Assembly (NCBI RefSeq): GCF_016900315.1
Contig: NZ_JACSNQ010000012.1
Coordinates: 1 to 55,390 of the forward strand
DNA length: 55,390 nt
Origin: Olsenella profusa
GTDB lineage: Bacteria > Actinomycetota > Coriobacteriia > Coriobacteriales > Atopobiaceae
Direction of reading: 5' to 3'
Below the pieces are notes generated by a model. That model was given only the letters and a program-made list of their open reading frames with translations. It was not told where the DNA came from and made no database searches. How positions within the stretch are numbered: the stretch's first letter is position 1; every line of letters starts with the position of its first letter. The translations under genes were made by a program, and so were the position numbers. Below are positions 1 to 55,390 of this stretch, in pieces.

Positions 1-397
1 ACCCAAGGACGCCCAGCGCGCACGACAGCGCCACCACGGCCAGCCCGCCAGCCGGCCCCGCCCAGACGCCGAGGGCCGCAAGCAGCTTGACGTCCCCGCC
101 GCCGACGCCCGGCTCGCCGCTCCGCCGGGCCGACGCCCACGCCGCCGCAAGCATCACGACAAGGACCACCGCCGCGCCGAGCGCCGCCTCCCCCGCCACG
201 GCGAGCCCGCCGCCTGCCGCCGCGCCCAGTGCCGCGCGCACCGCGCCGGCAGCCGCGACCGCGGCCACGCAGCCGTTGGGCACCACGCGCCGTGCCACGT
301 CCGTCGCAGCCGCCACCACAAGCGCGGCGACAAGAACCACGAGGCAGGCGACCTCCGCCACCGCGCAGGCCGCGCTCGTCCACTCCACGTCCCCCAT
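1..397 (-). CDS. A24-family prepilin peptidase, C-terminal end cut by the window edge
   Basis: This is a membrane aspartyl protease that would cleave the leader of type IV pilin-like or Tad/Flp pilin precursors. The reading frame starts at ATG 395-397, after an in-frame TAG, and remains open to base 1. The visible 132 residues are mostly hydrophobic. They contain both family signatures: a TDVARRVVPN segment with the first catalytic Asp at about residue 33, and GVGGGDVK with the second Asp at about residue 102. The N-terminal methylase/zinc domain of PilD-type enzymes is absent, so it is of the short CpaA/TadV kind. No pilin gene is visible in the window. Family assignment is firm; the pilus type is inference. 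Confidence 0.85.
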   Translation of the reverse strand, partial: MGDVEWTSAACAVAEVACLVVLVAALVVAAATDVARRVVPNGCVAAVAAAGAVRAALGAAAGGGLAVAGEAALGAAVVLVVMLAAAWASARRSGEPGVGGGDVKLLAALGVWAGPAGGLAVVALSCALGVLG

Positions 398-547
398 CGC
401 GCCCCGTCCCCCGGCACCGAAGCGAGCCCTCCCGTGCCCAGGATTCTACGGTCCCCGATGACGGCGAAGGCGCCCGCCCAGACGCCCCCGCCCTCGAAAC
501 AACCTGCCTCACCTGCAGAAGTACGGTGATGGCCCCGCCTCGGAAGA

Positions 548-577
548 TTCGTGGAAGGTTCGCAGGCGGTCTATACT
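548..577 (+). promoter_or_regulatory. Candidate promoter of the acyltransferase gene
   Basis: A perfect TATACT -10 hexamer lies at 572-577, 46 bases before the start codon. The -35 region (about 548-553, TTCGTG) is a poor match, which is common in the promoters of this window. The same TATACT element recurs upstream of the CDF, eno, NUDIX and HAD genes. Confidence 0.4.
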
Positions 578-623
578 TGGAGGCCAGCGGCGCGCGGAGC
601 GCCGCGCCCGACGAGAGGACCGC

Positions 624-1775
624 ATGAGCAACCCCGTACCCAGCACCCCCGGGCCCGCCGCGCGCGAGGCAGGGCAGACGGCCCAGCCCCCGCGTCGACA
701 CGCCGCGCGCAACCCCCGCATCGAGGCCCTGCGTCTCGTCGCCATCGTCGGCATCGCGGTCTTCCACACCTTTCAGGACCCCTTTGCCGCCGCCACGTCC
801 GGCGCCTGGGCCCCCGGCGCCCCGGCGCTTCTCGCCCTCAGCTGCGTGAGCCTGCTCGGCGCCTACGGCAACCACGTCTTCTTCCTCATATCCGGCTTCT
901 TCCTCGTGCCTCGCGCCGCCGCCCGCGCCCACGACGCCACCTACTGGCGCGACCAGGCGCACGCCACCGTCCGGCGCGCGCTGCCCATCCTCGCCACCGT
1001 GGCCCTCTATGCGCTTGTGGCCCTGGCCGTGGACGCGTGGGTGCTGCCCATCGAGTCGGTGGGGCTCAACCGCACCGGCTGGCTCGTCGGCGGCCTGCAG
1101 TTCATCTGGGTCTACCTCGCCGTCGTGGTGGTGACGCCCGTCATCGGCTGGGTCTGGGCACGCGTGAGCCGCCCGCGCGCCGTTGTGGCGGCGCTCGTCG
1201 TCGTGGTCTTTGCGGTCAACGCCTACATCGCCTTTGTCTCCCCCGGCGGCGAAGAACGCGGGCTACTCGAGTGGCGCAAGCTCATGAGCGCCGTGAGCTA
1301 CCTCGTCGCCTTTCTCGCCGGCGGCGCGCTTGCCGAGAAGGGCCTCCCCCGCCCGCTCCTCCTGCTCGGCGTCTGCGGGGCGCTCGCCCTGCTTGCCGAG
1401 GGCGCGGCGGCGCTTTCCGGCAACCTCGCCCTGATGGACGCGCTCTCCTTCAAGTCCACATCGCTGCTCTCGTTTGCGCTCGCCGTGTGCTCGCTCGCCG
1501 TGGCGGCGCGCCCGGCGACGGGCGGACACCCGCGCGCGGCGGCCCTCGCCTGCTGGCTCACGCCCTCGATCCTGGGCTTCTACGTGGCGCAGTCCATGTT
1601 CTCTCAGGTCTGGCACCCCGCCGCCGAGCAGCTCATGACCGCGGCGGGCCAGGCGGCGGGCGCCGCCGGGGCGCTTGGCGCGGGCGCGGCGGCAAGCGTG
1701 GCCCTTCTCGCCGTGGTCCTTCTCGCCGACCGGGTGGTGCGGGTGCCGGTCCTGCGAGCCCTGCGCCTCGCATAG
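624..1775 (+). CDS. Acyltransferase family 3 (OafA/WecH-like) membrane protein
   Basis: A 383-residue integral membrane protein with about ten hydrophobic segments. Family-3 acyltransferases transfer acetyl or other acyl groups to extracytoplasmic sugars or wall polymers. The N-terminus is a disordered, Pro/Ala-rich stretch of about 30 residues. It is followed by the family signature RIEALRLVAIVGIAVFHTF, including the conserved Arg and His, and by HVFFLISGFFLV near residue 95. A purine-rich stretch (GAGAGGA) precedes the ATG. The gene stands alone between divergent and downstream genes, so the acceptor cannot be named. Two one-base variants of the window-wide 12-mer repeat lie in its 3' end near 1697 and 1722. 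Confidence 0.8.
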   Translation: MSNPVPSTPGPAAREAGQTAQPPRRHAARNPRIEALRLVAIVGIAVFHTFQDPFAAATSGAWAPGAPALLALSCVSLLGAYGNHVFFLISGFFLVPRAAARAHDATYWRDQAHATVRRALPILATVALYALVALAVDAWVLPIESVGLNRTGWLVGGLQFIWVYLAVVVVTPVIGWVWARVSRPRAVVAALVVVVFAVNAYIAFVSPGGEERGLLEWRKLMSAVSYLVAFLAGGALAEKGLPRPLLLLGVCGALALLAEGAAALSGNLALMDALSFKSTSLLSFALAVCSLAVAARPATGGHPRAAALACWLTPSILGFYVAQSMFSQVWHPAAEQLMTAAGQAAGAAGALGAGAAASVALLAVVLLADRVVRVPVLRALRLA

Positions 1776-1913
1776 GGGCGGGCCACGAGGCGGGACCGCC
1801 GCACACGGGCCCGTCACGTAGGCAGCGTTGCCCCGAGCGTCCGGCACGCGGCCGCTGCCCGCAGGGGCTCGCGTGCTTTCTGAGCAGCCGCGTCACGCGC
1901 GTCAGGAGGGGTA

Positions 1914-1919
1914 TATACT
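1914..1919 (+). promoter_or_regulatory. Candidate -10 element of the CDF gene
   Basis: TATACT lies 31 bases before the ATG. No convincing -35 hexamer is seen at 16-18 bases upstream. Confidence 0.4.
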
Positions 1920-1950
1920 TCTGACGTTTTGCGTTGAGGGAGGCTCCAAG

Positions 1951-3129
1951 ATGACAGAGTGGATCGTAAGGACGTTCGTGCCACGTGCGGACGAGGTGAC
2001 GGACCCTGCCGTGCGCACGCGCTACGGCCTCGTGGCCAGCATCACCTGCATCGTCTGCAACGTCGTGCTGTGTGCGGCAAAGGGCGCAGTGGGGCTTCTG
2101 GCCGGCTCGGTCTCAATTGTGGCCGACGCCGTGAACAACCTCTCCGACGCGGCGAGCAACATCGTGAGCCTGCTGGGGTTCAAGCTGGCGAGCCGCCCCG
2201 CGGACGCCAACCACCCCTACGGCCACGGCCGCTTCGAGTACCTGGCCGGGCTCGTGGTGGCCGCGCTCGTGCTGGCCATCGGCCTCAACCTGACCTGGTC
2301 CTCCATCCAGAAGATCCTCGCGCCCGAGCCGGTCGAGTTCTCCGCCGCCCTCGTGGTGGTGCTGGTCCTGTCCATCCTGGTGAAGCTGTGGATGTCCGCC
2401 TTCAACCGCTCGCTGGGGCGCCGCATCTCCTCCGACACGCTGCAGGCCACCTCGATCGACTCGCGCAACGACGTCATCGCCACCACCGCCGTCCTGCTCT
2501 GCACGATCTTCTCCAGCCTCACGCACCTTGACCTGGACGGCTGGGCAGGCACGGCCGTGGGCGCGTTCATCATCTGGAGCGGCGTGGGGCTCGTGCACGA
2601 CACCGTGAGCCCGCTTCTGGGCCAGGCGCCGAGCCCCGAGCTCGTGGACCACATCCGCTCCAAGATCATGAGCTACCCCGGCGTGCTCGGCACGCACGAC
2701 CTCATGGTGCACGACTACGGCCCCGGCCGCCAGTTTGCAAGCGCCCACGTGGAGATGGCCGCCGAGGCCGACCCCATGGAGAGCCACGACCTCATCGACA
2801 ACATCGAGCAGGACTTCAAGGAGAAGGACGGTCTCATCGTCACCCTGCACTACGATCCCATCGTCACCGACGACCCCAAGGTCAACGACATGCGCAATTG
2901 GATCAACCAGGCCGTGAAGCAGATCGACGAGCGCCTGACGATCCACGACCTGCGCACGGTGCCCGGCCCCACGCACACCAACGTGATCTTTGACTGCGTG
3001 CGCCCGCACGACCTCGCGATGGGCAACGACGAGCTGCGCCGCCGCGTCTCCGAGCTCGTATGCGAGCGCTACCCGCGCTGCATCTGCAAGATCACGATCG
3101 ACGAGAGCTACGTTTCGTCGAAGCAGTAG
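1951..3129 (+). CDS. Cation diffusion facilitator (CDF) family metal exporter
   Basis: A 392-residue transporter expected to export divalent metals such as Zn, Mn or Fe across the membrane in exchange for protons. The start at 1951 follows a strong GAGGGAGG ribosome site. In the second membrane helix the VADAVNNLSDAASN segment carries the metal-binding Asp pair. A later helix has SIDSRNDVIATT, the second half of the site. HPYGHGRFEYLA is the family's loop signature. The soluble C-terminal half (from about residue 215) has the dimerisation fold, followed by an extra region of about 80 residues, making it longer than the roughly 300 residues usual for the family. The metal cannot be told from sequence. 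Confidence 0.9.
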   Translation: MTEWIVRTFVPRADEVTDPAVRTRYGLVASITCIVCNVVLCAAKGAVGLLAGSVSIVADAVNNLSDAASNIVSLLGFKLASRPADANHPYGHGRFEYLAGLVVAALVLAIGLNLTWSSIQKILAPEPVEFSAALVVVLVLSILVKLWMSAFNRSLGRRISSDTLQATSIDSRNDVIATTAVLLCTIFSSLTHLDLDGWAGTAVGAFIIWSGVGLVHDTVSPLLGQAPSPELVDHIRSKIMSYPGVLGTHDLMVHDYGPGRQFASAHVEMAAEADPMESHDLIDNIEQDFKEKDGLIVTLHYDPIVTDDPKVNDMRNWINQAVKQIDERLTIHDLRTVPGPTHTNVIFDCVRPHDLAMGNDELRRRVSELVCERYPRCICKITIDESYVSSKQ

Positions 3130-3253
3130 GCGGCGCGCGGCGGGCGGGCGTCTTCACCGCGCGGCGGACGGGCGTTTTTGCGTCCCCGCCCGCGCAGCCC
3201 ACGTCGTCCGACCAATCCCGCACGACCCGTCCCGGCCCCCGGAAGGAGCCCAC

Positions 3254-3685
3254 ATGCCCGGCAGTTACAAGTCCAAGCAGATGATCGTCATGCGCCGCGA
3301 CCTCAAGATGCGCAAGGGCAAGATCGCCGCGCAGGCCGGCCACGCGTGCGTGGAGGCCACGCTCATGGCCATCGTGCGCGAGGGCCGCGGGGACGCGCTG
3401 CGCGCCGCGGACGGCTGGGCCTGGATCGAGCACGCCGAGGGCGACTCCACCCCGCTCACCGACTGGTTCGACGCCGGCGTGGCCAAGGTCTGCGTCTACG
3501 TGGACTCCGAGGAGGAGCTGCTCGACCTCGCCGAGCGCGGCCGCGAGCTCGGCTTTGCCGTGGCGCTTGTGCGCGACGCCGGCCGCACGGAGTTCCACGG
3601 CGAGCCCACCTACACCTGCCTCGCCTTCGAGCCGCTCCCCGCCGAGAAGATCGACCCGCTGACCGGCGACCTCCCGCTGTACTAG
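3254..3685 (+). CDS. pth2: Peptidyl-tRNA hydrolase, PTH2 type
   Basis: A 143-residue enzyme that would release peptidyl-tRNAs that drop off ribosomes. It is of the PTH2 fold, the archaeal/eukaryotic type, rather than the usual bacterial Pth. The N-terminal KQMIVMRRDLKMRKGKIAAQ and QAGHACVEA segments match the PTH2 core, and the VYVDSEEELLDL strand-helix and the TCLAFEPLPAEKIDPLTGDLPLY tail are typical. The start follows GGAAGGAG. It lies 124 bp after the CDF gene and is followed by the first hairpin array. Whether the genome also has an ordinary pth gene cannot be seen here. Confidence 0.85.
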   Translation: MPGSYKSKQMIVMRRDLKMRKGKIAAQAGHACVEATLMAIVREGRGDALRAADGWAWIEHAEGDSTPLTDWFDAGVAKVCVYVDSEEELLDLAERGRELGFAVALVRDAGRTEFHGEPTYTCLAFEPLPAEKIDPLTGDLPLY

Positions 3686-3732
3686 CGTCGGGCGCGCTGC
3701 CGGACGTTCTTCTCGCCTGTGCGCTGTCGTAG

Positions 3733-4028
3733 TTCGCGCTTTGTCACGCTTTTGCTGTTTGAAGCGTGACTATGAGCGAGTTGTCACTTACCACCTCGCG
3801 CGAAGTCACACCTCCACTACTTGAAACGTGACTTTGAACGAGTTGCTGCACCCCGGCTCGCGCTTTGTCACGCTTTCATCGCCTGGAACGTGACTTTCAG
3901 CGAGCCGCCGCTTGTTGCCTCGCGCTTTGTCACGTTTTCGTCGCTTGAAGCGTGACTATGAGCGAGTCATCGTCCACCACCTCGCGCAAAGTCACGCTTT
4001 TGGCGAGAAGAACGTGACTCAGCGCGAG
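3733..4028. repeat. Array of five 48-bp hairpins at exact 62-bp period (array 1)
   Basis: Five palindromic units start at 3733, 3795, 3857, 3919 and 3981. Each is 48 bp and each is followed by a 14-bp non-conserved spacer. The left arm resembles CTCGCGCTTTGTCACG and the right arm resembles CGTGACTTTNAGCGAG, with a variable loop. The loop of unit 5 is formed partly by the 12-mer GGCGAGAAGAAC (4002-4013). Another copy of that 12-mer, reversed, lies just before the array at 3706-3717. This fills the 439-bp gap between pth2 and cysK; no gene is seen there. Confidence 0.93.
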
Positions 4029-4124
4029 CCCCGCACCCGCGCCAATGTTTCCGCTCCGTAATTCCTACTTGTGAGGTGGGTTTATACGTGAGACGCTAGG
4101 GCCACTCAGACAAAGGAGGGGACC

Positions 4125-5039
4125 ATGCGCGTAGCACGTACCGTTGAGGCGCTCATCGGCTCGACGCCGCTCGTTGACCTGACCCGTCTGACCGGGGGCT
4201 CCGATGCCACCGTGCTCGGCAAGCTGGAGTCGGCCAACCCCGGCGGGTCCGCCAAGGACCGCGTGGCCCGCGCGATGGTCGACGACGCCGAGCGCGCCGG
4301 CCGGCTCGCCCCGGGCGGCACCATCATCGAGCCCACCAGCGGAAACACCGGCGTGGGCCTCGCCATGGTCGCCGCGGCGCGCGGCTACCGCCTCATCCTC
4401 ACGATGCCCGACACCATGAGCGTGGAGCGCCGCCGGCTCGCCGAGGCCTATGGCGCGCAGGTTGAGCTCACGCCGGGCGCGGAGGGCATGGCCGGCGCGG
4501 TGGCGCGGGCCGAGGAGCTCGCCGCCACGACGCCCAACTCGATTATCGCCGGACAGTTCGACAACCCCGCCAACCCGCGCGCCCACTACGAGACCACGGG
4601 CCCTGAGATCTGGGCGGACACCGAGGGCAGCGTGGACGCCATCGTGGCGGGCGTGGGCACGGGCGGCACCATCACCGGCTGCGCGCGTTACCTCAAGGAG
4701 CGTCGCCCGGAGCTGCTGGCCGTGGCGGTGGAGCCCGCGGAGTCCCAGGTGCTCGCAGGCGGCGCGGCGGGACCGCACGCCATCCAGGGCATCGGCGCCA
4801 ACTTCGTCCCTGGCAACTTCGACCGCTCCGTGGTGGACGAGATCATGCCCGTGACCTCGGTGGACGCCATCGCGGTCAAGCGTCGGCTCGGGCATGAGCT
4901 GGGTCTGCTCGTGGGCATCTCGTCCGGGGCCGCGGTGGCTGCCGCGCTTGCGCTGGCGGCGCGACCGGAGCTTGCCGGAAAGACCGTCGTCGCCGTGCTG
5001 CCGGACACCGGCGAGCGCTACCTCTCCATGGACGCCTGA
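4125..5039 (+). CDS. cysK: Cysteine synthase (O-acetylserine sulfhydrylase)
   Basis: A cytoplasmic PLP enzyme of 304 residues that makes L-cysteine from O-acetylserine and sulfide. The PLP lysine is Lys44 in [10 protein letters not shown]. The TSGNTG phosphate/substrate loop, the GTGGTITG glycine loop and the C-terminal SSGAA segment are all present. It begins after AAAGGAGGGG and overlaps cysE by one base (stop TGA 5037-5039, ATG 5039-5041), so the two are co-translated. That pairing supplies the substrate directly and allows the CysE-CysK complex. A -10-like TTATAC at 4082-4087 lies 38 bases upstream. Confidence 0.95.
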
Positions 5040-5770
5040 TGGCTGGCGAGAAGAACATGCAGGCGGCGATCGCCACGGCGGGCGGCGGCACGGCGGGCGG
5101 CGTCGCGGCCGCGGCAGACGCGCCCCGCGACACAGCTGGCGCCACGCGGAGGGCCGCATCCGGCGGTGCCACGGACGCTCCCACCCTGCGCCAGCTCATG
5201 CGCGAGGACGCCGAGGCCGCCTTCCGGCGCGATCCCTCGGCCGACTCCGTCTCCGACATCATGCGCTTCTCGGTGGGCGCCCGGATCGTGCGCGCGTATC
5301 GCCGCCAGCACTGGCTCTACCAGCACGGCCACCGCACGCTGGCGCTCTGGCTCGCCAAGCGCACGCGCATCAAATTCGGCGCGGACATCCATCCGGCGGC
5401 CACGATCGGCCGGCGCTTCGTGATCGACCACGGCATCGGCGTCGTCATCGGCGGCACCGCGATCATCGGAGACGACTGCCTGATCTACCAGGGCGTCACT
5501 CTGGGCATGACCGGCAAGCACGGCGGCAAGCGCCATCCCACGCTCGGAAACGACGTCATGGTGGGCGCCGGCTCCATCGTGCTCGGCGCCATCACCGTGG
5601 GCGACGGCGCGCGCGTCGGCGCCGGGTCCGTGGTGGTACGCGACGTCCCGCCCCACGTCACCGTCGTGGGCAACCCCGCGCAGGTGGTCCGCACGCGCTC
5701 CTGCCCGCTCGTCGGCGACGTGGTCTGCCTCACCGACCGTGCGGGCGAGACCTGGATCGAGGAGACCTAG
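5039..5770 (+). CDS. cysE: Serine O-acetyltransferase
   Basis: This enzyme acetylates L-serine with acetyl-CoA, the committed step of cysteine synthesis. The C-terminal half is a left-handed beta-helix of hexapeptide repeats containing the signature GADIHPAATIGRRFVIDHG, the catalytic His region, and YQGVTLGMTGK. The conserved fold begins around residue 45 (LRQLMREDAEAAF). The first 40 residues are Gly/Ala-rich and look disordered. This tail includes AGEKNM, encoded by an exact copy of the 12-mer repeat at 5045-5056, so the true start could be the second ATG at 5057 or lie further downstream. I kept 5039 because of the one-base overlap with cysK. Confidence 0.92.
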   Translation: MAGEKNMQAAIATAGGGTAGGVAAAADAPRDTAGATRRAASGGATDAPTLRQLMREDAEAAFRRDPSADSVSDIMRFSVGARIVRAYRRQHWLYQHGHRTLALWLAKRTRIKFGADIHPAATIGRRFVIDHGIGVVIGGTAIIGDDCLIYQGVTLGMTGKHGGKRHPTLGNDVMVGAGSIVLGAITVGDGARVGAGSVVVRDVPPHVTVVGNPAQVVRTRSCPLVGDVVCLTDRAGETWIEET

Positions 5771-5867
5771 GCCGGCGTGGCGTTGCCAGCGCATCGTTGC
5801 CGGCGCGACGTTGCCACCACGCCGCACTTCTCGCCGGCCGGGGCGTGGGGCTTGTCCCGTGCTACCC

Positions 5868-6344
5868 CTAGAGCACCTGCTCGAGGCAGGTCTTCTGCAC
5901 GCTCATACCCATCGCGTCGTAGAAGGCGCGGGCGCCGGGGTTGCACTCCCAGACGTTGAGCGTCACGTTGTGGCAGCCGATCTCGCGCGCGTACCCGAGC
6001 ACGTGGCGGTAGAGCGCAGTGGCGACGCCCTGGTGGCGGCACGCCTCGTCGACGCAGATGTCGTCGATGTAGAGGCTCAGGATCGGCTGCATGTTGTTGC
6101 TCGCGCGAAGGTCCTGCAGCTCGCAGAAGGCGTGGCCGAGCACGCGGTCGCCGTCGGCCTCGTCGACGGCCACGAAGACCGGGCGCTCGTCGTCGGCAAA
6201 GATGCCAAGAAGCTCCTCGTCGGTGTACTTGCGCGTGCCGCTGCGGAAGAGGTCGGGGCGCCCCGCGGCGTGGACCTCAAGCACCTGCCCCAGCAGACGG
6301 TCCACTCCCGCCAGGTCCTTCTCGCGCGCCCTCCTGATCTGCAT
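5868..6344 (-). CDS. GNAT-family N-acetyltransferase
   Basis: A 158-residue acetyl-CoA-dependent acetyltransferase of unknown substrate. The acetyl-CoA loop is CRHQGVATALYRHVL. It is preceded by the LYIDDICVDEACR strand and followed by NVTLNVWECNPGARAFYDAMGM, all canonical GNAT segments. I chose the ATG at 6344 because AGGGAG precedes it. A longer TTG-started reading to 6371 is possible. The 5' end overlaps the end of the ATP-grasp gene by 68 bases on the same strand, so it is the last gene of that operon. The context suggests it modifies, or acts alongside, the product of the ATP-grasp ligase, but this is inference. Confidence 0.85.
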   Translation of the reverse strand: MQIRRAREKDLAGVDRLLGQVLEVHAAGRPDLFRSGTRKYTDEELLGIFADDERPVFVAVDEADGDRVLGHAFCELQDLRASNNMQPILSLYIDDICVDEACRHQGVATALYRHVLGYAREIGCHNVTLNVWECNPGARAFYDAMGMSVQKTCLEQVL

Positions 6345-7560
6345 CGCGCTCACGCTCCCTCTGGTGGACAAACGCCACGAACTCGTCGGCCTCGGCCTGC
6401 GTGAGCAGGCGAGCCGTGTACTGATAGTTTCCCATGTCGTCCGAGAGCGCGTCCGGCACGCGCCCGCAGGCGACGATCTTGGTGCCCCAGCGCGCCATCA
6501 CCTCATCGTGGCCGTGCGCGTATCGGTGTGCGTCCCGGCGGGCGGCGTAGACGCAGAAGGCGTCCGTCCCGCCCGGCTCCTGGCGGTTCTCGTCAAAGCA
6601 GACCATGTCGGCCCAGATCTGGTACACGTTGGTGGCGTGCGCGTAGTTCATCATCTCGGGCGAGGTCCCGCCGGGCGGGCGCACGTTGACCTCCAGGCCC
6701 ACGTAGTCGCCGGCGCTCCCGAGGCCCGCGCGGTCGTGCGCCAGGCGGAAGAACTCCATGTGCACGAAGCGGCTCGTAAGGCCGAAGGCCCGCGCGCAGG
6801 CGCGCCCGGCGCGGGAGAGCGCCGGGTCGACCGTGGGGCAGGAGCGGTACGTCAGGTCGAGCCCCTCGTGCACCACGTCGGCCATCGACGGCGGGAACTC
6901 CTCCTGGTTCTCAAAGAGGGGCTCCCCGTGGCTGTCCAGGATCGCGTCCCAGGAGCAGATGTCCCCCTCCACGTACTGCTCGATGACGTAGGGGACGGGC
7001 TCTTCCCCCTCGGGACCGTGCACGGCGAGAAGGTCGCGCAGGTCGTCGTCGGTCCGGAGCAGCCGCGTGCCCCCGGCGCCGACGCCCACCTCGGGCTTGG
7101 CGAAGACCGGGAAGTGGCCCATCTCGCCGATGAACCAGCGCGTCTCGTCAAAGGTGGTGAGACGGGTCTGGCGCGGCGCGGGCACGCCGGCCGCGGCGTA
7201 GAGCGGCTTCTGGGCCGCCTTGCTCTGCCAGCGCGCAATCTCGTCCGGGCGCGGGCCGTGCGCGAGGTTGAAGTCCTCGCGCAGGCGGGCGTCCTGGGCG
7301 AGCCAGTGCTCGTTGTTCGACTCGATCCAGTCCGGCTTGCCCCAGCGGTACGAGAAGTACGCGACGGCCCGGTAGACCTGGTCGTAGTCGGAGAGGTCAT
7401 GGACCCAGTAGTACTCGTCGAGCGAGTCCCGCACACGGCCGGGAAGGGCGTCCCACGGCGTGTCCCCGACGCCCAGGGCATGCGCTCCGTTGCGGCGTAG
7501 GGCCGCGCAGAACTGCCAGTAGACGTCGGGGAACTGCGGTGAGACAAAGATGACGTTCAT
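6277..7560 (-). CDS. ATP-grasp domain carboxylate-amine/thiol ligase, substrate unknown
   Basis: A 427-residue protein with ATP-grasp architecture. The N-terminal pre-ATP-grasp domain begins MNVIFVSPQFPDVYW. FPVFAKPEVGVGAGGTRLL carries the ATP-binding Lys and Gly-rich loop. YVIEQYVEGDICSWD is the adenine-binding strand, and the metal-binding EVNVRPPGG follows near residue 300. These enzymes join a carboxylate, via an acyl phosphate, to an amine or other nucleophile. The last 30 residues are charged and Gly-rich and overlap the start of the GNAT gene. It starts only ten bases after the esterase-like gene ends. The three genes form a likely three-step or three-part operon. No strong ribosome site is seen, consistent with coupling. 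Confidence 0.82.
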   Translation of the reverse strand: MNVIFVSPQFPDVYWQFCAALRRNGAHALGVGDTPWDALPGRVRDSLDEYYWVHDLSDYDQVYRAVAYFSYRWGKPDWIESNNEHWLAQDARLREDFNLAHGPRPDEIARWQSKAAQKPLYAAAGVPAPRQTRLTTFDETRWFIGEMGHFPVFAKPEVGVGAGGTRLLRTDDDLRDLLAVHGPEGEEPVPYVIEQYVEGDICSWDAILDSHGEPLFENQEEFPPSMADVVHEGLDLTYRSCPTVDPALSRAGRACARAFGLTSRFVHMEFFRLAHDRAGLGSAGDYVGLEVNVRPPGGTSPEMMNYAHATNVYQIWADMVCFDENRQEPGGTDAFCVYAARRDAHRYAHGHDEVMARWGTKIVACGRVPDALSDDMGNYQYTARLLTQAEADEFVAFVHQRERERDADQEGAREGPGGSGPSAGAGA

Positions 7561-7569
7561 GTGCCCGCG

Positions 7570-8988
7570 TTACTTCTTGGCGCTCGTGCCGCCCTTTGCG
7601 GTCTTGGGGGCCGAAGTCTTGGGCGCCGAGGCGGCGGGCTTAGCGGCGGCCTTCTTGGCGACGGGCTCGGCGGCCGCAGCCGGCTTGGCAGCGGCCTTCT
7701 TGGCGGCCGGCTTCTTGGCGGCGGGCTTGGCCTCGGGCTCGGCCGTCGCAGCCTTGGCAGCGGGCTTGGCAGGCGCGGCCTTGGTCGTGGCCTTGGCGGC
7801 AGGCTTCTCGGCGGCCTTGGCAGGCGCGGCGGCCATGGTCGCCTTTGCCGGGGCGGCCGGCTTCTCGGCCTTGGCGGGGACGGACGCCTTCACGGCCTTG
7901 GCCGGCGCCGCGGGCTTCTCGGCCTTGGCGATGGTCGCAGGCGCGGCGGCCGGCTTCTCGGCCTTGGCGGCCGGGGCCTTCTTGGCCGGCGCGGCCTTCG
8001 GGGCGGCGGGCTTGGCAGCCGTCGCCTTCTTGGCAGCGGTCTTCGGAGCCGGGGCGGCCTTCTCGTCCTTCTCGGCAGCCTTCGAGGCAGCGGCCTTCGT
8101 CGCGGCAGCCTTAGCCGCCGGCTTCTCAGCGACCTTCTCGTCCTTCTCGGCAGCGGCCTTCGTCGTCTTCGTCGCGGCGGCCTTGGTCGTCGTAGCCTTC
8201 TTGCGCGTGGCGCGCTTCTTGGCCGGCTTCTCGGCCGCGGTGGTCTTCTCGACGTCCGCGAGCACGATCGGCATGAAGTAGCGCAGCTGCTTCTTCCACC
8301 AGTACCAGGTGTGCGTCACGTCAGCTCCCCAGTAGTCGCACCAGTTGTCGACGCCCAGGCGGTCGAGGTCGGCGCCGATCTCACGCGTGGAGCGCAGGCT
8401 GTCGGCCTCGGAGGCCTCCTGGCCGGTGCAGAAGAGCAGCTGGCGCTGGCGGTAGACGGCCACGTAGGGGTGGTCGAGCGGCATCTGCGGCAGGAAGGCG
8501 CAGGGGGTGTTGTCGTAGAGGGTGGCGTCCATCCAGTCGCCGAAGTAGCGGCGCGCGTCGTAGCTGCCGGACAGGCACACGCAGCCCTGGAAGAGGTCCG
8601 GGCGGCGCAGCGCCACGATGGCGGCGTGGGTGGCGCCCATGTCGGCACCGAGCGCCAGCGGGCGGGCATCGGACTTGCTCACCTGGTGGACCAGCGGGAC
8701 GAGCTCGTCGACCACGTAGTGGTAGAAGGTCTCCTGGCGCTGGGCGCGCTCGGCGGGGTCGGCGTCGGAGGCCCAGGACTCGGCGTCGATGGTCTCGGTG
8801 ACGAAGATCTGGATGGCGCCGTCAAGGTAGTCGGCGAGCTCGTCGATGACGCCCGCCTCCTCGACGCTCTCCGGCGAGGCGGCCAGCGTCGGGAACATCA
8901 CGACGGGCAGCCCCTTCTTGCCGTACACGTTGACGTGCATCTCCCTGCCCAGAATGGCGCTCGAGCACACGACGTTCTTCTTGTCCAT
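7570..8988 (-). CDS. Esterase-fold protein with Asp at the nucleophile elbow and a long Lys/Ala/Pro tail
   Basis: A 472-residue protein. Residues 1-245 follow the alpha/beta-hydrolase esterase layout: GLPVVMFPTLAAS strand, LALGADMGATHAAI elbow, LSGSYD and a His at about 226 in VTHTWYWW. At the elbow, where the catalytic Ser of GxSxG is expected, the sequence is G-A-D-M-G (Asp116). It may therefore be a non-hydrolase or use an Asp nucleophile as dehalogenase-type relatives do. Residues 247-472 are almost wholly Lys, Ala, Pro, Thr and Glu in AAKPAAKK-like repeats resembling histone H1 tails, which could bind nucleic acid or wall polymers. I chose the ATG at 8988 (MDKK), preceded by a G-rich site; an ATG at 9030 would add 14 residues. 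Confidence 0.8.
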   Translation of the reverse strand: MDKKNVVCSSAILGREMHVNVYGKKGLPVVMFPTLAASPESVEEAGVIDELADYLDGAIQIFVTETIDAESWASDADPAERAQRQETFYHYVVDELVPLVHQVSKSDARPLALGADMGATHAAIVALRRPDLFQGCVCLSGSYDARRYFGDWMDATLYDNTPCAFLPQMPLDHPYVAVYRQRQLLFCTGQEASEADSLRSTREIGADLDRLGVDNWCDYWGADVTHTWYWWKKQLRYFMPIVLADVEKTTAAEKPAKKRATRKKATTTKAAATKTTKAAAEKDEKVAEKPAAKAAATKAAASKAAEKDEKAAPAPKTAAKKATAAKPAAPKAAPAKKAPAAKAEKPAAAPATIAKAEKPAAPAKAVKASVPAKAEKPAAPAKATMAAAPAKAAEKPAAKATTKAAPAKPAAKAATAEPEAKPAAKKPAAKKAAAKPAAAAEPVAKKAAAKPAASAPKTSAPKTAKGGTSAKK

Positions 8989-9149
8989 TTGATCCCCCAA
9001 GGTCCTTCCTAGGTTCTCTTCCCCGAACATGCATCAGCCATCATATCGCTTCTGCCCTCGGCCCGTGTATTCCCTGCGTAAGGGAGATACGAGACCGAAA
9101 CGCTTTGCCCCGCACCCGGCCAGAGGAACCCCACTGCCACGCCCCGCAC

Positions 9150-9210
9150 GGCGAGAAGAACCTGCCGCAGCCGCTCCCCGCCGGAGTCGCTCCCCGAGGT
9201 TCTTCTCGCC
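9150..9210. repeat. Inverted pair of the 12-mer repeat
   Basis: GGCGAGAAGAACCT at 9150-9163 faces its reverse complement at 9197-9210, giving a 14-bp stem. It lies in the 332-bp gap between two divergent genes, so it is not placed as a terminator. Apart from this pair I see no gene or clear promoter in 8989-9320. Confidence 0.9.
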
Positions 9211-9320
9211 GGATGCGCAGGGACGGGGCAGCGTCGTGGAGGGGGCAGGTTGTGGACGGGGCCAGGACGCCGCGCGTGGTACGCTTTCAGCCTACGTCAC
9301 GGCACGGAAAGGACTGCGCC

Positions 9321-10802
9321 ATGCGCATCGGGTTCGACAACGACACGTACATCTCGCTGCAGGCCGAGCGCATCCGGGAGCGCATCGGGCAGTTTGGCGG
9401 CAAGCTCTACCTGGAGTTCGGCGGCAAGCTCTTTGACGACTACCACGCGAGCCGCGTGCTGCCGGGCTTTGCGCCGGACGCCAAGATCTCCATGCTCGAG
9501 AGCCTGGCCGACGACGTCGAGGCCATCATCGTCATCAACGCTGACAACATCGAGAACGCCAAGCGGCGCTCGGACATCGGCATCACCTACGAGGAGGACG
9601 CGCTTCGCCTGATGGACGCCTTCCGCGCACGCGGGCTCCTCGTGGGCGGCGTCTGCGTCACGCACTACACCGGCCAGCCGCACGCCGAGGCGTTCTGCCG
9701 GCGCCTGGAGGCCATGGGCGTGCGCTTCTGGCGCCACTACCTCATCGACGGGTACCCCTCCGACGTGAGCCACGTCGTCTCCGACGAGGGCTTCGGGAGG
9801 AACGACTACATCGAGACGAGCCGACCGCTCGTGGTGGTGACGGCGCCGGGCCCGGGCTCGGGCAAGCTCGCGACCTGCCTCAGCCAGCTCTACCACGAGC
9901 ACAAGCGCGGTGTGGCGGCCGGCTACGCCAAGTACGAGACGTTCCCGGTGTGGAACCTGCCGCTCAGGCACCCCGTGAACGTGGCCTACGAGGCGGCCAC
10001 GGCCGACCTCGACGACCGCAACGTCATCGACCCGTGGCACCTCGAGGCCTACGGCGAGGTCACCGTCAACTACAACCGCGACGTGGAGACCTTCCCCGTG
10101 CTCAAGGCCATGATGGAGCGGATCGCCGGGGAGAGCCCCTACCAGTCCCCCACCGACATGGGCGTCAACATGGTGGGGCTGTGCATCTCCGACGACGAGG
10201 TCTGCCGCGACGCGGCAAGAAACGAGATCGTGCGCCGCTGGTTCGCCCAGGCCGAGGAGCTGCGCCGCACCGGCGAGGGCGCCGAGGCGCTCGCCAAGAT
10301 CGAGCTGCTCATGAGCCAGGTGGAGGTCACGCCCGACCTCTCGCCCGCGCACCGCGCCGCCCTGGAGAAGGAGGAGGCCACCGGGGAGCCCGCGGCGGCG
10401 ATGGTGCTTCCCGACGGCTCGCTCGTGACCGGAAAGACCTCCGAGCTCATGGGTGCCGCCGCGTCGCTCCTGCTCAACGCGGCCAAGCGCGTGGCAGGCA
10501 TCGACAAGGGGACCTACGTGGTGAGCGAGGAGGCCCTCGAGCCGATCTGCCGCCTCAAGACCCAGCACCTGCGCAGCCAGAACCCGCGCCTGCACTCCGA
10601 CGAGATGCTCATCGCGCTCTCGCTCTCCTCGGCCACAAACCCCGAGGCGGGCCGCACGGTCGACTCCCTCGACGCCCTCGCCGGCTGCGACGCCTACTTC
10701 TCGGTCATCATCTCGGAGGCAGACAAGAGCACCTACCGCAACCTCGGCATCAACGTCTGCTGCGAGCCCAAGTACGAGCGCCACGGCTACTACCACCGAT
10801 AA
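9321..10802 (+). CDS. DUF1846 family protein
   Basis: A 493-residue cytoplasmic protein matching the DUF1846 family along its length. It starts MRIGFDNDTYISLQAERI, has LYLEFGGKLFDDYHASRVLPGF near residue 35, and the VVVTAPGPGSGKLATCLSQLYHE segment (a P-loop-like Gly-rich turn) near residue 180. The family has a conserved structure but no settled enzymatic role known to me. The start at 9321 follows GGAAAGGA. It is the first gene of a plus-strand operon with a Cof-type phosphatase and asparaginase, separated from the next gene by only 21 bases. This points to a metabolic rather than a structural function, but no substrate can be named. Confidence 0.88.
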   Translation: MRIGFDNDTYISLQAERIRERIGQFGGKLYLEFGGKLFDDYHASRVLPGFAPDAKISMLESLADDVEAIIVINADNIENAKRRSDIGITYEEDALRLMDAFRARGLLVGGVCVTHYTGQPHAEAFCRRLEAMGVRFWRHYLIDGYPSDVSHVVSDEGFGRNDYIETSRPLVVVTAPGPGSGKLATCLSQLYHEHKRGVAAGYAKYETFPVWNLPLRHPVNVAYEAATADLDDRNVIDPWHLEAYGEVTVNYNRDVETFPVLKAMMERIAGESPYQSPTDMGVNMVGLCISDDEVCRDAARNEIVRRWFAQAEELRRTGEGAEALAKIELLMSQVEVTPDLSPAHRAALEKEEATGEPAAAMVLPDGSLVTGKTSELMGAAASLLLNAAKRVAGIDKGTYVVSEEALEPICRLKTQHLRSQNPRLHSDEMLIALSLSSATNPEAGRTVDSLDALAGCDAYFSVIISEADKSTYRNLGINVCCEPKYERHGYYHR

Positions 10803-10823
10803 CGAGAGGCGTGGAGGAAACGC

Positions 10824-11678
10824 ATGGAATACCAGCTCATCGCACTTGACATGGACGGCACGCTTCTCGACAGCAAGAAGCGCGTGCTGCCCTCCTCGAC
10901 CGCGGCCATCGACGAGGCCGTGGCGGCGGGCAAGGTCGTGGCCATCAGCTCGGGCCGCTGCCCGGAGATGATAAAGATGGACCGCGCGGCCTTCCCCCAG
11001 GTTCGCTATGCCATCTGCGGCAGCGGCTCCGCCATCTACGACTTCCAGGAGCAGCGCCTGCTCAGGGAGTCCACGCTCGACCACGCGCTGCTCGAGACGG
11101 CACTTGCCGCCTGCTCCGGCGAGGACTACCTCAGCGAGGCGTTCTCCGGCACGGGCTTCTTCTTCGCCTCGGACATGGTCGAGCGCATGCCACACTACTT
11201 CATGGGCATCTACCAGACCCTCTACGGCTCCATGGGAACGCCGTGCGCCGACTTTTCCGAGCGCCTGCATGACCCGGCGTTCCCCGTCCAGAAGTTCAAC
11301 CTGCACTTCGGTTCCCCCGAGGCGCGCGACCGCGTGTACGAGAGGCTTGCCGGCGCGCCCCTGGAGCTCGCCTACATGGACGAGGCGAGCCTCGAGCTCT
11401 CCCCCATCGGCGTCAACAAGGGCTCGGGGGTCCTGGCCCTCGCCGAGCTGCTCGGCATCCCGCGCGAGGCGACCGTCGCCGTGGGCGACTCCGACAACGA
11501 CCTCCCCATGCTGCGCGAGGTCGGCCTTGGGGTGGCCATGGGCAACGCCAACGAAAACGCCCGCGCCGTCGCGGCCGTGCAGGTGGCCGACAACGACCAC
11601 GACGGCGTCGCGGAGGCCATCCACCGCTTCCTGCTGGGCGGGGAGGGCGTGAGCGACGAGGGGGGCCTCCGCGCATGA
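10824..11678 (+). CDS. Cof-type HAD-IIB phosphatase
   Basis: A 284-residue haloacid-dehalogenase-fold hydrolase. Motif I is ALDMDGTLL with the nucleophile Asp near residue 9. Motif II is the Ser of AISSGR. Motif III is the Lys of INKGSGVLAL, written here VNKGSG. Motif IV is VGDSDNDLPML. The large alpha/beta cap between motifs II and III is typical of the Cof type, which dephosphorylates sugar phosphates or flavin/PLP intermediates. The ATG follows GGAGGAAACGC. It overlaps the asparaginase start by four bases (ATGA), so the pair is translationally coupled. Confidence 0.9.
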   Translation: MEYQLIALDMDGTLLDSKKRVLPSSTAAIDEAVAAGKVVAISSGRCPEMIKMDRAAFPQVRYAICGSGSAIYDFQEQRLLRESTLDHALLETALAACSGEDYLSEAFSGTGFFFASDMVERMPHYFMGIYQTLYGSMGTPCADFSERLHDPAFPVQKFNLHFGSPEARDRVYERLAGAPLELAYMDEASLELSPIGVNKGSGVLALAELLGIPREATVAVGDSDNDLPMLREVGLGVAMGNANENARAVAAVQVADNDHDGVAEAIHRFLLGGEGVSDEGGLRA

Positions 11679-12682
11679 AGCGCATCCTGATGATCGCCAC
11701 CGGCGGCACCATCGCCTCGACCGAGGACGGCTCCGGCCTTGCCCCCACCATGACCGGCCGCGAGCTCGCACGGCAGGTCCCGCTGCTTGACACCCTCTGC
11801 GAGCTGGACTTCGTTCAGCCGATGAACATCGACAGCACCAACATGCGCCCGGACGACTGGCTGCGCGTGGCCCACGTGGTGCGCACGTCCTATGACGACC
11901 ACGACGGCTTCGTCGTCCTGCACGGCACCGACACGATGGCCTACACCGCCGCCGCCCTCTCCTACCTGGTGCAGGACAGCGAGAAGCCCATCGTGCTCAC
12001 CGGCTCCCAGCAGCCGATGGCCAACCCCTTCACCGACGCCAAGCTCAACCTCTACCAGAGCGTCCTCTACGCCTGCGACGACGCCTCCCGCGACGTCTCC
12101 GTGGTCTTTGGAGGCAAGGTCATCTGCGGCACCCGCGCCCGCAAGCAGCGCACCATGAGCTTCAATGCGTTCACCAGCATGAACTACCCGTCGCTCGCCT
12201 ACCTGCGCGGGGACCGCGTGGTCCGCCCGGCAGGCACGGTCGGCGCCGGCGAGAAGGACGGGCGGCCCCCGCGCTTCTTCGACTCCCTGGACGAGCGCGT
12301 CATCGTGCTCAAGCTCACCCCCGAGCTCGGCCCGGAGATCTTCGGGCTCCTGCGCGACGCCTACGACGCGGTGATCCTGGAGACCTTCGGGATCGGCGGC
12401 ATCCCCGACTACGACGGCGCCTTCCAGCGCGCGATTTTTGACTGGGTGGGGTCCGGCCGCACGCTCGTGGTGACCACGCAGGTCCCCGAGGAGGGGCTCG
12501 ACCTCGGCATCTACGAGGTCGGGCGCGCCTACGCCAACAAGGAGGGCATCCTGCGGGGCGACGACATGACCACCGAGGCGCTCGTGGCCAAGACGATGTG
12601 GGTCCTCGGCCAGACCCGCGACCCCGCCGAGGTGGCGCGGCTGTTCTACGAGCCCGTCAACCACGACCGCGTGCCGCGCTAA
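11675..12682 (+). CDS. ansA: L-asparaginase, type I (cytoplasmic)
   Basis: A 335-residue enzyme hydrolysing L-asparagine to aspartate and ammonia. The first catalytic Thr is in the N-terminal ATGGTIAS. The second catalytic triad region is VVLHGTDTMAYTAAALSY, with the Thr-Asp pair. GSQQPM and NLYQS complete the active site. No signal peptide is present, so it should act in the cytosol, as type I enzymes do. It ends the operon begun by the DUF1846 gene. The ammonia it releases could link to the glnB/K-amt genes, but these are 32 kb away and no shared regulation is visible. Confidence 0.92.
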   Translation: MKRILMIATGGTIASTEDGSGLAPTMTGRELARQVPLLDTLCELDFVQPMNIDSTNMRPDDWLRVAHVVRTSYDDHDGFVVLHGTDTMAYTAAALSYLVQDSEKPIVLTGSQQPMANPFTDAKLNLYQSVLYACDDASRDVSVVFGGKVICGTRARKQRTMSFNAFTSMNYPSLAYLRGDRVVRPAGTVGAGEKDGRPPRFFDSLDERVIVLKLTPELGPEIFGLLRDAYDAVILETFGIGGIPDYDGAFQRAIFDWVGSGRTLVVTTQVPEEGLDLGIYEVGRAYANKEGILRGDDMTTEALVAKTMWVLGQTRDPAEVARLFYEPVNHDRVPR

Positions 12683-12730
12683 GGGCGGGCGGAACGCGGG
12701 GCGCGGTACCGCCGGCGCTCGAGCCTCCGC

Positions 12731-12878
12731 AGGGTACGTACACCCCGCTTTAGGGTACGTACACTCCCCGCCGTCCTTCTCGCCGGGCCGCCCGACGTTT
12801 CCGCAGGTAATCGAGGTGGCGAGAAGGACGCTGGGGTTGCGGCGGTGTACGTACCCTCGGGACGGGTGTACGTACCCT
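12731..12878. repeat. Nested 148-bp palindrome: two 13-mers at 21-bp period facing two inverted copies
   Basis: AGGGTACGTACAC occurs at 12731-12743 and 12752-12764. Its exact reverse complement occurs at 12845-12857 and 12866-12878. Both pairs are 21 bp apart, so outer pairs with outer and inner with inner. Inside them, CGTCCTTCTCGCC (12772-12784) pairs with GGCGAGAAGGACG (12818-12830), a one-base variant of the 12-mer repeat. It sits between the convergent asparaginase and ABC permease genes. There is no T-tract. Confidence 0.95.
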
Positions 12879-12907
12879 ACGGGGACGGCCTGCGCCGTTC
12901 GCCGAGC

Positions 12908-14701
12908 CTAGCGCTCGAGCCGGGAGAGGTGGCGGGCGCAGGGGCCGAGGAGCCACCACACGAGCCCGGCGCACTCCAGGGCAAAGAGGGCCAGCGCCAG
13001 GACGAGGGCGAGCAGGGGGTCGAGCGCGCCCCACAGGCAGCCAGCGAGCAGCGCCAGGGCGGGAAGCGCCATCGACACCACGCCCACGATGAGGCCCGCG
13101 AACACGATGAGCGTGGCGGCACCGCCCTTGACGAGCTGCGCCTCGCTCTCCCAGTCGAGCCGGGGGAAGAGCGCGCCGACGCCCAGGGAGAGCAGCCCGA
13201 GCGCCGCCGTTGCACCCAGGTAGACCAGCACGAGGCAGGTCCCCGAGACGGCCGGTACCCCCAGCACCACAAGCGCCGCCACCACGAGCACGAGCATCGG
13301 GACCGTGGAGAGCAGATACGGCGAGACGAACTTGGCAAGCAGGTAGGCGCCCCAGTCCATGGGCAGCGCGCGCAGGAAGAAGAAGTCGCTCCCGTCGCGG
13401 CTCACGCCCATCGTGAAGGAGTACGACGAGAAGCCCAGCAGCAGCGAGAATCCGAGCACGCCGACGGCGCACCACAGGAGCGCGGCGCTTCCGGGCGTGA
13501 ACGTGGCCGTGACGCCGCGCACCATCTCAAGGAGCAGGGGCAGCGAGATGCCGGCCTGCTCCACCTCGGAGAGGGCGAGGACAGAGCTGGCCACCGCGAT
13601 GACCACGAAGTAGAGCGGCATGAGCAGCGAGCTCAGGACGAACTGGTTGAAGAACACCGGCACGCGCACCATCGTCTTCCAGTCGCGGCTGAGGTTGGCC
13701 GCCAGCTGTCCGCGTACGGAGGTGGCGCGGGCGAGCTCGGCGCCCTCCACGCGCCGGCCGCGCTTGGAGCCGGCGCCCTGGAGCGCCTGGACGCCCTCGA
13801 AGTACCAGCGGCGGGCGAGCGCGGAGAGCACGGCCGCGTAGAGCGCCACCGACGCGACCATCAGGACGAGGCCGACCGTCGCGCCAAGCGCGTCTCCCTC
13901 GAGCAGCTGGCGCATGAAGAGGGTCGGCGGGCAGAGCACGCCCATCACGACCGTCGGGACGCCCCCGGAGAGCAGCTCGTCGGCGCCGGCAGCCAGGCTC
14001 ACGAGGCCGTCGCCGCGCAGCGCGAACTGGCTGCCCAGGCCGACGGCCAGCGCAAGGACCACGATGAGCGCCCCGAAGACGCGCGAGAAGCGGTCCTTGT
14101 CGTGCGCGAGGCGCGAGAAGCGCATGATGGGCACGCACACGATCACCAGGGCCAGGTTCACGGCGACAGCACAGAGCACGTAGGCCACCACGGAGAGGAC
14201 CCACGCCGGCCAGGGCGCGCCCCACGCAAGGAGGCACCCGAGGGGAATCGGCGCGAGGATGAGGTCACCGAGCACGGAGAGGGCCAGGAAGTGCACGAGC
14301 TTGGCCCACATGATCGTCGTGGCCGAGATGGGAAGCGTCAGATAGTAGCCGAGGTCGCGGACGAAGTAGAGGACGTTCACCGCCTGGTAGAGGCCCGTCA
14401 GCACCGTGAGCGAGACCAGACAGACAACCGAGAGGCTCTGCGCGACGTACGGCTGGACGCCCACCGCCCCCATCCCGAGGCCCATCACGAAGAACACCGC
14501 AGCAAGGATCAGGAACAGGAAGGCCATCGCGACACGGCGCAGGCCGCCGCCCACCCTGCCGGCAAGGCCGCGGGGCGTGGTCGCGTCGTCGCCGCCGAGG
14601 CCCATGCCGGTGTTGTCGGAGTGCTGCTCGCCCTTGCGAATCACGCGCAGCATCACGCGGAACTGACGCCAGGAGAACGCCTGGCCTACCATGGCCGTCA
14701 T
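12908..14701 (-). CDS. ABC transporter permease, large
   Basis: A 597-residue membrane protein with about 12-14 hydrophobic segments and no soluble enzyme domain, resembling two fused six-helix ABC-2/exporter permeases. A Gly/Asp-rich cytoplasmic stretch lies near residues 25-45. A soluble loop around residues 305-340 separates the halves. The start codon directly follows the stop of the ATPase gene (14702), so the two are one operon. It has no recognised substrate-specific motif. The putative cargo is unknown; peptide, drug and metal export are all possible. Confidence 0.82.
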   Translation of the reverse strand: MTAMVGQAFSWRQFRVMLRVIRKGEQHSDNTGMGLGGDDATTPRGLAGRVGGGLRRVAMAFLFLILAAVFFVMGLGMGAVGVQPYVAQSLSVVCLVSLTVLTGLYQAVNVLYFVRDLGYYLTLPISATTIMWAKLVHFLALSVLGDLILAPIPLGCLLAWGAPWPAWVLSVVAYVLCAVAVNLALVIVCVPIMRFSRLAHDKDRFSRVFGALIVVLALAVGLGSQFALRGDGLVSLAAGADELLSGGVPTVVMGVLCPPTLFMRQLLEGDALGATVGLVLMVASVALYAAVLSALARRWYFEGVQALQGAGSKRGRRVEGAELARATSVRGQLAANLSRDWKTMVRVPVFFNQFVLSSLLMPLYFVVIAVASSVLALSEVEQAGISLPLLLEMVRGVTATFTPGSAALLWCAVGVLGFSLLLGFSSYSFTMGVSRDGSDFFFLRALPMDWGAYLLAKFVSPYLLSTVPMLVLVVAALVVLGVPAVSGTCLVLVYLGATAALGLLSLGVGALFPRLDWESEAQLVKGGAATLIVFAGLIVGVVSMALPALALLAGCLWGALDPLLALVLALALFALECAGLVWWLLGPCARHLSRLER

Positions 14702-15577
14702 CTAGCGCACCTCCGGCGGCTCGGGCGCGCCGGCGGCGTCGCGCTTCTCGCCAGCGTCGTTCTTCTCGGCAGCGTCGTTCTTCTCGCCAGCGCCGTCCTG
14801 CCCGGCGCCGTCCTGCCCGCCGCCCCGCTCGGAAGCCGAGGCAAACGGGGAGTTGTCTGAGGTGAGCTCGAGGAACATCTCCTCGAGCGACGCGTTGGCG
14901 CGGAAGTGCTCGCGCAGCTCGTCGACCGTGCCCACGAAGAGCAGCTCGCCGTGGGCGATCACGCCCACGCGGTCCACGACCTTCTCGGCCACGTCGAGGA
15001 CGTGGGTGGAGAAGAGCACCGTCTTGCCGGAGTCCGCGTGGCGGCGCATGGACTGCTTGAGCAGCCAGGACGCCTTGGGGTCGAGGCCGGTCATCGGCTC
15101 GTCGAGGATCCAGACGGCCGGGTCGGGCAGCAGGGCGCCCATGATCATCATCTTCTGGCGCATGCCGTGGGAGTAGGACTGAATCTGGTTGTCGAGCTCC
15201 CCCTCCATGCCGTACTCGCGCGCGAGCTCGGCGATGCGCGGCCCGCGCACCTCGGCGGGGACCTCGTAGACGTCCGCGATGAAGCGCAGGAACTCGTGGC
15301 CCTTGAGGCGCAGCAGGTGGTCGGGCGAGTCGCCCACGTAGCAGAGGTTGCGCTTTGCCGCGAGGGGGTCGCGCGCCACGTCCACGCCCTCGAGCTCGAT
15401 GGTGCCCGAGGTGGGTGCGAGCACGCCGGCAAGCATATTGAGCAGCGTGGACTTGCCCGCCCCGTTGGGGCCGAGCAGGCCGAAGATCTCTCCGTTCTTG
15501 ATCTCGAGGCTGAGGTCGCGCACCGCGAGGGTGGCGCCGCCGTCGTAGGACTTGCTCACGTGGTCGATCCGAATCAT
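14702..15577 (-). CDS. ABC transporter ATPase
   Basis: A 291-residue ATPase partner of the permease. Walker A is GLLGPNGAGKST. The signature is SYSHGMRQK, a common variant of LSGGQ in ABC-2 type exporters. Walker B is VWILDEPMTGLD, and the switch His is in FSTHVLD. I chose the ATG at 15577, with AGGAGACCC before it; a longer open frame upstream has no coding character. The last 45 residues are a disordered Gly/Asp/Glu tail containing AGEKNDAAEKNDAGEKRD. This is encoded by consecutive near-copies of the 12-mer repeat, one exact at 14777-14788. The tail therefore seems to have grown by insertion or expansion of the repeat. Confidence 0.93.
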   Translation of the reverse strand: MIRIDHVSKSYDGGATLAVRDLSLEIKNGEIFGLLGPNGAGKSTLLNMLAGVLAPTSGTIELEGVDVARDPLAAKRNLCYVGDSPDHLLRLKGHEFLRFIADVYEVPAEVRGPRIAELAREYGMEGELDNQIQSYSHGMRQKMMIMGALLPDPAVWILDEPMTGLDPKASWLLKQSMRRHADSGKTVLFSTHVLDVAEKVVDRVGVIAHGELLFVGTVDELREHFRANASLEEMFLELTSDNSPFASASERGGGQDGAGQDGAGEKNDAAEKNDAGEKRDAAGAPEPPEVR

Positions 15578-15612
15578 GGGTCTCCTGTCGTCAGGCCTGC
15601 GATGCGCGCCCC

Positions 15613-15641
15613 ATTCTACACAGGGAGAACCCCCCCCCCAA
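15613..15641 (-). promoter_or_regulatory. Promoter of the ABC operon with a C10/G10 tract in its spacer
   Basis: Read on the minus strand, TTGGGG (15641-15636) and TAGAAT (15618-15613) are separated by 17 bases and lie 36 bases before the ATPase start. The run of ten G residues (15639-15630) extends from the -35 box into the spacer. A change in its length would change promoter spacing. Confidence 0.6.
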
Positions 15642-15747
15642 GACTTTGGTTGCGCTTGTGCAAGGGTACGGGACGGTTTGCGGGACGGCCGGCGCTGGGC
15701 GGCCGGCAAGGGGGCAGCTGGCACGGAGCAGCCGCCCCACGTGGCAG

Positions 15748-15789
15748 AAAAAACGGGCCCGCCGCGCCAGCTTGCGCGCGACGGGCCCG
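15748..15789 (-). terminator. Intrinsic terminator of ldh
   Basis: On the minus strand, an arm CGGGCCCG (15789-15782), a GC-rich loop region and the second arm CGGGCCCG (15761-15754) are followed by six T (15753-15748). It lies 18 bases after the ldh stop codon. Confidence 0.85.
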
Positions 15790-15806
15790 GGCGTTCGTGC
15801 GAGCCG

Positions 15807-16772
15807 CTACTCGGCGGGAAGGGCCTTCTCGCAGTAGTCGCGAATAATCGAGCAGGACTTGCGCATCGCGCGACGCTCGTCGTAGGAGAGGTCGATCTCC
15901 AGGACGGCGTCGACGCCCGTGTCGCCGATGATGCACGGCACGCCGGCGGAGATGCCGGACTCGCCATACTCGCCGTCGAGGTGGGCGGAGAGCGGCACCA
16001 CGCGCTTCTCGTTGTGCAGAATCGCGGTCACGAGCGTGGCCACGATCGAGGCGATGCCGAACTCGGTGCAGCCCTTGCCGGCGATGATCGCGGCGCCGGA
16101 CTCGCGGACGCGGCGCATGACGTCATCGAAGTCGATGGAGTCCACCACGTCGTCACGCAGCGAGAGGTACTCGCGCAGGCCGATGCCCTCCACGGAGATG
16201 CGCGAAGTGGGGATGAACATGGAGTCGCCGTGCTCGCCCATGCAGAACGCCTGGATCTGGCGGCTGCCCACGTCGATGGTCTCGGAGAGGACGCGGCGCA
16301 GGCGCGCGGAGTCGAGTGCGGTGCCGGTGCCAAAGACCTGGTTGCGCGGCAGGTCGAGCTTGCGATAGAGGTACTCGACCACGATGTCGGCCGGGTTGGA
16401 GACGCTGATGAGGATGCCGTGGAAGCCGGATTCCTTGAGCGGCCCGATGATGCCGTCGAGCACCTTGATGGTGCCGTCGAGCATCTGGAGGCGCGTCTCG
16501 CCGGGGCGGCGGCTGCGGCCGGCGGTGAGGATCACGAAGTGGGCGTCCTTGCAGTCCGAGTAGTCGCCCACGCGGATGGTGAACGAGTCGCCGAGGCCGG
16601 AGGCCAGGTCGTCGAGGTCGAGCGCCTGGGCGCGCGCGGCCTCCTGGCTGACGTCGAGAAAGACGATCTCGTTGACGAGGTGCTGGAACATGAGGCAGAG
16701 CGCCACGTGGCTGCCCACGCGGCCCGCGCCGATGATGACTGCCTTGCGGGTCCTGATGTCTTCTCCGTGCAT
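15807..16772 (-). CDS. ldh: L-lactate/malate dehydrogenase family, probably lactate dehydrogenase
   Basis: A 321-residue NAD-dependent 2-hydroxyacid dehydrogenase. The Rossmann loop is VIIGAGRVGSHVA. The catalytic His is about residue 181 in CMGEHGDSMF, with the Asp-Arg pair in ALDSARLRR and the NAD-contacting SNPADIV. In the mobile loop, TAGRSRRPGETR, the residue that is Gln in lactate dehydrogenases and Arg in malate dehydrogenases is Arg88, while the rest of the loop (PGETR) is lactate-type. The enzyme could reduce pyruvate, oxaloacetate or another 2-oxoacid; I call it lactate dehydrogenase by overall family only. A -10-like TAGAAT (minus strand, 16849-16844) lies 72 bases upstream. Confidence 0.85.
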   Translation of the reverse strand: MHGEDIRTRKAVIIGAGRVGSHVALCLMFQHLVNEIVFLDVSQEAARAQALDLDDLASGLGDSFTIRVGDYSDCKDAHFVILTAGRSRRPGETRLQMLDGTIKVLDGIIGPLKESGFHGILISVSNPADIVVEYLYRKLDLPRNQVFGTGTALDSARLRRVLSETIDVGSRQIQAFCMGEHGDSMFIPTSRISVEGIGLREYLSLRDDVVDSIDFDDVMRRVRESGAAIIAGKGCTEFGIASIVATLVTAILHNEKRVVPLSAHLDGEYGESGISAGVPCIIGDTGVDAVLEIDLSYDERRAMRKSCSIIRDYCEKALPAE

Positions 16773-16940
16773 GCTGGCTTCTCTCCTATCGTCATGGCGC
16801 GGCGCGCCGTCCTCACAGGTGAGTGCCCTTCTCGGGTGCCCTCATTCTAACGTCTTGTGAACGTTTTGTGCTCGCCAGATGTCGAGTTCGTTGCGAGACG
16901 ACGCAGCTCGTGCGAGACGACGCAACTCGCCAGGCTTGGC

Positions 16941-17236
16941 CTCGTGCGAAGTCACGTTACTTGCCGCGAAAGCGTGACTTCAAGCGAGTCGGCGATCGAC
17001 AGCTCGTTCAAGGTCACGCTTTCTGCCACGGAAGCGTGACTTCAAGCGAGCTCACAATCAGCAACTCACTCAATGTCACGTTTCCTGACCTCAGAGCGTG
17101 ACTTCGCGCGAGCCGGCGAGAAGAACCTCGTTCAAAGTCACGTTTTCTCTTGGCAAAGCGTGACTTCGAACGAGCTCGCAGCCGACAACTCGCTCAAAGT
17201 CACGCTCCAAGCCGCCAGAGCGTGACTTCGCGCGAG
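16941..17236. repeat. Array of five 48-bp hairpins at exact 62-bp period (array 2)
   Basis: Units start at 16941, 17003, 17065, 17127 and 17189. The geometry is the same as array 1: 48-bp palindromes with 14-bp spacers. Arms are CTCGNNCAAAGTCACG and CGTGACTTCNAGCGAG and pair over about 18 bp with a 12-base loop. The spacer between units 3 and 4 is two C residues plus an exact 12-mer repeat (17115-17126). A two-copy 19-bp tandem repeat (16893-16929) precedes it. The array fills the 545-bp gap between ettA and ldh; no gene is seen there. Confidence 0.93.
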
Positions 17237-17317
17237 GTTGCATGAACGGCACGCCGCACGTCACAGGCACGCCACACGCCGCAGGCGCGCCAGAGGAGCG
17301 CCAAGGGCCGCGCAGGC

Positions 17318-18997
17318 CTAGTCGCGCGTGAGCTTGCGGTGCAGACGGTGCGGGCGCGAGGCCTCCGCGCCGAGGCGCTTCTCGCGGTCGGCCTGGTAGG
17401 CCTCGAAGTTGCCTTCGAACCAGTACCAGCGGCCGGGGTTCTCGTCGTCGCCCTCCCAGGCCAGAATGTGGGTGGCCACGCGGTCGAGGAACCAGCGGTC
17501 GTGGGAGATCACCACAGAGCAGCCCGGGAACTCCTCGAGCGCCTCCTCCAGGCTCTCGAGCGTCTCCACGTCGAGGTCGTTGGTGGGCTCGTCCAGCAGC
17601 AGGAGGTTTCCGCCCTGCTTGAGCGTGAGCGCCAGGTTCAGGCGGTTGCGCTCGCCGCCGGAGAGCACGCCCGCGCGCTTCTGCTGGTCCCCACCCTTGA
17701 AACCGAAGGCCGCCACGTAGGCGCGGCTCGGAATCTCGGTCTCGCCCACGCGGATGTAGTCGTTGCCGTCGGAGACGACCTCCCAGAGGGTCTTGTCCGC
17801 GTCGATGCCCTCGCGCATCTGGTCAACGTAGGAGAGCTTGACGGTCTCCCCCACCGAGAGCGTGCCGGACGTGGGCTCCTCCTGGCCCACGATCATCTTG
17901 AAGAGAGTGGACTTGCCCACGCCGTTGGGGCCGATCACGCCCACGATGCCGTTGCGCGGCAGGCTGAAGGAGAGGTCGTCGATGAGCACGCGGTCGCCGA
18001 AGCTCTTGCAGAGGTGCTCGGCCTCGAGCACCTTGGCGCCCAGGCGCGGGCCCACTGGGATGTGAATGTCGGTGAAGTCCACGCGCTTGCTGGCGCGGGC
18101 CTCGGCCTCCATCTGCTCGTAGCGCTCCAGGCGCGCGCGGTTCTTGGCCTGGCGGGCCTTGGGGCTCGAACGCACCCACGCGAGCTCGGCCTTCATCTTC
18201 TTGGCGCGGCGCGCGTCCTGCTGGCTCTGGGCCTCCAGGCGCGCGGCCTTCTTCTCCAGGTAGGTGGAGTAGTTGCCCTCGTAGGGGTAGAGCTGGCCGC
18301 GGTCGACCTCGCAGATCCACTCGGCCACGTCATCGAGGAAGTAGCGGTCGTGCGTGACGGCCATGACGGCGCCGGGGTAGCGATGGAGGAACTGCTCCAG
18401 CCAGAGCACGCTCTCGGCGTCCAGGTGGTTGGTGGGCTCGTCCAAAAGCAGCAGGTCGGGCGCCTCAAGCAGCAGGCGGCACAGGGCCACGCGACGGCGC
18501 TCGCCGCCGGAGAGGATGGAGACGGGCGCGTCCGGGTCCGGGCACTGCAGGGCGTCCATGGCCTGCGAGAGCTGAGAGTCCAGGTCCCAGCCGTTGGCGG
18601 CGTCGATCTCGTCCTGGAGCTGGCCCATCTCGGCCATGAGGGCGTCGAAGTCCGCGTCCGGGTCCGCCATCGCGGCGCTCACCTCGTTGAAGCGCTCGAT
18701 CTTGGCCAGGACGTCGCCGAAGGCCTGCTCGATGTTCTCGCGGACGGTCTTGTCCTCGTCGAGCGGCGGCTCCTGCTGGAGGATGCCCACCGTGTAGCCG
18801 GGGCTGAGACGCGCCTCGCCGTTGGAGACGTCCTCGAGGCCGGCCATGACCTTGAGCAGCGTGGACTTGCCCGCACCGTTGGGGCCCACCACGCCGATCT
18901 TGGCGCCGGGGTAGACGCCCACCGTGACGTCGTCCAGGATGACCTTGTCGTGCACGGCCTTGCGGGCCCGGTTGAACATGTAGACGAACTCTGCCAT
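17318..18997 (-). CDS. ettA: Energy-dependent translational throttle protein (ABC-F)
   Basis: A 559-residue soluble twin-ATPase that acts at the ribosomal E site, gating entry into elongation according to the ATP:ADP ratio. It has two ABC domains: GPNGAGKST ... SGGERRRVALCRLLL ... LLLLDEPTNHLD, then GPNGVGKST ... SGGERNRLNLALTL ... LLLLDEPTNDLD. They are joined by the charged P-site interaction linker (YLEKKAARLEAQSQQDARRAKKMKAE region is split by the family's arm insert). Length and the N-terminal EFVYMFNRARKAV match EttA rather than drug-resistance ABC-F proteins. It may read through the hairpin array towards ldh, which is on the same strand. Confidence 0.93.
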   Translation of the reverse strand: MAEFVYMFNRARKAVHDKVILDDVTVGVYPGAKIGVVGPNGAGKSTLLKVMAGLEDVSNGEARLSPGYTVGILQQEPPLDEDKTVRENIEQAFGDVLAKIERFNEVSAAMADPDADFDALMAEMGQLQDEIDAANGWDLDSQLSQAMDALQCPDPDAPVSILSGGERRRVALCRLLLEAPDLLLLDEPTNHLDAESVLWLEQFLHRYPGAVMAVTHDRYFLDDVAEWICEVDRGQLYPYEGNYSTYLEKKAARLEAQSQQDARRAKKMKAELAWVRSSPKARQAKNRARLERYEQMEAEARASKRVDFTDIHIPVGPRLGAKVLEAEHLCKSFGDRVLIDDLSFSLPRNGIVGVIGPNGVGKSTLFKMIVGQEEPTSGTLSVGETVKLSYVDQMREGIDADKTLWEVVSDGNDYIRVGETEIPSRAYVAAFGFKGGDQQKRAGVLSGGERNRLNLALTLKQGGNLLLLDEPTNDLDVETLESLEEALEEFPGCSVVISHDRWFLDRVATHILAWEGDDENPGRWYWFEGNFEAYQADREKRLGAEASRPHRLHRKLTRD

Positions 18998-19239
18998 GGG
19001 GTTTCTCGCCTCTCTGTGCGGGGCTTGGCGGCGCGCGGGTGCATGCCGGCGCCCGGATTGACGAGCCCATCTTACAGGAGGGGCTCACGCCGACGCCGTT
19101 CTTCTCGCCGGCACGTTCACACGGCCTGCACGAAAGTTGCCTTTCGTCGAAGCCGTGCCTGAAAGCCGCTGCATGCGTGGCACAATCAGACGAGAAGTAC
19201 CACCGGCCCCCAGGGCCAAAGCAACGCAAGGAGCACCCC

Positions 19240-20907
19240 ATGCCTCAGGGAATTCGCAAGGTCAACGTCATCGGCCACCTCCACCCGGACACCGACAGCA
19301 TCTGCTCGGCCATCGCGTACGCCCACCTCAAGAACGAGGTCGAGCACACCACGATCTACGAGCCGCGCCGCGCCGGCACCATCAACCGCGAGACCGCCTT
19401 CGTGCTGAAGCACTTCGGCTTCGAGGAGCCGGAGCTCATCACCTCCGTGACGCCGCAGGTCAAGGACACCGAGATCCAGCGCCAGGGCGGCATCGACGGC
19501 GAGATGAGCCTCTTCTCCGCATGGAACCTCATGCGCGACACCAAGGCCGACACCCTCTGCATCACCGACGAGGAGCGCAACCTCGAGGGCCTCATCGCGG
19601 TCAAGGACATCGCCAACGCCAACATGGACGTCTTTGACGTGGGCGTGGTCGGGGAGTCGGCCACCTGCTACGCCAACATCGTCGACACGCTGAACGGCGA
19701 GATGATCCTCGGCGACCCCACGGGCCGCGTGACCGGCGGCAACGTCTGCGTGGGCACCACGCCGGAGATGATGGAGGACTCCGTCAAGCCCGGCGACATC
19801 GTGCTGGTGACCAACCGTTACGAGACCCAGCAGTTCGCCGTCGAGTGCGGGGCCAGCTGCCTGGTCATCTGCTGCAGCGCCCACGTCTCCGACCTCGTGG
19901 TGGAGTCCGCCAAGGGCCACGGCTGCTCCATCATCGCCACCCCCTACGACACCTACGCCGCCGCGCGCCTCATCTCCATGTCCATCCCGGTGCGCGCCAA
20001 GATGCTCTCCGAGGGCATCCTCAAGGTGAGCGTCAACACCGCCATCGACGACGCCCGCAAGATGATGGCCAAGAGCCGCCACCGCTTCTTCCCCGTCATC
20101 GACGAGGAGGGCAAGTACGTGGGCCTCATCAGCTCCCCGAGCCTGCTCACTGCCAAGAAGAAGCACGTCATCCTCGTTGACCACAACGAGCGCTCGCAGT
20201 CCGTCGAGGGCCTCGAGCAGGCCGAGATCATGGAGATCATCGACCACCACCGCATCGGCTCCATCGAGACGGCCAGCCCCGCCTACTTCCGCAACATGCC
20301 GGTGGGCTGCACCTGCACGATCGTCCACATGATGTACCGCGAGAACGGCGTGGAGATCCCGCGCGACATCGCCGGCCTCATGCTCTCCGCCATCCTCTCC
20401 GACACGCTTGCGTTCCGCTCGCCCACCTGCACGCAGGTGGACCGCGACGCCGCCGAGGACCTCGCGCGCATCTGCGGCGAGGACATCCAGAGCTACGCCG
20501 ACGCCATGTTCGAGGCCGGCGCCGACCTCACCGGCCGCACGGCCGAGGAGGTCTTCCACCAGGACTTCAAGGTGTTCAGCCGCGGCAACGTCAAGTTCGG
20601 CGTGGGCCAGGGCAGCTACATGACTGAGAACAGCCGCCACGCAGCGGAGGACCTCGTGGGGCCCTACCTCGCCGAGGCCGCGGCCGCCGAGGAGCTGCCG
20701 CTGGTGTTCTACCTGTTCACCGACGTCAAGACCTCCTCGAGCGAGATCATGTGGGCCGGCGAGGGCGCCGCGGACATCGTCGCACGCGCGTTCGACGCCA
20801 AGATCGAGGGCAACATGGCCAAGCTCCCGGGCGTCGTGAGCCGCAAGAAGCAGGTCATCCCGGCCCTCATGGCCACGCTCCAGAGCATCCAGGAGGACCA
20901 GGACTAG
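19240..20907 (+). CDS. Manganese-dependent (family II) inorganic pyrophosphatase with CBS insert
   Basis: A 555-residue DHH-family enzyme that hydrolyses pyrophosphate. The N-terminus VIGHLHPDTDSICSAIAYA is the DHH motif I, and metal ligands recur in VDHNERSQ and EIIDHHRIG near residue 330-345. Between residues about 70 and 300 there is an insert with two CBS domains (LMRDTKADTLCITDEERNLEGLIAVKD and MAKSRHRFFPVIDEEGKYVGLIS) and a DRTGG-like part, the arrangement known to give adenine-nucleotide control in clostridial-type enzymes. The ATG at 19240 follows AAGGAG. If the phosphofructokinase at 29.2 kb uses pyrophosphate, this regulated hydrolase would compete for the same pool. Confidence 0.92.
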   Translation: MPQGIRKVNVIGHLHPDTDSICSAIAYAHLKNEVEHTTIYEPRRAGTINRETAFVLKHFGFEEPELITSVTPQVKDTEIQRQGGIDGEMSLFSAWNLMRDTKADTLCITDEERNLEGLIAVKDIANANMDVFDVGVVGESATCYANIVDTLNGEMILGDPTGRVTGGNVCVGTTPEMMEDSVKPGDIVLVTNRYETQQFAVECGASCLVICCSAHVSDLVVESAKGHGCSIIATPYDTYAAARLISMSIPVRAKMLSEGILKVSVNTAIDDARKMMAKSRHRFFPVIDEEGKYVGLISSPSLLTAKKKHVILVDHNERSQSVEGLEQAEIMEIIDHHRIGSIETASPAYFRNMPVGCTCTIVHMMYRENGVEIPRDIAGLMLSAILSDTLAFRSPTCTQVDRDAAEDLARICGEDIQSYADAMFEAGADLTGRTAEEVFHQDFKVFSRGNVKFGVGQGSYMTENSRHAAEDLVGPYLAEAAAAEELPLVFYLFTDVKTSSSEIMWAGEGAADIVARAFDAKIEGNMAKLPGVVSRKKQVIPALMATLQSIQEDQD

Positions 20908-21069
20908 GCCTTCTTTCCCGCCCCCTCCGCAGCTTCGCCGCCCGTCGGATTTGCGTCCGGCGGGCGGCCTATCATGAGGGGCGAGAAGGCCGTTGGGGCA
21001 AAAGAACGTTGGGGAGGGTCCAGGCGAGAAGAACCTGCGCCTGCGCCCCCAGGGAGGGTCACGGCAGTC

Positions 21070-21672
21070 ATGGCAGAGTCACACTTCCTCGCGCTCGTCT
21101 CGCGCATGAGGTACATCGAGCGCTGGGCGCTCATGAGAAACGCGCGACCGGAGAACCTCTCCGAGCACGCGCTGGAGGTCGCGGCGATCGCCCACATGCT
21201 GTGCGTGATCGGCAACGTGCGCTTTGGGCGCACGCTCGACGCTGAGCGGGCCGCGGTCGTGGCCATCTACCACGACGCCTCGGAGATCATCACCGGGGAC
21301 ATGCCCACGCCCGTGAAGTACCACGACGGGGACATCCGCGACGCCTACAAGGCCGTGGAGCGCAACGCCGAGGACCGGCTGCTCGCAACCCTCCCGGACG
21401 ACCTGCGGCCCGCCCTCGAGGACGTGTTCAGGCCCGCCGAGGGCGCCGGGGAGGACGAGCGCTACCTCAGGCGTCTGGTGAAGGCGGCCGACAAGGTCTC
21501 CGCGCTCATCAAGTGCGTGGACGAACGGCGCGCCGGGAACACGGAGTTCGCGAGCGCCGAGCGGACCTGCCGCGAGGCCGTGGAGGAGATGGCGGCCGAG
21601 CTGCCCGAGGTCGCCGACTTCGTCCGTGACTTCCTCCCCTCCTACGGGGCCACCCTCGACGAGCTGCTCTAG
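21070..21672 (+). CDS. HD-domain 5'-nucleotidase, YfbR-like
   Basis: A 200-residue metal-dependent phosphohydrolase. HD motif residues are seen in order: the His of LSEHALEVAAIA, the His-Asp of AIYHDASEI and the later Asp in LVKAADKVSALI. The N-terminal SHFLALVSRMRYIERWALMRN and TGDMPTPVKYH are specific to the YfbR group, which dephosphorylates deoxyribonucleoside 5'-monophosphates. GGGAGG lies 12 bases before the ATG, rather far. The leader (20908-21069) holds a GC-rich hairpin at 20937-20968 and an exact 12-mer repeat at 21023-21034. Confidence 0.87.
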   Translation: MAESHFLALVSRMRYIERWALMRNARPENLSEHALEVAAIAHMLCVIGNVRFGRTLDAERAAVVAIYHDASEIITGDMPTPVKYHDGDIRDAYKAVERNAEDRLLATLPDDLRPALEDVFRPAEGAGEDERYLRRLVKAADKVSALIKCVDERRAGNTEFASAERTCREAVEEMAAELPEVADFVRDFLPSYGATLDELL

Positions 21673-21710
21673 CGGCGCGGGACGGGCGCGGGTCTTGACG
21701 GGGTGCGGCC

Positions 21711-21787
21711 GCATCCCGGGCCCCGCACGTCCAGGCCCTGTGCCTCGGTCTCGCGCTCCGCATCCCGGGCCCCGCACGTCCAGGCCC
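21711..21787. repeat. 28-bp direct repeat, two perfect copies plus a third partial copy
   Basis: The blocks 21711-21738 and 21760-21787 are identical and begin GCATCCCGGGCCCCGCACG. A shortened third copy starts near 21805. They fill the 174-bp leader between the HD gene and trmB. The sequence is palindrome-rich (CCCGGG, GGGCCC). Confidence 0.85.
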
Positions 21788-21846
21788 CGCGCCCCGGGTC
21801 TCGCGTCCCGGGCCCCGCAACCGCCCAACCGGAAAGGAACTGACGC

Positions 21847-22695
21847 ATGCACGCCCTGCACGCGCGACTCCCCAAGAACTTCGTGCTCGAGGAGCGCCTG
21901 GAGCACTACCGCGACGCCATCGAGCTCGACCCGGCCTCCTGGCGGGGCCGCTGGGCCGAGGGCTGCTGGCCCGGCATCGGCGCGCTGCCCGCAGGCTCTT
22001 CTTACCAGCGGTTCCGGGAGGTGCGGCTGGACCTTGGCTGCGGGAAGGGCGCGTTCGTGGTGGAGTCGGCCCGCCGGGAACCCGACGTGCTCTTCGTGGG
22101 CGTGGACGCCGAGCCCATCTGCGTTGCCTACGCCGCCCAACACGTCTGCGAGAGCGGGCTCGCCAACGCGGTGATCGTCCCCGGCAACGGGCTGCGCGTG
22201 CGCGAGTTCTTCTCGCCGGGGGAGCTGTCGCGGATTCACCTCAACTTCCCCACACCGTTTCCCCGCAAGCGCGACGCGGAGAAGCGCATGGCCCGCATGG
22301 AGCGGCTCATGGACTTCCGCCACGTCCTCGCCGACGGCGGCGAGGTGATCCTGAGGACGGACAGCCAGCCGCTCTTTGACTTCATGCTGACGCAGGTGCC
22401 GCTTGCCGGCTACGAGCTGCTGTGGCAGAGCCGCGACGCGCGGGCCGAGCGGCCGGGCGGCCCGTCGAGCGAGTACGAGGAGCGGCTCGGGGCGCAGGGC
22501 GCCAAGGTGCTCGCGCTGGCGGCGACGCCGGGGCCGGAGCCCGCACACCCCGTGCAGACGGCGGAGCTCTCGCTTGCCGCCTACCTGCCGCACGACCTCG
22601 ACGCGCTGAGCGAGATCGGCTACGCGCCGCACGGGATGGAGGCCACGGTGGAGAACCTGCGCAATCGCGCCCTCAGGGAGTCGGGCCGCCGCTGA
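21847..22695 (+). CDS. trmB: tRNA (guanine-N7-)-methyltransferase
   Basis: A 282-residue SAM-dependent enzyme that makes m7G46 in tRNA. The SAM loop is RLDLGCGKGAFVVESA, followed by the acidic strand VLFVGVDAE and the substrate region HLNFPTPFPRKRDAEKRM. The family's usual NFPDPWPKKRH is changed here: Asp to Thr and Trp to Phe. The last 70 residues extend beyond the core. The segment REFFSPGE is encoded by an exact, reversed 12-mer repeat (22206-22217), showing that the repeat is tolerated inside an enzyme. Function is likely conserved but could be tested because of the altered motif. Confidence 0.87.
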   Translation: MHALHARLPKNFVLEERLEHYRDAIELDPASWRGRWAEGCWPGIGALPAGSSYQRFREVRLDLGCGKGAFVVESARREPDVLFVGVDAEPICVAYAAQHVCESGLANAVIVPGNGLRVREFFSPGELSRIHLNFPTPFPRKRDAEKRMARMERLMDFRHVLADGGEVILRTDSQPLFDFMLTQVPLAGYELLWQSRDARAERPGGPSSEYEERLGAQGAKVLALAATPGPEPAHPVQTAELSLAAYLPHDLDALSEIGYAPHGMEATVENLRNRALRESGRR

Positions 22696-22800
22696 CCGTT
22701 GGCGGAGGGCAGCTCTCCCGCGCGCCGAATGGGTAGTAAGGTAGATAGCTCACACTCCCCGCGCTCGCGCGCGCCACCATACATCCCGAAAGGGGCCGCC

Positions 22801-24564
22801 ATGCCCAAGATCACCCCAGGCAACCGCCTGTACCTGTATCGTTTGCTCTCGCGCTCAATCGGCGTGGGGAGGCAGACGCTCATGCCGCACGTGGAGGAGG
22901 CGCTCACCGCCGACGGAATCTCTCCGGAGGACCTGGGCTGCACGGACATGCGCGCGCTCTGCGAGCAGCTGCCCGAGTTCATCAAGCTGACCGTCTTCAA
23001 GAAGGGCTACGTCTACGCGACGGTCGTCGCCAACGAGGAGTACGACCGCGCGCTCGAGCGGGCGGCGAGCGGCGCCGACAAGGCGGCGACCAAGGGCAAG
23101 CCGTGGAAGCGCAAAGGCGGCAAGCTGCTCAAGCCGGTGAAGCCGCGACACGTCGAGCACGCCAGGCCGGACGTGGCGCCCACGGACGCAGATGGCGAGA
23201 AGGACGCGGTGGCCGTAGCCGCAGGCGAGAAGGACGCGGTGGCCGCGGCCCGGCCCGAGGTCGAGGCCATGCCCGCACCCGAAGCTGCGCCCGTGACGGT
23301 CCCCGCGGCAGAGACGGAGACGGAGCCAACGCCGGGCCCGGACCAGACACCGGCGCCCGTGCCAGAGCCAGAGGCGGCACCCGGCCCGGACCCGACGCCA
23401 GCGCCCGCACCGGAGCCAGAGCCGACACCTGACCCAGCCCCGATGCCCGTGCCGGAGGCGGCGCACGAGCCGACGGCCGCGCCCGCTCACGAGCCCGCCC
23501 ACTCGATCAACCTCACCATCACCTACGTCCCCGAGGACGCCGACGAGCGCCAGCCCGAGGCGGAGACCGCAGAGGGCGCCCGCCCTCGCCCGCAGAGCGA
23601 CCTCCCGCACGACTTCCACGCCGACGTCCGCTGCTCGAGCGAGCAGCTCAGCATCCTCTATCAGGCGCTTCCCGCAAACGTGGACCCGCTTGCCACGCTC
23701 GAGGAGGACTTCCGCGTGGCGCGCTCGACCGGCACCCTCGAGGGCACGCGCAGCAACGTGACCTTCCCCCTGCGCTACCTGCAGCACGACGGCACGACGC
23801 CCGTGCGCGTCACCCTCCGTCGGTCCGCACGCCCCGTGGCGGGCAAGCGCTGGGCGCTCACCGAGGTGGATGCCGGGGAGCTCGACGACGTGGACCTCTC
23901 CGGCCTCAGCGCCGCCGCTCGCGGCGCCTGGACGTGCTTTCCCGGCCGTGACGACGCCGACCCAGAGCGCGCCTTCGTCCAGACCGTCGCAATCGGCTCC
24001 TGGGACGAGGTGCTTGACCAGCTGGCAGGCATCGCCGTGGACGAGCCGTGGGGCGCCAGCCAGTCCGTCCTCCGCGACTACCTCATCATGACGTTCGCTC
24101 GCGTCAGGGCGGAGGGCAAGCTCGCCGCCCACGAGGACGGCAGGACCGCCGACTTTGACACCGGTCTTCTCGCCGAGTCCGGCGACCCCATCCACGCCCA
24201 GCTCACACGGCTTGGCGGGGACATCCCCTGGCGACTCGACGGGTTCTCGACCAAGGGAGCGGGCAGGCCGGCGCGCTACGTCACCAGCCTCGCGCAGGCG
24301 GTGTTCGACCCCACGCTGAGCGCCCCGGACTTCACGTCCGCCCGTGCCGCGTCAAGGAGCCCACGCCTCTCCACAGCCGCCTATGACCCCCTCTCCAACG
24401 AGGTCTACCTGCTTGTTCCTGATGACGGCAGTGCGCTTGCCCTCGCCGTGACGCCCAGAGGCTACGAGGCCGTGGCGTCGCTGCCCCTCTCGGACGCCTA
24501 CGCGTGCGCCCGCGTGGTGAGCTCCGACCAGCCGGCCTGGCTAGCAGAGTCCGTGGCCGGGTGA
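22801..24564 (+). CDS. DUF3825 protein with an N-terminal winged-helix-like domain and Pro-rich linker
   Basis: A 587-residue protein in three parts. Residues 1-80 (NRLYLYRLLSRSIGVGRQTLMPHVEEALT ... KLTVFKKGYVYATVV) look like a small winged-helix, OST-HTH/LOTUS-like domain. Residues about 90-255 are basic and then very Pro/Ala/Glu-rich with PEPEPTPDPAP repeats, including two DGEKDAV or AGEKDAV segments encoded by variants of the 12-mer repeat. The C-terminal 330 residues match the DUF3825 pattern (LRDYLIMTFARV, FDTGLLAESGDPIHAQ). DUF3825 has been linked to RNA-related domain combinations; a role in RNA binding is inference. The gene is monocistronic, with a GGGGCC-type start region. A -10-like TAGATA lies near 22743. 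Confidence 0.75.
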   Translation: MPKITPGNRLYLYRLLSRSIGVGRQTLMPHVEEALTADGISPEDLGCTDMRALCEQLPEFIKLTVFKKGYVYATVVANEEYDRALERAASGADKAATKGKPWKRKGGKLLKPVKPRHVEHARPDVAPTDADGEKDAVAVAAGEKDAVAAARPEVEAMPAPEAAPVTVPAAETETEPTPGPDQTPAPVPEPEAAPGPDPTPAPAPEPEPTPDPAPMPVPEAAHEPTAAPAHEPAHSINLTITYVPEDADERQPEAETAEGARPRPQSDLPHDFHADVRCSSEQLSILYQALPANVDPLATLEEDFRVARSTGTLEGTRSNVTFPLRYLQHDGTTPVRVTLRRSARPVAGKRWALTEVDAGELDDVDLSGLSAAARGAWTCFPGRDDADPERAFVQTVAIGSWDEVLDQLAGIAVDEPWGASQSVLRDYLIMTFARVRAEGKLAAHEDGRTADFDTGLLAESGDPIHAQLTRLGGDIPWRLDGFSTKGAGRPARYVTSLAQAVFDPTLSAPDFTSARAASRSPRLSTAAYDPLSNEVYLLVPDDGSALALAVTPRGYEAVASLPLSDAYACARVVSSDQPAWLAESVAG

Positions 24565-24713
24565 GGCCGGGGGGACTTGCGGCCCGGCGCCCATCCAGCC
24601 TCATGGGGCGCGTTACGCGCTTGTATCAAGTAGGCTGCGCGGAGCCGGGCGCCCCTTCGGTTGCCCGAAGGTATACCCATGGCAAGACTGGACGCTGACA
24701 CAGGGAGGCGCGC

Positions 24714-25928
24714 ATGGCCATGATCGAGATGAAGACCCCGCTTGTCGAGATGGACGGCGACGAGATGACCCGCATCATCTGGCAGATCATCAAGGACGAG
24801 CTCATCTGCCCGTACGTGGACCTCAAGACGGAGTACTACGACCTGGGCCTCAAGAACCGCGACGCCACGGACGACCAGGTGACCGTGGACTCCGCCGAGG
24901 CCACCAAGCGCCTGGGCGTGGCGGTCAAGTGCGCCACCATCACCCCCAACGCCGCGCGCGTCGAGGAGTACGGCCTCAAGCAGATGTGGAAGAGCCCCAA
25001 CGGCACCATCCGCGCCATCCTCGACGGCACGGTCTTCCGCGCGCCCATCGTGGTCAAGGGCATCGAGCCCACGGTGACCACCTGGAAGAAGTCCATCACC
25101 ATCGCCCGTCACGCCTACGGCGACGTCTACAAGAACGCCGAGATGCGCATCGACGGCCCCGGCAAGGTCGAGCTGGTCTACACCGCCGCGGATGGGACCG
25201 AGCGCCGCGAGCTTGTCCACGTCTTCGACGGGCCGGGCGTGGTCCAGGGGCAGCACAACCTCGACGCCTCCATCGAGAGCTTCGCCCGCAGCTGTTTCGA
25301 GTACGCGCTCGCCACGGGCCAGGACCTCTGGTTCGCCACCAAGGACACCATCTCCAAGACCTATGACCACCGCTTCAAGGACGTCTTCGCGGAGATCTTC
25401 GACGCGGAGTACCGCGAGAAGTTCGAGGCGGCCGGCATCGAGTACTTCTACACGCTGATCGACGACGCCGTCGCCCGCGTGGTCAAGTCCGAGGGCGGAT
25501 TCATCTGGGCCTGCAAGAACTACGACGGCGACGTCATGAGCGACATGCTCTCCTCGGCGTTCGGCAGCCTCGCGATGATGACCTCCGTACTCGTGAGCCC
25601 CCACGGCTACTTTGAGTACGAGGCCGCGCACGGCACCGTCCAGCGCCACTACTACAAGCACCTCCGCGGCGAGGCAACCTCCACCAACTCCGTGGCCACG
25701 ATCTTCGCCTGGACCGGCGCCCTGCGCAAGCGCGGAGAGCTGGACGAGCTGCCCGAGCTCGTGGACTTTGCCAACCGGCTTGAGGCCGCCACTATCCACA
25801 CCATCGAGTCCGGCCGCATGACCGGGGACCTCGCCCGCATCACGAGCCTCCCCAACCCGGAGACCCTCGGCACGCGCGAGTTCATCCTCGCGGTGCGCGA
25901 GGCCCTCGACGCCGAGGCCGTCGCGTAG
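24714..25928 (+). CDS. icd: NADP-dependent isocitrate dehydrogenase, eukaryotic-like homodimer type
   Basis: A 404-residue enzyme converting isocitrate to 2-oxoglutarate with NADPH production, giving the carbon skeleton for glutamate. The start [24 protein letters not shown] and the [17 protein letters not shown] substrate loop are typical of the type II (eukaryotic-like) subfamily, as is the length. [28 protein letters not shown] carries the metal-binding Asp residues, and [12 protein letters not shown] the NADP region. The leader has an inverted repeat (CCTTCGG 24654-24660, CCGAAGG 24665-24671) next to a GGTATACC palindrome, possibly an operator. Confidence 0.95.
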
Positions 25929-26023
25929 CACGCCCAACGCGGAGACCCCGCCACCCCGTACCAGTCAGACGCCGGCGAGAAGAACCCGCAACAGGCAGAG
26001 CCATCGGAGACGAGTGGCGCGAC

Positions 26024-26578
26024 TCAGACGAGCTCGCGCCACTCGTCCTCAAGCAGGGCCATCAGGACGTCATCACAGTAGCCCTCCTCGGGCCCCAGCC
26101 AGACGGCGTCACGCGCGACGCCCTCCACCTTGAAGCCGGCCTTCTCATAGACGTGACGGGCCCTCGGGTTGACCGAGAAGACGTCCAGGCTCAGCCGGTG
26201 CAGCCCGAGCTCACCGAAGGCAAGGTCGCGCGTCGATTCCACCACCCAGGTGCCCAGCCCCCGCCCACGCGCTCCCGGGCCAAAGAGCGCGATCCGGTAG
26301 TTGGCACTACGGGCCTGCCAGTCGGTCTCGTTGATGACGCTCTCCCCCACCACGCTGCCGTCAGGGGTAACTAGCAGCAGGTCATAGCGGTCGGGGTCGT
26401 CCACGCACCGCAGGAAGAAGCTCGTGACCTCCTCGTATGTGAAGTCGGTGCGGCTGCCCGTGAGCCGCGCGGCCTCGGGGTCGAGCACGCGAAAACCCTC
26501 CCAGTACGCGTCCACGTCCTCGGCACGAGCCGAGCGCAGCACGTAGCCGTCCCGCTCCCACGTGGTCACCGTTCTCAC
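26024..26578 (-). CDS. GNAT-family acetyltransferase, RimJ/RimL-like
   Basis: A 184-residue acetyl-CoA-dependent acetyltransferase. The acetyl-CoA loop is GPGARGRGLGTWVVESTRDLAFGELGLHRLSLDVFSVNPRARHVYEKAGF in pattern, a RimJ/RimL-type arrangement. I chose GTG 26576-26578 because GGGGTGA precedes it and because it leaves a 17-base gap to the DUF218 gene upstream. An ATG at 26638 would add 20 residues and overlap that gene. The substrate may be a protein N-terminus or an antibiotic; the sequence does not decide. It probably forms an operon with the DUF218 gene. Confidence 0.83.
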   Translation of the reverse strand: MRTVTTWERDGYVLRSARAEDVDAYWEGFRVLDPEAARLTGSRTDFTYEEVTSFFLRCVDDPDRYDLLLVTPDGSVVGESVINETDWQARSANYRIALFGPGARGRGLGTWVVESTRDLAFGELGLHRLSLDVFSVNPRARHVYEKAGFKVEGVARDAVWLGPEEGYCDDVLMALLEDEWRELV

Positions 26579-26595
26579 GACATCACCCCAGCAGC

Positions 26596-27342
26596 TCAGA
26601 TGTTTCCGACAAGCGCGTCCTTCACGATGGCCGCGCACTCCCGCAACGCGCTCTGCGGCAGGTAGAGCGGGTTGGAGGGAGCAGCAAGGCCCGCGGCGTC
26701 TGGCAGGCCGTTTCTCCCGGCTATGCGCAGCGCCCGATAGAGGTGGAAGTCGTTGGTGACGATCCCCACCGACTCCCCCGGGACAAGAAGACCCACCGAG
26801 TTGCGGATGTTCTCCGCCGTGGTCCGGGAGCGATCCTCGCGCGTAACCCTCCCGGCGTCGAGGCCATGCTCCGTCAGGTAGTCCGCCATGGCGTCCGCCT
26901 CCGCGCGCACCTCGCCCACGCCCTGTCCGCCCGAGACCACGCAGCGCGTCCCCGGGTTGGCCTCAAGGTAGGCAAGCGCGGCGTCGAGCCGGTACGTCAG
27001 CGCCTCACTCGGGGTGCCGTCGGGACGAAGGCCCGCCCCAAGGACCACCAGGCAGTCGAGCCCCGCGGGCGGCACCGCCGCGGCCGCGCTCCCGACGAGC
27101 GCACAGAGCGCAGCCACCGCCAGCAGCAGCGCAACGCTCGCGCCCGTCACGAGCCTCCGCGCCCAGCGCGCGAGCCGCTCCCACGCGCCGGTCCTTCTCG
27201 CCTGACCAAGCGCGACGAGGGCGGCGCCGATCGCAACCCACACGAGGAAGAACCCGCCCGCCGGGTAGAGCACCGCCATGAGGACGCCGTAGGCGGCACA
27301 GACCGCACCGGTCACAATCGCCACGCACGAAAGCGCCCCCAT
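26596..27342 (-). CDS. DUF218 (YdcF/SanA-like) membrane protein
   Basis: A 248-residue protein with three or four N-terminal hydrophobic segments (residues 1-95). A DUF218 domain follows: LDCLVVLGAGLRPDGTPSEALTYRLDAAL, then CVVSGGQG, the DRSRTTAENIRNS signature and IVTNDFHLYRAL. Members such as SanA and ElyC influence envelope integrity and lipid-carrier use. It is likely anchored in the membrane with the domain outside, which is inference. It ends 17 bases before the GNAT start. Confidence 0.85.
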   Translation of the reverse strand: MGALSCVAIVTGAVCAAYGVLMAVLYPAGGFFLVWVAIGAALVALGQARRTGAWERLARWARRLVTGASVALLLAVAALCALVGSAAAAVPPAGLDCLVVLGAGLRPDGTPSEALTYRLDAALAYLEANPGTRCVVSGGQGVGEVRAEADAMADYLTEHGLDAGRVTREDRSRTTAENIRNSVGLLVPGESVGIVTNDFHLYRALRIAGRNGLPDAAGLAAPSNPLYLPQSALRECAAIVKDALVGNI

Positions 27343-27454
27343 GACGACCTCCCGTCCCTTCGGCGAACCCGCCCGACCAGCCGCATTATGTTGGGAAGAG
27401 TATATCGTCCGCAGGTTCTTCTCGCCGATGCGACATGAGAAGAGTTAGATAGGG

Positions 27455-28791
<1,337 letters not shown>

Positions 28792-28906
28792 ACGCCTGCC
28801 GGCTGCCGCCGGTCGCGGGCACCTTGCCCCAAAGGCGTTGCGACTGGCCTTTGCACGAGCACCCCGCCCGCCCACGCCGCCCCGAGCCTCGCGCCCTGTC
28901 CGACCT

Positions 28907-28942
28907 CGCCGCCCCGAGCCTCGCGCCGGGGCGGCGTTTTTT
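28907..28942 (+). terminator. Intrinsic terminator of eno
   Basis: CGCCGCCCCG (28907-28916) and CGGGGCGGCG (28927-28936) form a perfect 10-bp stem, followed by TTTTTT. A 21-bp copy of its left half also lies about 30 bases upstream. Confidence 0.95.
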
Positions 28943-28977
28943 GCAATTCCCCAATAAGTGTGCGGTCGCCCCTCTTA

Positions 28978-29124
28978 GATTTGCAAAACTGCGATAAATG
29001 TGACGCATTTTGCGACAGGCACGAGTAGCAAGCCAGCGTTTGCCCAGAAAAGCCCTGTTAGCCGTTGCCTCACTACTCGACCCACCCCGGAAAACACGTC
29101 ACACTTATCGCAGATTTGCAAATT
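28978..29124 (+). promoter_or_regulatory. 28-bp inverted repeat upstream of phosphofructokinase, candidate operator pair
   Basis: The arm at 28978-29005 and the reverse complement of 29097-29124 agree at about 25 of 28 positions. They share the core GCGATAARTGTGACG. Looser copies of the core appear near 28952 (AATAAGTGTG) and 29134-29144. The stretch is AT-richer than its surroundings and occupies most of the gap between eno's terminator and the phosphofructokinase start, so it probably binds a regulator of glycolysis. Confidence 0.65.
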
Positions 29125-29206
29125 AAAGCCGCCTCACGTCACAGTTACGCGCGTTTTTCAAATCCACCTGAGATATTCTGTCTGCAGGAATCGACGAGGA
29201 GGCGTC

Positions 29207-30400
29207 ATGGCAGACGAAAAGTGCGTGCTGGTGGGACAGTCAGGCGGCCCGACGGCTGCGATCAACTCGAGCCTCGCGGGCGTAATCGCCGCAGGAATCC
29301 TCGAAGGCGCGCGCGTGGAGGGGATGCGCTACGGCATCCAGGGCTTCCTCGACGGCAAGCACGTGCGACTGGACGAGGCGTTCGCGAGCAGGGTCGACCT
29401 CGACCTGCTTCGCAACACGCCCGCGAGCTGGCTGGGGAGCTGTCGCTACAAGCTGCCTGAGCCCGCAGCGGACCAGGCCGTCTACCAGCGGCTCTTCAAT
29501 CGCTTCGAGGAGGTCGGGGCGTCCGCGGTCCTCTACATCGGCGGTAACGACTCCATGGACACCATCGCCAAGCTTGCGGCCTACGGCAGCCAGACCGGCA
29601 GCGACATCCGCTTCATCGGCGTGCCGAAGACCATCGACAACGACCTCGTGGGAACCGACCACACGCCCGGCTACGGCAGCGCGGCACGGTTCGTGGCAAC
29701 GGCGATGAACGAGCTCGCCTACGACGCCGACGTCTACAACCTCAAGAGCGTCTCCTTCGTGGAGATCATGGGGCGCGACGCCGGCTGGCTCACCGCCTCC
29801 TGCGCGCTCGCGCTCGTCGAGCCCGACCTCGTGCTCCTGCCCGAGGTCCCGCTTGAGGAGGACCGGCTCATCGAGCGCATCGCCGAGGCGCTCGAGCACA
29901 AGAACACCGTGATGGTCGGCGTCAGCGAGGGCGTCCGCACGCCCGACGGGACGCTCATCTGCGAGCGCGCCACCCCGGGCGCCGGCACGGACGAGTTCGG
30001 CCACCTTGCCATGCTCTCCGGCGCGAGCCGCTACCTCGCGGCACTCACCAAGCAGCGCCTGGGCTGCAAGACGCGCGCCATCGAGCTCTCCACCCTGCAG
30101 CGCTGCGCGAGCTACGTGGCGAGCCGCGTCGACCTCAACGAGGCCTATGACCTGGGGCACGCCGCCGTGGAGGCAGCCTTTGCGGGCGAGACTGGCAAGA
30201 TGTGCGCCGTCGAGCGCGTCTCGGACAGCCCCTACGAGGCCCACACGAAGCTCGTGGACGTGGCGTCTGTCGCCAACCAGGTCCGAAACGTCCCCAGCGA
30301 GTGGATCTCCGCGGACGGCATGGGCGTCGGCGAGGAGCTCATCGCCTACATGCGGCCGCTCGTGGGTGAGCTGCCGGCCCAGCTGGCGCAGCTGGACTAG
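29207..30400 (+). CDS. pfkA: 6-phosphofructokinase, residues of the pyrophosphate-dependent type
   Basis: A 397-residue enzyme that phosphorylates fructose 6-phosphate. GQSGGPTAAINSSL is the N-terminal phosphate loop. In IGGNDSMDT the position that is Gly in ATP enzymes is Asp115. In GVPKTIDNDL the position that is Gly is Lys141. This Asp/Lys pair is the known signature for pyrophosphate as donor, although the preceding Asn114 is usually Asp. EIMGRDAGWLTA is also of that subgroup. The ATG at 29207 follows GAGGAGG. Use of pyrophosphate would save ATP and make the reaction reversible. The donor is inference from motifs. Confidence 0.9.
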   Translation: MADEKCVLVGQSGGPTAAINSSLAGVIAAGILEGARVEGMRYGIQGFLDGKHVRLDEAFASRVDLDLLRNTPASWLGSCRYKLPEPAADQAVYQRLFNRFEEVGASAVLYIGGNDSMDTIAKLAAYGSQTGSDIRFIGVPKTIDNDLVGTDHTPGYGSAARFVATAMNELAYDADVYNLKSVSFVEIMGRDAGWLTASCALALVEPDLVLLPEVPLEEDRLIERIAEALEHKNTVMVGVSEGVRTPDGTLICERATPGAGTDEFGHLAMLSGASRYLAALTKQRLGCKTRAIELSTLQRCASYVASRVDLNEAYDLGHAAVEAAFAGETGKMCAVERVSDSPYEAHTKLVDVASVANQVRNVPSEWISADGMGVGEELIAYMRPLVGELPAQLAQLD

Positions 30401-30458
30401 GCCCGGGGCGCGGCGGCGCGGCATCGCAGCGGCCGGCCGCGCCCGCCCGGCGCGCGTC

Positions 30459-30872
30459 CTAGCGCCCCTGCAGGTGCATGCAGGTCTGCGTTGCGCGCGC
30501 GACGGGCGTGCCCAGCTCGTCGGTCACCAGGCAGGAGTAGAAGCCGAGCGTGCGACCGTTCTTGTCGACGTCCGCGGTGGCGATGAGCTTGCTGCCGCGC
30601 GCGGCGCTCATGAACTCGATCGAGCTGCTCACCGAGACGCTCGTCGCCTCGCCTACGTTGGACGCCACGGCAAACGCGAGGTCGGCCACCGTGAAGATGG
30701 CGCCACCCATCACGCCGCCCTTCTCGTTGCAGTGGCCCGGCGTGATGTCGAACTCGCACACGGCATGCCCGCGCGACGCCTCGACCACGCGACACCCGCA
30801 CGCGTCCGTGGCAAAGTGGTCGTTCTTGAAGACGGCCTGGACCTCCTCGATCGAGGCGTTCTCATCAAGCAT
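30459..30872 (-). CDS. PaaI-like hotdog-fold thioesterase
   Basis: A 137-residue acyl-CoA thioesterase-like protein of the PaaI/YbgC hotdog superfamily. HCNEKGGVMGGAIFTVADLAFAVASN is the central hotdog helix with the family's HxxxxGxVxGG-like motif. Strands VSVSSSIEFMSAA and KLIATADVDKNGRTLGFYSCLVTD follow. GGAGG precedes the chosen ATG at 30872. It is the last gene of a minus-strand group running from the ArsC-like gene at 33.2 kb, but a 52-base gap separates it from its upstream neighbour. The substrate is unknown. Confidence 0.87.
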   Translation of the reverse strand: MLDENASIEEVQAVFKNDHFATDACGCRVVEASRGHAVCEFDITPGHCNEKGGVMGGAIFTVADLAFAVASNVGEATSVSVSSSIEFMSAARGSKLIATADVDKNGRTLGFYSCLVTDELGTPVARATQTCMHLQGR

Positions 30873-30924
30873 CGCAGCCTCCGTTCCCAGCGCCAGCACA
30901 GCGAGAAGTACCTGCCTCAGCCTA

Positions 30925-31428
30925 TCACTTAGCCGCCTTGCGGCGCGCACGCACGAGCTCGATGGCCTCCTTGCCGGTGACGTGCTCGGGCGTCATCTCC
31001 AGCACGCAGAGCCTGCCCTGCGCTGACGCCACCTCGCGCCCCAGCGCCTCCTCGGTCGCCTCCGGCCAAAAGCGACGCCCCAGCAGCTCGGCCACCGCAC
31101 GGCGTTCGACGTCGTCCGTGAGCTCACGGACGGTTCCAAAGACGATCACGCTGCGGAAGTAGGTGGTGAACTCCTCCGGCATCACCTGGTCCTGGTCCAC
31201 CACGCACAGCGACGCGCGCGGGTTGCGGCGCAGCGCATCGAGCTTGTGGCCGCTCCGCGCGCAGTGGAAGTAGAGCTTCTCGCCGTCGAAGACGTAGCTC
31301 AGCGGGACGGCGTACGGGTAGTCGTCGTCCCCGTCGACGGCAAGGACGCCGCAGGTCGCGCGCATCAGGATCTCCGCACACTCCTCGGCCGAAAGCTGCT
31401 GGTTGCGACGACGCATCTCCCTGAACAT
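30925..31428 (-). CDS. Pyridoxamine 5'-phosphate oxidase-related flavin-binding protein
   Basis: A 167-residue protein of the split-barrel FMN-binding family that includes NimA-type nitroreductases. It has the N-terminal MRRRNQQLSAEECAEILMRATCGVLAV, the strand YPYAVPLSYVFDGEKLYFHCARSGHKLDAL (the FMN-phosphate region with the HxGxK-like SGHK) and ASLCVVDQDQV. The start at 31428 follows AGGGGAG. It could reduce nitroaromatics or protect flavins in an anaerobe. The role is inferred from the family only. Confidence 0.87.
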   Translation of the reverse strand: MFREMRRRNQQLSAEECAEILMRATCGVLAVDGDDDYPYAVPLSYVFDGEKLYFHCARSGHKLDALRRNPRASLCVVDQDQVMPEEFTTYFRSVIVFGTVRELTDDVERRAVAELLGRRFWPEATEEALGREVASAQGRLCVLEMTPEHVTGKEAIELVRARRKAAK

Positions 31429-31508
31429 GCCTGCTCCCCTCACGTGCCGTCCCGGCACGATCCTTTGCGTTAGACGTTGCTTGTCCTCACCGCGCTCCCC
31501 TGCGCGCC

Positions 31509-32153
31509 CTACCACAGCGTGTCCTCTGTCACCCTCACGCCCAGAAGCCCGACCAGCTGGACCGCCTGCTCGGCACTCACCGTGGCGCCACGGAGCTCGT
31601 GAAAGTCGCTCGAGACCCGGATACCCGCGATTTCACAGGTGGAGAGATCAATCCCCGCCAGGCTTGCCCGAAAGAACGTCGCGCGCGTGAGGTCGCAGCG
31701 CTCCAGCGTCACGTGGCGTAACCTGGTGCCGAAGACGTTTGCTTCCGCAAGGCTGCTCTTGCGAGCGACGAGCCGGTCGACCGTCGCCTCCGAGAGGTCG
31801 CAGTACCCCATCTGGCTGTCCGTCACGCTCACCCCGGTGAGCCGCCCCTTGAGAAACGTGAGCCCCGGCGCCGAGCAGCCTCGGAAGTCGCAGCGATTCA
31901 GCCAGCTGCGGCCCATGTCACACCCGACGAACCGGCACCCGGAAAAGACCACGTCCGTAAACGTGCAGCCAGAGAGGTCCACGTGGTCGAACGTGCATCC
32001 TCGAAAGGCCACGTTCTCAAAGCCCGTCCCGTCCGCGGAGGCATCCGTAAGCTCGAGGCCCGCAAAGGCCGTGTTCTCCACGCGCGCGTCAGGCGTCCCC
32101 AAGGCGTCCAGAAGCCCCTCGAGACCTAGATGCTGACCGAGGTTGGGCGTCAC
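31509..32153 (-). CDS. Pentapeptide-repeat protein
   Basis: A 214-residue protein made mostly of A(D/N)LXX-type pentapeptides, for example FENVAFRGCTFDHVDLSGCTF and onwards, forming a right-handed quadrilateral beta-helix over residues about 35-190. Such proteins can mimic DNA and protect gyrase (Qnr/MfpA), but many have unknown roles. I chose GTG 32151-32153 because GGAGGGG lies nine bases before it. An ATG at 32213 would add 20 residues, which would be encoded across an exact 12-mer repeat (32171-32182). Confidence 0.83.
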   Translation of the reverse strand: MTPNLGQHLGLEGLLDALGTPDARVENTAFAGLELTDASADGTGFENVAFRGCTFDHVDLSGCTFTDVVFSGCRFVGCDMGRSWLNRCDFRGCSAPGLTFLKGRLTGVSVTDSQMGYCDLSEATVDRLVARKSSLAEANVFGTRLRHVTLERCDLTRATFFRASLAGIDLSTCEIAGIRVSSDFHELRGATVSAEQAVQLVGLLGVRVTEDTLW

Positions 32154-32215
32154 CCGGGCAAACCCCTCCAGGCGAGAAGAACCTGAGGACGCCGGCCCGC
32201 CTGCACGCGGCATCC

Positions 32216-32878
32216 CTACGCCATCCTGACGATCTTAGTGCCGTGAACCTCTGAGACGCCCAGCTCTACCGCGATCGCCTCGGCGTTCTCCCAGGTGATG
32301 CCACCCCCGGGCAGGATGGTGATGCGCCCGGCGGCCCGCTCCACAAAGGCGCGCAGGCGGTCGAGGTTGTCCGCGATGGGCGTGCCGGCCGCGCCGCCGT
32401 GGGTGAGGATGCGCTCGACGCCCTGCTCGGCCAGCCAGTCTATAGCGGAGAGCTGCTCGTCTGCCGGCAGCGCGTCGAAGGCCATGTGGAAGGTCACGGC
32501 CACGCGCCCGGGCGCCTCGGGCAGGTCCTCGTGGGCCAGGCGCACCAGCTCGGAGGTGAACTCCTGGTCCAGGTGGCCGTCACGCAGGCAGCCGAAGACC
32601 ACACCGTCCACGCCGAGGCTCTTTGCCATGAGCAGGTCGTCACGCATCATGGCCGCCTCGGCGGGGGTGTACTCAAAGCTGCCGCCGCGCGGGCGGACCA
32701 TGCACATCACCGCCGTGCCCGTCTCGCGCGCGTGCGCCACGGCCGCGCGGATGACACCGTAGCTGGGCGAGGTGCCGCCCACCGCGAGGTTGTCGCAGAG
32801 CTCGACACGCGCTGCGCCGGCAGCGACGGCTGCGGGGACGAGCTCCATGTTCTCCGCGCAAAACTCCCTCGTTAGCAC
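32216..32878 (-). CDS. cutC: CutC family protein
   Basis: A 220-residue TIM-barrel protein of the CutC family, originally linked to copper homeostasis. It has EFCAENMELVPAAVAAGAARVELCDNLAVGGTSPS at the start, then MVRPRGGSFEYTPAEAAMMRDD, TFHMAFDAL, RILTHGGAAGT and ILPGGGITWENA. I chose GTG 32876-32878 because GGGAGGAAACGCT precedes it and because it overlaps the stop of the upstream ArsC-like gene (GTGCTAA), indicating coupling. Copper binding has not been firmly shown for the family, so the function remains open. Confidence 0.9.
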   Translation of the reverse strand: MLTREFCAENMELVPAAVAAGAARVELCDNLAVGGTSPSYGVIRAAVAHARETGTAVMCMVRPRGGSFEYTPAEAAMMRDDLLMAKSLGVDGVVFGCLRDGHLDQEFTSELVRLAHEDLPEAPGRVAVTFHMAFDALPADEQLSAIDWLAEQGVERILTHGGAAGTPIADNLDRLRAFVERAAGRITILPGGGITWENAEAIAVELGVSEVHGTKIVRMA

Positions 32879-33234
32879 AGCGTTTCCTCCCACTCGGCCT
32901 CACGGAAGCCGACGAGCACGAAGTCCTTCCCCACGACGAGGGGCCGCTTCACGAGCATGCCGTCTTCGGCGAGAAGGGCGAAGGCCTCGTCGTCCGTCAT
33001 GCCGGCATCGAGCAGGGCCTTGACGCCGCGCTCCCGATAGAGCCGGCCGCTCGTGTTGAAGAAGCGGCGAACGGGCAGGCCCGAGCGCTGCTGCCATTCG
33101 GCGAGCTCCTCCGCCGTCGGGTTGTCCTCGACGATGTGACGATCCGTGTAGGAGACGCCGTGCGCCTCAAGCCACGCCTTGGCACGCTTGCAGGTACTGC
33201 ACTTGGGATACTCAACAAAGAGCACGTCAGCCAT
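32872..33234 (-). CDS. ArsC/Spx-family thioredoxin-fold reductase
   Basis: A 120-residue protein with the ArsC/Spx fold. YPKCSTCKRAKAWLEAHGV carries a Cys-x-x-Cys pair near residues 12-15. RRFFNTSGRLYRERGVKALLDAGMTDDEAFALLAEDGMLVKRPLVV matches the family's conserved second half. It is not a full Spx (no RNA polymerase contact signature can be judged here) and may be a glutathione- or thiol-dependent reductase. It leads a minus-strand operon with cutC. The 120-bp region upstream separates it from the divergent NUDIX gene. Confidence 0.86.
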   Translation of the reverse strand: MADVLFVEYPKCSTCKRAKAWLEAHGVSYTDRHIVEDNPTAEELAEWQQRSGLPVRRFFNTSGRLYRERGVKALLDAGMTDDEAFALLAEDGMLVKRPLVVGKDFVLVGFREAEWEETLC

Positions 33235-33318
33235 GGTGTTCCTCCTGTCCGTTACCGTGGCGTCAGTGTATCACGTGAGGGGGCGCCTTTCGCAGCGTAG
33301 TCCGGCACATGAGGACGC

Positions 33319-33324
33319 TATACT
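33319..33324 (+). promoter_or_regulatory. Candidate -10 element of the NUDIX gene
   Basis: TATACT lies 31 bases before the ATG; a consensus -35 is not obvious. Confidence 0.4.
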
Positions 33325-33354
33325 CTGCTGTCGGTCAAACAAAAGGAGTGCTTC

Positions 33355-33759
33355 ATGAAGACGGTTAAGGTCGCAGCCGCAATCATTCGCAAGGAGGACA
33401 AGATCCTCGCCGCCCAACGTGGCTACGGCGAATTCAAAGACGGCTGGGAGTTCCCAGGCGGAAAGCTCGAGCCGGGCGAAACCGGCTCCCAAGCCTGCAT
33501 CAGGGAGATCTCGGAGGAGCTTGACGTAACCATCGACGGGCTCAGCTACCTCTGCACCGTCGAACACGACTATGAGTCCTTCCACCTCTCGATGGAGTGC
33601 TTTACCTGTCACATCTCAAACGGCGAGATCAACGACTCTGAGCACGAGAATCTCCGATGGCTTGACGCTTCCAACCTTTGGACGGTCGATTGGCTGCCCG
33701 CGGACGTAAAGGTTGTCAAAGAGCTTGAGAGACTTCTTGACTCCGAGAGAAACAAATAA
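33355..33759 (+). CDS. NUDIX hydrolase, MutT-like
   Basis: A 134-residue pyrophosphohydrolase resembling 8-oxo-dGTP/CTP pyrophosphatases. The Nudix box spans residues about 36-58: GKLEPGETGSQACIREISEELD, with REISEE intact and the usual final Gly replaced by Asp. GWEFPGG precedes it as in MutT. AAAGGAG lies eight bases before the ATG. Its stop codon is two bases from the stop of the convergent helicase gene, so the two genes abut tail to tail. That tightness and the shared base composition suggest they are one functional cassette, possibly acting on nucleotides made or released during defence. Confidence 0.88.
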   Translation: MKTVKVAAAIIRKEDKILAAQRGYGEFKDGWEFPGGKLEPGETGSQACIREISEELDVTIDGLSYLCTVEHDYESFHLSMECFTCHISNGEINDSEHENLRWLDASNLWTVDWLPADVKVVKELERLLDSERNK

Positions 33760-33761
33760 GA

Positions 33762-36668
33762 CTAGGCACCATCCGTTTCGACCTCGAAATCACTCGTAAG
33801 ATATTCGTAGAGGTCACGACGAACGGGGTCCCGGAGCTCGTAAGTAATTTCTACTGCCGACTTGGTCGTTCCTGGCATGATGATCTGCTTGAAACTCCCC
33901 GTTGGCCTGATCTCTCCGAGAAAGTAAAACTCCTTGCTCCCGTCCCTATCGTTCTTGTTCTTACGGACAAAAAGGTAGGGACGGACCTCGTTTAACGGCC
34001 ATCCCTTAAGTCGCTTAATTTCAGGTGAATCGAGCGTCCTCGGCTGCTTTGAAAGGGCAATCATCTCCCTCTCGGAAATGAAGCGATCTTCATAGTTTAT
34101 GGTTGCCGAAATACCGGGATCCTTCTCATAGTTGATGAAGACGGGAAATGTCTTGGTCTCTTGGTCATACATATAGCCACCGATATTCTGGCCATTTACG
34201 TTTTTATCCCAGTTAAGAAGATGGCACACTTCTTCATACGTATACTTCGCGTACAGAACGAGGGATGTTCCCCGATATGTTCTCTTGTATAGACTTTCAA
34301 AACGCGTAAGTCCGAACTCGATTACTTCGAGCAGCTGACTTCTAAACTCGGAGCTTTTCAGCGCAACCTGCATCTCGTCAGTAAGAGCATAGCCCCCGTC
34401 ATTGACTGTCACTAGGGGCACAAAACCCCTAGGCGACGAAAAGTGCCCGCTGAGATAAGCGCCGGCAGACTTCATCGTCAGAACCCGCTCGATACCGTTA
34501 TCCAAAGCCAGACCAGCACCGCCCTCGGACAGCGGCACGCCCTCAATAAGAGCCTTGAGCAGCATAAGCTCCTCTGCCCGTTTTCCGCTCGCCAACCTTC
34601 GAGAGACAAACGAAAGCATTCCCTCCTGGGCTTCCGAAAAACGCACGTCATAGTCAGGCTCATACCTAGAGAGAAACGCATGGTATGAGCCGAACTTGCT
34701 AAAGATCCTCATTGGATCGACGGAGCCGTTCTTGTCAAAGTCGCTCAGCCTTGGAATACGACCCAGCATCCTGCGAAGCTCCCCATACTCCTCCTTGAGT
34801 AGTTTCGCCGAGCTGAAGTCTCCCCCATCAATTGCCTTATAGATCCTAGCTTCGGACACTTTGTCAAAGCTGACGGTTGAGCACCCCGGTATAAACGAAT
34901 TCCCCTCTTTCACGATGGCACGAAGATTGTCCTTGTTGTAAGTCCTATCACCCGTCAGCGCAATCGGGACGAGGAAGTTCTTCTGATAGTTGCCGATGAA
35001 ATCAAGAACGAGAAGGAACTCCTTGTCGTCGCATTTGCGAAGCCCTCGCCCAAGCTGCTGGACAAAGACGATTGCAGACTCAGTACGTCGCAACATGATG
35101 ATCTGATTAAGCGAGGGAATATCAACCCCCTCATTCATCACATCGACTGAAAAGATGTACTCAAGATCGCCCGCCTCAAGACGCGAAATCGCATCATCCC
35201 GTTCCGCATCAGAGTTCGACCCGCTCAAGGCGCAGGTCTTGTACCCAAGTTCATTGAATCGCGAGGAAAGCTCATTAGCCTCATCTACTCGATTGCAGAA
35301 GATCAGGCCTCGTCTGCCAGCCTTGCAAACGGAATACTCCTCGATCTTCGTAACGATGTGGCGAACGCGCTCGTCTGAGGTCAGCTTGGAAAACAGCGAC
35401 GGATCGTCAACGTCAGCATCGTCAATCTTAAGGTCCGCGATTCCAAAATAGTGGAACGGTACGAGCATGTCGTTTGCAAGGGCATCCTGCAGCGTGATCT
35501 GATAGGCAATGACATGGTTGAACAGCGCAAATACGTCGTATCCATCTGTTCTTTGGGGGGTTGCCGTCATACCAAGATAGAACTTGGGAGCAAAGAACTG
35601 CATTATTTTCTGATAGCCCTTTGACCCTGCTCGATGGGCCTCATCTATCACGATGTAGTCAAACGAGCTCGCCTCAAAGTCAGAGAGATGGTTGACGATG
35701 GTTGAACACATCGCAAACAGGCATGTGCTACCTCGCCAGTCACTCCCCGGGCTGTAGACGCCATACGAATACGCCCCTCCCAAGAGCTTTTCAAAGCTCC
35801 GCTTCGAGGCGTCGAGGATCCTTCTCCTATGAACCAGAAAGAGAACGCGCCCCGGCCTTACCGCCTGGACGTCAAACGCGGAGAGATAGGTCTTCCCCGT
35901 TCCCGTAGCGGAGACCAGAAGTGCACGGGGCTCATTACACTCATGCAGCTTGGCAAGCGCTTCGAGAGCGTGCCTCTGCATGTCATTTGGCTGTATCGGC
36001 TTACGCGGTGACGAATAATCCGCCCGAAATGACCTCGTCTCCCGTATATCCCCAGAACCCTGGGATCGGTATCCGTCATATTCGATCGTCCAGTCATAGG
36101 AGAGCTCAACTGTATGCGGATCACCCCACAGCGCGTCAAACTCAGCCCTGATGGCCTTTAGCATCTCCCCATTCCCATATGAACGGAACAGGACGTTCCA
36201 TTCTCGGTTACACGTTAGTGCCATCTGGGTGAGATTCGAGCTCCCCACGATGACGGTGCTGGCACCGTCACGGTCAAATACGTACCCCTTTGCGTGTAGA
36301 TTCCCTTGATAGATACGCACTTCAATGTTATCAAACTCCATCAGTTTTCTAAACACATGTGGAGTATTGAAGTTAAGGTAGGTAGAGGTGAGAAGTCGGC
36401 CTTCAACCCCTCTGTCCCGAAGCTCCAAGAGCGCCTCAATGAGCGGCTGCAGACCGCTTTCGGCCACAAACGCCACGCAGATGTCAAAGCGGTCGCAGGA
36501 AGACATCTGCTCCTTCAGGACAGAAAGCAAGTCGATGCCTGAGTACTTGTCATTCGCGATGAGGCGAGGCTTGTATCCCTCGGGGGCACGATTTGACGAG
36601 TCGATAAAACCGGCACGCAAACCGCTCGCGACTTTCTCGAGCTCAGCACCTTTTTTCGAGTCGCCCAT
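33762..36668 (-). CDS. PLD-like nuclease plus DEAH helicase plus DUF3427 fusion
   Basis: A 968-residue protein. Residues about 35-190 form a phospholipase-D-like domain with a single HxK motif (NLHAKGY, His125-Lys127) and GSSNLT. Residues about 230-600 are a superfamily 2 helicase: Walker A SATGTGKT (253-260), DEAH (342-345), TATPQR, and QLGRGLR as motif VI. The remaining 350 residues match DUF3427. PLD domains with one HxK are usually dimeric nucleases. I chose ATG 36666-36668, since AGGAG lies eight bases upstream; two in-frame starts lie just before. It is probably co-transcribed with the unknown gene upstream. A DNA- or RNA-targeting defence role is inference. Confidence 0.9.
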   Translation of the reverse strand: MGDSKKGAELEKVASGLRAGFIDSSNRAPEGYKPRLIANDKYSGIDLLSVLKEQMSSCDRFDICVAFVAESGLQPLIEALLELRDRGVEGRLLTSTYLNFNTPHVFRKLMEFDNIEVRIYQGNLHAKGYVFDRDGASTVIVGSSNLTQMALTCNREWNVLFRSYGNGEMLKAIRAEFDALWGDPHTVELSYDWTIEYDGYRSQGSGDIRETRSFRADYSSPRKPIQPNDMQRHALEALAKLHECNEPRALLVSATGTGKTYLSAFDVQAVRPGRVLFLVHRRRILDASKRSFEKLLGGAYSYGVYSPGSDWRGSTCLFAMCSTIVNHLSDFEASSFDYIVIDEAHRAGSKGYQKIMQFFAPKFYLGMTATPQRTDGYDVFALFNHVIAYQITLQDALANDMLVPFHYFGIADLKIDDADVDDPSLFSKLTSDERVRHIVTKIEEYSVCKAGRRGLIFCNRVDEANELSSRFNELGYKTCALSGSNSDAERDDAISRLEAGDLEYIFSVDVMNEGVDIPSLNQIIMLRRTESAIVFVQQLGRGLRKCDDKEFLLVLDFIGNYQKNFLVPIALTGDRTYNKDNLRAIVKEGNSFIPGCSTVSFDKVSEARIYKAIDGGDFSSAKLLKEEYGELRRMLGRIPRLSDFDKNGSVDPMRIFSKFGSYHAFLSRYEPDYDVRFSEAQEGMLSFVSRRLASGKRAEELMLLKALIEGVPLSEGGAGLALDNGIERVLTMKSAGAYLSGHFSSPRGFVPLVTVNDGGYALTDEMQVALKSSEFRSQLLEVIEFGLTRFESLYKRTYRGTSLVLYAKYTYEEVCHLLNWDKNVNGQNIGGYMYDQETKTFPVFINYEKDPGISATINYEDRFISEREMIALSKQPRTLDSPEIKRLKGWPLNEVRPYLFVRKNKNDRDGSKEFYFLGEIRPTGSFKQIIMPGTTKSAVEITYELRDPVRRDLYEYLTSDFEVETDGA

Positions 36669-36739
36669 ACTCATCACTCCTGCTAAACGCCACTTCCGTC
36701 CAGGATATCAGAGCGTAGAGCAGTCTCATCAGCCGCATG

Positions 36740-37378
36740 CTAAAGAACGTTGCGTAGTCGGACGTAGTCTTTCACACAGTCACAAACAACTCTTTTGAAA
36801 GCGCGTCCGCCCGTGAGAGGGCCCGTCCTTATCTGCCCACTATCTGCAAGTTCGTCGCACCATCTTGCGAACCTGCTCCTTAGCAGAGGAGGCACTCGCG
36901 TAAGGGTTTCTCCACGCGCCTCCAAAGGAATAGCAGCCAGTATGCGCGCCAAAGACTCGGGCCACAATTCATCGAGATCGAGGACAGACTCACAATCATC
37001 TGGTGAGATGGGCCAAATCTCACACTGCGTATCACCTTTCGCAAGATGCCAGCAACCCCTATTCGGATCAAAGTCGAAGGCTTCCTCAACGAGCTTTTCC
37101 GCATTCTCGTACCCGGTAAAGAAAGCTCCATATCTTTCGTACCACGACGACCCCACCTCAGAAAAGGCCTGGATACTCCCAATCATCGGTACGCAGCCAT
37201 CAACGAGATCCTCTTCGTCATCAACGGATTCCCAGCTTTCTGACACCCTGACGAGCTGGATGGGAATTGGGTTACTTGGCGGACAGATAACCCAAGACCT
37301 CCGCACTTCGCAGCGCAACTTATCGCTGCGTATCCCCTCATCACCGTGCTCTCCGAAAGCGGCAAAACTGTCACTCAT
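36740..37378 (-). CDS. Unknown protein upstream of the helicase
   Basis: A 212-residue soluble protein with no domain I recognise. It is acidic in its middle (ESWESVDDEEDLVDG) and has many aromatic residues (SSWYERYGAFFTGYENAEKLVEEAFDF). It ends with a basic helix-rich stretch (RSRFARWCDELADS ... CDCVKDYVRLRNVL). No signal peptide or membrane segment is present. I chose ATG 37376-37378, preceded by TAGGAGAG; a Ser-rich open frame on the other strand looks like a shadow. The 71-base gap to the helicase gene, same strand and same AT-rich composition argue for one operon, so it may be an accessory or immunity-like partner. Confidence 0.7.
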   Translation of the reverse strand: MSDSFAAFGEHGDEGIRSDKLRCEVRRSWVICPPSNPIPIQLVRVSESWESVDDEEDLVDGCVPMIGSIQAFSEVGSSWYERYGAFFTGYENAEKLVEEAFDFDPNRGCWHLAKGDTQCEIWPISPDDCESVLDLDELWPESLARILAAIPLEARGETLTRVPPLLRSRFARWCDELADSGQIRTGPLTGGRAFKRVVCDCVKDYVRLRNVL

Positions 37379-37513
37379 CAAACTCTCCTACCTACTCGAT
37401 GGCTCCAGTTTTGCATGATCGAACACCTGTTTGATCAACTAATAGGCACTTCGATCAATAGACACGATCAGCCGACTCCGACAGCTATTCATCAACCCCT
37501 CGAGAGGACAATT

Positions 37514-37895
37514 GCTTAAGGAAACGCACCCATAGCGGAACAAAGCTCGTAAGCCGCTTAGGAAATACAGAGTGATGCGGGGCGTCGGCGAAAAGGCGCT
37601 TAGAAAAGGGAGCCTAATACGAAGCGGGAAGGCATGGAGAGAACACCTCTCAGCAAAGCCGCAGGATACGAAGGCGCTTCAGGCGGCGAGAAGAACGAAC
37701 GGCACGAAACAAGCGTCGTTTCGTAAGCAGGTTCTTCTCGCCAGGCGCATCGGCTGAGAATACGTAAGCAGGTTCTTCTCGCCGGGCGCATCAGCTGGGG
37801 TTTCGTAAGCAGGTTCTTCTCGACAGGTGCGTCGACCGGAATTATGTAAGCGTTCCACCGCTTCTTGCGGCATCGGAGGCAATTCCGTAAGCACG
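37514..37895. repeat. Palindromic array of 41-42 bp units, first locus
   Basis: Units read GCTTANGRAA on the left (start near 37514, 37556, 37598, 37676) and TTCGTAAGC on the right (GTAAGC at 37723, 37764, 37805, 37846, 37890), mirrored about 37703. The right-hand units contain GTTCTTCTCGCC, the reversed 12-mer, at 37731 and 37772 and a variant at 37813; a forward copy lies at 37685-37696. The array occupies the 605-bp gap between the AT-rich island and the HAD gene; no gene is seen. Confidence 0.82.
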
Positions 37896-37950
37896 CCCCC
37901 TCTCGACGGGCGCGTTGGGCGAACCTCGGGGACAGCCTCGCGCTTCGCGG

Positions 37951-37956
37951 TATACT
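37951..37956 (+). promoter_or_regulatory. Candidate -10 element of the HAD gene
   Basis: TATACT lies 27 bases before the ATG. The leader that follows (CGGCAACCGACCGCAGGGAGG) resembles the leader of the SnoaL-like gene at 46.5 kb. Confidence 0.42.
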
Positions 37957-37983
37957 TTCGGCAACCGACCGCAGGGAGGCGCC

Positions 37984-38604
37984 ATGCCAGCAGCAAGCAG
38001 CAAGCCCATCAGAAACGTCGTCTTTGACATGGGAAACGTGCTCATGCGCTTTGACGGGCCGTACTTCTCGTCACTCTTTACGGACACGCCCGAGGACGCC
38101 GCGGCGCTCAACGCCGCGCTCTTCGGCTCCCCGCTCTGGACGCTGCTGGACTCGGGCACCATCAGCCACGAGACCATGACGCGCTACGCCCGCGCCCACC
38201 TGCCCGAGCGCCTGCACCCCAACCTCGCCGAGTGCCTTGCGCACTGGCCGGAGCGCTCCGAGCCCATTGAGGCCACAAACGACCTCGCCATTCGCCTCAA
38301 GGGCGAGGGCTATGGCGTCTACCTGCTCTCCAACGCCAACACGCACATCATGGAGCAGCTTGGCCATGCGCCCGTCCAGCCCTTCCTCGACGGCTACGTG
38401 GTCTCTGGCATCGAGCGCATCATGAAGCCGGATCCGGCCATCTACCAGCTGCTCTGCGAGCGCTACCAGCTGGACCCCGCCGAGTGCCTCTTTGTAGACG
38501 ACAACGAGGACAACTGCGAGGGCGCTCGCGTGGCGGGCATGCACGCATTCCACTTCACCGGCGACGTCGCGGCACTTGAGGCCAACGTCAGGCTGCTGAG
38601 CTAG
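37984..38604 (+). CDS. HAD-IA family hydrolase
   Basis: A 206-residue phosphatase-like protein. The nucleophile motif is NVVFDMGNVLMRF, with Asn replacing the usual Thr after the Gly-x of DxDGT, as seen in the YihX/HAD-IA-v3 type. Motif II is LLSNAN. The Lys is in IMKPDPAIYQLL, and the acidic motif is CLFVDDNEDNCEGA. The cap is the small helical one after motif I. GGGAGGCGCC precedes the ATG at 37984. The substrate is probably a sugar phosphate or nucleotide. It is followed 175 bases later by the Fic gene, which has its own operators. Confidence 0.88.
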   Translation: MPAASSKPIRNVVFDMGNVLMRFDGPYFSSLFTDTPEDAAALNAALFGSPLWTLLDSGTISHETMTRYARAHLPERLHPNLAECLAHWPERSEPIEATNDLAIRLKGEGYGVYLLSNANTHIMEQLGHAPVQPFLDGYVVSGIERIMKPDPAIYQLLCERYQLDPAECLFVDDNEDNCEGARVAGMHAFHFTGDVAALEANVRLLS

Positions 38605-38645
38605 GCGCAAGCCCGTGCGATTCCGGGTCATCGGAAACAACTCGG

Positions 38646-38764
38646 CGATTCTTTCGGATAAGATGCCCACAGAGAGGTCTTATCGGAAAGAATTCGCGAT
38701 TTCTTTCCGATAGGTGAGCTAGAATACACTGAAAAAGAAAGAAATCCCGATTTCTTTCCGATAG
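38646..38764 (+). promoter_or_regulatory. Repeated operator-like sites around the Fic promoter
   Basis: CGATTTCTTTCCGATAG occurs exactly at 38697-38713 and 38748-38764, and a close copy (CGATTCTTTCGGATAAG) at 38646-38662. An inverted version, CTTATCGGAAAGAATTCG, is at 38679-38696, forming a palindrome with the copy that follows. A -10-like TAGAAT lies at 38720-38725, between the two exact copies. The last copy ends 15 bases before the ATG. Confidence 0.8.
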
Positions 38765-38779
38765 ATTCAAGGGGTCGCC

Positions 38780-40027
38780 ATGGCCTACCCAACGCTCGAG
38801 AAGATCTTTTACAAAGATGCCTCCTCGGAGCGATCTAAGCATCACGAGGAGCGTTACCGCCAGAGGCTCGAGGCGGAGTCGACCTTCCGCACGGGCATCA
38901 TGCTTGAGCACGGTGAACTCTTCTGCACCGTCCCGCACGAGCTCTCCGTAATGACGGAACAGGTGCTGCGCCGCGAACGAAGGGTCTCCTCGCTGTGGAG
39001 AGCCCTCCCCACGGCTGCCCTCGGAGCGTACCTGAGAAGCCTCATTCTTGACGAGGTGGTCTCCAGCAACGACATCGAGGGCGTCCACAGCACGCGTCGG
39101 CAGATCGAGGACGCGCTCGAGGAGGCCGAGCGAGACACCGCGTCGCTCGCGGGCGCGGCCGAGAGGCACCACGCGCCTTTCAGGGAATTCGCGCGCCTTT
39201 ACCTTGGGCTGACCGATCGAGACAACCCGCCCTCGCTCCCCCATACGCTCCAAGACATCAGAGACATCTACGATGCCGTGACGAGAGGCTCCCTTGACGA
39301 GCGCGACCGCATCAGGGACGGTCTCTTTCGCCCCGGCCCGGTGATCATCGAGCACAGGGGCCGGGTGGTGCACCGCGGCGTCTCCCCCGAGTCCGCGATC
39401 TGCTCCATGCTCGAGCAGATGATCTCTCTGCTGAGCTCCGAGGACATGCCTGAGCTCTACAGCTCTCTGCTCGCCCACTTTCTCTTTGAGTACGTCCACC
39501 CGTTCTATGACGGAAACGGCAGGACGGGGCGCTACCTGCTCGCCCTCAGCCTGAGCCGCCCCCTTTCCCAGGCCACGGTCCTCTCGCTCTCGCGCACCAT
39601 CGCAGAGAACAAGCGCGTCTACTACAGGGCCTTTGACATAACGGAGAAGCGGGCAAACCGTTCGGAGGCCACGCACTTCGTGCTGACCATGCTCGACCTC
39701 ATAGGACGCGCCCAAGAGGGCGTCATCACAGACCTCGAGGACAAGAAGCGCTCCCTCGGAAGCCTCGGCGAACGCGTCAGCCAGCTTGAGGGAGACTTTT
39801 CGGAGCGCGAGAAGGACCTGCTCTACTTTCTGGGGCAGGTATGCCTCTTCGGTGCCTTCGGCGAGGCCAAGATGCGTGAGGGCGCCGCATATCTGCGCGT
39901 GTCAGCCCCAACGGCACGCAAGGCGTTTGACTCGCTTACCCAACGCGGTCTTGTCACCAGGACGTCGGGGCGGCCGGCCGTCTACCGTCTGAGCAGCGAG
40001 GGACAGGCGCTTCTCGGCCTGAGCTAG
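38780..40027 (+). CDS. Fic-domain protein with N-terminal inhibitory helix and C-terminal winged helix
   Basis: A 415-residue Fido-family enzyme, expected to transfer AMP from ATP to a protein hydroxyl. The active-site motif is HPFYDGNGRTGR (residues 240-251). An (S/T)xxxE(G/N) inhibitory motif, SSNDIEG, lies at residues 95-101, so it is class II (inhibitor on the N-terminal side) and would be self-restrained. The C-terminal 80 residues, with APTARKAFDSLTQRGLVTRTSGRPAVYRLS, form a winged helix. This domain may bind the repeated sites before the gene and so give autoregulation. The target is unknown. Confidence 0.92.
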   Translation: MAYPTLEKIFYKDASSERSKHHEERYRQRLEAESTFRTGIMLEHGELFCTVPHELSVMTEQVLRRERRVSSLWRALPTAALGAYLRSLILDEVVSSNDIEGVHSTRRQIEDALEEAERDTASLAGAAERHHAPFREFARLYLGLTDRDNPPSLPHTLQDIRDIYDAVTRGSLDERDRIRDGLFRPGPVIIEHRGRVVHRGVSPESAICSMLEQMISLLSSEDMPELYSSLLAHFLFEYVHPFYDGNGRTGRYLLALSLSRPLSQATVLSLSRTIAENKRVYYRAFDITEKRANRSEATHFVLTMLDLIGRAQEGVITDLEDKKRSLGSLGERVSQLEGDFSEREKDLLYFLGQVCLFGAFGEAKMREGAAYLRVSAPTARKAFDSLTQRGLVTRTSGRPAVYRLSSEGQALLGLS

Positions 40028-40064
40028 GTGCCCTAGGCGCAGACCAGGCCGCCGACCAGCTACG

Positions 40065-41399
40065 CTAGAACGTCGGCTGGACGGCCAGGGAGACGACGAT
40101 CCAGAACGCGACCAACGCGCAGATGGCGAGAAGCCCCACGCGGGTCTCGCGCGCCACGGTCAGGCGCGCGAGCGCGGGAATCTCCCGACGGAGCGGCCGG
40201 CGGTCCAGCAGCAGGTAGCCACCGACGAGAAACATCAGGGCGCAGCAGAGGTACGAGAGCACGAGGTACCAGAGGGGCCAGCTCGCGTTCTCCGGCGTCG
40301 GGTCAACGACCGCCATCACGCAGCCGATCACAAAGACCGCGGTCACGCCCACCACGACCACGTCCCAGACGGCACCGAGCCAGCGGGGCACGCGGGCCAG
40401 CAGCTGGGCGACCGCACCACGGAGGCCGTGCGGCGCGTGCGGCTCGTCGAAGATAGGCGGCTCGAAGGGCGGCGTCGGCATGACAGGGCGCTGGGTCAGG
40501 TTCTTCTCGCCGTGCGTGCCTTCCTCGGTCGCGGAGCCAGTATCTTGTGCAAGTGCCTGGGTCACGGCGTCGCGCAGCGCCCGGGCGGACGCGTAGCGTC
40601 GGGTCGGGTCGAGTTCCGTCGCGCAGACGATAACCTTCCGGAACGCTTCCGGCACGTCCGGAACGGCAAAGCGCGCCTCGCGGTCCGCGGGCGTGGGCTC
40701 GCGCCCCGTGAGGCAGAAGAAGAGCAGCATCCCGAGGGCGTAGACGTCGCTCGTCACGTCGGTCTGGCCAAAGCCGAACTGCTCGGGCGGGGCGTAGGCG
40801 CGTGTGCCAAAGTGGGTGGTGTCGTGCTCGGCCCCCTCCCGGAACCTGCGGGCAATCCCCAGGTCAATGAGGGTGACGGCCGCCGGGCCCCTCCCCTCGG
40901 GAAGGCTGACCATGACGTTTGACGGCGTGAGGTCGCGATGGATGATCGGCGGGTCGAAGCGCTCGTGCAGCTCTCCCACCGCGTCGCAGAGGTCGGGAAA
41001 CGCGCGACGCACCAGGTCAAGGCGGGCCGACGCGTCTCCGAGGCGCCCCGCGCACGCGGCAAGGGTCTCCCCCTTGACGTACTCCATCACCACCACGAAC
41101 CGGCCGTCGCGCCAGTGGCACTCGATGACGCGCGGAAGGTGCACCAGGCGCGCGCCGCGGCGCTGGACGTCAAAGAGGGCCTGGTACGCGCGGCCCAGCC
41201 CGGTCTCGGCGTCAAGGTACTTGCGCACAAAGGGGCCGAGCTCCGCGCCGTTCTCGCCCACAAAGTAGACGAGCTCGGTCCGCTCCAGCCGCCCGTCCTT
41301 GAGCACCGCGTCCACGCGATAGCAGGTGTCACGGTCAAGGGAGGCGAGGTAGTCGGCGAGCTCGTCGTCGTTCTGGCGAGTGTCAGCGCGCGTGTCCAT
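40065..41399 (-). CDS. Ser/Thr protein kinase with C-terminal membrane segments
   Basis: A 444-residue Hanks-type kinase. The ATP-anchoring Lys is about residue 60 (FVRKYL). The catalytic loop is IIHRDLTPSNVMV (HRD 154-156). The metal-binding motif is DLG (179-181) rather than DFG, and APPEQFGFG is the activation-segment end. No Gly-rich loop of the standard type is evident. After about residue 300 there is a Pro-rich linker containing THGEKNLTQ, encoded by an exact 12-mer repeat (40500-40511). At least three, possibly four, hydrophobic segments follow (residues about 345-440). It lies downstream of a small HTH gene on the same strand, separated by an inverted pair of the 12-mer. Confidence 0.9.
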   Translation of the reverse strand: MDTRADTRQNDDELADYLASLDRDTCYRVDAVLKDGRLERTELVYFVGENGAELGPFVRKYLDAETGLGRAYQALFDVQRRGARLVHLPRVIECHWRDGRFVVVMEYVKGETLAACAGRLGDASARLDLVRRAFPDLCDAVGELHERFDPPIIHRDLTPSNVMVSLPEGRGPAAVTLIDLGIARRFREGAEHDTTHFGTRAYAPPEQFGFGQTDVTSDVYALGMLLFFCLTGREPTPADREARFAVPDVPEAFRKVIVCATELDPTRRYASARALRDAVTQALAQDTGSATEEGTHGEKNLTQRPVMPTPPFEPPIFDEPHAPHGLRGAVAQLLARVPRWLGAVWDVVVVGVTAVFVIGCVMAVVDPTPENASWPLWYLVLSYLCCALMFLVGGYLLLDRRPLRREIPALARLTVARETRVGLLAICALVAFWIVVSLAVQPTF

Positions 41400-41485
41400 G
41401 GGCCCATCCTAGCAGAGAGCAGGGCGCCCCCGGTCACGTGCCGGGGACGCCCTGTGAACTTCCAACCCACAGCCGCCAATCCGAC

Positions 41486-41521
41486 GGCGAGAAGAACGTG
41501 CGGCCCAAGGCTCTTCTCGCC
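41486..41521. repeat. Inverted pair of the 12-mer repeat (hairpin)
   Basis: GGCGAGAAGAAC (41486-41497) faces GCTCTTCTCGCC (41510-41521, one base off). The stem is ten perfect pairs plus two more with a mismatch. It lies right after the HTH gene's stop and before the kinase start on the minus strand. It may act as an attenuator, but there is no T-tract. Confidence 0.85.
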
Positions 41522-41525
41522 GGAG

Positions 41526-41951
41526 CTAGCAGATGGTCTTCTCGCCGAAGCGGTAGAGTTCCTCGTTGACCTTCTGGAGCGAGCAGCCGCGGTCGATGCA
41601 GAAGATGATGATCGCGTCGCGACGGTCCTTGCAGTAGAGCTCAGAGACGCCGGCCGCGGTGAGCGCGCGGTTGGTCTCGCGCAGGGTGAGCGCCATGGCA
41701 AAGGCAATCTGGAGCACCTTGTCACGGCTCGGGTGGCGCGTGCCCTGGAAGATCTGGTAACCGAACGTGTCGTTGAGGTTGGCCATGCGGATCACGCGCG
41801 ACCGCTCCAGACCCTTCTCGGCAAGGAGCTCCTGGAGGTACTCGGCGAGCGTGCGGCTGTCGGTCTCGTGCTCGTGGCGTTCGAGATAGTCGTCGATGCT
41901 CGAGGTGTTGAGAAGCTCGTCCAGCAGCTCCTCTGTCAGCGGCTCGCTCAT
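41526..41951 (-). CDS. Small helix-turn-helix protein paired with the kinase
   Basis: A 141-residue protein. The region YLQELLAEKGLERSRVIRMANLNDTFGYQIFQGTRHPSRDKVLQIAFAMALTLRETNRALTAAG reads as a lambda-repressor-type five-helix domain (residues about 38-105). It is followed by a C-terminal part rich in Cys and Arg (LYCKDRRDAIIIFCIDRGC). The N-terminus is acidic. Similar small XRE-like proteins lie next to kinases in other Gram-positive genomes as far as I know, so it is a plausible kinase substrate or regulator. Its last codons overlap a 12-mer variant. Confidence 0.82.
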   Translation of the reverse strand: MSEPLTEELLDELLNTSSIDDYLERHEHETDSRTLAEYLQELLAEKGLERSRVIRMANLNDTFGYQIFQGTRHPSRDKVLQIAFAMALTLRETNRALTAAGVSELYCKDRRDAIIIFCIDRGCSLQKVNEELYRFGEKTIC

Positions 41952-41980
41952 CGCGGCTCCCCTCCCCCGGTCACTCGCAC

Positions 41981-42445
41981 CTAGAATCCCGTAACTTCAA
42001 TAAGCTCAAACGATGCGACCTCATCCGGAGAGGCGGTACCAATCGCCTCGAACTTCCACTTGCCGCCAGGCTGCAAATTGTTGGTGTTTGCAAGCGCGGT
42101 ACCAATCTGAGCGCCGTCGGCATCGTAAAGGTTGTACTCAACCTGAATGTAGCTTACCTCGTGGTCCGTGTTGTTGGTCAGCGTGCCGCCGATATAAGTA
42201 GCAAACTGGTTTGAAGTATCAATCTGCTCGTCGGTAACGGTATAGGGCTCCTGTTCCTCAGCTTGCCGCTCGGTCTGCTGCACATTGCCCTGCTCCTCCG
42301 TCTGCCCAGCAGGGCTGGAAGAGCCGCTACTTGAGCTGCTTGAGTTGCCGCCACCAGCCAGCGAACCAGCCGCCCCAATCACCACCAGCACAACGATAAC
42401 AATCAGAACGATTCGCCCGATGCCTTTCTTACCCTCTTTTGCCAT
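41981..42445 (-). CDS. Membrane-anchored FxLYD-like protein
   Basis: A 154-residue protein. A basic start (MAKEGKKGIGR) is followed by one membrane segment (IVLIVIVVLVVIGAAGSLAG), then a Ser-rich linker and a Glu/Gln-rich stretch. The extracellular domain (residues about 85-154) has GGTLTNNTDHEVSYIQVEYNLYDADGAQIGTALANTNNLQPGGKWKFEA, matching the FxLYD immunoglobulin-like fold. The ATG at 42445 follows GGAAGGAAG. Codon use is more AT-ending than its neighbours. It lies 30 bases upstream of the HTH gene on the same strand and may be in the same operon, giving a surface sensor part to the kinase system (inference). Confidence 0.8.
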   Translation of the reverse strand: MAKEGKKGIGRIVLIVIVVLVVIGAAGSLAGGGNSSSSSSGSSSPAGQTEEQGNVQQTERQAEEQEPYTVTDEQIDTSNQFATYIGGTLTNNTDHEVSYIQVEYNLYDADGAQIGTALANTNNLQPGGKWKFEAIGTASPDEVASFELIEVTGF

Positions 42446-42808
42446 GACGCTTCCTTCCTCGTGCATTTCGCACAGCGAAACCTACCTAACATGACCCAAG
42501 GTATCGATTTGGTCGAAGGATTTCATTAGCTGCGAGCTAATCGTCGGACGCAAAACACTACGACACGGTACGGTCCGCTGCGCAACATTTTGCAAGGTCA
42601 AACGAGCTGTTTACGGAATATCGGTACAACGGTTAGTAACGCTCGATAACGCTCCGGACCAGATTATTCGTACCACCCCAGTTGAGAGAAAATCTCGCCA
42701 CATGAGAGTTTGAAACGAAACGATGACCAACTGGACAGCGCTCGAACAAGCCGAGGACCACGCCGCCGGCAGCCCGTGCCCAGACTTCACGGCAAACGTT
42801 TACGGAAC

Positions 42809-43210
42809 GCTTTGAAAATCGCGGCCAAGACAGACGCGCGGCCCAAAGGTGCTTACGAATTTGAGGTTGTTGCAGCTCCGCGCAACTAAGGTGCTTAGGA
42901 AATCGCGGTTGGTGCGGCACCACGGTCTCGTCCTGCTTACAAAACAACGGGTAGCACGCACCGCGCACCCCCTAACGCCCCACTGGCGAGAAGAACGCCC
43001 AGCTGACAGGCATCTCGAGGTTCTTCTCGCCGGGCGCTTGGGCGGGTGAGGATCGGCAAGCGCGTAACAGTCCCGATTTTGTAAGCGGATAGCGAGACTT
43101 TTGCTGCAACGACCCCGTTTCCGTAAGCAACGCCCACGCCGTCCCTGCAACAGCCCCACTTCCGTAAGCAGCGCCCGCGCCGCCCTTGCAACGACCCCGC
43201 TCCCGTAAGC
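42809..43210. repeat. Palindromic array of 41-42 bp units, second locus
   Basis: Four left units carry GCTTANGRAA at 42809 (degenerate), 42851, 42893 and 42935 (period 42). Four right units carry GTAAGC at 43081, 43123, 43164 and 43205 (period 41-42). Matching left and right units are mirror-symmetric about 43010 within one base. The centre holds an inverted pair of the 12-mer (42985-42996 and 43020-43031). The whole is a long imperfect inverted repeat and occupies most of the 839-bp gap before the JetD-like gene. In the rest of the gap (42446-42808) I see no gene. Confidence 0.88.
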
Positions 43211-43284
43211 AAGAGCTCGGGCAAGGCGGCAAAACCGTACCCCCGTGCGCTATCCTGAAAGGCCAACCAAGCGGAAGGCACCCC

Positions 43285-44562
43285 ATGGCACACAAACTCA
43301 CCGAGCAGGAACAGGCGGCCGTCGTGACCCTGGCCAAGCGGCTGGGCAAAGAGCTGCCCGCCGCGTCGCGCAGCTACGCAGGCGGCATCGCAAGCGGCCT
43401 CGTGCGGCTGCGCTCCCCCCAGGTCACGCGCGACGAGCTGACGGCGCTTCTCGCCAAGTACAGCGCCAGACAGGAGACCGTCGACGCCCTCGTTAAGCTG
43501 GGAGTCCTCTCCCCCGTCCCAGGCGGGTCAGCTGGCGAGAAGAACGCGGAGGCCTTTACGCTGAACGTCGCGGCAGGCCAGACCGTGCCCGACACCCGCA
43601 CGCCCGCCGCAGACCAACCCGCCACGGCCGGCCGCTCGCGCGCCATCGCCAAGACGGAGCGTCCCAAGCCGCCCGCCCGCCGCGAGTCGCCCAAGCGCGA
43701 CACGCGCAGCCTCTCCCACCTGGACACCATTCGCAAGCAGACCCCGGAGCTCAACGACGTGCGCCGGCAGATCATCGGGCTCGACCCGCGCCTGTGGATC
43801 AACGGGTGGCTGCTCAGCACCCCCGACGCCTTCACCCACTACGAGCGCGAGCTGCGCGCCCTGGACGAGGCGCTCTCCGGCTCGGCGCTGCTGGGGGACG
43901 GCTCGCTCAGCTGCCGCGAGCTCTCCTACCGCGTCTTTGGGGACGAGAAGTTCCTGGCGCTGGACTCCGACGGCCGCAAGCTGCTGCACCTCATGGGCCT
44001 TACGGACGTGGTGTGCTGCCGGCCGCAGGTCAAGCTGGAGCTGCTCCACCACATTCCCAAGCACCACCGCCACCTGAGGCTCGTGGTCTCAGAGAACCTC
44101 GACCCGTGGATCAACATGAGAAACGCGATGTTTCTGGACGGTCGCAAGCGCCTGCTGGGCGAGAAGGTTCATGGCGTCGTCTTTGGCAACGGCTATCTGG
44201 TGGACGACCCCCACAAGCTGCCCGACCTGCTGGAGGCCCAGCACGCGGAGGACGTGTGCGTGCTGTACTGGGGCGACCTCGACCGCGCGGGCCTGCAGAT
44301 CCTGGCCAAGCTCGCCGAGATGGCGGACGGTCACTTTGAGGTGCGCCCGTTCACGGCGGCGTACCGCCTCATGCTGCAGCGCGCGATGACGCGCTTCCCC
44401 GACCCACTCGACAACGAGGAGACCGACCAGGCGGGCGTGCCGCTACGCGGCCTCGACCTGCTGGAGGGCGAGCTCAAGCCCCGCGAGGCGGCCTACCTGC
44501 GCGAGGTCCTGGACAACGCCCGCCTCATCCCGCAGGAGATTCTCACTGCCGCCGACCTGTAG
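43285..44562 (+). CDS. JetD-like (DUF2220) protein without the other Wadjet genes
   Basis: A 425-residue protein. The C-terminal 250 residues resemble the DUF2220 domain of Wadjet JetD, a topoisomerase-fold (Toprim) nuclease. VVSENLDPWIN supplies the conserved Glu270, and VLYWGDLDRAGLQIL supplies the Asp331/Asp333 pair. The N-terminal 80 residues are helical with a winged-helix look. A basic disordered linker between them includes GSAGEKNAEA, encoded by an exact 12-mer repeat (43534-43545). No jetA, jetB or jetC gene lies nearby, so it is an orphan in this window. The start at 43285 follows GCGGAAGG. Its role may be genome maintenance rather than plasmid defence, but this is inference. Confidence 0.78.
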   Translation: MAHKLTEQEQAAVVTLAKRLGKELPAASRSYAGGIASGLVRLRSPQVTRDELTALLAKYSARQETVDALVKLGVLSPVPGGSAGEKNAEAFTLNVAAGQTVPDTRTPAADQPATAGRSRAIAKTERPKPPARRESPKRDTRSLSHLDTIRKQTPELNDVRRQIIGLDPRLWINGWLLSTPDAFTHYERELRALDEALSGSALLGDGSLSCRELSYRVFGDEKFLALDSDGRKLLHLMGLTDVVCCRPQVKLELLHHIPKHHRHLRLVVSENLDPWINMRNAMFLDGRKRLLGEKVHGVVFGNGYLVDDPHKLPDLLEAQHAEDVCVLYWGDLDRAGLQILAKLAEMADGHFEVRPFTAAYRLMLQRAMTRFPDPLDNEETDQAGVPLRGLDLLEGELKPREAAYLREVLDNARLIPQEILTAADL

Positions 44563-44687
44563 CGGGACGGAGCCGACCGGGACGGCGGCAGGCCCGCAGC
44601 GGAACGGCGCACGGCCGGGTGGCAGCGACTCGCAGCACGCGACCGGACGGGGCGCAGGGCCAACCGGCCCCGCGTCCCGTGCACCTG

Positions 44688-45026
44688 CTAGACGGCCTTC
44701 ACGCCGCGCTCCCCGGTGCGGATGCGCACGCACTCCTCCACCGGGTAGACGAAGATCTTGCCGTCGCCCACCTCGCCGGTTCGCGCGACCTCGCAGATGA
44801 GCTTGACGAGCCCCTCCACCTGCGCGTTGTTGACCACGAGCTCAACCTTGACCTTGGGGATCATGTTGAGCATGACCTCGGTGCCGCGGTAGTACTCGGT
44901 CCAGCCGTGCTGGCTGCCGCAGCCCATGACCTCGTAGACAGTCATTCCGTGCACGCCTCGCTTGTTGAGCGCGTCCTTGAGCTCCTCGAGCTTCTCGGGA
45001 CGGATGATGGCGGTAACCTTCTTCAT
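44688..45026 (-). CDS. glnK: Nitrogen regulatory protein PII
   Basis: A 112-residue trimer-forming signal protein. It starts MKKVTAIIRPEKLEELKDAL, has the T-loop YYRGTEVMLNMIPKVKVELVV with Tyr in the usual modification region, and ends with GEVGDGKIFVYPVEECVRIRTGERG (the B- and C-loop ATP/2-oxoglutarate region). The gene follows amt on the same strand with a 31-base gap, the classical arrangement in which the PII protein blocks the ammonium channel when nitrogen is plentiful. AAGGAG lies ahead of the ATG at 45026. Named glnK for its context rather than any feature excluding glnB. Confidence 0.93.
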   Translation of the reverse strand: MKKVTAIIRPEKLEELKDALNKRGVHGMTVYEVMGCGSQHGWTEYYRGTEVMLNMIPKVKVELVVNNAQVEGLVKLICEVARTGEVGDGKIFVYPVEECVRIRTGERGVKAV

Positions 45027-45057
45027 GCGATGCTCCTTGGTTCGGGTTCGCGGATCG

Positions 45058-46335
45058 TTAGGAGTCCAGGCCAGTGTAGGCGGGATAGGCGCTCTCGCCG
45101 TGGAGCGCGACGTCGAGGCCGAGTGCCTCGTCGTGATCGTCAACGCGCAGCTTCCCACGGAAGATGGCACGCACCACAGCCACGATCACCAGGTCGAGCA
45201 CCACCACGATGACGAGCGTCACCAGGATGCCCACGACCTGGCTCAGCAGGAGCGAGGGGTCGCCGGTGTAGAGCAGGCCGCCCTTGTCGGTCCAGGAGAG
45301 CTCGGGGACGCAGAACAGGCCGGTCAGGAGGCCACCCAGGATGCCGCCCACGCCGTGGCAGCCAAAGGCGTCGAGCGCGTCGTCATAGCCCAGGCGCGCC
45401 TTGAGGTGCGAGATCGCGAAGTAGCAGACCGGCGAGACGATGAGGCCCATGATCAGCGCGGCCCACGGCTCCACGAAGCCCGCGCCCGGCGTCACCACGA
45501 CAAGACCGGCGACCAGGCCCGTGCAGGCGCCCACCAGGGACGGCTTGCCGGTGGCCACGCGCTCGACCACGAGCCAGGAGGCAAGGCCGGCCGCGCTGGA
45601 GACCACGGTGTTGAGGATGGCGAGGGCCGCCACGTTATCAGCCGCAAACTCGGAGCCACCGTTGAAGCCAAACCACCCGAACCACAGCAGGCCCGCGCCC
45701 AGCGCCACAAACGGCACGTTGTGGGGGCGGTAGTTCTTGAGGCCGAAGCCCTTGCGGTGCCCCAGGAAGAGGCACAGGATGAGGCCCGTGATGCCGGAGC
45801 TGATGTGGACCACGTCGCCGCCGGCAAAGTCGAGCGCACCGATCACGTCGCCGATGAGGGAGCCGTCGCCGCCCCACACCATGTGCGCAAGCGGCGCGTA
45901 GACCACGAGCGCCCACACGGCGAGAAACGCCACAACGGCGCCGAAGCGCATGCGGCCCGCCACCGAGCCGGTGACGATGGCGGCGGTGATCATCGCAAAC
46001 GCCATCTGGAACGCAACGTCGATGATCGTCGGGTAGAGGGTCCCCTCGGGGACCTGCGTGGCCTCGGTCATCATGTTGCTAACCAGGCCATTCAGCCCCA
46101 GCTGGTCAAAGCCGCCAAACCACGACAGCGAGCCGTCCCCGCCGTAGGCGAACGACCATCCCGCGAGCACCCACGTGATGCCCACGACGCCAATGGCCGC
46201 AAAGGTCATCATCATCGTGTTGATCACGTTCTTACGCCGCGAGAGCCCGCCATAGAAAAACGCCAGTCCTGGCGTCATCAGTAGGACGAGCATCGTGCAG
46301 ACGAGCATGAAGGCAGTTGAGCCGGTGTCGTACAT
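45058..46335 (-). CDS. amt: Ammonium transporter
   Basis: A 425-residue channel-type ammonium transporter with eleven hydrophobic segments. GLAFFYGGLSRRKNVINTMMM is the N-terminal signature. The first conserved pore His lies in ALDFAGGDVVHISSG with the conserved Asp. The second lies in DAFGCHGVGGILGGLLTG. I chose ATG 46333-46335 after GGGGAGG; a longer frame upstream is not coding. It leads the operon with the PII gene. The C-terminal tail (RVDDHDEALGLDVALHGESAYP) matches the region where PII proteins dock. Confidence 0.96.
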   Translation of the reverse strand: MYDTGSTAFMLVCTMLVLLMTPGLAFFYGGLSRRKNVINTMMMTFAAIGVVGITWVLAGWSFAYGGDGSLSWFGGFDQLGLNGLVSNMMTEATQVPEGTLYPTIIDVAFQMAFAMITAAIVTGSVAGRMRFGAVVAFLAVWALVVYAPLAHMVWGGDGSLIGDVIGALDFAGGDVVHISSGITGLILCLFLGHRKGFGLKNYRPHNVPFVALGAGLLWFGWFGFNGGSEFAADNVAALAILNTVVSSAAGLASWLVVERVATGKPSLVGACTGLVAGLVVVTPGAGFVEPWAALIMGLIVSPVCYFAISHLKARLGYDDALDAFGCHGVGGILGGLLTGLFCVPELSWTDKGGLLYTGDPSLLLSQVVGILVTLVIVVVLDLVIVAVVRAIFRGKLRVDDHDEALGLDVALHGESAYPAYTGLDS

Positions 46336-46569
46336 GGCGGCCTCCCCGTTTCCTGTTGCGTACCTTAACGACAGGTGGCATGGTCGCATCAACTGGTATC
46401 TCCAATGCCAGACAAGTGGGTTCTGTTTACGCGGCCGCGCCGAGCTCGTAATATTTGTCGCCGTCGCGCAACGCAGGGCCACGCGGCAGAAACGGGCAAG
46501 AAACGAAACGACGCCCGCAGACGTGGACGGCCCTCCGCTACCATGCGACAACCGACCGAAGGGAGCCGC

Positions 46570-46935
46570 ATGAACAACAAGGAGATCGTCCTCGCCTTCT
46601 ACGAAGAGGTCTTCAACGCTCACGACCTCAGCAACGTGGAGCGCTACGTGCGCGAGGACTACATCCAGCACAACCCCACCGTCGAAGACGGGCGCGCAGG
46701 ATTTGTGCGCTTTGCCGAGAAGTTCCTCTCGATGGACCCGAAGGGGGAGATCGTAAAGACGGCCGCCGAGGGTGACATGGTCTTCGTCTTCTTCAAGTGC
46801 ACGATGGGCAACAGCATGGTCAACAAGGTCTGCGACATCTACTGTCTGGAGGACGGCATGCTTGCCGAGCACTGGGACATCATCGAGCACGACGTGGGCG
46901 ACGTTGAGTCGGTCAACGGCAACGGCCTGTTCTAA
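46570..46935 (+). CDS. SnoaL-like (NTF2-fold) protein
   Basis: A 121-residue protein of the SnoaL-like polyketide-cyclase/NTF2 superfamily. IVLAFYEEVFNAHDLSNVERYVREDYIQHNPTVEDG is the conserved start, with the His/Asp positions typical of the family. EGDMVFVFFKC, VCDIYCLEDGMLAEHWDIIEHD and the final NGLF are also family-like. GGGAGCCGC precedes the ATG. It is divergent from amt across a 234-bp region in which I see no clear operator. The substrate is unknown. Confidence 0.87.
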   Translation: MNNKEIVLAFYEEVFNAHDLSNVERYVREDYIQHNPTVEDGRAGFVRFAEKFLSMDPKGEIVKTAAEGDMVFVFFKCTMGNSMVNKVCDIYCLEDGMLAEHWDIIEHDVGDVESVNGNGLF

Positions 46936-47012
46936 CGTCGTTCTGGTAGCCACGTTCCGGTGGCCCCGTTCTGGCCCAATTGTGGAGACGTCAACACATT
47001 TCAACGTTTTCC

Positions 47013-47041
47013 TTGCGAGAAGGACGATGGACGAGTAGAGT
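47013..47041 (+). promoter_or_regulatory. Promoter of the tRNA-fMet locus
   Basis: TTGCGA (47013-47018) and TAGAGT (47036-47041) are 17 bases apart and lie 12 bases before the half tRNA copy. A transcript from here would carry both the half copy and the full tRNA. Confidence 0.65.
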
Positions 47042-47053
47042 AATTTCTTGCAC

Positions 47054-47095
<42 letters not shown>

Positions 47096-47146
47096 TGCGG
47101 AAGTGCCAAGTTCACAGGCACTAAAATACATGTGAACTACATACAT

Positions 47147-47223
<77 letters not shown>

Positions 47224-47231
47224 AAAGCCCA

Positions 47232-47263
47232 GGTCAGAAGCCTAATCGCTTCTGACCTTTTTT
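47232..47263 (+). terminator. Intrinsic terminator of the tRNA
   Basis: GGTCAGAAG (47232-47240) and CTTCTGACC (47249-47257) form a nine-bp stem with an eight-base loop, followed by six T. Confidence 0.95.
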
Positions 47264-47493
47264 GTTATCTCGGCTCCGCCGCCCTCCCATCGCGCGTCCC
47301 GCGGAACGGCGGGCGGGGCCTCCCTCCCACATTCGAAACGCAACCTCCAGACGCCTCCCCGACCGGCCCGCCGGGGGGAATCAGGGGGGGAATCTCCAGC
47401 ATGCTCGGCTCACCGAGGGCGCACGCGAGCGCACGGCGCGGCACGGGGGCGCCCCGAGGGGCCAACCCGCCGCGCCGTGTCCGTTTCGCGACT

Positions 47494-47567
47494 CGGTCCC
47501 CTAGGGTCCCCTGCGGACCGATGGGCGCCCGCGCCCGATTGCCGGGCGGCGCGGCCGCCCGTATAAC
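47494..47567 (+). promoter_or_regulatory. Element promoter 1 with an upstream palindromic site
   Basis: TTGCCG (47539-47544) and TATAAC (47562-47567) are 17 bases apart. Upstream, at 47494-47520, inverted arms CGGTCC and GGACCG flank a core TAGGGTCCCCT. The same core with different but complementary arms precedes the second promoter at 49.5 kb at nearly the same distance (42 versus 43 bases to the -10). Confidence 0.7.
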
Positions 47568-47640
47568 TCGTGCCGTGACGGGGCGGCGCGAAAGACCACG
47601 GCGTTGCCCCAGCAGGCACGAGATTGACGGGAGGTCCCGC

Positions 47641-47895
47641 ATGGAGGGATTGCAGCAGCAGGGCGCCCAGGCGCGCCCCGGAGACGAGGGCACGCGGCCC
47701 GGCGAGACCGAGGGGGCGTCGCCCACGTGGCTGAGCGTCTCCGACGTCCAGAGGTACCTCGGGATCTCGCGGCCGCTCGTGTACCGCCTCATCCGTGAGG
47801 GCACGATCCCGGCGGTCCACCTCGGCCGCGCCATCCGCGTGAGCCGCGCCGCGCTGGACAGGGCCCTGGAGGCCCTGGGGCCTCGGTCAAACTAG
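47641..47895 (+). CDS. MerR-like helix-turn-helix DNA-binding protein (excisionase-like)
   Basis: An 84-residue protein. The first 28 residues are Gln/Gly-rich. The rest is one HTH_17-type winged helix: WLSVSDVQRYLGISRPLVYRLIREGTIPAVHLGRAIRVSRAALDRAL. Such small proteins act as excisionases or local regulators on mobile elements. The ATG at 47641 follows GGGAGGTCCCGC and lies 73 bases after promoter 1. It is the first gene of the element. No integrase is adjacent, so an excisionase role is only likely by context. Confidence 0.87.
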   Translation: MEGLQQQGAQARPGDEGTRPGETEGASPTWLSVSDVQRYLGISRPLVYRLIREGTIPAVHLGRAIRVSRAALDRALEALGPRSN

Positions 47896-47986
47896 TCGTG
47901 ACCGGGCCGGACCTAGTGGGGAGGGAAAGGCCTCAGACGGCGCGCCGAGCGTGCCGAGGGCACGCGCGCGCAGGAAAGAGGCGCAG

Positions 47987-48232
47987 ATGATGTGCGAACA
48001 ATGCCGGATGGCCTCGAGCTCGAGCGTCCCGCCCAAGGAGTACTACAGCCTGGCCGAGACGGCCCGCCTGCTGCACGTCCACGTGAGGAGGATCCGCGAG
48101 CTCGCGACGAGGAGGGAGGACCCGCTCCCCTTCCGCCGGTTCCCCGGGCAGCAGCGCGGGGCGTTCATTCACCGGGAGGACTTGCGGACATGGCTGGAGC
48201 GCAACACCGAGGGGATCGCGGGAGGCAGGTGA
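47987..48232 (+). CDS. Second MerR-like helix-turn-helix protein
   Basis: An 81-residue protein with a Cys pair at the start (MMCEQCRM) that might be structural or redox-related. It then has an HTH_17 domain: YYSLAETARLLHVHVRRIRELATRREDPLPFRRFPGQQRGAFIHREDLRTWLE. AGGAAAGAGG precedes the ATG at 47987; the next in-frame ATG is three bases on. It overlaps the following winged-helix gene by four bases (GTGA), so they are coupled. It resembles the previous gene only in domain type. One of the pair may be the true excisionase. Confidence 0.83.
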   Translation: MMCEQCRMASSSSVPPKEYYSLAETARLLHVHVRRIRELATRREDPLPFRRFPGQQRGAFIHREDLRTWLERNTEGIAGGR

Positions 48233-48561
48233 GCCGGCCGCCGTCGTACGCCGACCTCGACGAGTCCGAGGTCTTCGTGGTGGTGAGGAGGTGGATGTGG
48301 CGGGAGCTCGACCTCGCGGGCGTGGCGCTTCTGGTCTTCGCCCGCGTATGGTCGTTCTGCCGCGAGGGGTCCGGGGAGTTCTACGAGAGCAAGGCCCGGA
48401 CCGCCGAGGTGCTGGGCGTGAGCGAGCGCGAGGTCTACCGGTCGTTCGCCGCGCTCACGGGGAGGGGCTACGTCGTCGAGGTCGGCAGGACGCGCAGGGG
48501 CGCGAAGCGCTACCGCGTCGACGCCGCCCGGATAGCGGAGCGCAGGGCCGGGCTGCCCTGA
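48229..48561 (+). CDS. Winged-helix protein, probable replication-initiation partner
   Basis: A 110-residue protein. SYADLDESEVFVVVRRWMWRELDLAGVALLVFARVWSFCREGSGEFYESKARTAEVLGVSEREVYRSFAALTGRGYVVEVGR reads as a winged helix of the kind found at the front of phage and plasmid replication organisers. GTG 48229 is chosen for its overlap with the upstream stop; GGAGG lies close by. An ATG at 48190 would add 13 residues. Together with the DnaC-like gene that follows, this suggests the element can replicate as a circle. The domain assignment is moderate, the role inferred. Confidence 0.7.
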   Translation: MSRPPSYADLDESEVFVVVRRWMWRELDLAGVALLVFARVWSFCREGSGEFYESKARTAEVLGVSEREVYRSFAALTGRGYVVEVGRTRRGAKRYRVDAARIAERRAGLP

Positions 48562-48628
48562 CGGGACGTCAGGGCGGGGCGGGCCCGCGGGGTGACGGGG
48601 CGGCAGGGAGACCCCTGACGGGACGTCA
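48559..48628. repeat. Two copies of a 13-bp palindromic site between replication genes
   Basis: TGACGGGACGTCA occurs at 48559-48571 and 48616-48628, 57 bp apart. Its arms TGACG and CGTCA are inverted about GGA. A GC-rich stretch lies between. It may be an operator pair or part of an origin of replication. Confidence 0.75.
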
Positions 48629-48676
48629 TCCGATACCAAAGGGATAGGCAAAGGGGCTGAGAGGAAAGGGGCGGCC

Positions 48677-49423
48677 GTGGGCGCTGGATCGAGGGGCGCG
48701 AGACCCGAGCCGAGGGCCTTCAGGTGCGCGTGGTGCGGGCGGAAGCTCGCGCCGAAGCGCGTGAGGGTCGGGTCGAGGGAGCTCGTCGTGGGGCACGAGC
48801 CCTGCGGGTGCGAGGGCGAGAGGCGCGCGGAGGCCGAGGCGAGGCGCGAGGTCGAGGAGGCCGCGGCCGCCGCGATGCGGTCCAAGATCCTGCACTCCGG
48901 CATACCGCCGCGCTACCTCGCCGCCGAGCTCTCCGAGCCCCGCGCCGCCCGGTTCGCGGCGTCGTTCCCCGCCGGGGGCGACGGGCTCTACATCCAGGGC
49001 AGGACCGGCACGGGCAAGACCTACCTGGCGAGCGCCGTGGCGCGCTCGGTCGCCGAGGCGGGCGGCCGCGTGGTCATGACGACGGCGATCGAGATGTTCT
49101 CGGCGATCCAGGAGACCTACGGCGGCTCCGGCTCCACGGACGCGGCCATACGCCGCTACACGGGCTGCGACCTGCTCGTCCTCGACGACCTGGGCAAGGA
49201 GTCCGCGTCCCAGTGGTCCGCCATGACGCTCTACCGCATCGTCAACGACCGCTACGGCTCGCTCAGGCCCACGGTCTTCACCTCCCAGTACGCCCTCGCC
49301 TCCCTCGAGGCCCGCCTGTCGCGCTGCGGCGAGGCGGAGACCGCCGAGGCCGTCGTGTCGCGCATCCGCGAGACGTGCGCCGTCGTGGCCCTGCGCGGGC
49401 CCGACCGCCGCTCGCGCGCGTGA
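48677..49423 (+). CDS. DnaC/IstB-like ATPase, helicase loader
   Basis: A 248-residue AAA+ protein. The N-terminus has a probable zinc site (CAWCGRKLAP ... EPCGCEG, four Cys). Walker A is IQGRTGTGKTYLASA near residue 115. Walker B is CDLLVLDDLGKES, and the sensor region is RPTVFTSQYALASLEARL. These proteins load replicative helicase on phage and plasmid replicons or assist transposition. With no transposase gene adjacent and a winged-helix gene upstream, helicase loading is favoured. The GTG start follows GAGGAAAGG. Transcription may come from promoter 1 far upstream. Confidence 0.88.
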   Translation: MGAGSRGARPEPRAFRCAWCGRKLAPKRVRVGSRELVVGHEPCGCEGERRAEAEARREVEEAAAAAMRSKILHSGIPPRYLAAELSEPRAARFAASFPAGGDGLYIQGRTGTGKTYLASAVARSVAEAGGRVVMTTAIEMFSAIQETYGGSGSTDAAIRRYTGCDLLVLDDLGKESASQWSAMTLYRIVNDRYGSLRPTVFTSQYALASLEARLSRCGEAETAEAVVSRIRETCAVVALRGPDRRSRA

Positions 49424-49436
49424 AGGTTCCGCGACA

Positions 49437-49510
49437 CGGTCTCCTAGGGTCCCCTGGAGACGCGACGCCCTCCCGCGGCCGCCCCGCGGCGCCGGGCCCG
49501 GCCGTATAAA
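49437..49510 (+). promoter_or_regulatory. Element promoter 2 with the shared upstream palindromic site
   Basis: A -10 TATAAA lies at 49505-49510. The -35 region is weak. At 49437-49462, GTCTCC and GGAGAC arms flank the same core TAGGGTCCCCT seen before promoter 1. The arms differ but still pair, which suggests that the palindrome matters. Confidence 0.68.
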
Positions 49511-49635
49511 TCCGGTCGGGGACGCGGCGCGCGAGGCGGCTAAACCCTACGAGATGCGTGCCGGGCCGGGAAGGCGCGCCGCGCCCCGCGAGGGTGCGGC
49601 GCCGCCGGCGCCGCCGTGACGAGAGGGGGTCGGGC

Positions 49636-50178
49636 ATGCCGAGCGACTTCGGGGACGAGAGCGGCGAGGTCCTGGTCGAGTGGGCGTCGCGCGTCGCCGG
49701 GCTGTCGGGCGACGTCGCTGCGCGCCGCATGGCCCTGCGCCTCGCCGCGTCCCTGGAGCGCGCGCGTGACCGCGCGTCGGGAGGCCCCGAGGCCCCCGGC
49801 GAGGCGGCCGGCGCCCCCTGGGCACGCCTCGACATGGAGGACTTCAGGGAGCTCGAGGGGTACGGGCAGGTGAGGGCCGCGATCGACGCGAAGCTCACCG
49901 CCGCCCAGGTCCGCCACGAGTTCTTCTCCGACGGCGAGGCCGGCAGGGAGTACCTGCTGTTCCCCGTCGCCGACGCCGGCCGCGTGTCGCGCGCCTTCGA
50001 CGAGCTCGCCGCCAAGGCGCGCGAGATCGGCGGGGGCGGCATCGGAGGGGGCTCTCGCGACGCGCGCCCGCTCGAGGAGCGCGCCGCCCAGGCCCGCGAC
50101 GCCGCGGCGGCCATCGAGGCCTCGCGCGGGCAGCGCGAGCGCGCGCTCGAGGTCGCCGAGAGGACGGTGGCCCGATGA
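49636..50178 (+). CDS. DUF3801 (PcfB-like) conjugation protein
   Basis: A 180-residue cytoplasmic protein. The core LDMEDFRELEGYGQVRAAIDAKLTAAQVRHEFFSDGEAGREYLLFPVADAGRVSRAFDELAAKA matches DUF3801/PcfB, an accessory of the enterococcal coupling protein PcfC. N- and C-terminal stretches are Ala/Arg/Glu-rich helices. It overlaps the coupling-protein gene by four bases (ATGA), consistent with the two acting together at the membrane during DNA transfer. The ATG at 49636 follows GAGAGGGGG. Confidence 0.83.
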   Translation: MPSDFGDESGEVLVEWASRVAGLSGDVAARRMALRLAASLERARDRASGGPEAPGEAAGAPWARLDMEDFRELEGYGQVRAAIDAKLTAAQVRHEFFSDGEAGREYLLFPVADAGRVSRAFDELAAKAREIGGGGIGGGSRDARPLEERAAQARDAAAAIEASRGQRERALEVAERTVAR

Positions 50179-51950
50179 CGCGCCCCGTCTCCGGGGCGGG
50201 CGTCGCCGCCGCGGCGGCCCTCTCCGCCGCCGCCTTCCTCGCGACGAACGCGTACGCCTCGTGCCTCGCCTCCGCGGGCGGGGACCCCGTCGGCGCCGCC
50301 TCCGCGGCGCTCTCGCAGCTGCCCGGGCACCTCCTGTCCCGCGGCCTCTCGCCCGACCCCTCGGCCGGGCCCGTCGCGGCCGGCGTCGCCGCCGCGTGCG
50401 GGGTCTGGTCCGCGTGGGCGTGGCGCCAGGCCAGGCGCGGCAACTACCGCAGGGGCGAGGAGCACGGCAGCGCCCGCTGGGCGATGCCCGCCGAGATGAG
50501 GCGCTTCGCCGACGCGAGGGACCCGCGCGCCAACGTGATACTCACCAGGCGCTGCTCGCTCGCCTTCGAGCGGCCCGACCACGACCCGCGCTGGGAGCGC
50601 AACCGCAACGTGCTCGTCGTGGGCGGCAGCGGCTCGGGCAAGAGCCGCGGCTTCATAGCCCCGAACGTGATGCAGGCCCACGGGTCCTACTTCGTCACCG
50701 ACCCCAAGGGGACGGTCGCGGCGGGCTCCCGCGCGGCGCTCGAGGCGGAGGGCTACGAGGTGAGGGTCTTCGACACCGTGGACCCCTCGCGCAGCGACCG
50801 CTACAACCCCATCGCCTACCTCGAGCGCGAGGCCGACATCGTGCGCTTCGCCGACTGCCTCGTGGAGAACACCACCGGCGACCGCGAGCGGGCCTCGGAC
50901 CCGTTCTGGCCCGCGGCCGAGAAGCTGCTCTACACGGCGCTCGTCGCCTACCTCGTCTACCACTGCCCGGAGCGGGACCGCAGCCTCCCGGGCGTGCTCA
51001 CGCTGCTGTCGCTCGCCGAGGCGCGGGACGACGACGAGGCCTACCTGAGCCCGCTCGACCTGCTGTTCCGCGAGATCGAGACCGGGATGCGCTGCGTCGG
51101 GCCCCGCGAGGGCGCCGCGCGCTCGCCGCGCGACTTCGCCGACGGCGGGGTCTCCTGGGTCAGGGTCGCCGACCCCGTGCCGCCCGAGGCCGACTTCGCG
51201 CTCGGGCGCTACCGGGCATTCCGCGCCGCGGCGGGCAAGACCCTCAAGTCGATCATCGTCTCGTGCAACGCGCGGCTCGCGCCGCTGGCGGTGGACGAGA
51301 TGCGCGCCCTGCTCTCCGCCGACGACATGTCGCTGCGCCTCATGGGCGAGCCCGGCGCGCGCCGGGCGGTCTTCTGCGTCATGTCCGACACCAACCGGAC
51401 CTACTCGTTCCTGCACGCGGTGATGATGTGGCAGGCGGTCGACCTGCTGTGCGACCGCGCGCTCGAGGCGCACGGGGGCTCGCTCCCGACGCCGGTGAGC
51501 TTCCTGCTCGACGAGTTCGCCAACATCGGCCGCATGCCCGACGTGGAGAAGTCCATCGCCGTGGTGCGCAGCCGCAACATGTCCATCTCGCCCGTCGTCC
51601 AGTCCATGTCCCAGCTCAAGGCCGCCTACGGCGACGCCGCGCAGACCATCGTCGACTGCTGCGACACGCTGCTGTTCCTCGGCGGCAAGTCCACCGAGAC
51701 CGCCCGCGAGATCGCGGAGTCGGTCGGCAAGGAGACGGTGACGGCGCTCACGCTCAACGAGACGCGCGGCGCCTCGAGGAGCTCGACGAGCAACTACCAG
51801 ATAGCGGAGCGCGACCTGATCCAGGCCGCGGAGGTCGCCCGGCTCGACCGCCGGCGCGCCGTCGTGCTGATCGCGGGCGCGCGGCCCTTCCTGGACGACA
51901 AGTACGACCCCGCGCGCGACGGGCGGCGCCGGCGCGGGGGGCGAGGGTGA
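50175..51950 (+). CDS. Type IV coupling protein (VirD4/TraG/PcfC-like)
   Basis: A 591-residue membrane-bound ATPase that connects the relaxosome to the transfer channel. Two N-terminal hydrophobic segments (residues about 8-28 and 55-80) precede the motor domain. Walker A is LVVGGSGSGKSRGFIAPN near residue 153. VTDPKGTVAAGSRAAL follows. Walker B is PVSFLLDEFANIGRMPDVEKSIAVVRSRNMSISPVVQSMSQL. The C-terminus ends in a basic Arg/Gly tail. The gene follows PcfB-like DUF3801 with overlap. Assignment is firm. Confidence 0.95.
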   Translation: MTRPVSGAGVAAAAALSAAAFLATNAYASCLASAGGDPVGAASAALSQLPGHLLSRGLSPDPSAGPVAAGVAAACGVWSAWAWRQARRGNYRRGEEHGSARWAMPAEMRRFADARDPRANVILTRRCSLAFERPDHDPRWERNRNVLVVGGSGSGKSRGFIAPNVMQAHGSYFVTDPKGTVAAGSRAALEAEGYEVRVFDTVDPSRSDRYNPIAYLEREADIVRFADCLVENTTGDRERASDPFWPAAEKLLYTALVAYLVYHCPERDRSLPGVLTLLSLAEARDDDEAYLSPLDLLFREIETGMRCVGPREGAARSPRDFADGGVSWVRVADPVPPEADFALGRYRAFRAAAGKTLKSIIVSCNARLAPLAVDEMRALLSADDMSLRLMGEPGARRAVFCVMSDTNRTYSFLHAVMMWQAVDLLCDRALEAHGGSLPTPVSFLLDEFANIGRMPDVEKSIAVVRSRNMSISPVVQSMSQLKAAYGDAAQTIVDCCDTLLFLGGKSTETAREIAESVGKETVTALTLNETRGASRSSTSNYQIAERDLIQAAEVARLDRRRAVVLIAGARPFLDDKYDPARDGRRRRGGRG

Positions 51951-51980
51951 GGGGCGCGGCGGCCGCGCCTGGGCGCCTGG

Positions 51981-52010
51981 GCACCGGGGAGCTTCCACCC
52001 TCCCCGGTGC
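51981..52010. repeat. Perfect 11-bp stem-loop between coupling protein and VirB2-like gene
   Basis: GCACCGGGGAG (51981-51991) pairs with CTCCCCGGTGC (52000-52010) around an eight-base loop. Further GC-rich complementary segments flank it (GGCGGCCGC and GCGGCCGCC). A second smaller hairpin lies near 52030-52051. There is no T-tract; it may protect the mRNA or attenuate. Confidence 0.8.
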
Positions 52011-52108
52011 GGCCGCCGCCAGAACACTCGGGAGCGGCGGGCGCTCCCGGGCGGATTCTACCACGCGCGCCGGGCGGCCCGCCCCGCCGGAGCGCAGAGA
52101 GGGGGCAC

Positions 52109-52324
52109 ATGCTCAACGAGATCATCGGGCTCGTGTCGGGGTGCGTCACGTTCCTCGGCGGGTTCCTCATCGTGTGGGGCGCCGTGTCGCTCGGCCTCGC
52201 CATCCGCGAGCAGCAGGGCGGCGCCCAGATCGCGAGCGCGATCTCCACCATCGCGGGCGGCGCGATCATCGTCGCGGCCGCCGTCTACTTCGGCATGCTC
52301 GACACGAGCTGGCTCCCGGCGTAG
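52109..52324 (+). CDS. VirB2-like small membrane protein (Maff2 type)
   Basis: A 71-residue protein with two membrane helices: EIIGLVSGCVTFLGGFLIVWGAVSLGLAI and SAISTIAGGAIIVAAAVYF. They are joined by the short loop REQQGGAQIA. It matches the small Maff2-type proteins at the VirB2 position of conjugative elements, which probably form the pilus-like or channel part. AGAGAGGGGG precedes the ATG at 52109. It ends nine bases before the VirB3-like gene. Confidence 0.85.
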   Translation: MLNEIIGLVSGCVTFLGGFLIVWGAVSLGLAIREQQGGAQIASAISTIAGGAIIVAAAVYFGMLDTSWLPA

Positions 52325-52333
52325 GGGGCGGCC

Positions 52334-52744
52334 GTGCTGAGCGTGTCGGTCCACAAGGACATCACCGAGTACCACGAGAAGATCGCCGGGAAGATGAGCG
52401 CCCGCACGCTCGCGTGCGTGTCCGGGGGCCTCGCCGCCTCGGTTGCCTCCGCGGCGGCGCTGAACCTGCTGCTGGGGGTGGCGCCGTCAGACGCGACCCT
52501 GCCGGTCATGGCGTGCTCGCTGCCCTTCTGGCTGCTGGGGTTCTGGCGGCCGCACGGGCTGCCACCGGAGCGGTTCGTCCCGCTGTGGGCGGCGCACGCC
52601 CGCAGGCGGGGGCCGCTGCTCTACCGGCCGGTCGCGCTGCCGGCCTCGGGCCCCGCGCCCGAGCGGAGGGACCGCGCCTACGCGCGGAGGATGAGAAGGA
52701 AGGGGGCCGAGGCGCATGCGCCGAGCCAGGGAACCGAGGGGTAA
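52334..52744 (+). CDS. PrgI/VirB3-like conjugation membrane protein
   Basis: A 136-residue protein. The start LSVSVHKDITEYHEKIAGKMSARTLACVSGGLAASVASAAALNLLLG and the second hydrophobic segment ATLPVMACSLPFWLLGF match PrgI-family proteins, which are VirB3-like inner-membrane parts of the transfer channel. The C-terminal half is basic and Pro-rich. It starts at GTG and overlaps the VirB4-like gene by 29 bases, as VirB3 and VirB4 are often linked or fused. Confidence 0.87.
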   Translation: MLSVSVHKDITEYHEKIAGKMSARTLACVSGGLAASVASAAALNLLLGVAPSDATLPVMACSLPFWLLGFWRPHGLPPERFVPLWAAHARRRGPLLYRPVALPASGPAPERRDRAYARRMRRKGAEAHAPSQGTEG

Positions 52745-55178
52745 GCACAGCAGGCCGACGCCGCGCCGGCCGTCGAGGGAGTCGGTGGGCCGGCGCGTCC
52801 GCCGCCAGGAGCGCGAGCTCTCGCGCGCCGGGGAGGACCGCCGCCGTGCCCGCGCGGCCGCCAGGGACGTGTACTCGGCCATCGGATACGAGGCCATGTT
52901 CCCCGACGGCATCTGCGAGGTCGAGGAGGGACTGTTCTCCATGAGCCTGGAGCTGCCCGACATCAGCTACCAGTCCGCGCGCGAGGAGACGCAGCGGGCG
53001 ATGTTCTCCGCCTACTGCCAGCTCTGGGACTACTTCGGGGCGGACAGCTCGGCGCAGCTCACCATCGCCAACTCGCCGCTGCCCGCCGACGAGATCGGCG
53101 CGCGCTCGTTCTTCCGCGAGGAGGGCGAGACCGCGGCGCTCGCGCGCGAGTACAACAGGATCCTCAACGCGAAGATGCGCGAGGGGGTGTCCAACCTCGT
53201 GCGGCGCCGCTGGCTCACCTTCTCGGTGGCCTCCACCTCCGCCGAGGCGGCCGCGCCGCGCCTCGCGCGCATGCGCAACGACGCGGTCCAGACGCTCGCG
53301 CGCATCCGCTGCCAGGCCCGCCAGCTCGACGGGGCCGAGCGCCTAGCGGCGATCTCCTCGCAGCTGCTCCCCGGGCGCCGGCTCGCATTCGACTGGGGCA
53401 TGGTCGCCCCGCAGACGGGCCTGCGGACCAAGGACGTCGTGGCGCCCTCCTCGATCGACCTCAAGCCGGGCGGCTCGCCCGCGCTCATGAGGCTCGACGG
53501 GACGTGGTGCCAGGTCCTGACGCTGCGCCGCTTCGGCAGCGAGCTCGGCGACCGCTGCATCGCCGACGTCATCGACCTGCCGGTCCCGCTCACCGTCTCG
53601 CTCCACGTCCAGCCCATGGACCGCGCACGCGCGGTCGCCTACGTGAAGCAGCGCATCGCGTGGATGGACAAGGAGATCATCGACGAGCAGGTGCGCGCGG
53701 TGAAGAAGGGCTACGACTACGACATCCTGCCCTCCGAGCTCAAGTACTCGAAGGAGGAGGCGCTCGACCTGCTCGACCACCTCCAGACCAAGAACCAGCG
53801 GCTGTTCCTCTACGCGGGGCTCGTGGCGGTGTTCGCCTCCTCGCGCGAGGAGCTCGACGACCGCGTGGTGCAGGTCGTGTCCACGGCGCGGCGCAACTCC
53901 ATCGACGCCGAGCCGCTCGCCTACCGCCAGCTCCAGGGCCTCAACTCGGTCCTGCCGCTCGGGCACAACCACGTCGGCCCCACGCGCATGATGACGACCG
54001 CCCAGGTCGCCGTGCAGATGCCCTTCGCGACGCAGGAGCTCTTCGACGAGGGCGGCGGCTACTACGGGCAGAACAAGCAGTCCTCGAACCTCGTGCTGTG
54101 CGACCGCAAGCGGCTCGCGAGCCCGATGGGCTACGTCGCCGGCAAGCCCGGCAGCGGCAAGTCCTTCTCGGTCAAGCGCGAGATCGAGAACACGATCCTG
54201 GCGCACCCCGGCGACCAGGTGGTCGTCTTCGACCCCGCCGGGGAGTACTCGCCGCTCGTGGAGGCCAACGGCGGGCGCGTGCTCAGGCTCGCCCCCGGCG
54301 CCGACACGCACCTGAACCCGCTCGACATGTCCGACGTGGCGCACCAGCCGCCCGCCGTGCAGATGGCGTTCAAGATCGACGCCGTGACGGCGCTGTCCTC
54401 GGCGACCATGGCCGAGGGCTCGGAGGGGCTCACCGAGGCGGACCGCTCGGTCATCGCCCGCTGCGTCGAGGCGGCCTACGCCGCGACGGCGGGCGCGACC
54501 CCGACCCTCGGCGACCTCTACAACCAGCTGCGGGCGCAGCCCGAGCGGGAGGCGCGCGACATGGCGCTGCGCTACGAGCGCTACGTCTCCGGCGCCATGT
54601 CGTTCTTCAACCACCAGAGCGACGCGGGATTCGACCGGCGCGTGACCTGCGTCGAGTTCAAGGACCTCGGCGGCTCCATGCGCACCTTCGGCATGCTCGC
54701 CGCCCTGGAGGCGGCGCGCAACCTCATGTACCGCAACTTCGAGCGCGGGGTCACGACCTGGCTCTACATCGACGAGGTCCAGTCGCTGTTCTCGCATCCC
54801 GCCATCATCAGCTACTTCTCCCGCTTCTGGGCGGAGGGGCGCAAGTTCAACCTGATCTGCACCGGAATCACGCAGAACTCGGTCTACATGCTCGGCCACC
54901 AGGAGGCGCGCAACCTCATCCTCAACTCCGACTTCATCCTGCTCCACAAGCAGTCGCCCGTGGACCGCGAGGCATGGGCGGAGCTGCTCGACCTCTCCGA
55001 GCAGGAGGAGGGCTTCATCGACGAGTCCGTCGAGGCGGGCGAGGGGCTGCTCGTCGCGGGCGCGGCGCGCATCCCCATCAAGGACAACTTCCCGCGCGGG
55101 CGGCTCTACGACCTGTTCAACACCAAGCCCGACGAGGTCGCCGAGCTCAGGCGCGCGGCCCGCGGGGAGGGCAGGTAG
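52716..55178 (+). CDS. VirB4-like conjugation ATPase
   Basis: An 820-residue ATPase that powers the transfer channel. The first 50 residues are very basic. The N-terminal channel-interacting half spans to about residue 460. Walker A is GYVAGKPGSGKSFSVKREIENTI, Walker B is TWLYIDEVQSLFSHPAIISYFSRFWAEGRKFNLICTGITQNS, and VVFDPAGEYSPLVEANGG lies between, as in VirB4/TraC. SFFNHQSD and LRRAARGEGR close the protein. It is full length, with no break. Confidence 0.95.
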   Translation: MRRAREPRGKHSRPTPRRPSRESVGRRVRRQERELSRAGEDRRRARAAARDVYSAIGYEAMFPDGICEVEEGLFSMSLELPDISYQSAREETQRAMFSAYCQLWDYFGADSSAQLTIANSPLPADEIGARSFFREEGETAALAREYNRILNAKMREGVSNLVRRRWLTFSVASTSAEAAAPRLARMRNDAVQTLARIRCQARQLDGAERLAAISSQLLPGRRLAFDWGMVAPQTGLRTKDVVAPSSIDLKPGGSPALMRLDGTWCQVLTLRRFGSELGDRCIADVIDLPVPLTVSLHVQPMDRARAVAYVKQRIAWMDKEIIDEQVRAVKKGYDYDILPSELKYSKEEALDLLDHLQTKNQRLFLYAGLVAVFASSREELDDRVVQVVSTARRNSIDAEPLAYRQLQGLNSVLPLGHNHVGPTRMMTTAQVAVQMPFATQELFDEGGGYYGQNKQSSNLVLCDRKRLASPMGYVAGKPGSGKSFSVKREIENTILAHPGDQVVVFDPAGEYSPLVEANGGRVLRLAPGADTHLNPLDMSDVAHQPPAVQMAFKIDAVTALSSATMAEGSEGLTEADRSVIARCVEAAYAATAGATPTLGDLYNQLRAQPEREARDMALRYERYVSGAMSFFNHQSDAGFDRRVTCVEFKDLGGSMRTFGMLAALEAARNLMYRNFERGVTTWLYIDEVQSLFSHPAIISYFSRFWAEGRKFNLICTGITQNSVYMLGHQEARNLILNSDFILLHKQSPVDREAWAELLDLSEQEEGFIDESVEAGEGLLVAGAARIPIKDNFPRGRLYDLFNTKPDEVAELRRAARGEGR

Positions 55179-55181
55179 CCG

Positions 55182-55390
55182 GTGGCGGCGCCCGGCCGCG
55201 CGCCGGAGGAACCCTCGGCCCTCGCCCGGCGCGGCTCGACCGACGCCGTGCGCGCGGGGCTCGTCAGGGGGTCCTCCGAGAGGGCCCGGAGGGTGTCGCG
55301 CGGCGGGCCGCGCGACAGGCCCGGAGCGGAGGGCGGACGGGGGCCTCGGGCGGGGGCGCCCGCCGCAGGGGAGGCCGTGCGCCGGTCGCG
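55182..55390 (+). CDS. Probable start of the next conjugation gene, cut by the window end
   Basis: A frame from GTG 55182 stays open to the last base, encoding about 69 residues rich in Arg, Gly, Ala and Pro. GGGGAGGGCAGG lies just upstream, and the gene would begin three bases after the VirB4-like stop. In related elements the gene here is VirB6-like or a cell-wall hydrolase. The visible part is a low-complexity basic leader, so function cannot be judged. Confidence 0.4.
   Translation, partial: MAAPGRAPEEPSALARRGSTDAVRAGLVRGSSERARRVSRGGPRDRPGAEGGRGPRAGAPAAGEAVRRS

Follow-up and report, generated by a model that had tools for sequence, protein, structure and literature searches.

CRISPR arrays combine conserved repeats with variable spacers of constant length. 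The BIME-2 arrays of E. coli are intergenic series of palindromic motifs that alternate in orientation at regular distances; they are bound by gyrase and IHF, and a role in chromosome organization has been proposed for them. To our knowledge the RAYT-REP partnership is the one well-documented case of a bacterial gene that is coupled to a dispersed population of extragenic repeats. RAYT-REP pairs are characterized by a gene flanked by repeats, by co-evolution of the two and by a repeat abundance that follows the gene (PMC2817692). REPINs (PMC3116915) are compared here as part of the RAYT-REP/BIME systems, and the text of a further RAYT-REP paper makes no mention of Olsenella, Atopobium or Collinsella (PMC3733652). 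AbiEi, the antitoxin and repressor of the type IV toxin-antitoxin system AbiE, is described in PMC3985639 as a winged-helix protein whose binding sites are two spaced inverted repeats of 23 bp.

The window analyzed here is a stretch of 55,390 nucleotides from Olsenella profusa, and its own genome (G000) comprises 2.07 Mb in 56 contigs. An original prediction made from the letters of the window had described five 48-bp hairpins at a fixed spacing between pth2 and cysK (array A). A second array of five units and of the same type (array B) had escaped that first reading. The arrays and the adjacent genes are the following.

3254..3685, + strand: pth2, encoding peptidyl-tRNA hydrolase PTH2 (PF01981, E 1.4e-32), upstream of array A, with its stop 47 bp before the array
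3733..4028, no strand assigned: array A, ten 16-bp arms in the order +-+-+-+-+-, separated alternately by 16 and 14 bp and forming five 48-bp units at 3733, 3795, 3857, 3919 and 3981
4125..5039, + strand: gene for a cysK-like PLP-dependent enzyme (PF00291, E 1.3e-73), downstream of array A, starting 96 bp past the array
15807..16772, - strand: lactate/malate dehydrogenase family gene beside array B, which lies 168 bp upstream of the gene start
16941..17236, no strand assigned: array B, same family as array A, five units at 16941, 17003, 17065, 17127 and 17189
17318..18997, - strand: gene for an ABC transporter ATPase that carries ABC_tran_Xtn (ABC-F type), beside array B, which lies 81 bp past the gene stop

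For array A the predicted unit starts and the step of exactly 62 bp were confirmed, and the 14-bp spacers indeed differ from each other. The arm ends that had been described as conserved, CTCG/CGAG outside and GTCACG/CGTGAC inside, hold for most arms; unit 1 opens with TTCG instead of CTCG and unit 2 has GTCACA instead of GTCACG. The 48-bp palindrome is an imperfect one, with 13 to 18 of 24 positions in Watson-Crick register in array A and 14 to 19 of 24 in array B. The combination GTCACG-N6-24-CGTGAC occurs at 9 sites in the window versus 0.19 expected from shuffles. The window further holds two tandem arrays of other sequence with a 41-bp period, at 37722-37851 and 43104-43212, the first of which contains GTTCTTCTCGCC.

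A sequence-only model (R1) built from the ten window units gave 180 matches on both strands of G000 at E values up to 1, which correspond to about 90 places because the units are palindromic. A genome-wide search of the kind that had been suggested, run with GTCACG-N6-24-CGTGAC, returned 79 sites in G000 versus one for a reversed-pattern control. Arrays were dissected from the stretches around the listed matches in G000 and in the related genomes G022 and G002, using a weight matrix derived from G000 arms, a procedure that favors conserved arms. This gave at least 63 arrays, which together contain 553 arms. The true repeat unit is a 16-bp arm, CTCG-N6-GTCACG, which alternates in orientation; breaks in the alternation occurred mostly in G002 and fit single arms under the score limit. 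The gap within a palindrome was 16 bp in 86/94 cases in G000, 42/50 in G022 and 82/100 in G002. The gap between palindromes was somewhat more rigid, at 14 bp in 77/81 (G000) and 51/54 (G022) cases and at 13 bp in 84/96 cases in G002. Since either arm may open or close an array, nothing singles out the 48-bp palindrome, which the original prediction had taken as the unit. Variable unit numbers and spacing in relatives, or unconserved arms, had been named as signs of decaying tandem repeats; the number of units does vary, from 2 to 14 arms per array, whereas spacing and arms do not.

The arrays are dispersed between genes. None of the 63 listed arrays overlapped an open reading frame by more than 40 bp, and one (L065) overlapped by 10 bp, the genes being codon-score calls and not an annotation. 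The gene context was tandem for 38 arrays, convergent for 14 and divergent for 8, with three at contig ends, and the median distance was 77 bp to 3' ends and 152 bp to 5' ends. A scan of genome_contigs with the exact pattern found 43 stretches; 16 of these contain one isolated site each, come from unrelated bacteria such as Streptomyces and Rubrivivax, and are taken as chance; viral_contigs contained no match to the exact array pattern. The pattern suits the predicted phased, protein-bound DNA array with its spacing under constraint, and the early distinction from CRISPR and from a plain recent tandem repeat is supported.

The commonest 12-mer of the window is GGCGAGAAGAAC, with 21 copies versus 0.02 expected in shuffles. 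Its sites include the following.

4002..4013, + strand: GGCGAGAAGAAC in array A, within the unit 5 loop
17115..17126, + strand: GGCGAGAAGAAC in a spacer of array B
3706-3717 and 5045-5056: examples of further sites of GGCGAGAAGAAC in the window

In the G000 stretches chosen for arrays it occurs 79 times in 205 kb. It sits in coding and non-coding DNA as well as in array loops, with 26 copies in 16.6 kb of arrays, and it was present in fetched loci of 26/29 genus genomes and of 0/25 genomes of other genera. This 12-mer looks like an uptake signal or a similar genome word.

Substitutions were counted in two orthologous array pairs with well-alignable spacers (L052/L201 and L056/L193). Differences occurred at 3/180 positions of the arm core, 8/108 of the variable arm, 47/278 between arms and 77/640 in the flanks. 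Because the core differs so much less than the bases between arms (Fisher p 2.5e-8), the arms are selected, and the earlier statement that position and not sequence is under selection does not hold: the arm sequence itself is strongly conserved. L052 and L201 differ by two whole units, and at the shared sites L055, L057 and L059 both genomes carry an array with spacers that look unrelated. The identity of loop plus spacer was 0.51-0.53 within an array, 0.406 between arrays of one genome and 0.397 between genomes, compared to 0.25 for shuffled sequences; among the 4132 pairs that combine units of separate arrays in the same genome, two had an identity of at least 0.75. Units are thus more alike within an array than between arrays, which points to growth by tandem duplication, and recent copying from one array to another has left little trace. 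A neutral minisatellite, decaying after tandem duplication, would explain this likeness (0.51-0.53 within an array versus 0.41 between arrays) and the whole-unit indel separating L052 and L201. Such decay is very improbable in view of arm cores whose rate of change is roughly a tenth of that of the intervening bases, of the exact spacing kept by diverged arrays and of a 61/62-bp period that is found again, with other sequences, within one clade of the protein, as described below.

The ability of the arms to pair, at 13-19 of 24 positions, and the location of the arrays near 3' ends (median 77 bp, versus 152 bp to 5' ends) would also be compatible with an RNA element, which could be a small RNA or a row of five hairpins in the 3' part of the transcript from the upstream gene. 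Covariation was examined in 241 pairs of loop partners and 224 pairs of spacer partners taken from the three genomes, and with shuffles over all arms and within arrays. At the outer positions, the Watson-Crick fraction of loop partners was 0.580 (0.581 when shuffled over all, 0.568 within arrays) and that of spacer partners was 0.558 (0.582 and 0.558, respectively). At the inner positions of partner arms it was 0.476, versus 0.499 over all and 0.486 within arrays. The G-U fraction at loop partners was 0.083 at outer and 0.146 at inner positions, versus 0.101 and 0.148 for A-C. A small excess of partner complementarity appeared for the pooled outer loop partners, where 22/500 within-array shuffles were equally high, and for G002 alone, where 42/500 over-all shuffles reached the observed value. 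The variable positions of these 241 and 224 pairs showed no overall covariation and no excess of G-U over A-C, so that the stem covariation looked for at the suggestion of the original prediction was not found. The five-hairpin RNA reading of the array fails, as shuffled partners are, taken together, just as complementary as the real ones. The slight excess in G002 and within arrays speaks for an RNA element, while the arrays located between divergent genes (8 of the 60 with both neighbors called) and the Rfam search of the window, which detected nothing except a tRNA, speak against it, and we regard an RNA element of either kind as highly unlikely.

The pth2-cysK interval was compared among relatives. 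The pth2 gene was found in 31/31 genus genomes, and 30 loci were examined, G045 with its split hit being left out. A cysK match was present at 29 of the 30 loci, with a partial match in G004; the G013 contig extends only some 100 bp past pth2. Arms were present in this interval in G000 only. They were absent from all 28 relatives with a readable interval, and a role tied to pth2 and cysK must be abandoned: this locus is one of dozens of dispersed intergenic arrays and is not special. Inspection by eye revealed no target-site duplication and no clean insertion boundary at pth2-cysK. Palindromic repeats of other kinds were seen by eye in the same interval in 9 of 11 relatives inspected (L113, L117, L119, L120, L124, L128, L131, L135 and L141); they are of the types GGTTATGTACACC, GAACCCAAACC, TGACAAACTACCCTGTCACC, GGGGTCTGACCCC and CACAACCGTCGCG.

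A candidate partner protein is encoded elsewhere in the genome. On contig C23 of G000 an open reading frame for 349 amino acids (1044-2090) is enclosed by two arrays. Its orthologs share 83% (G022) and 71% (G002) identity; the G002 gene has arrays on both sides, and the G022 gene has one on one side, with the next array past the neighboring gene. The family of about 350-aa proteins to which it belongs has 73 homologs in 29/31 genus genomes. In a class-wide draw it was detected in 143/396 genomes and 34/153 genera, with all 143 genomes in the order of the window, the share of the 396 outside this order not being given. Searches of Pfam, NCBIfam and PDB sequences gave no convincing match to the array-flanked protein. 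One member matched Pfam AbiEi_4 with an E value of 0.012, and PADLOC AbiEi models matched 28 of 41 members over approximately residues 35-205 (best 3.5e-12), the G000 protein itself (L225) reaching only 0.015 against AbiEi profiles. Residues E213, R217, Q231, W250, E261-x-D263-G264 and K267 are invariant in 41 members, and D247 is nearly so. The pattern E213, D247, E261-x-D-G, K267 resembles that of PD-(D/E)xK enzymes of the VSR/DUF559 type; a PDB sequence search gave no meaningful match. The structure model, computed from two sequences only, was useless (mean pLDDT 38.5), so that both the winged helix and the nuclease fold are only putative.

No AbiEii gene was found among 10 neighbors scanned at 5 loci; the sole mention of AbiEii there came from an AAA_21 match below the cut-off, located within an ABC transporter. 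The G012 homolog (L268, 4115-5485) lies beside an rve integrase-core transposase gene. A viral or plasmid origin was considered and dropped: the family had no match in phages, none of 36 protein-pattern matches in viral_contigs was a relative and the exact arrays were missing there as well, and the lone plasmid match was to a Collinsella aerofaciens record of 899,693 bp, which looks chromosomal in size. The conserved residues (E213, D247, E261-x-D-G, K267), presumably of PD-(D/E)xK type, and the many arm sites per genome would suit a DNA antidote, in which the arrays titrate a harmful nuclease and array loss frees it, giving addiction to the repeats. This is quite unlikely, given that no toxicity or nuclease activity is known, that no fold was obtained and that G014 retains arrays while no gene was detected.

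To relate gene and repeats, the 600 bp to the left of a gene were compared with the 600 bp to its right, a pass being at least 10 shared 10-mers. The test covered 70 of the 73 homologs; the other three belong to G016, G012 and G041, one per genome. L249, L277 and L289, whose reading frames contain a stop, were included here but not in the alignment or the tree. The test was passed by 52/70 homologs (median 23.5) and failed by 18, compared to passes for 4/30 pth2 loci (median 3) and 16/98 random places. In other genera 17/26 loci passed, a set of which 20 were hand-picked and which has no control of its own. Eight loci viewed by eye had inverted repeats with differing arms in their flanks.

The spacing of the flanking repeats was also compared. 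The strongest period peaks (at least 28/40) were at 61 bp in 11/140 flanks and at 62 bp in 10/140, versus 1/60 for pth2 flanks, presumably the array of G000 itself. By a fixed rule, 23/70 copies had a 61/62-bp period in a flank (22 rows when labeled by eye, 23 when recomputed by the rule), whereas 19 other period pairs, every third pair from 40/41 to 97/98, were found in 0 to 2 copies each. The copies with this period make up 23/31 of one tree group and 0/39 elsewhere, 36 of the 39 being in the tree; the branch uniting them has a support of 91/81, below the starred level, in a midpoint-rooted tree. Dyad-centre steps of 30.5 or 31 bp accounted for 37/70 in 22 loci preselected mostly for the 61/62-bp period. 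Within this one clade the dyad step of about 30.5-31 bp is found with different arms. A 61-bp period also occurs in three loci of other genera (G211, G245 and G194), all of one genus. Outside the clade, the flanks of L248, L251, L252, L272, L281, L287, L293 and others show period peaks around 36, 39 or 92 bp or else one long palindrome, and geometry thus seems to differ by protein clade.

The abundance of each arm type largely follows its gene. R1 arms on both strands numbered 150 in G000, 141 in G002 and 95 in G022, the three genomes with a close ortholog, and at most 7 in each of the other 28 (7 in G043, 5 in G044, 4 in G014, 4 in G023, 1 in G011 and none in 23). G043 and G023 have a few R1 arrays without a close ortholog. 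In G014, where no family homolog was detected, 5 (L153) and 2 (L143) CTCG-N6-GTCACG arms are present, which may reflect gene loss, a gap in the 94% complete assembly, or transfer. Because the proteins of the three R1 genomes form one clade, their association with R1 is phylogenetically a single case, and replication of the gene-repeat association rests on two other motifs. The motif of G008 has 92 sites in that genome, many of them 61 bp apart, 16 in G010, 11 in G020 and no more than 4 in any of the remaining 28; in the tree the G020 copy (L259) is sister to the G008 copy and the G010 copy falls in the same subclade. The motif of a second G000 copy (C6:12875-13969) has 34 sites in G000, 5 in G022, 1 in G009, 1 in G010 and none in 27 genomes, and none in the window. 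With two cognate motifs dispersed in its genome, G000 appears to run two systems. The second paralog lies between the same neighbors in G020 (L259) and G000 (L261), a class-III aminotransferase gene and an MFS/ATG22 transporter gene, so that the gene seems to stay in place while its repeats change sequence.

Alternating extragenic palindromes are typical of REP/BIME arrays mobilized by a RAYT tyrosine transposase, and Y1_Tnp matches exist in 28/31 genus genomes, two of them in G000. Such mobilization is nevertheless the least probable explanation of the arrays. Five Y1_Tnp genes of G000, G002 and G022 are flanked by other palindromes with a GGGGACxGG core, as judged by eye, and no arm lies within about 3 kb on each side of the Y1_Tnp genes in G000 and G002, the nearest array in G022 being about 7 kb away. 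By eye, the GGGGACxGG-core palindromes at these loci (L189-L193) form a separate REP population.

We conclude that the locus probably belongs to a set of dispersed, phased binding-site arrays that is paired with a solitary AbiEi-like protein of about 350 amino acids encoded elsewhere, and that the arrays probably act as binding platforms under selection. As AbiEi is a winged-helix protein binding two spaced inverted-repeat elements, binding of the arms by the AbiEi-like protein is the natural inference, and each arm would be a recognition site for its putative winged-helix part. A step of 30.5-31 bp amounts to about three helical turns, by which successive dyads face the same side of the DNA; dimers bound to them could line up next to one another and assemble along its length. 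The arrays would then serve as chromosomal binding platforms that are maintained by selection and that may grow and shrink by tandem recombination of whole units, while the arm sequence of each species would co-evolve with its protein. The putative PD-(D/E)xK-like C-terminal part could spread or police the arrays, which is a guess.

The main rival of these phased platforms, which we favor, is a selfish replicator: the AbiEi/nuclease-like protein would spread and expand the arrays without any function for the host, as proposed for RAYTs and REPs. It would explain why the gene is flanked by its cognate repeats, why copy number is high mainly where the cognate gene is present, why arrays sit between genes and why the pth2-cysK array is found in one genome and absent in 28 readable relatives; two of the 4132 inter-array unit pairs within a genome also reach 75% loop-plus-spacer identity. 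Apart from these two pairs, however, loops and spacers resemble each other no more between the arrays of one genome than across genomes (0.406 versus 0.397), unlike recent copies. Neither a target-site duplication nor a clean boundary was visible by eye at pth2-cysK, and orthologous arrays conserve their arms in place. The selfish replicator is a possibility that has to be taken seriously, but it is distinctly less likely than selected platforms.

These results make it reasonably probable that the Coriobacteriales contain a protein-repeat class for which we found no description, in which an AbiEi-like protein, solitary and nuclease-like at its C-terminus, has dispersed arrays of phased inverted sites of its own. 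The protein would set the geometry, with dyads every 30.5-31 bp or so, the arm sequence would vary by species, and two systems per genome would be possible, as appears to be the case in G000. In titles and abstract openings of the literature, with few subscription journals and preprints among them, nothing links AbiEi-like proteins with dispersed repeats. If correct, this is a second and unrelated family with the hallmarks of RAYT-REP, implying that gene-repeat partnerships arose more than once and beyond transposases. It would also provide a natural series of pairs of protein and arm sequence at fixed geometry, from which rules of specificity and spacing can be read and tested.

Compared with AbiE, the partner protein has a weak sequence similarity to AbiEi over residues 35-205 or so and an extra nuclease-like C-terminal part; its 10 scanned neighbors at 5 loci include no AbiEii, and its sites are dispersed over the genome whereas those of AbiEi lie in one promoter. 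CRISPR arrays share the conserved repeats and the variable spacers of constant length, but here the repeats alternate in orientation, the spacers are 13-16 bp long and there are dozens of loci per genome. E. coli BIME-2 arrays share the regularly spaced, alternating palindromic motifs between genes and differ in sequence and spacing, and the cognate flanked gene found here is of a different family. The differences from RAYT-REP/BIME systems lie in the partner, which is no Y1/HUH tyrosine transposase (PF01797) and has no convincing Pfam match, in the RAYT-like genes of G000, G002 and G022, which have REPs of their own, in arms whose pairing is not maintained by covariation, and in arrays that keep a rigid 61/62-bp period and show few traces of recent copying from one to another. 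As in RAYT-REP/BIME systems, the gene is flanked by repeats (52/70 homologs versus 4/30 and 16/98 for the controls), the repeats are dispersed between genes in alternating orientation, their sequence is characteristic of whichever genome or lineage has the cognate gene, repeats and gene change together, and, save for a few arrays in G014, G043 and G023, arm abundance tracks the cognate gene.
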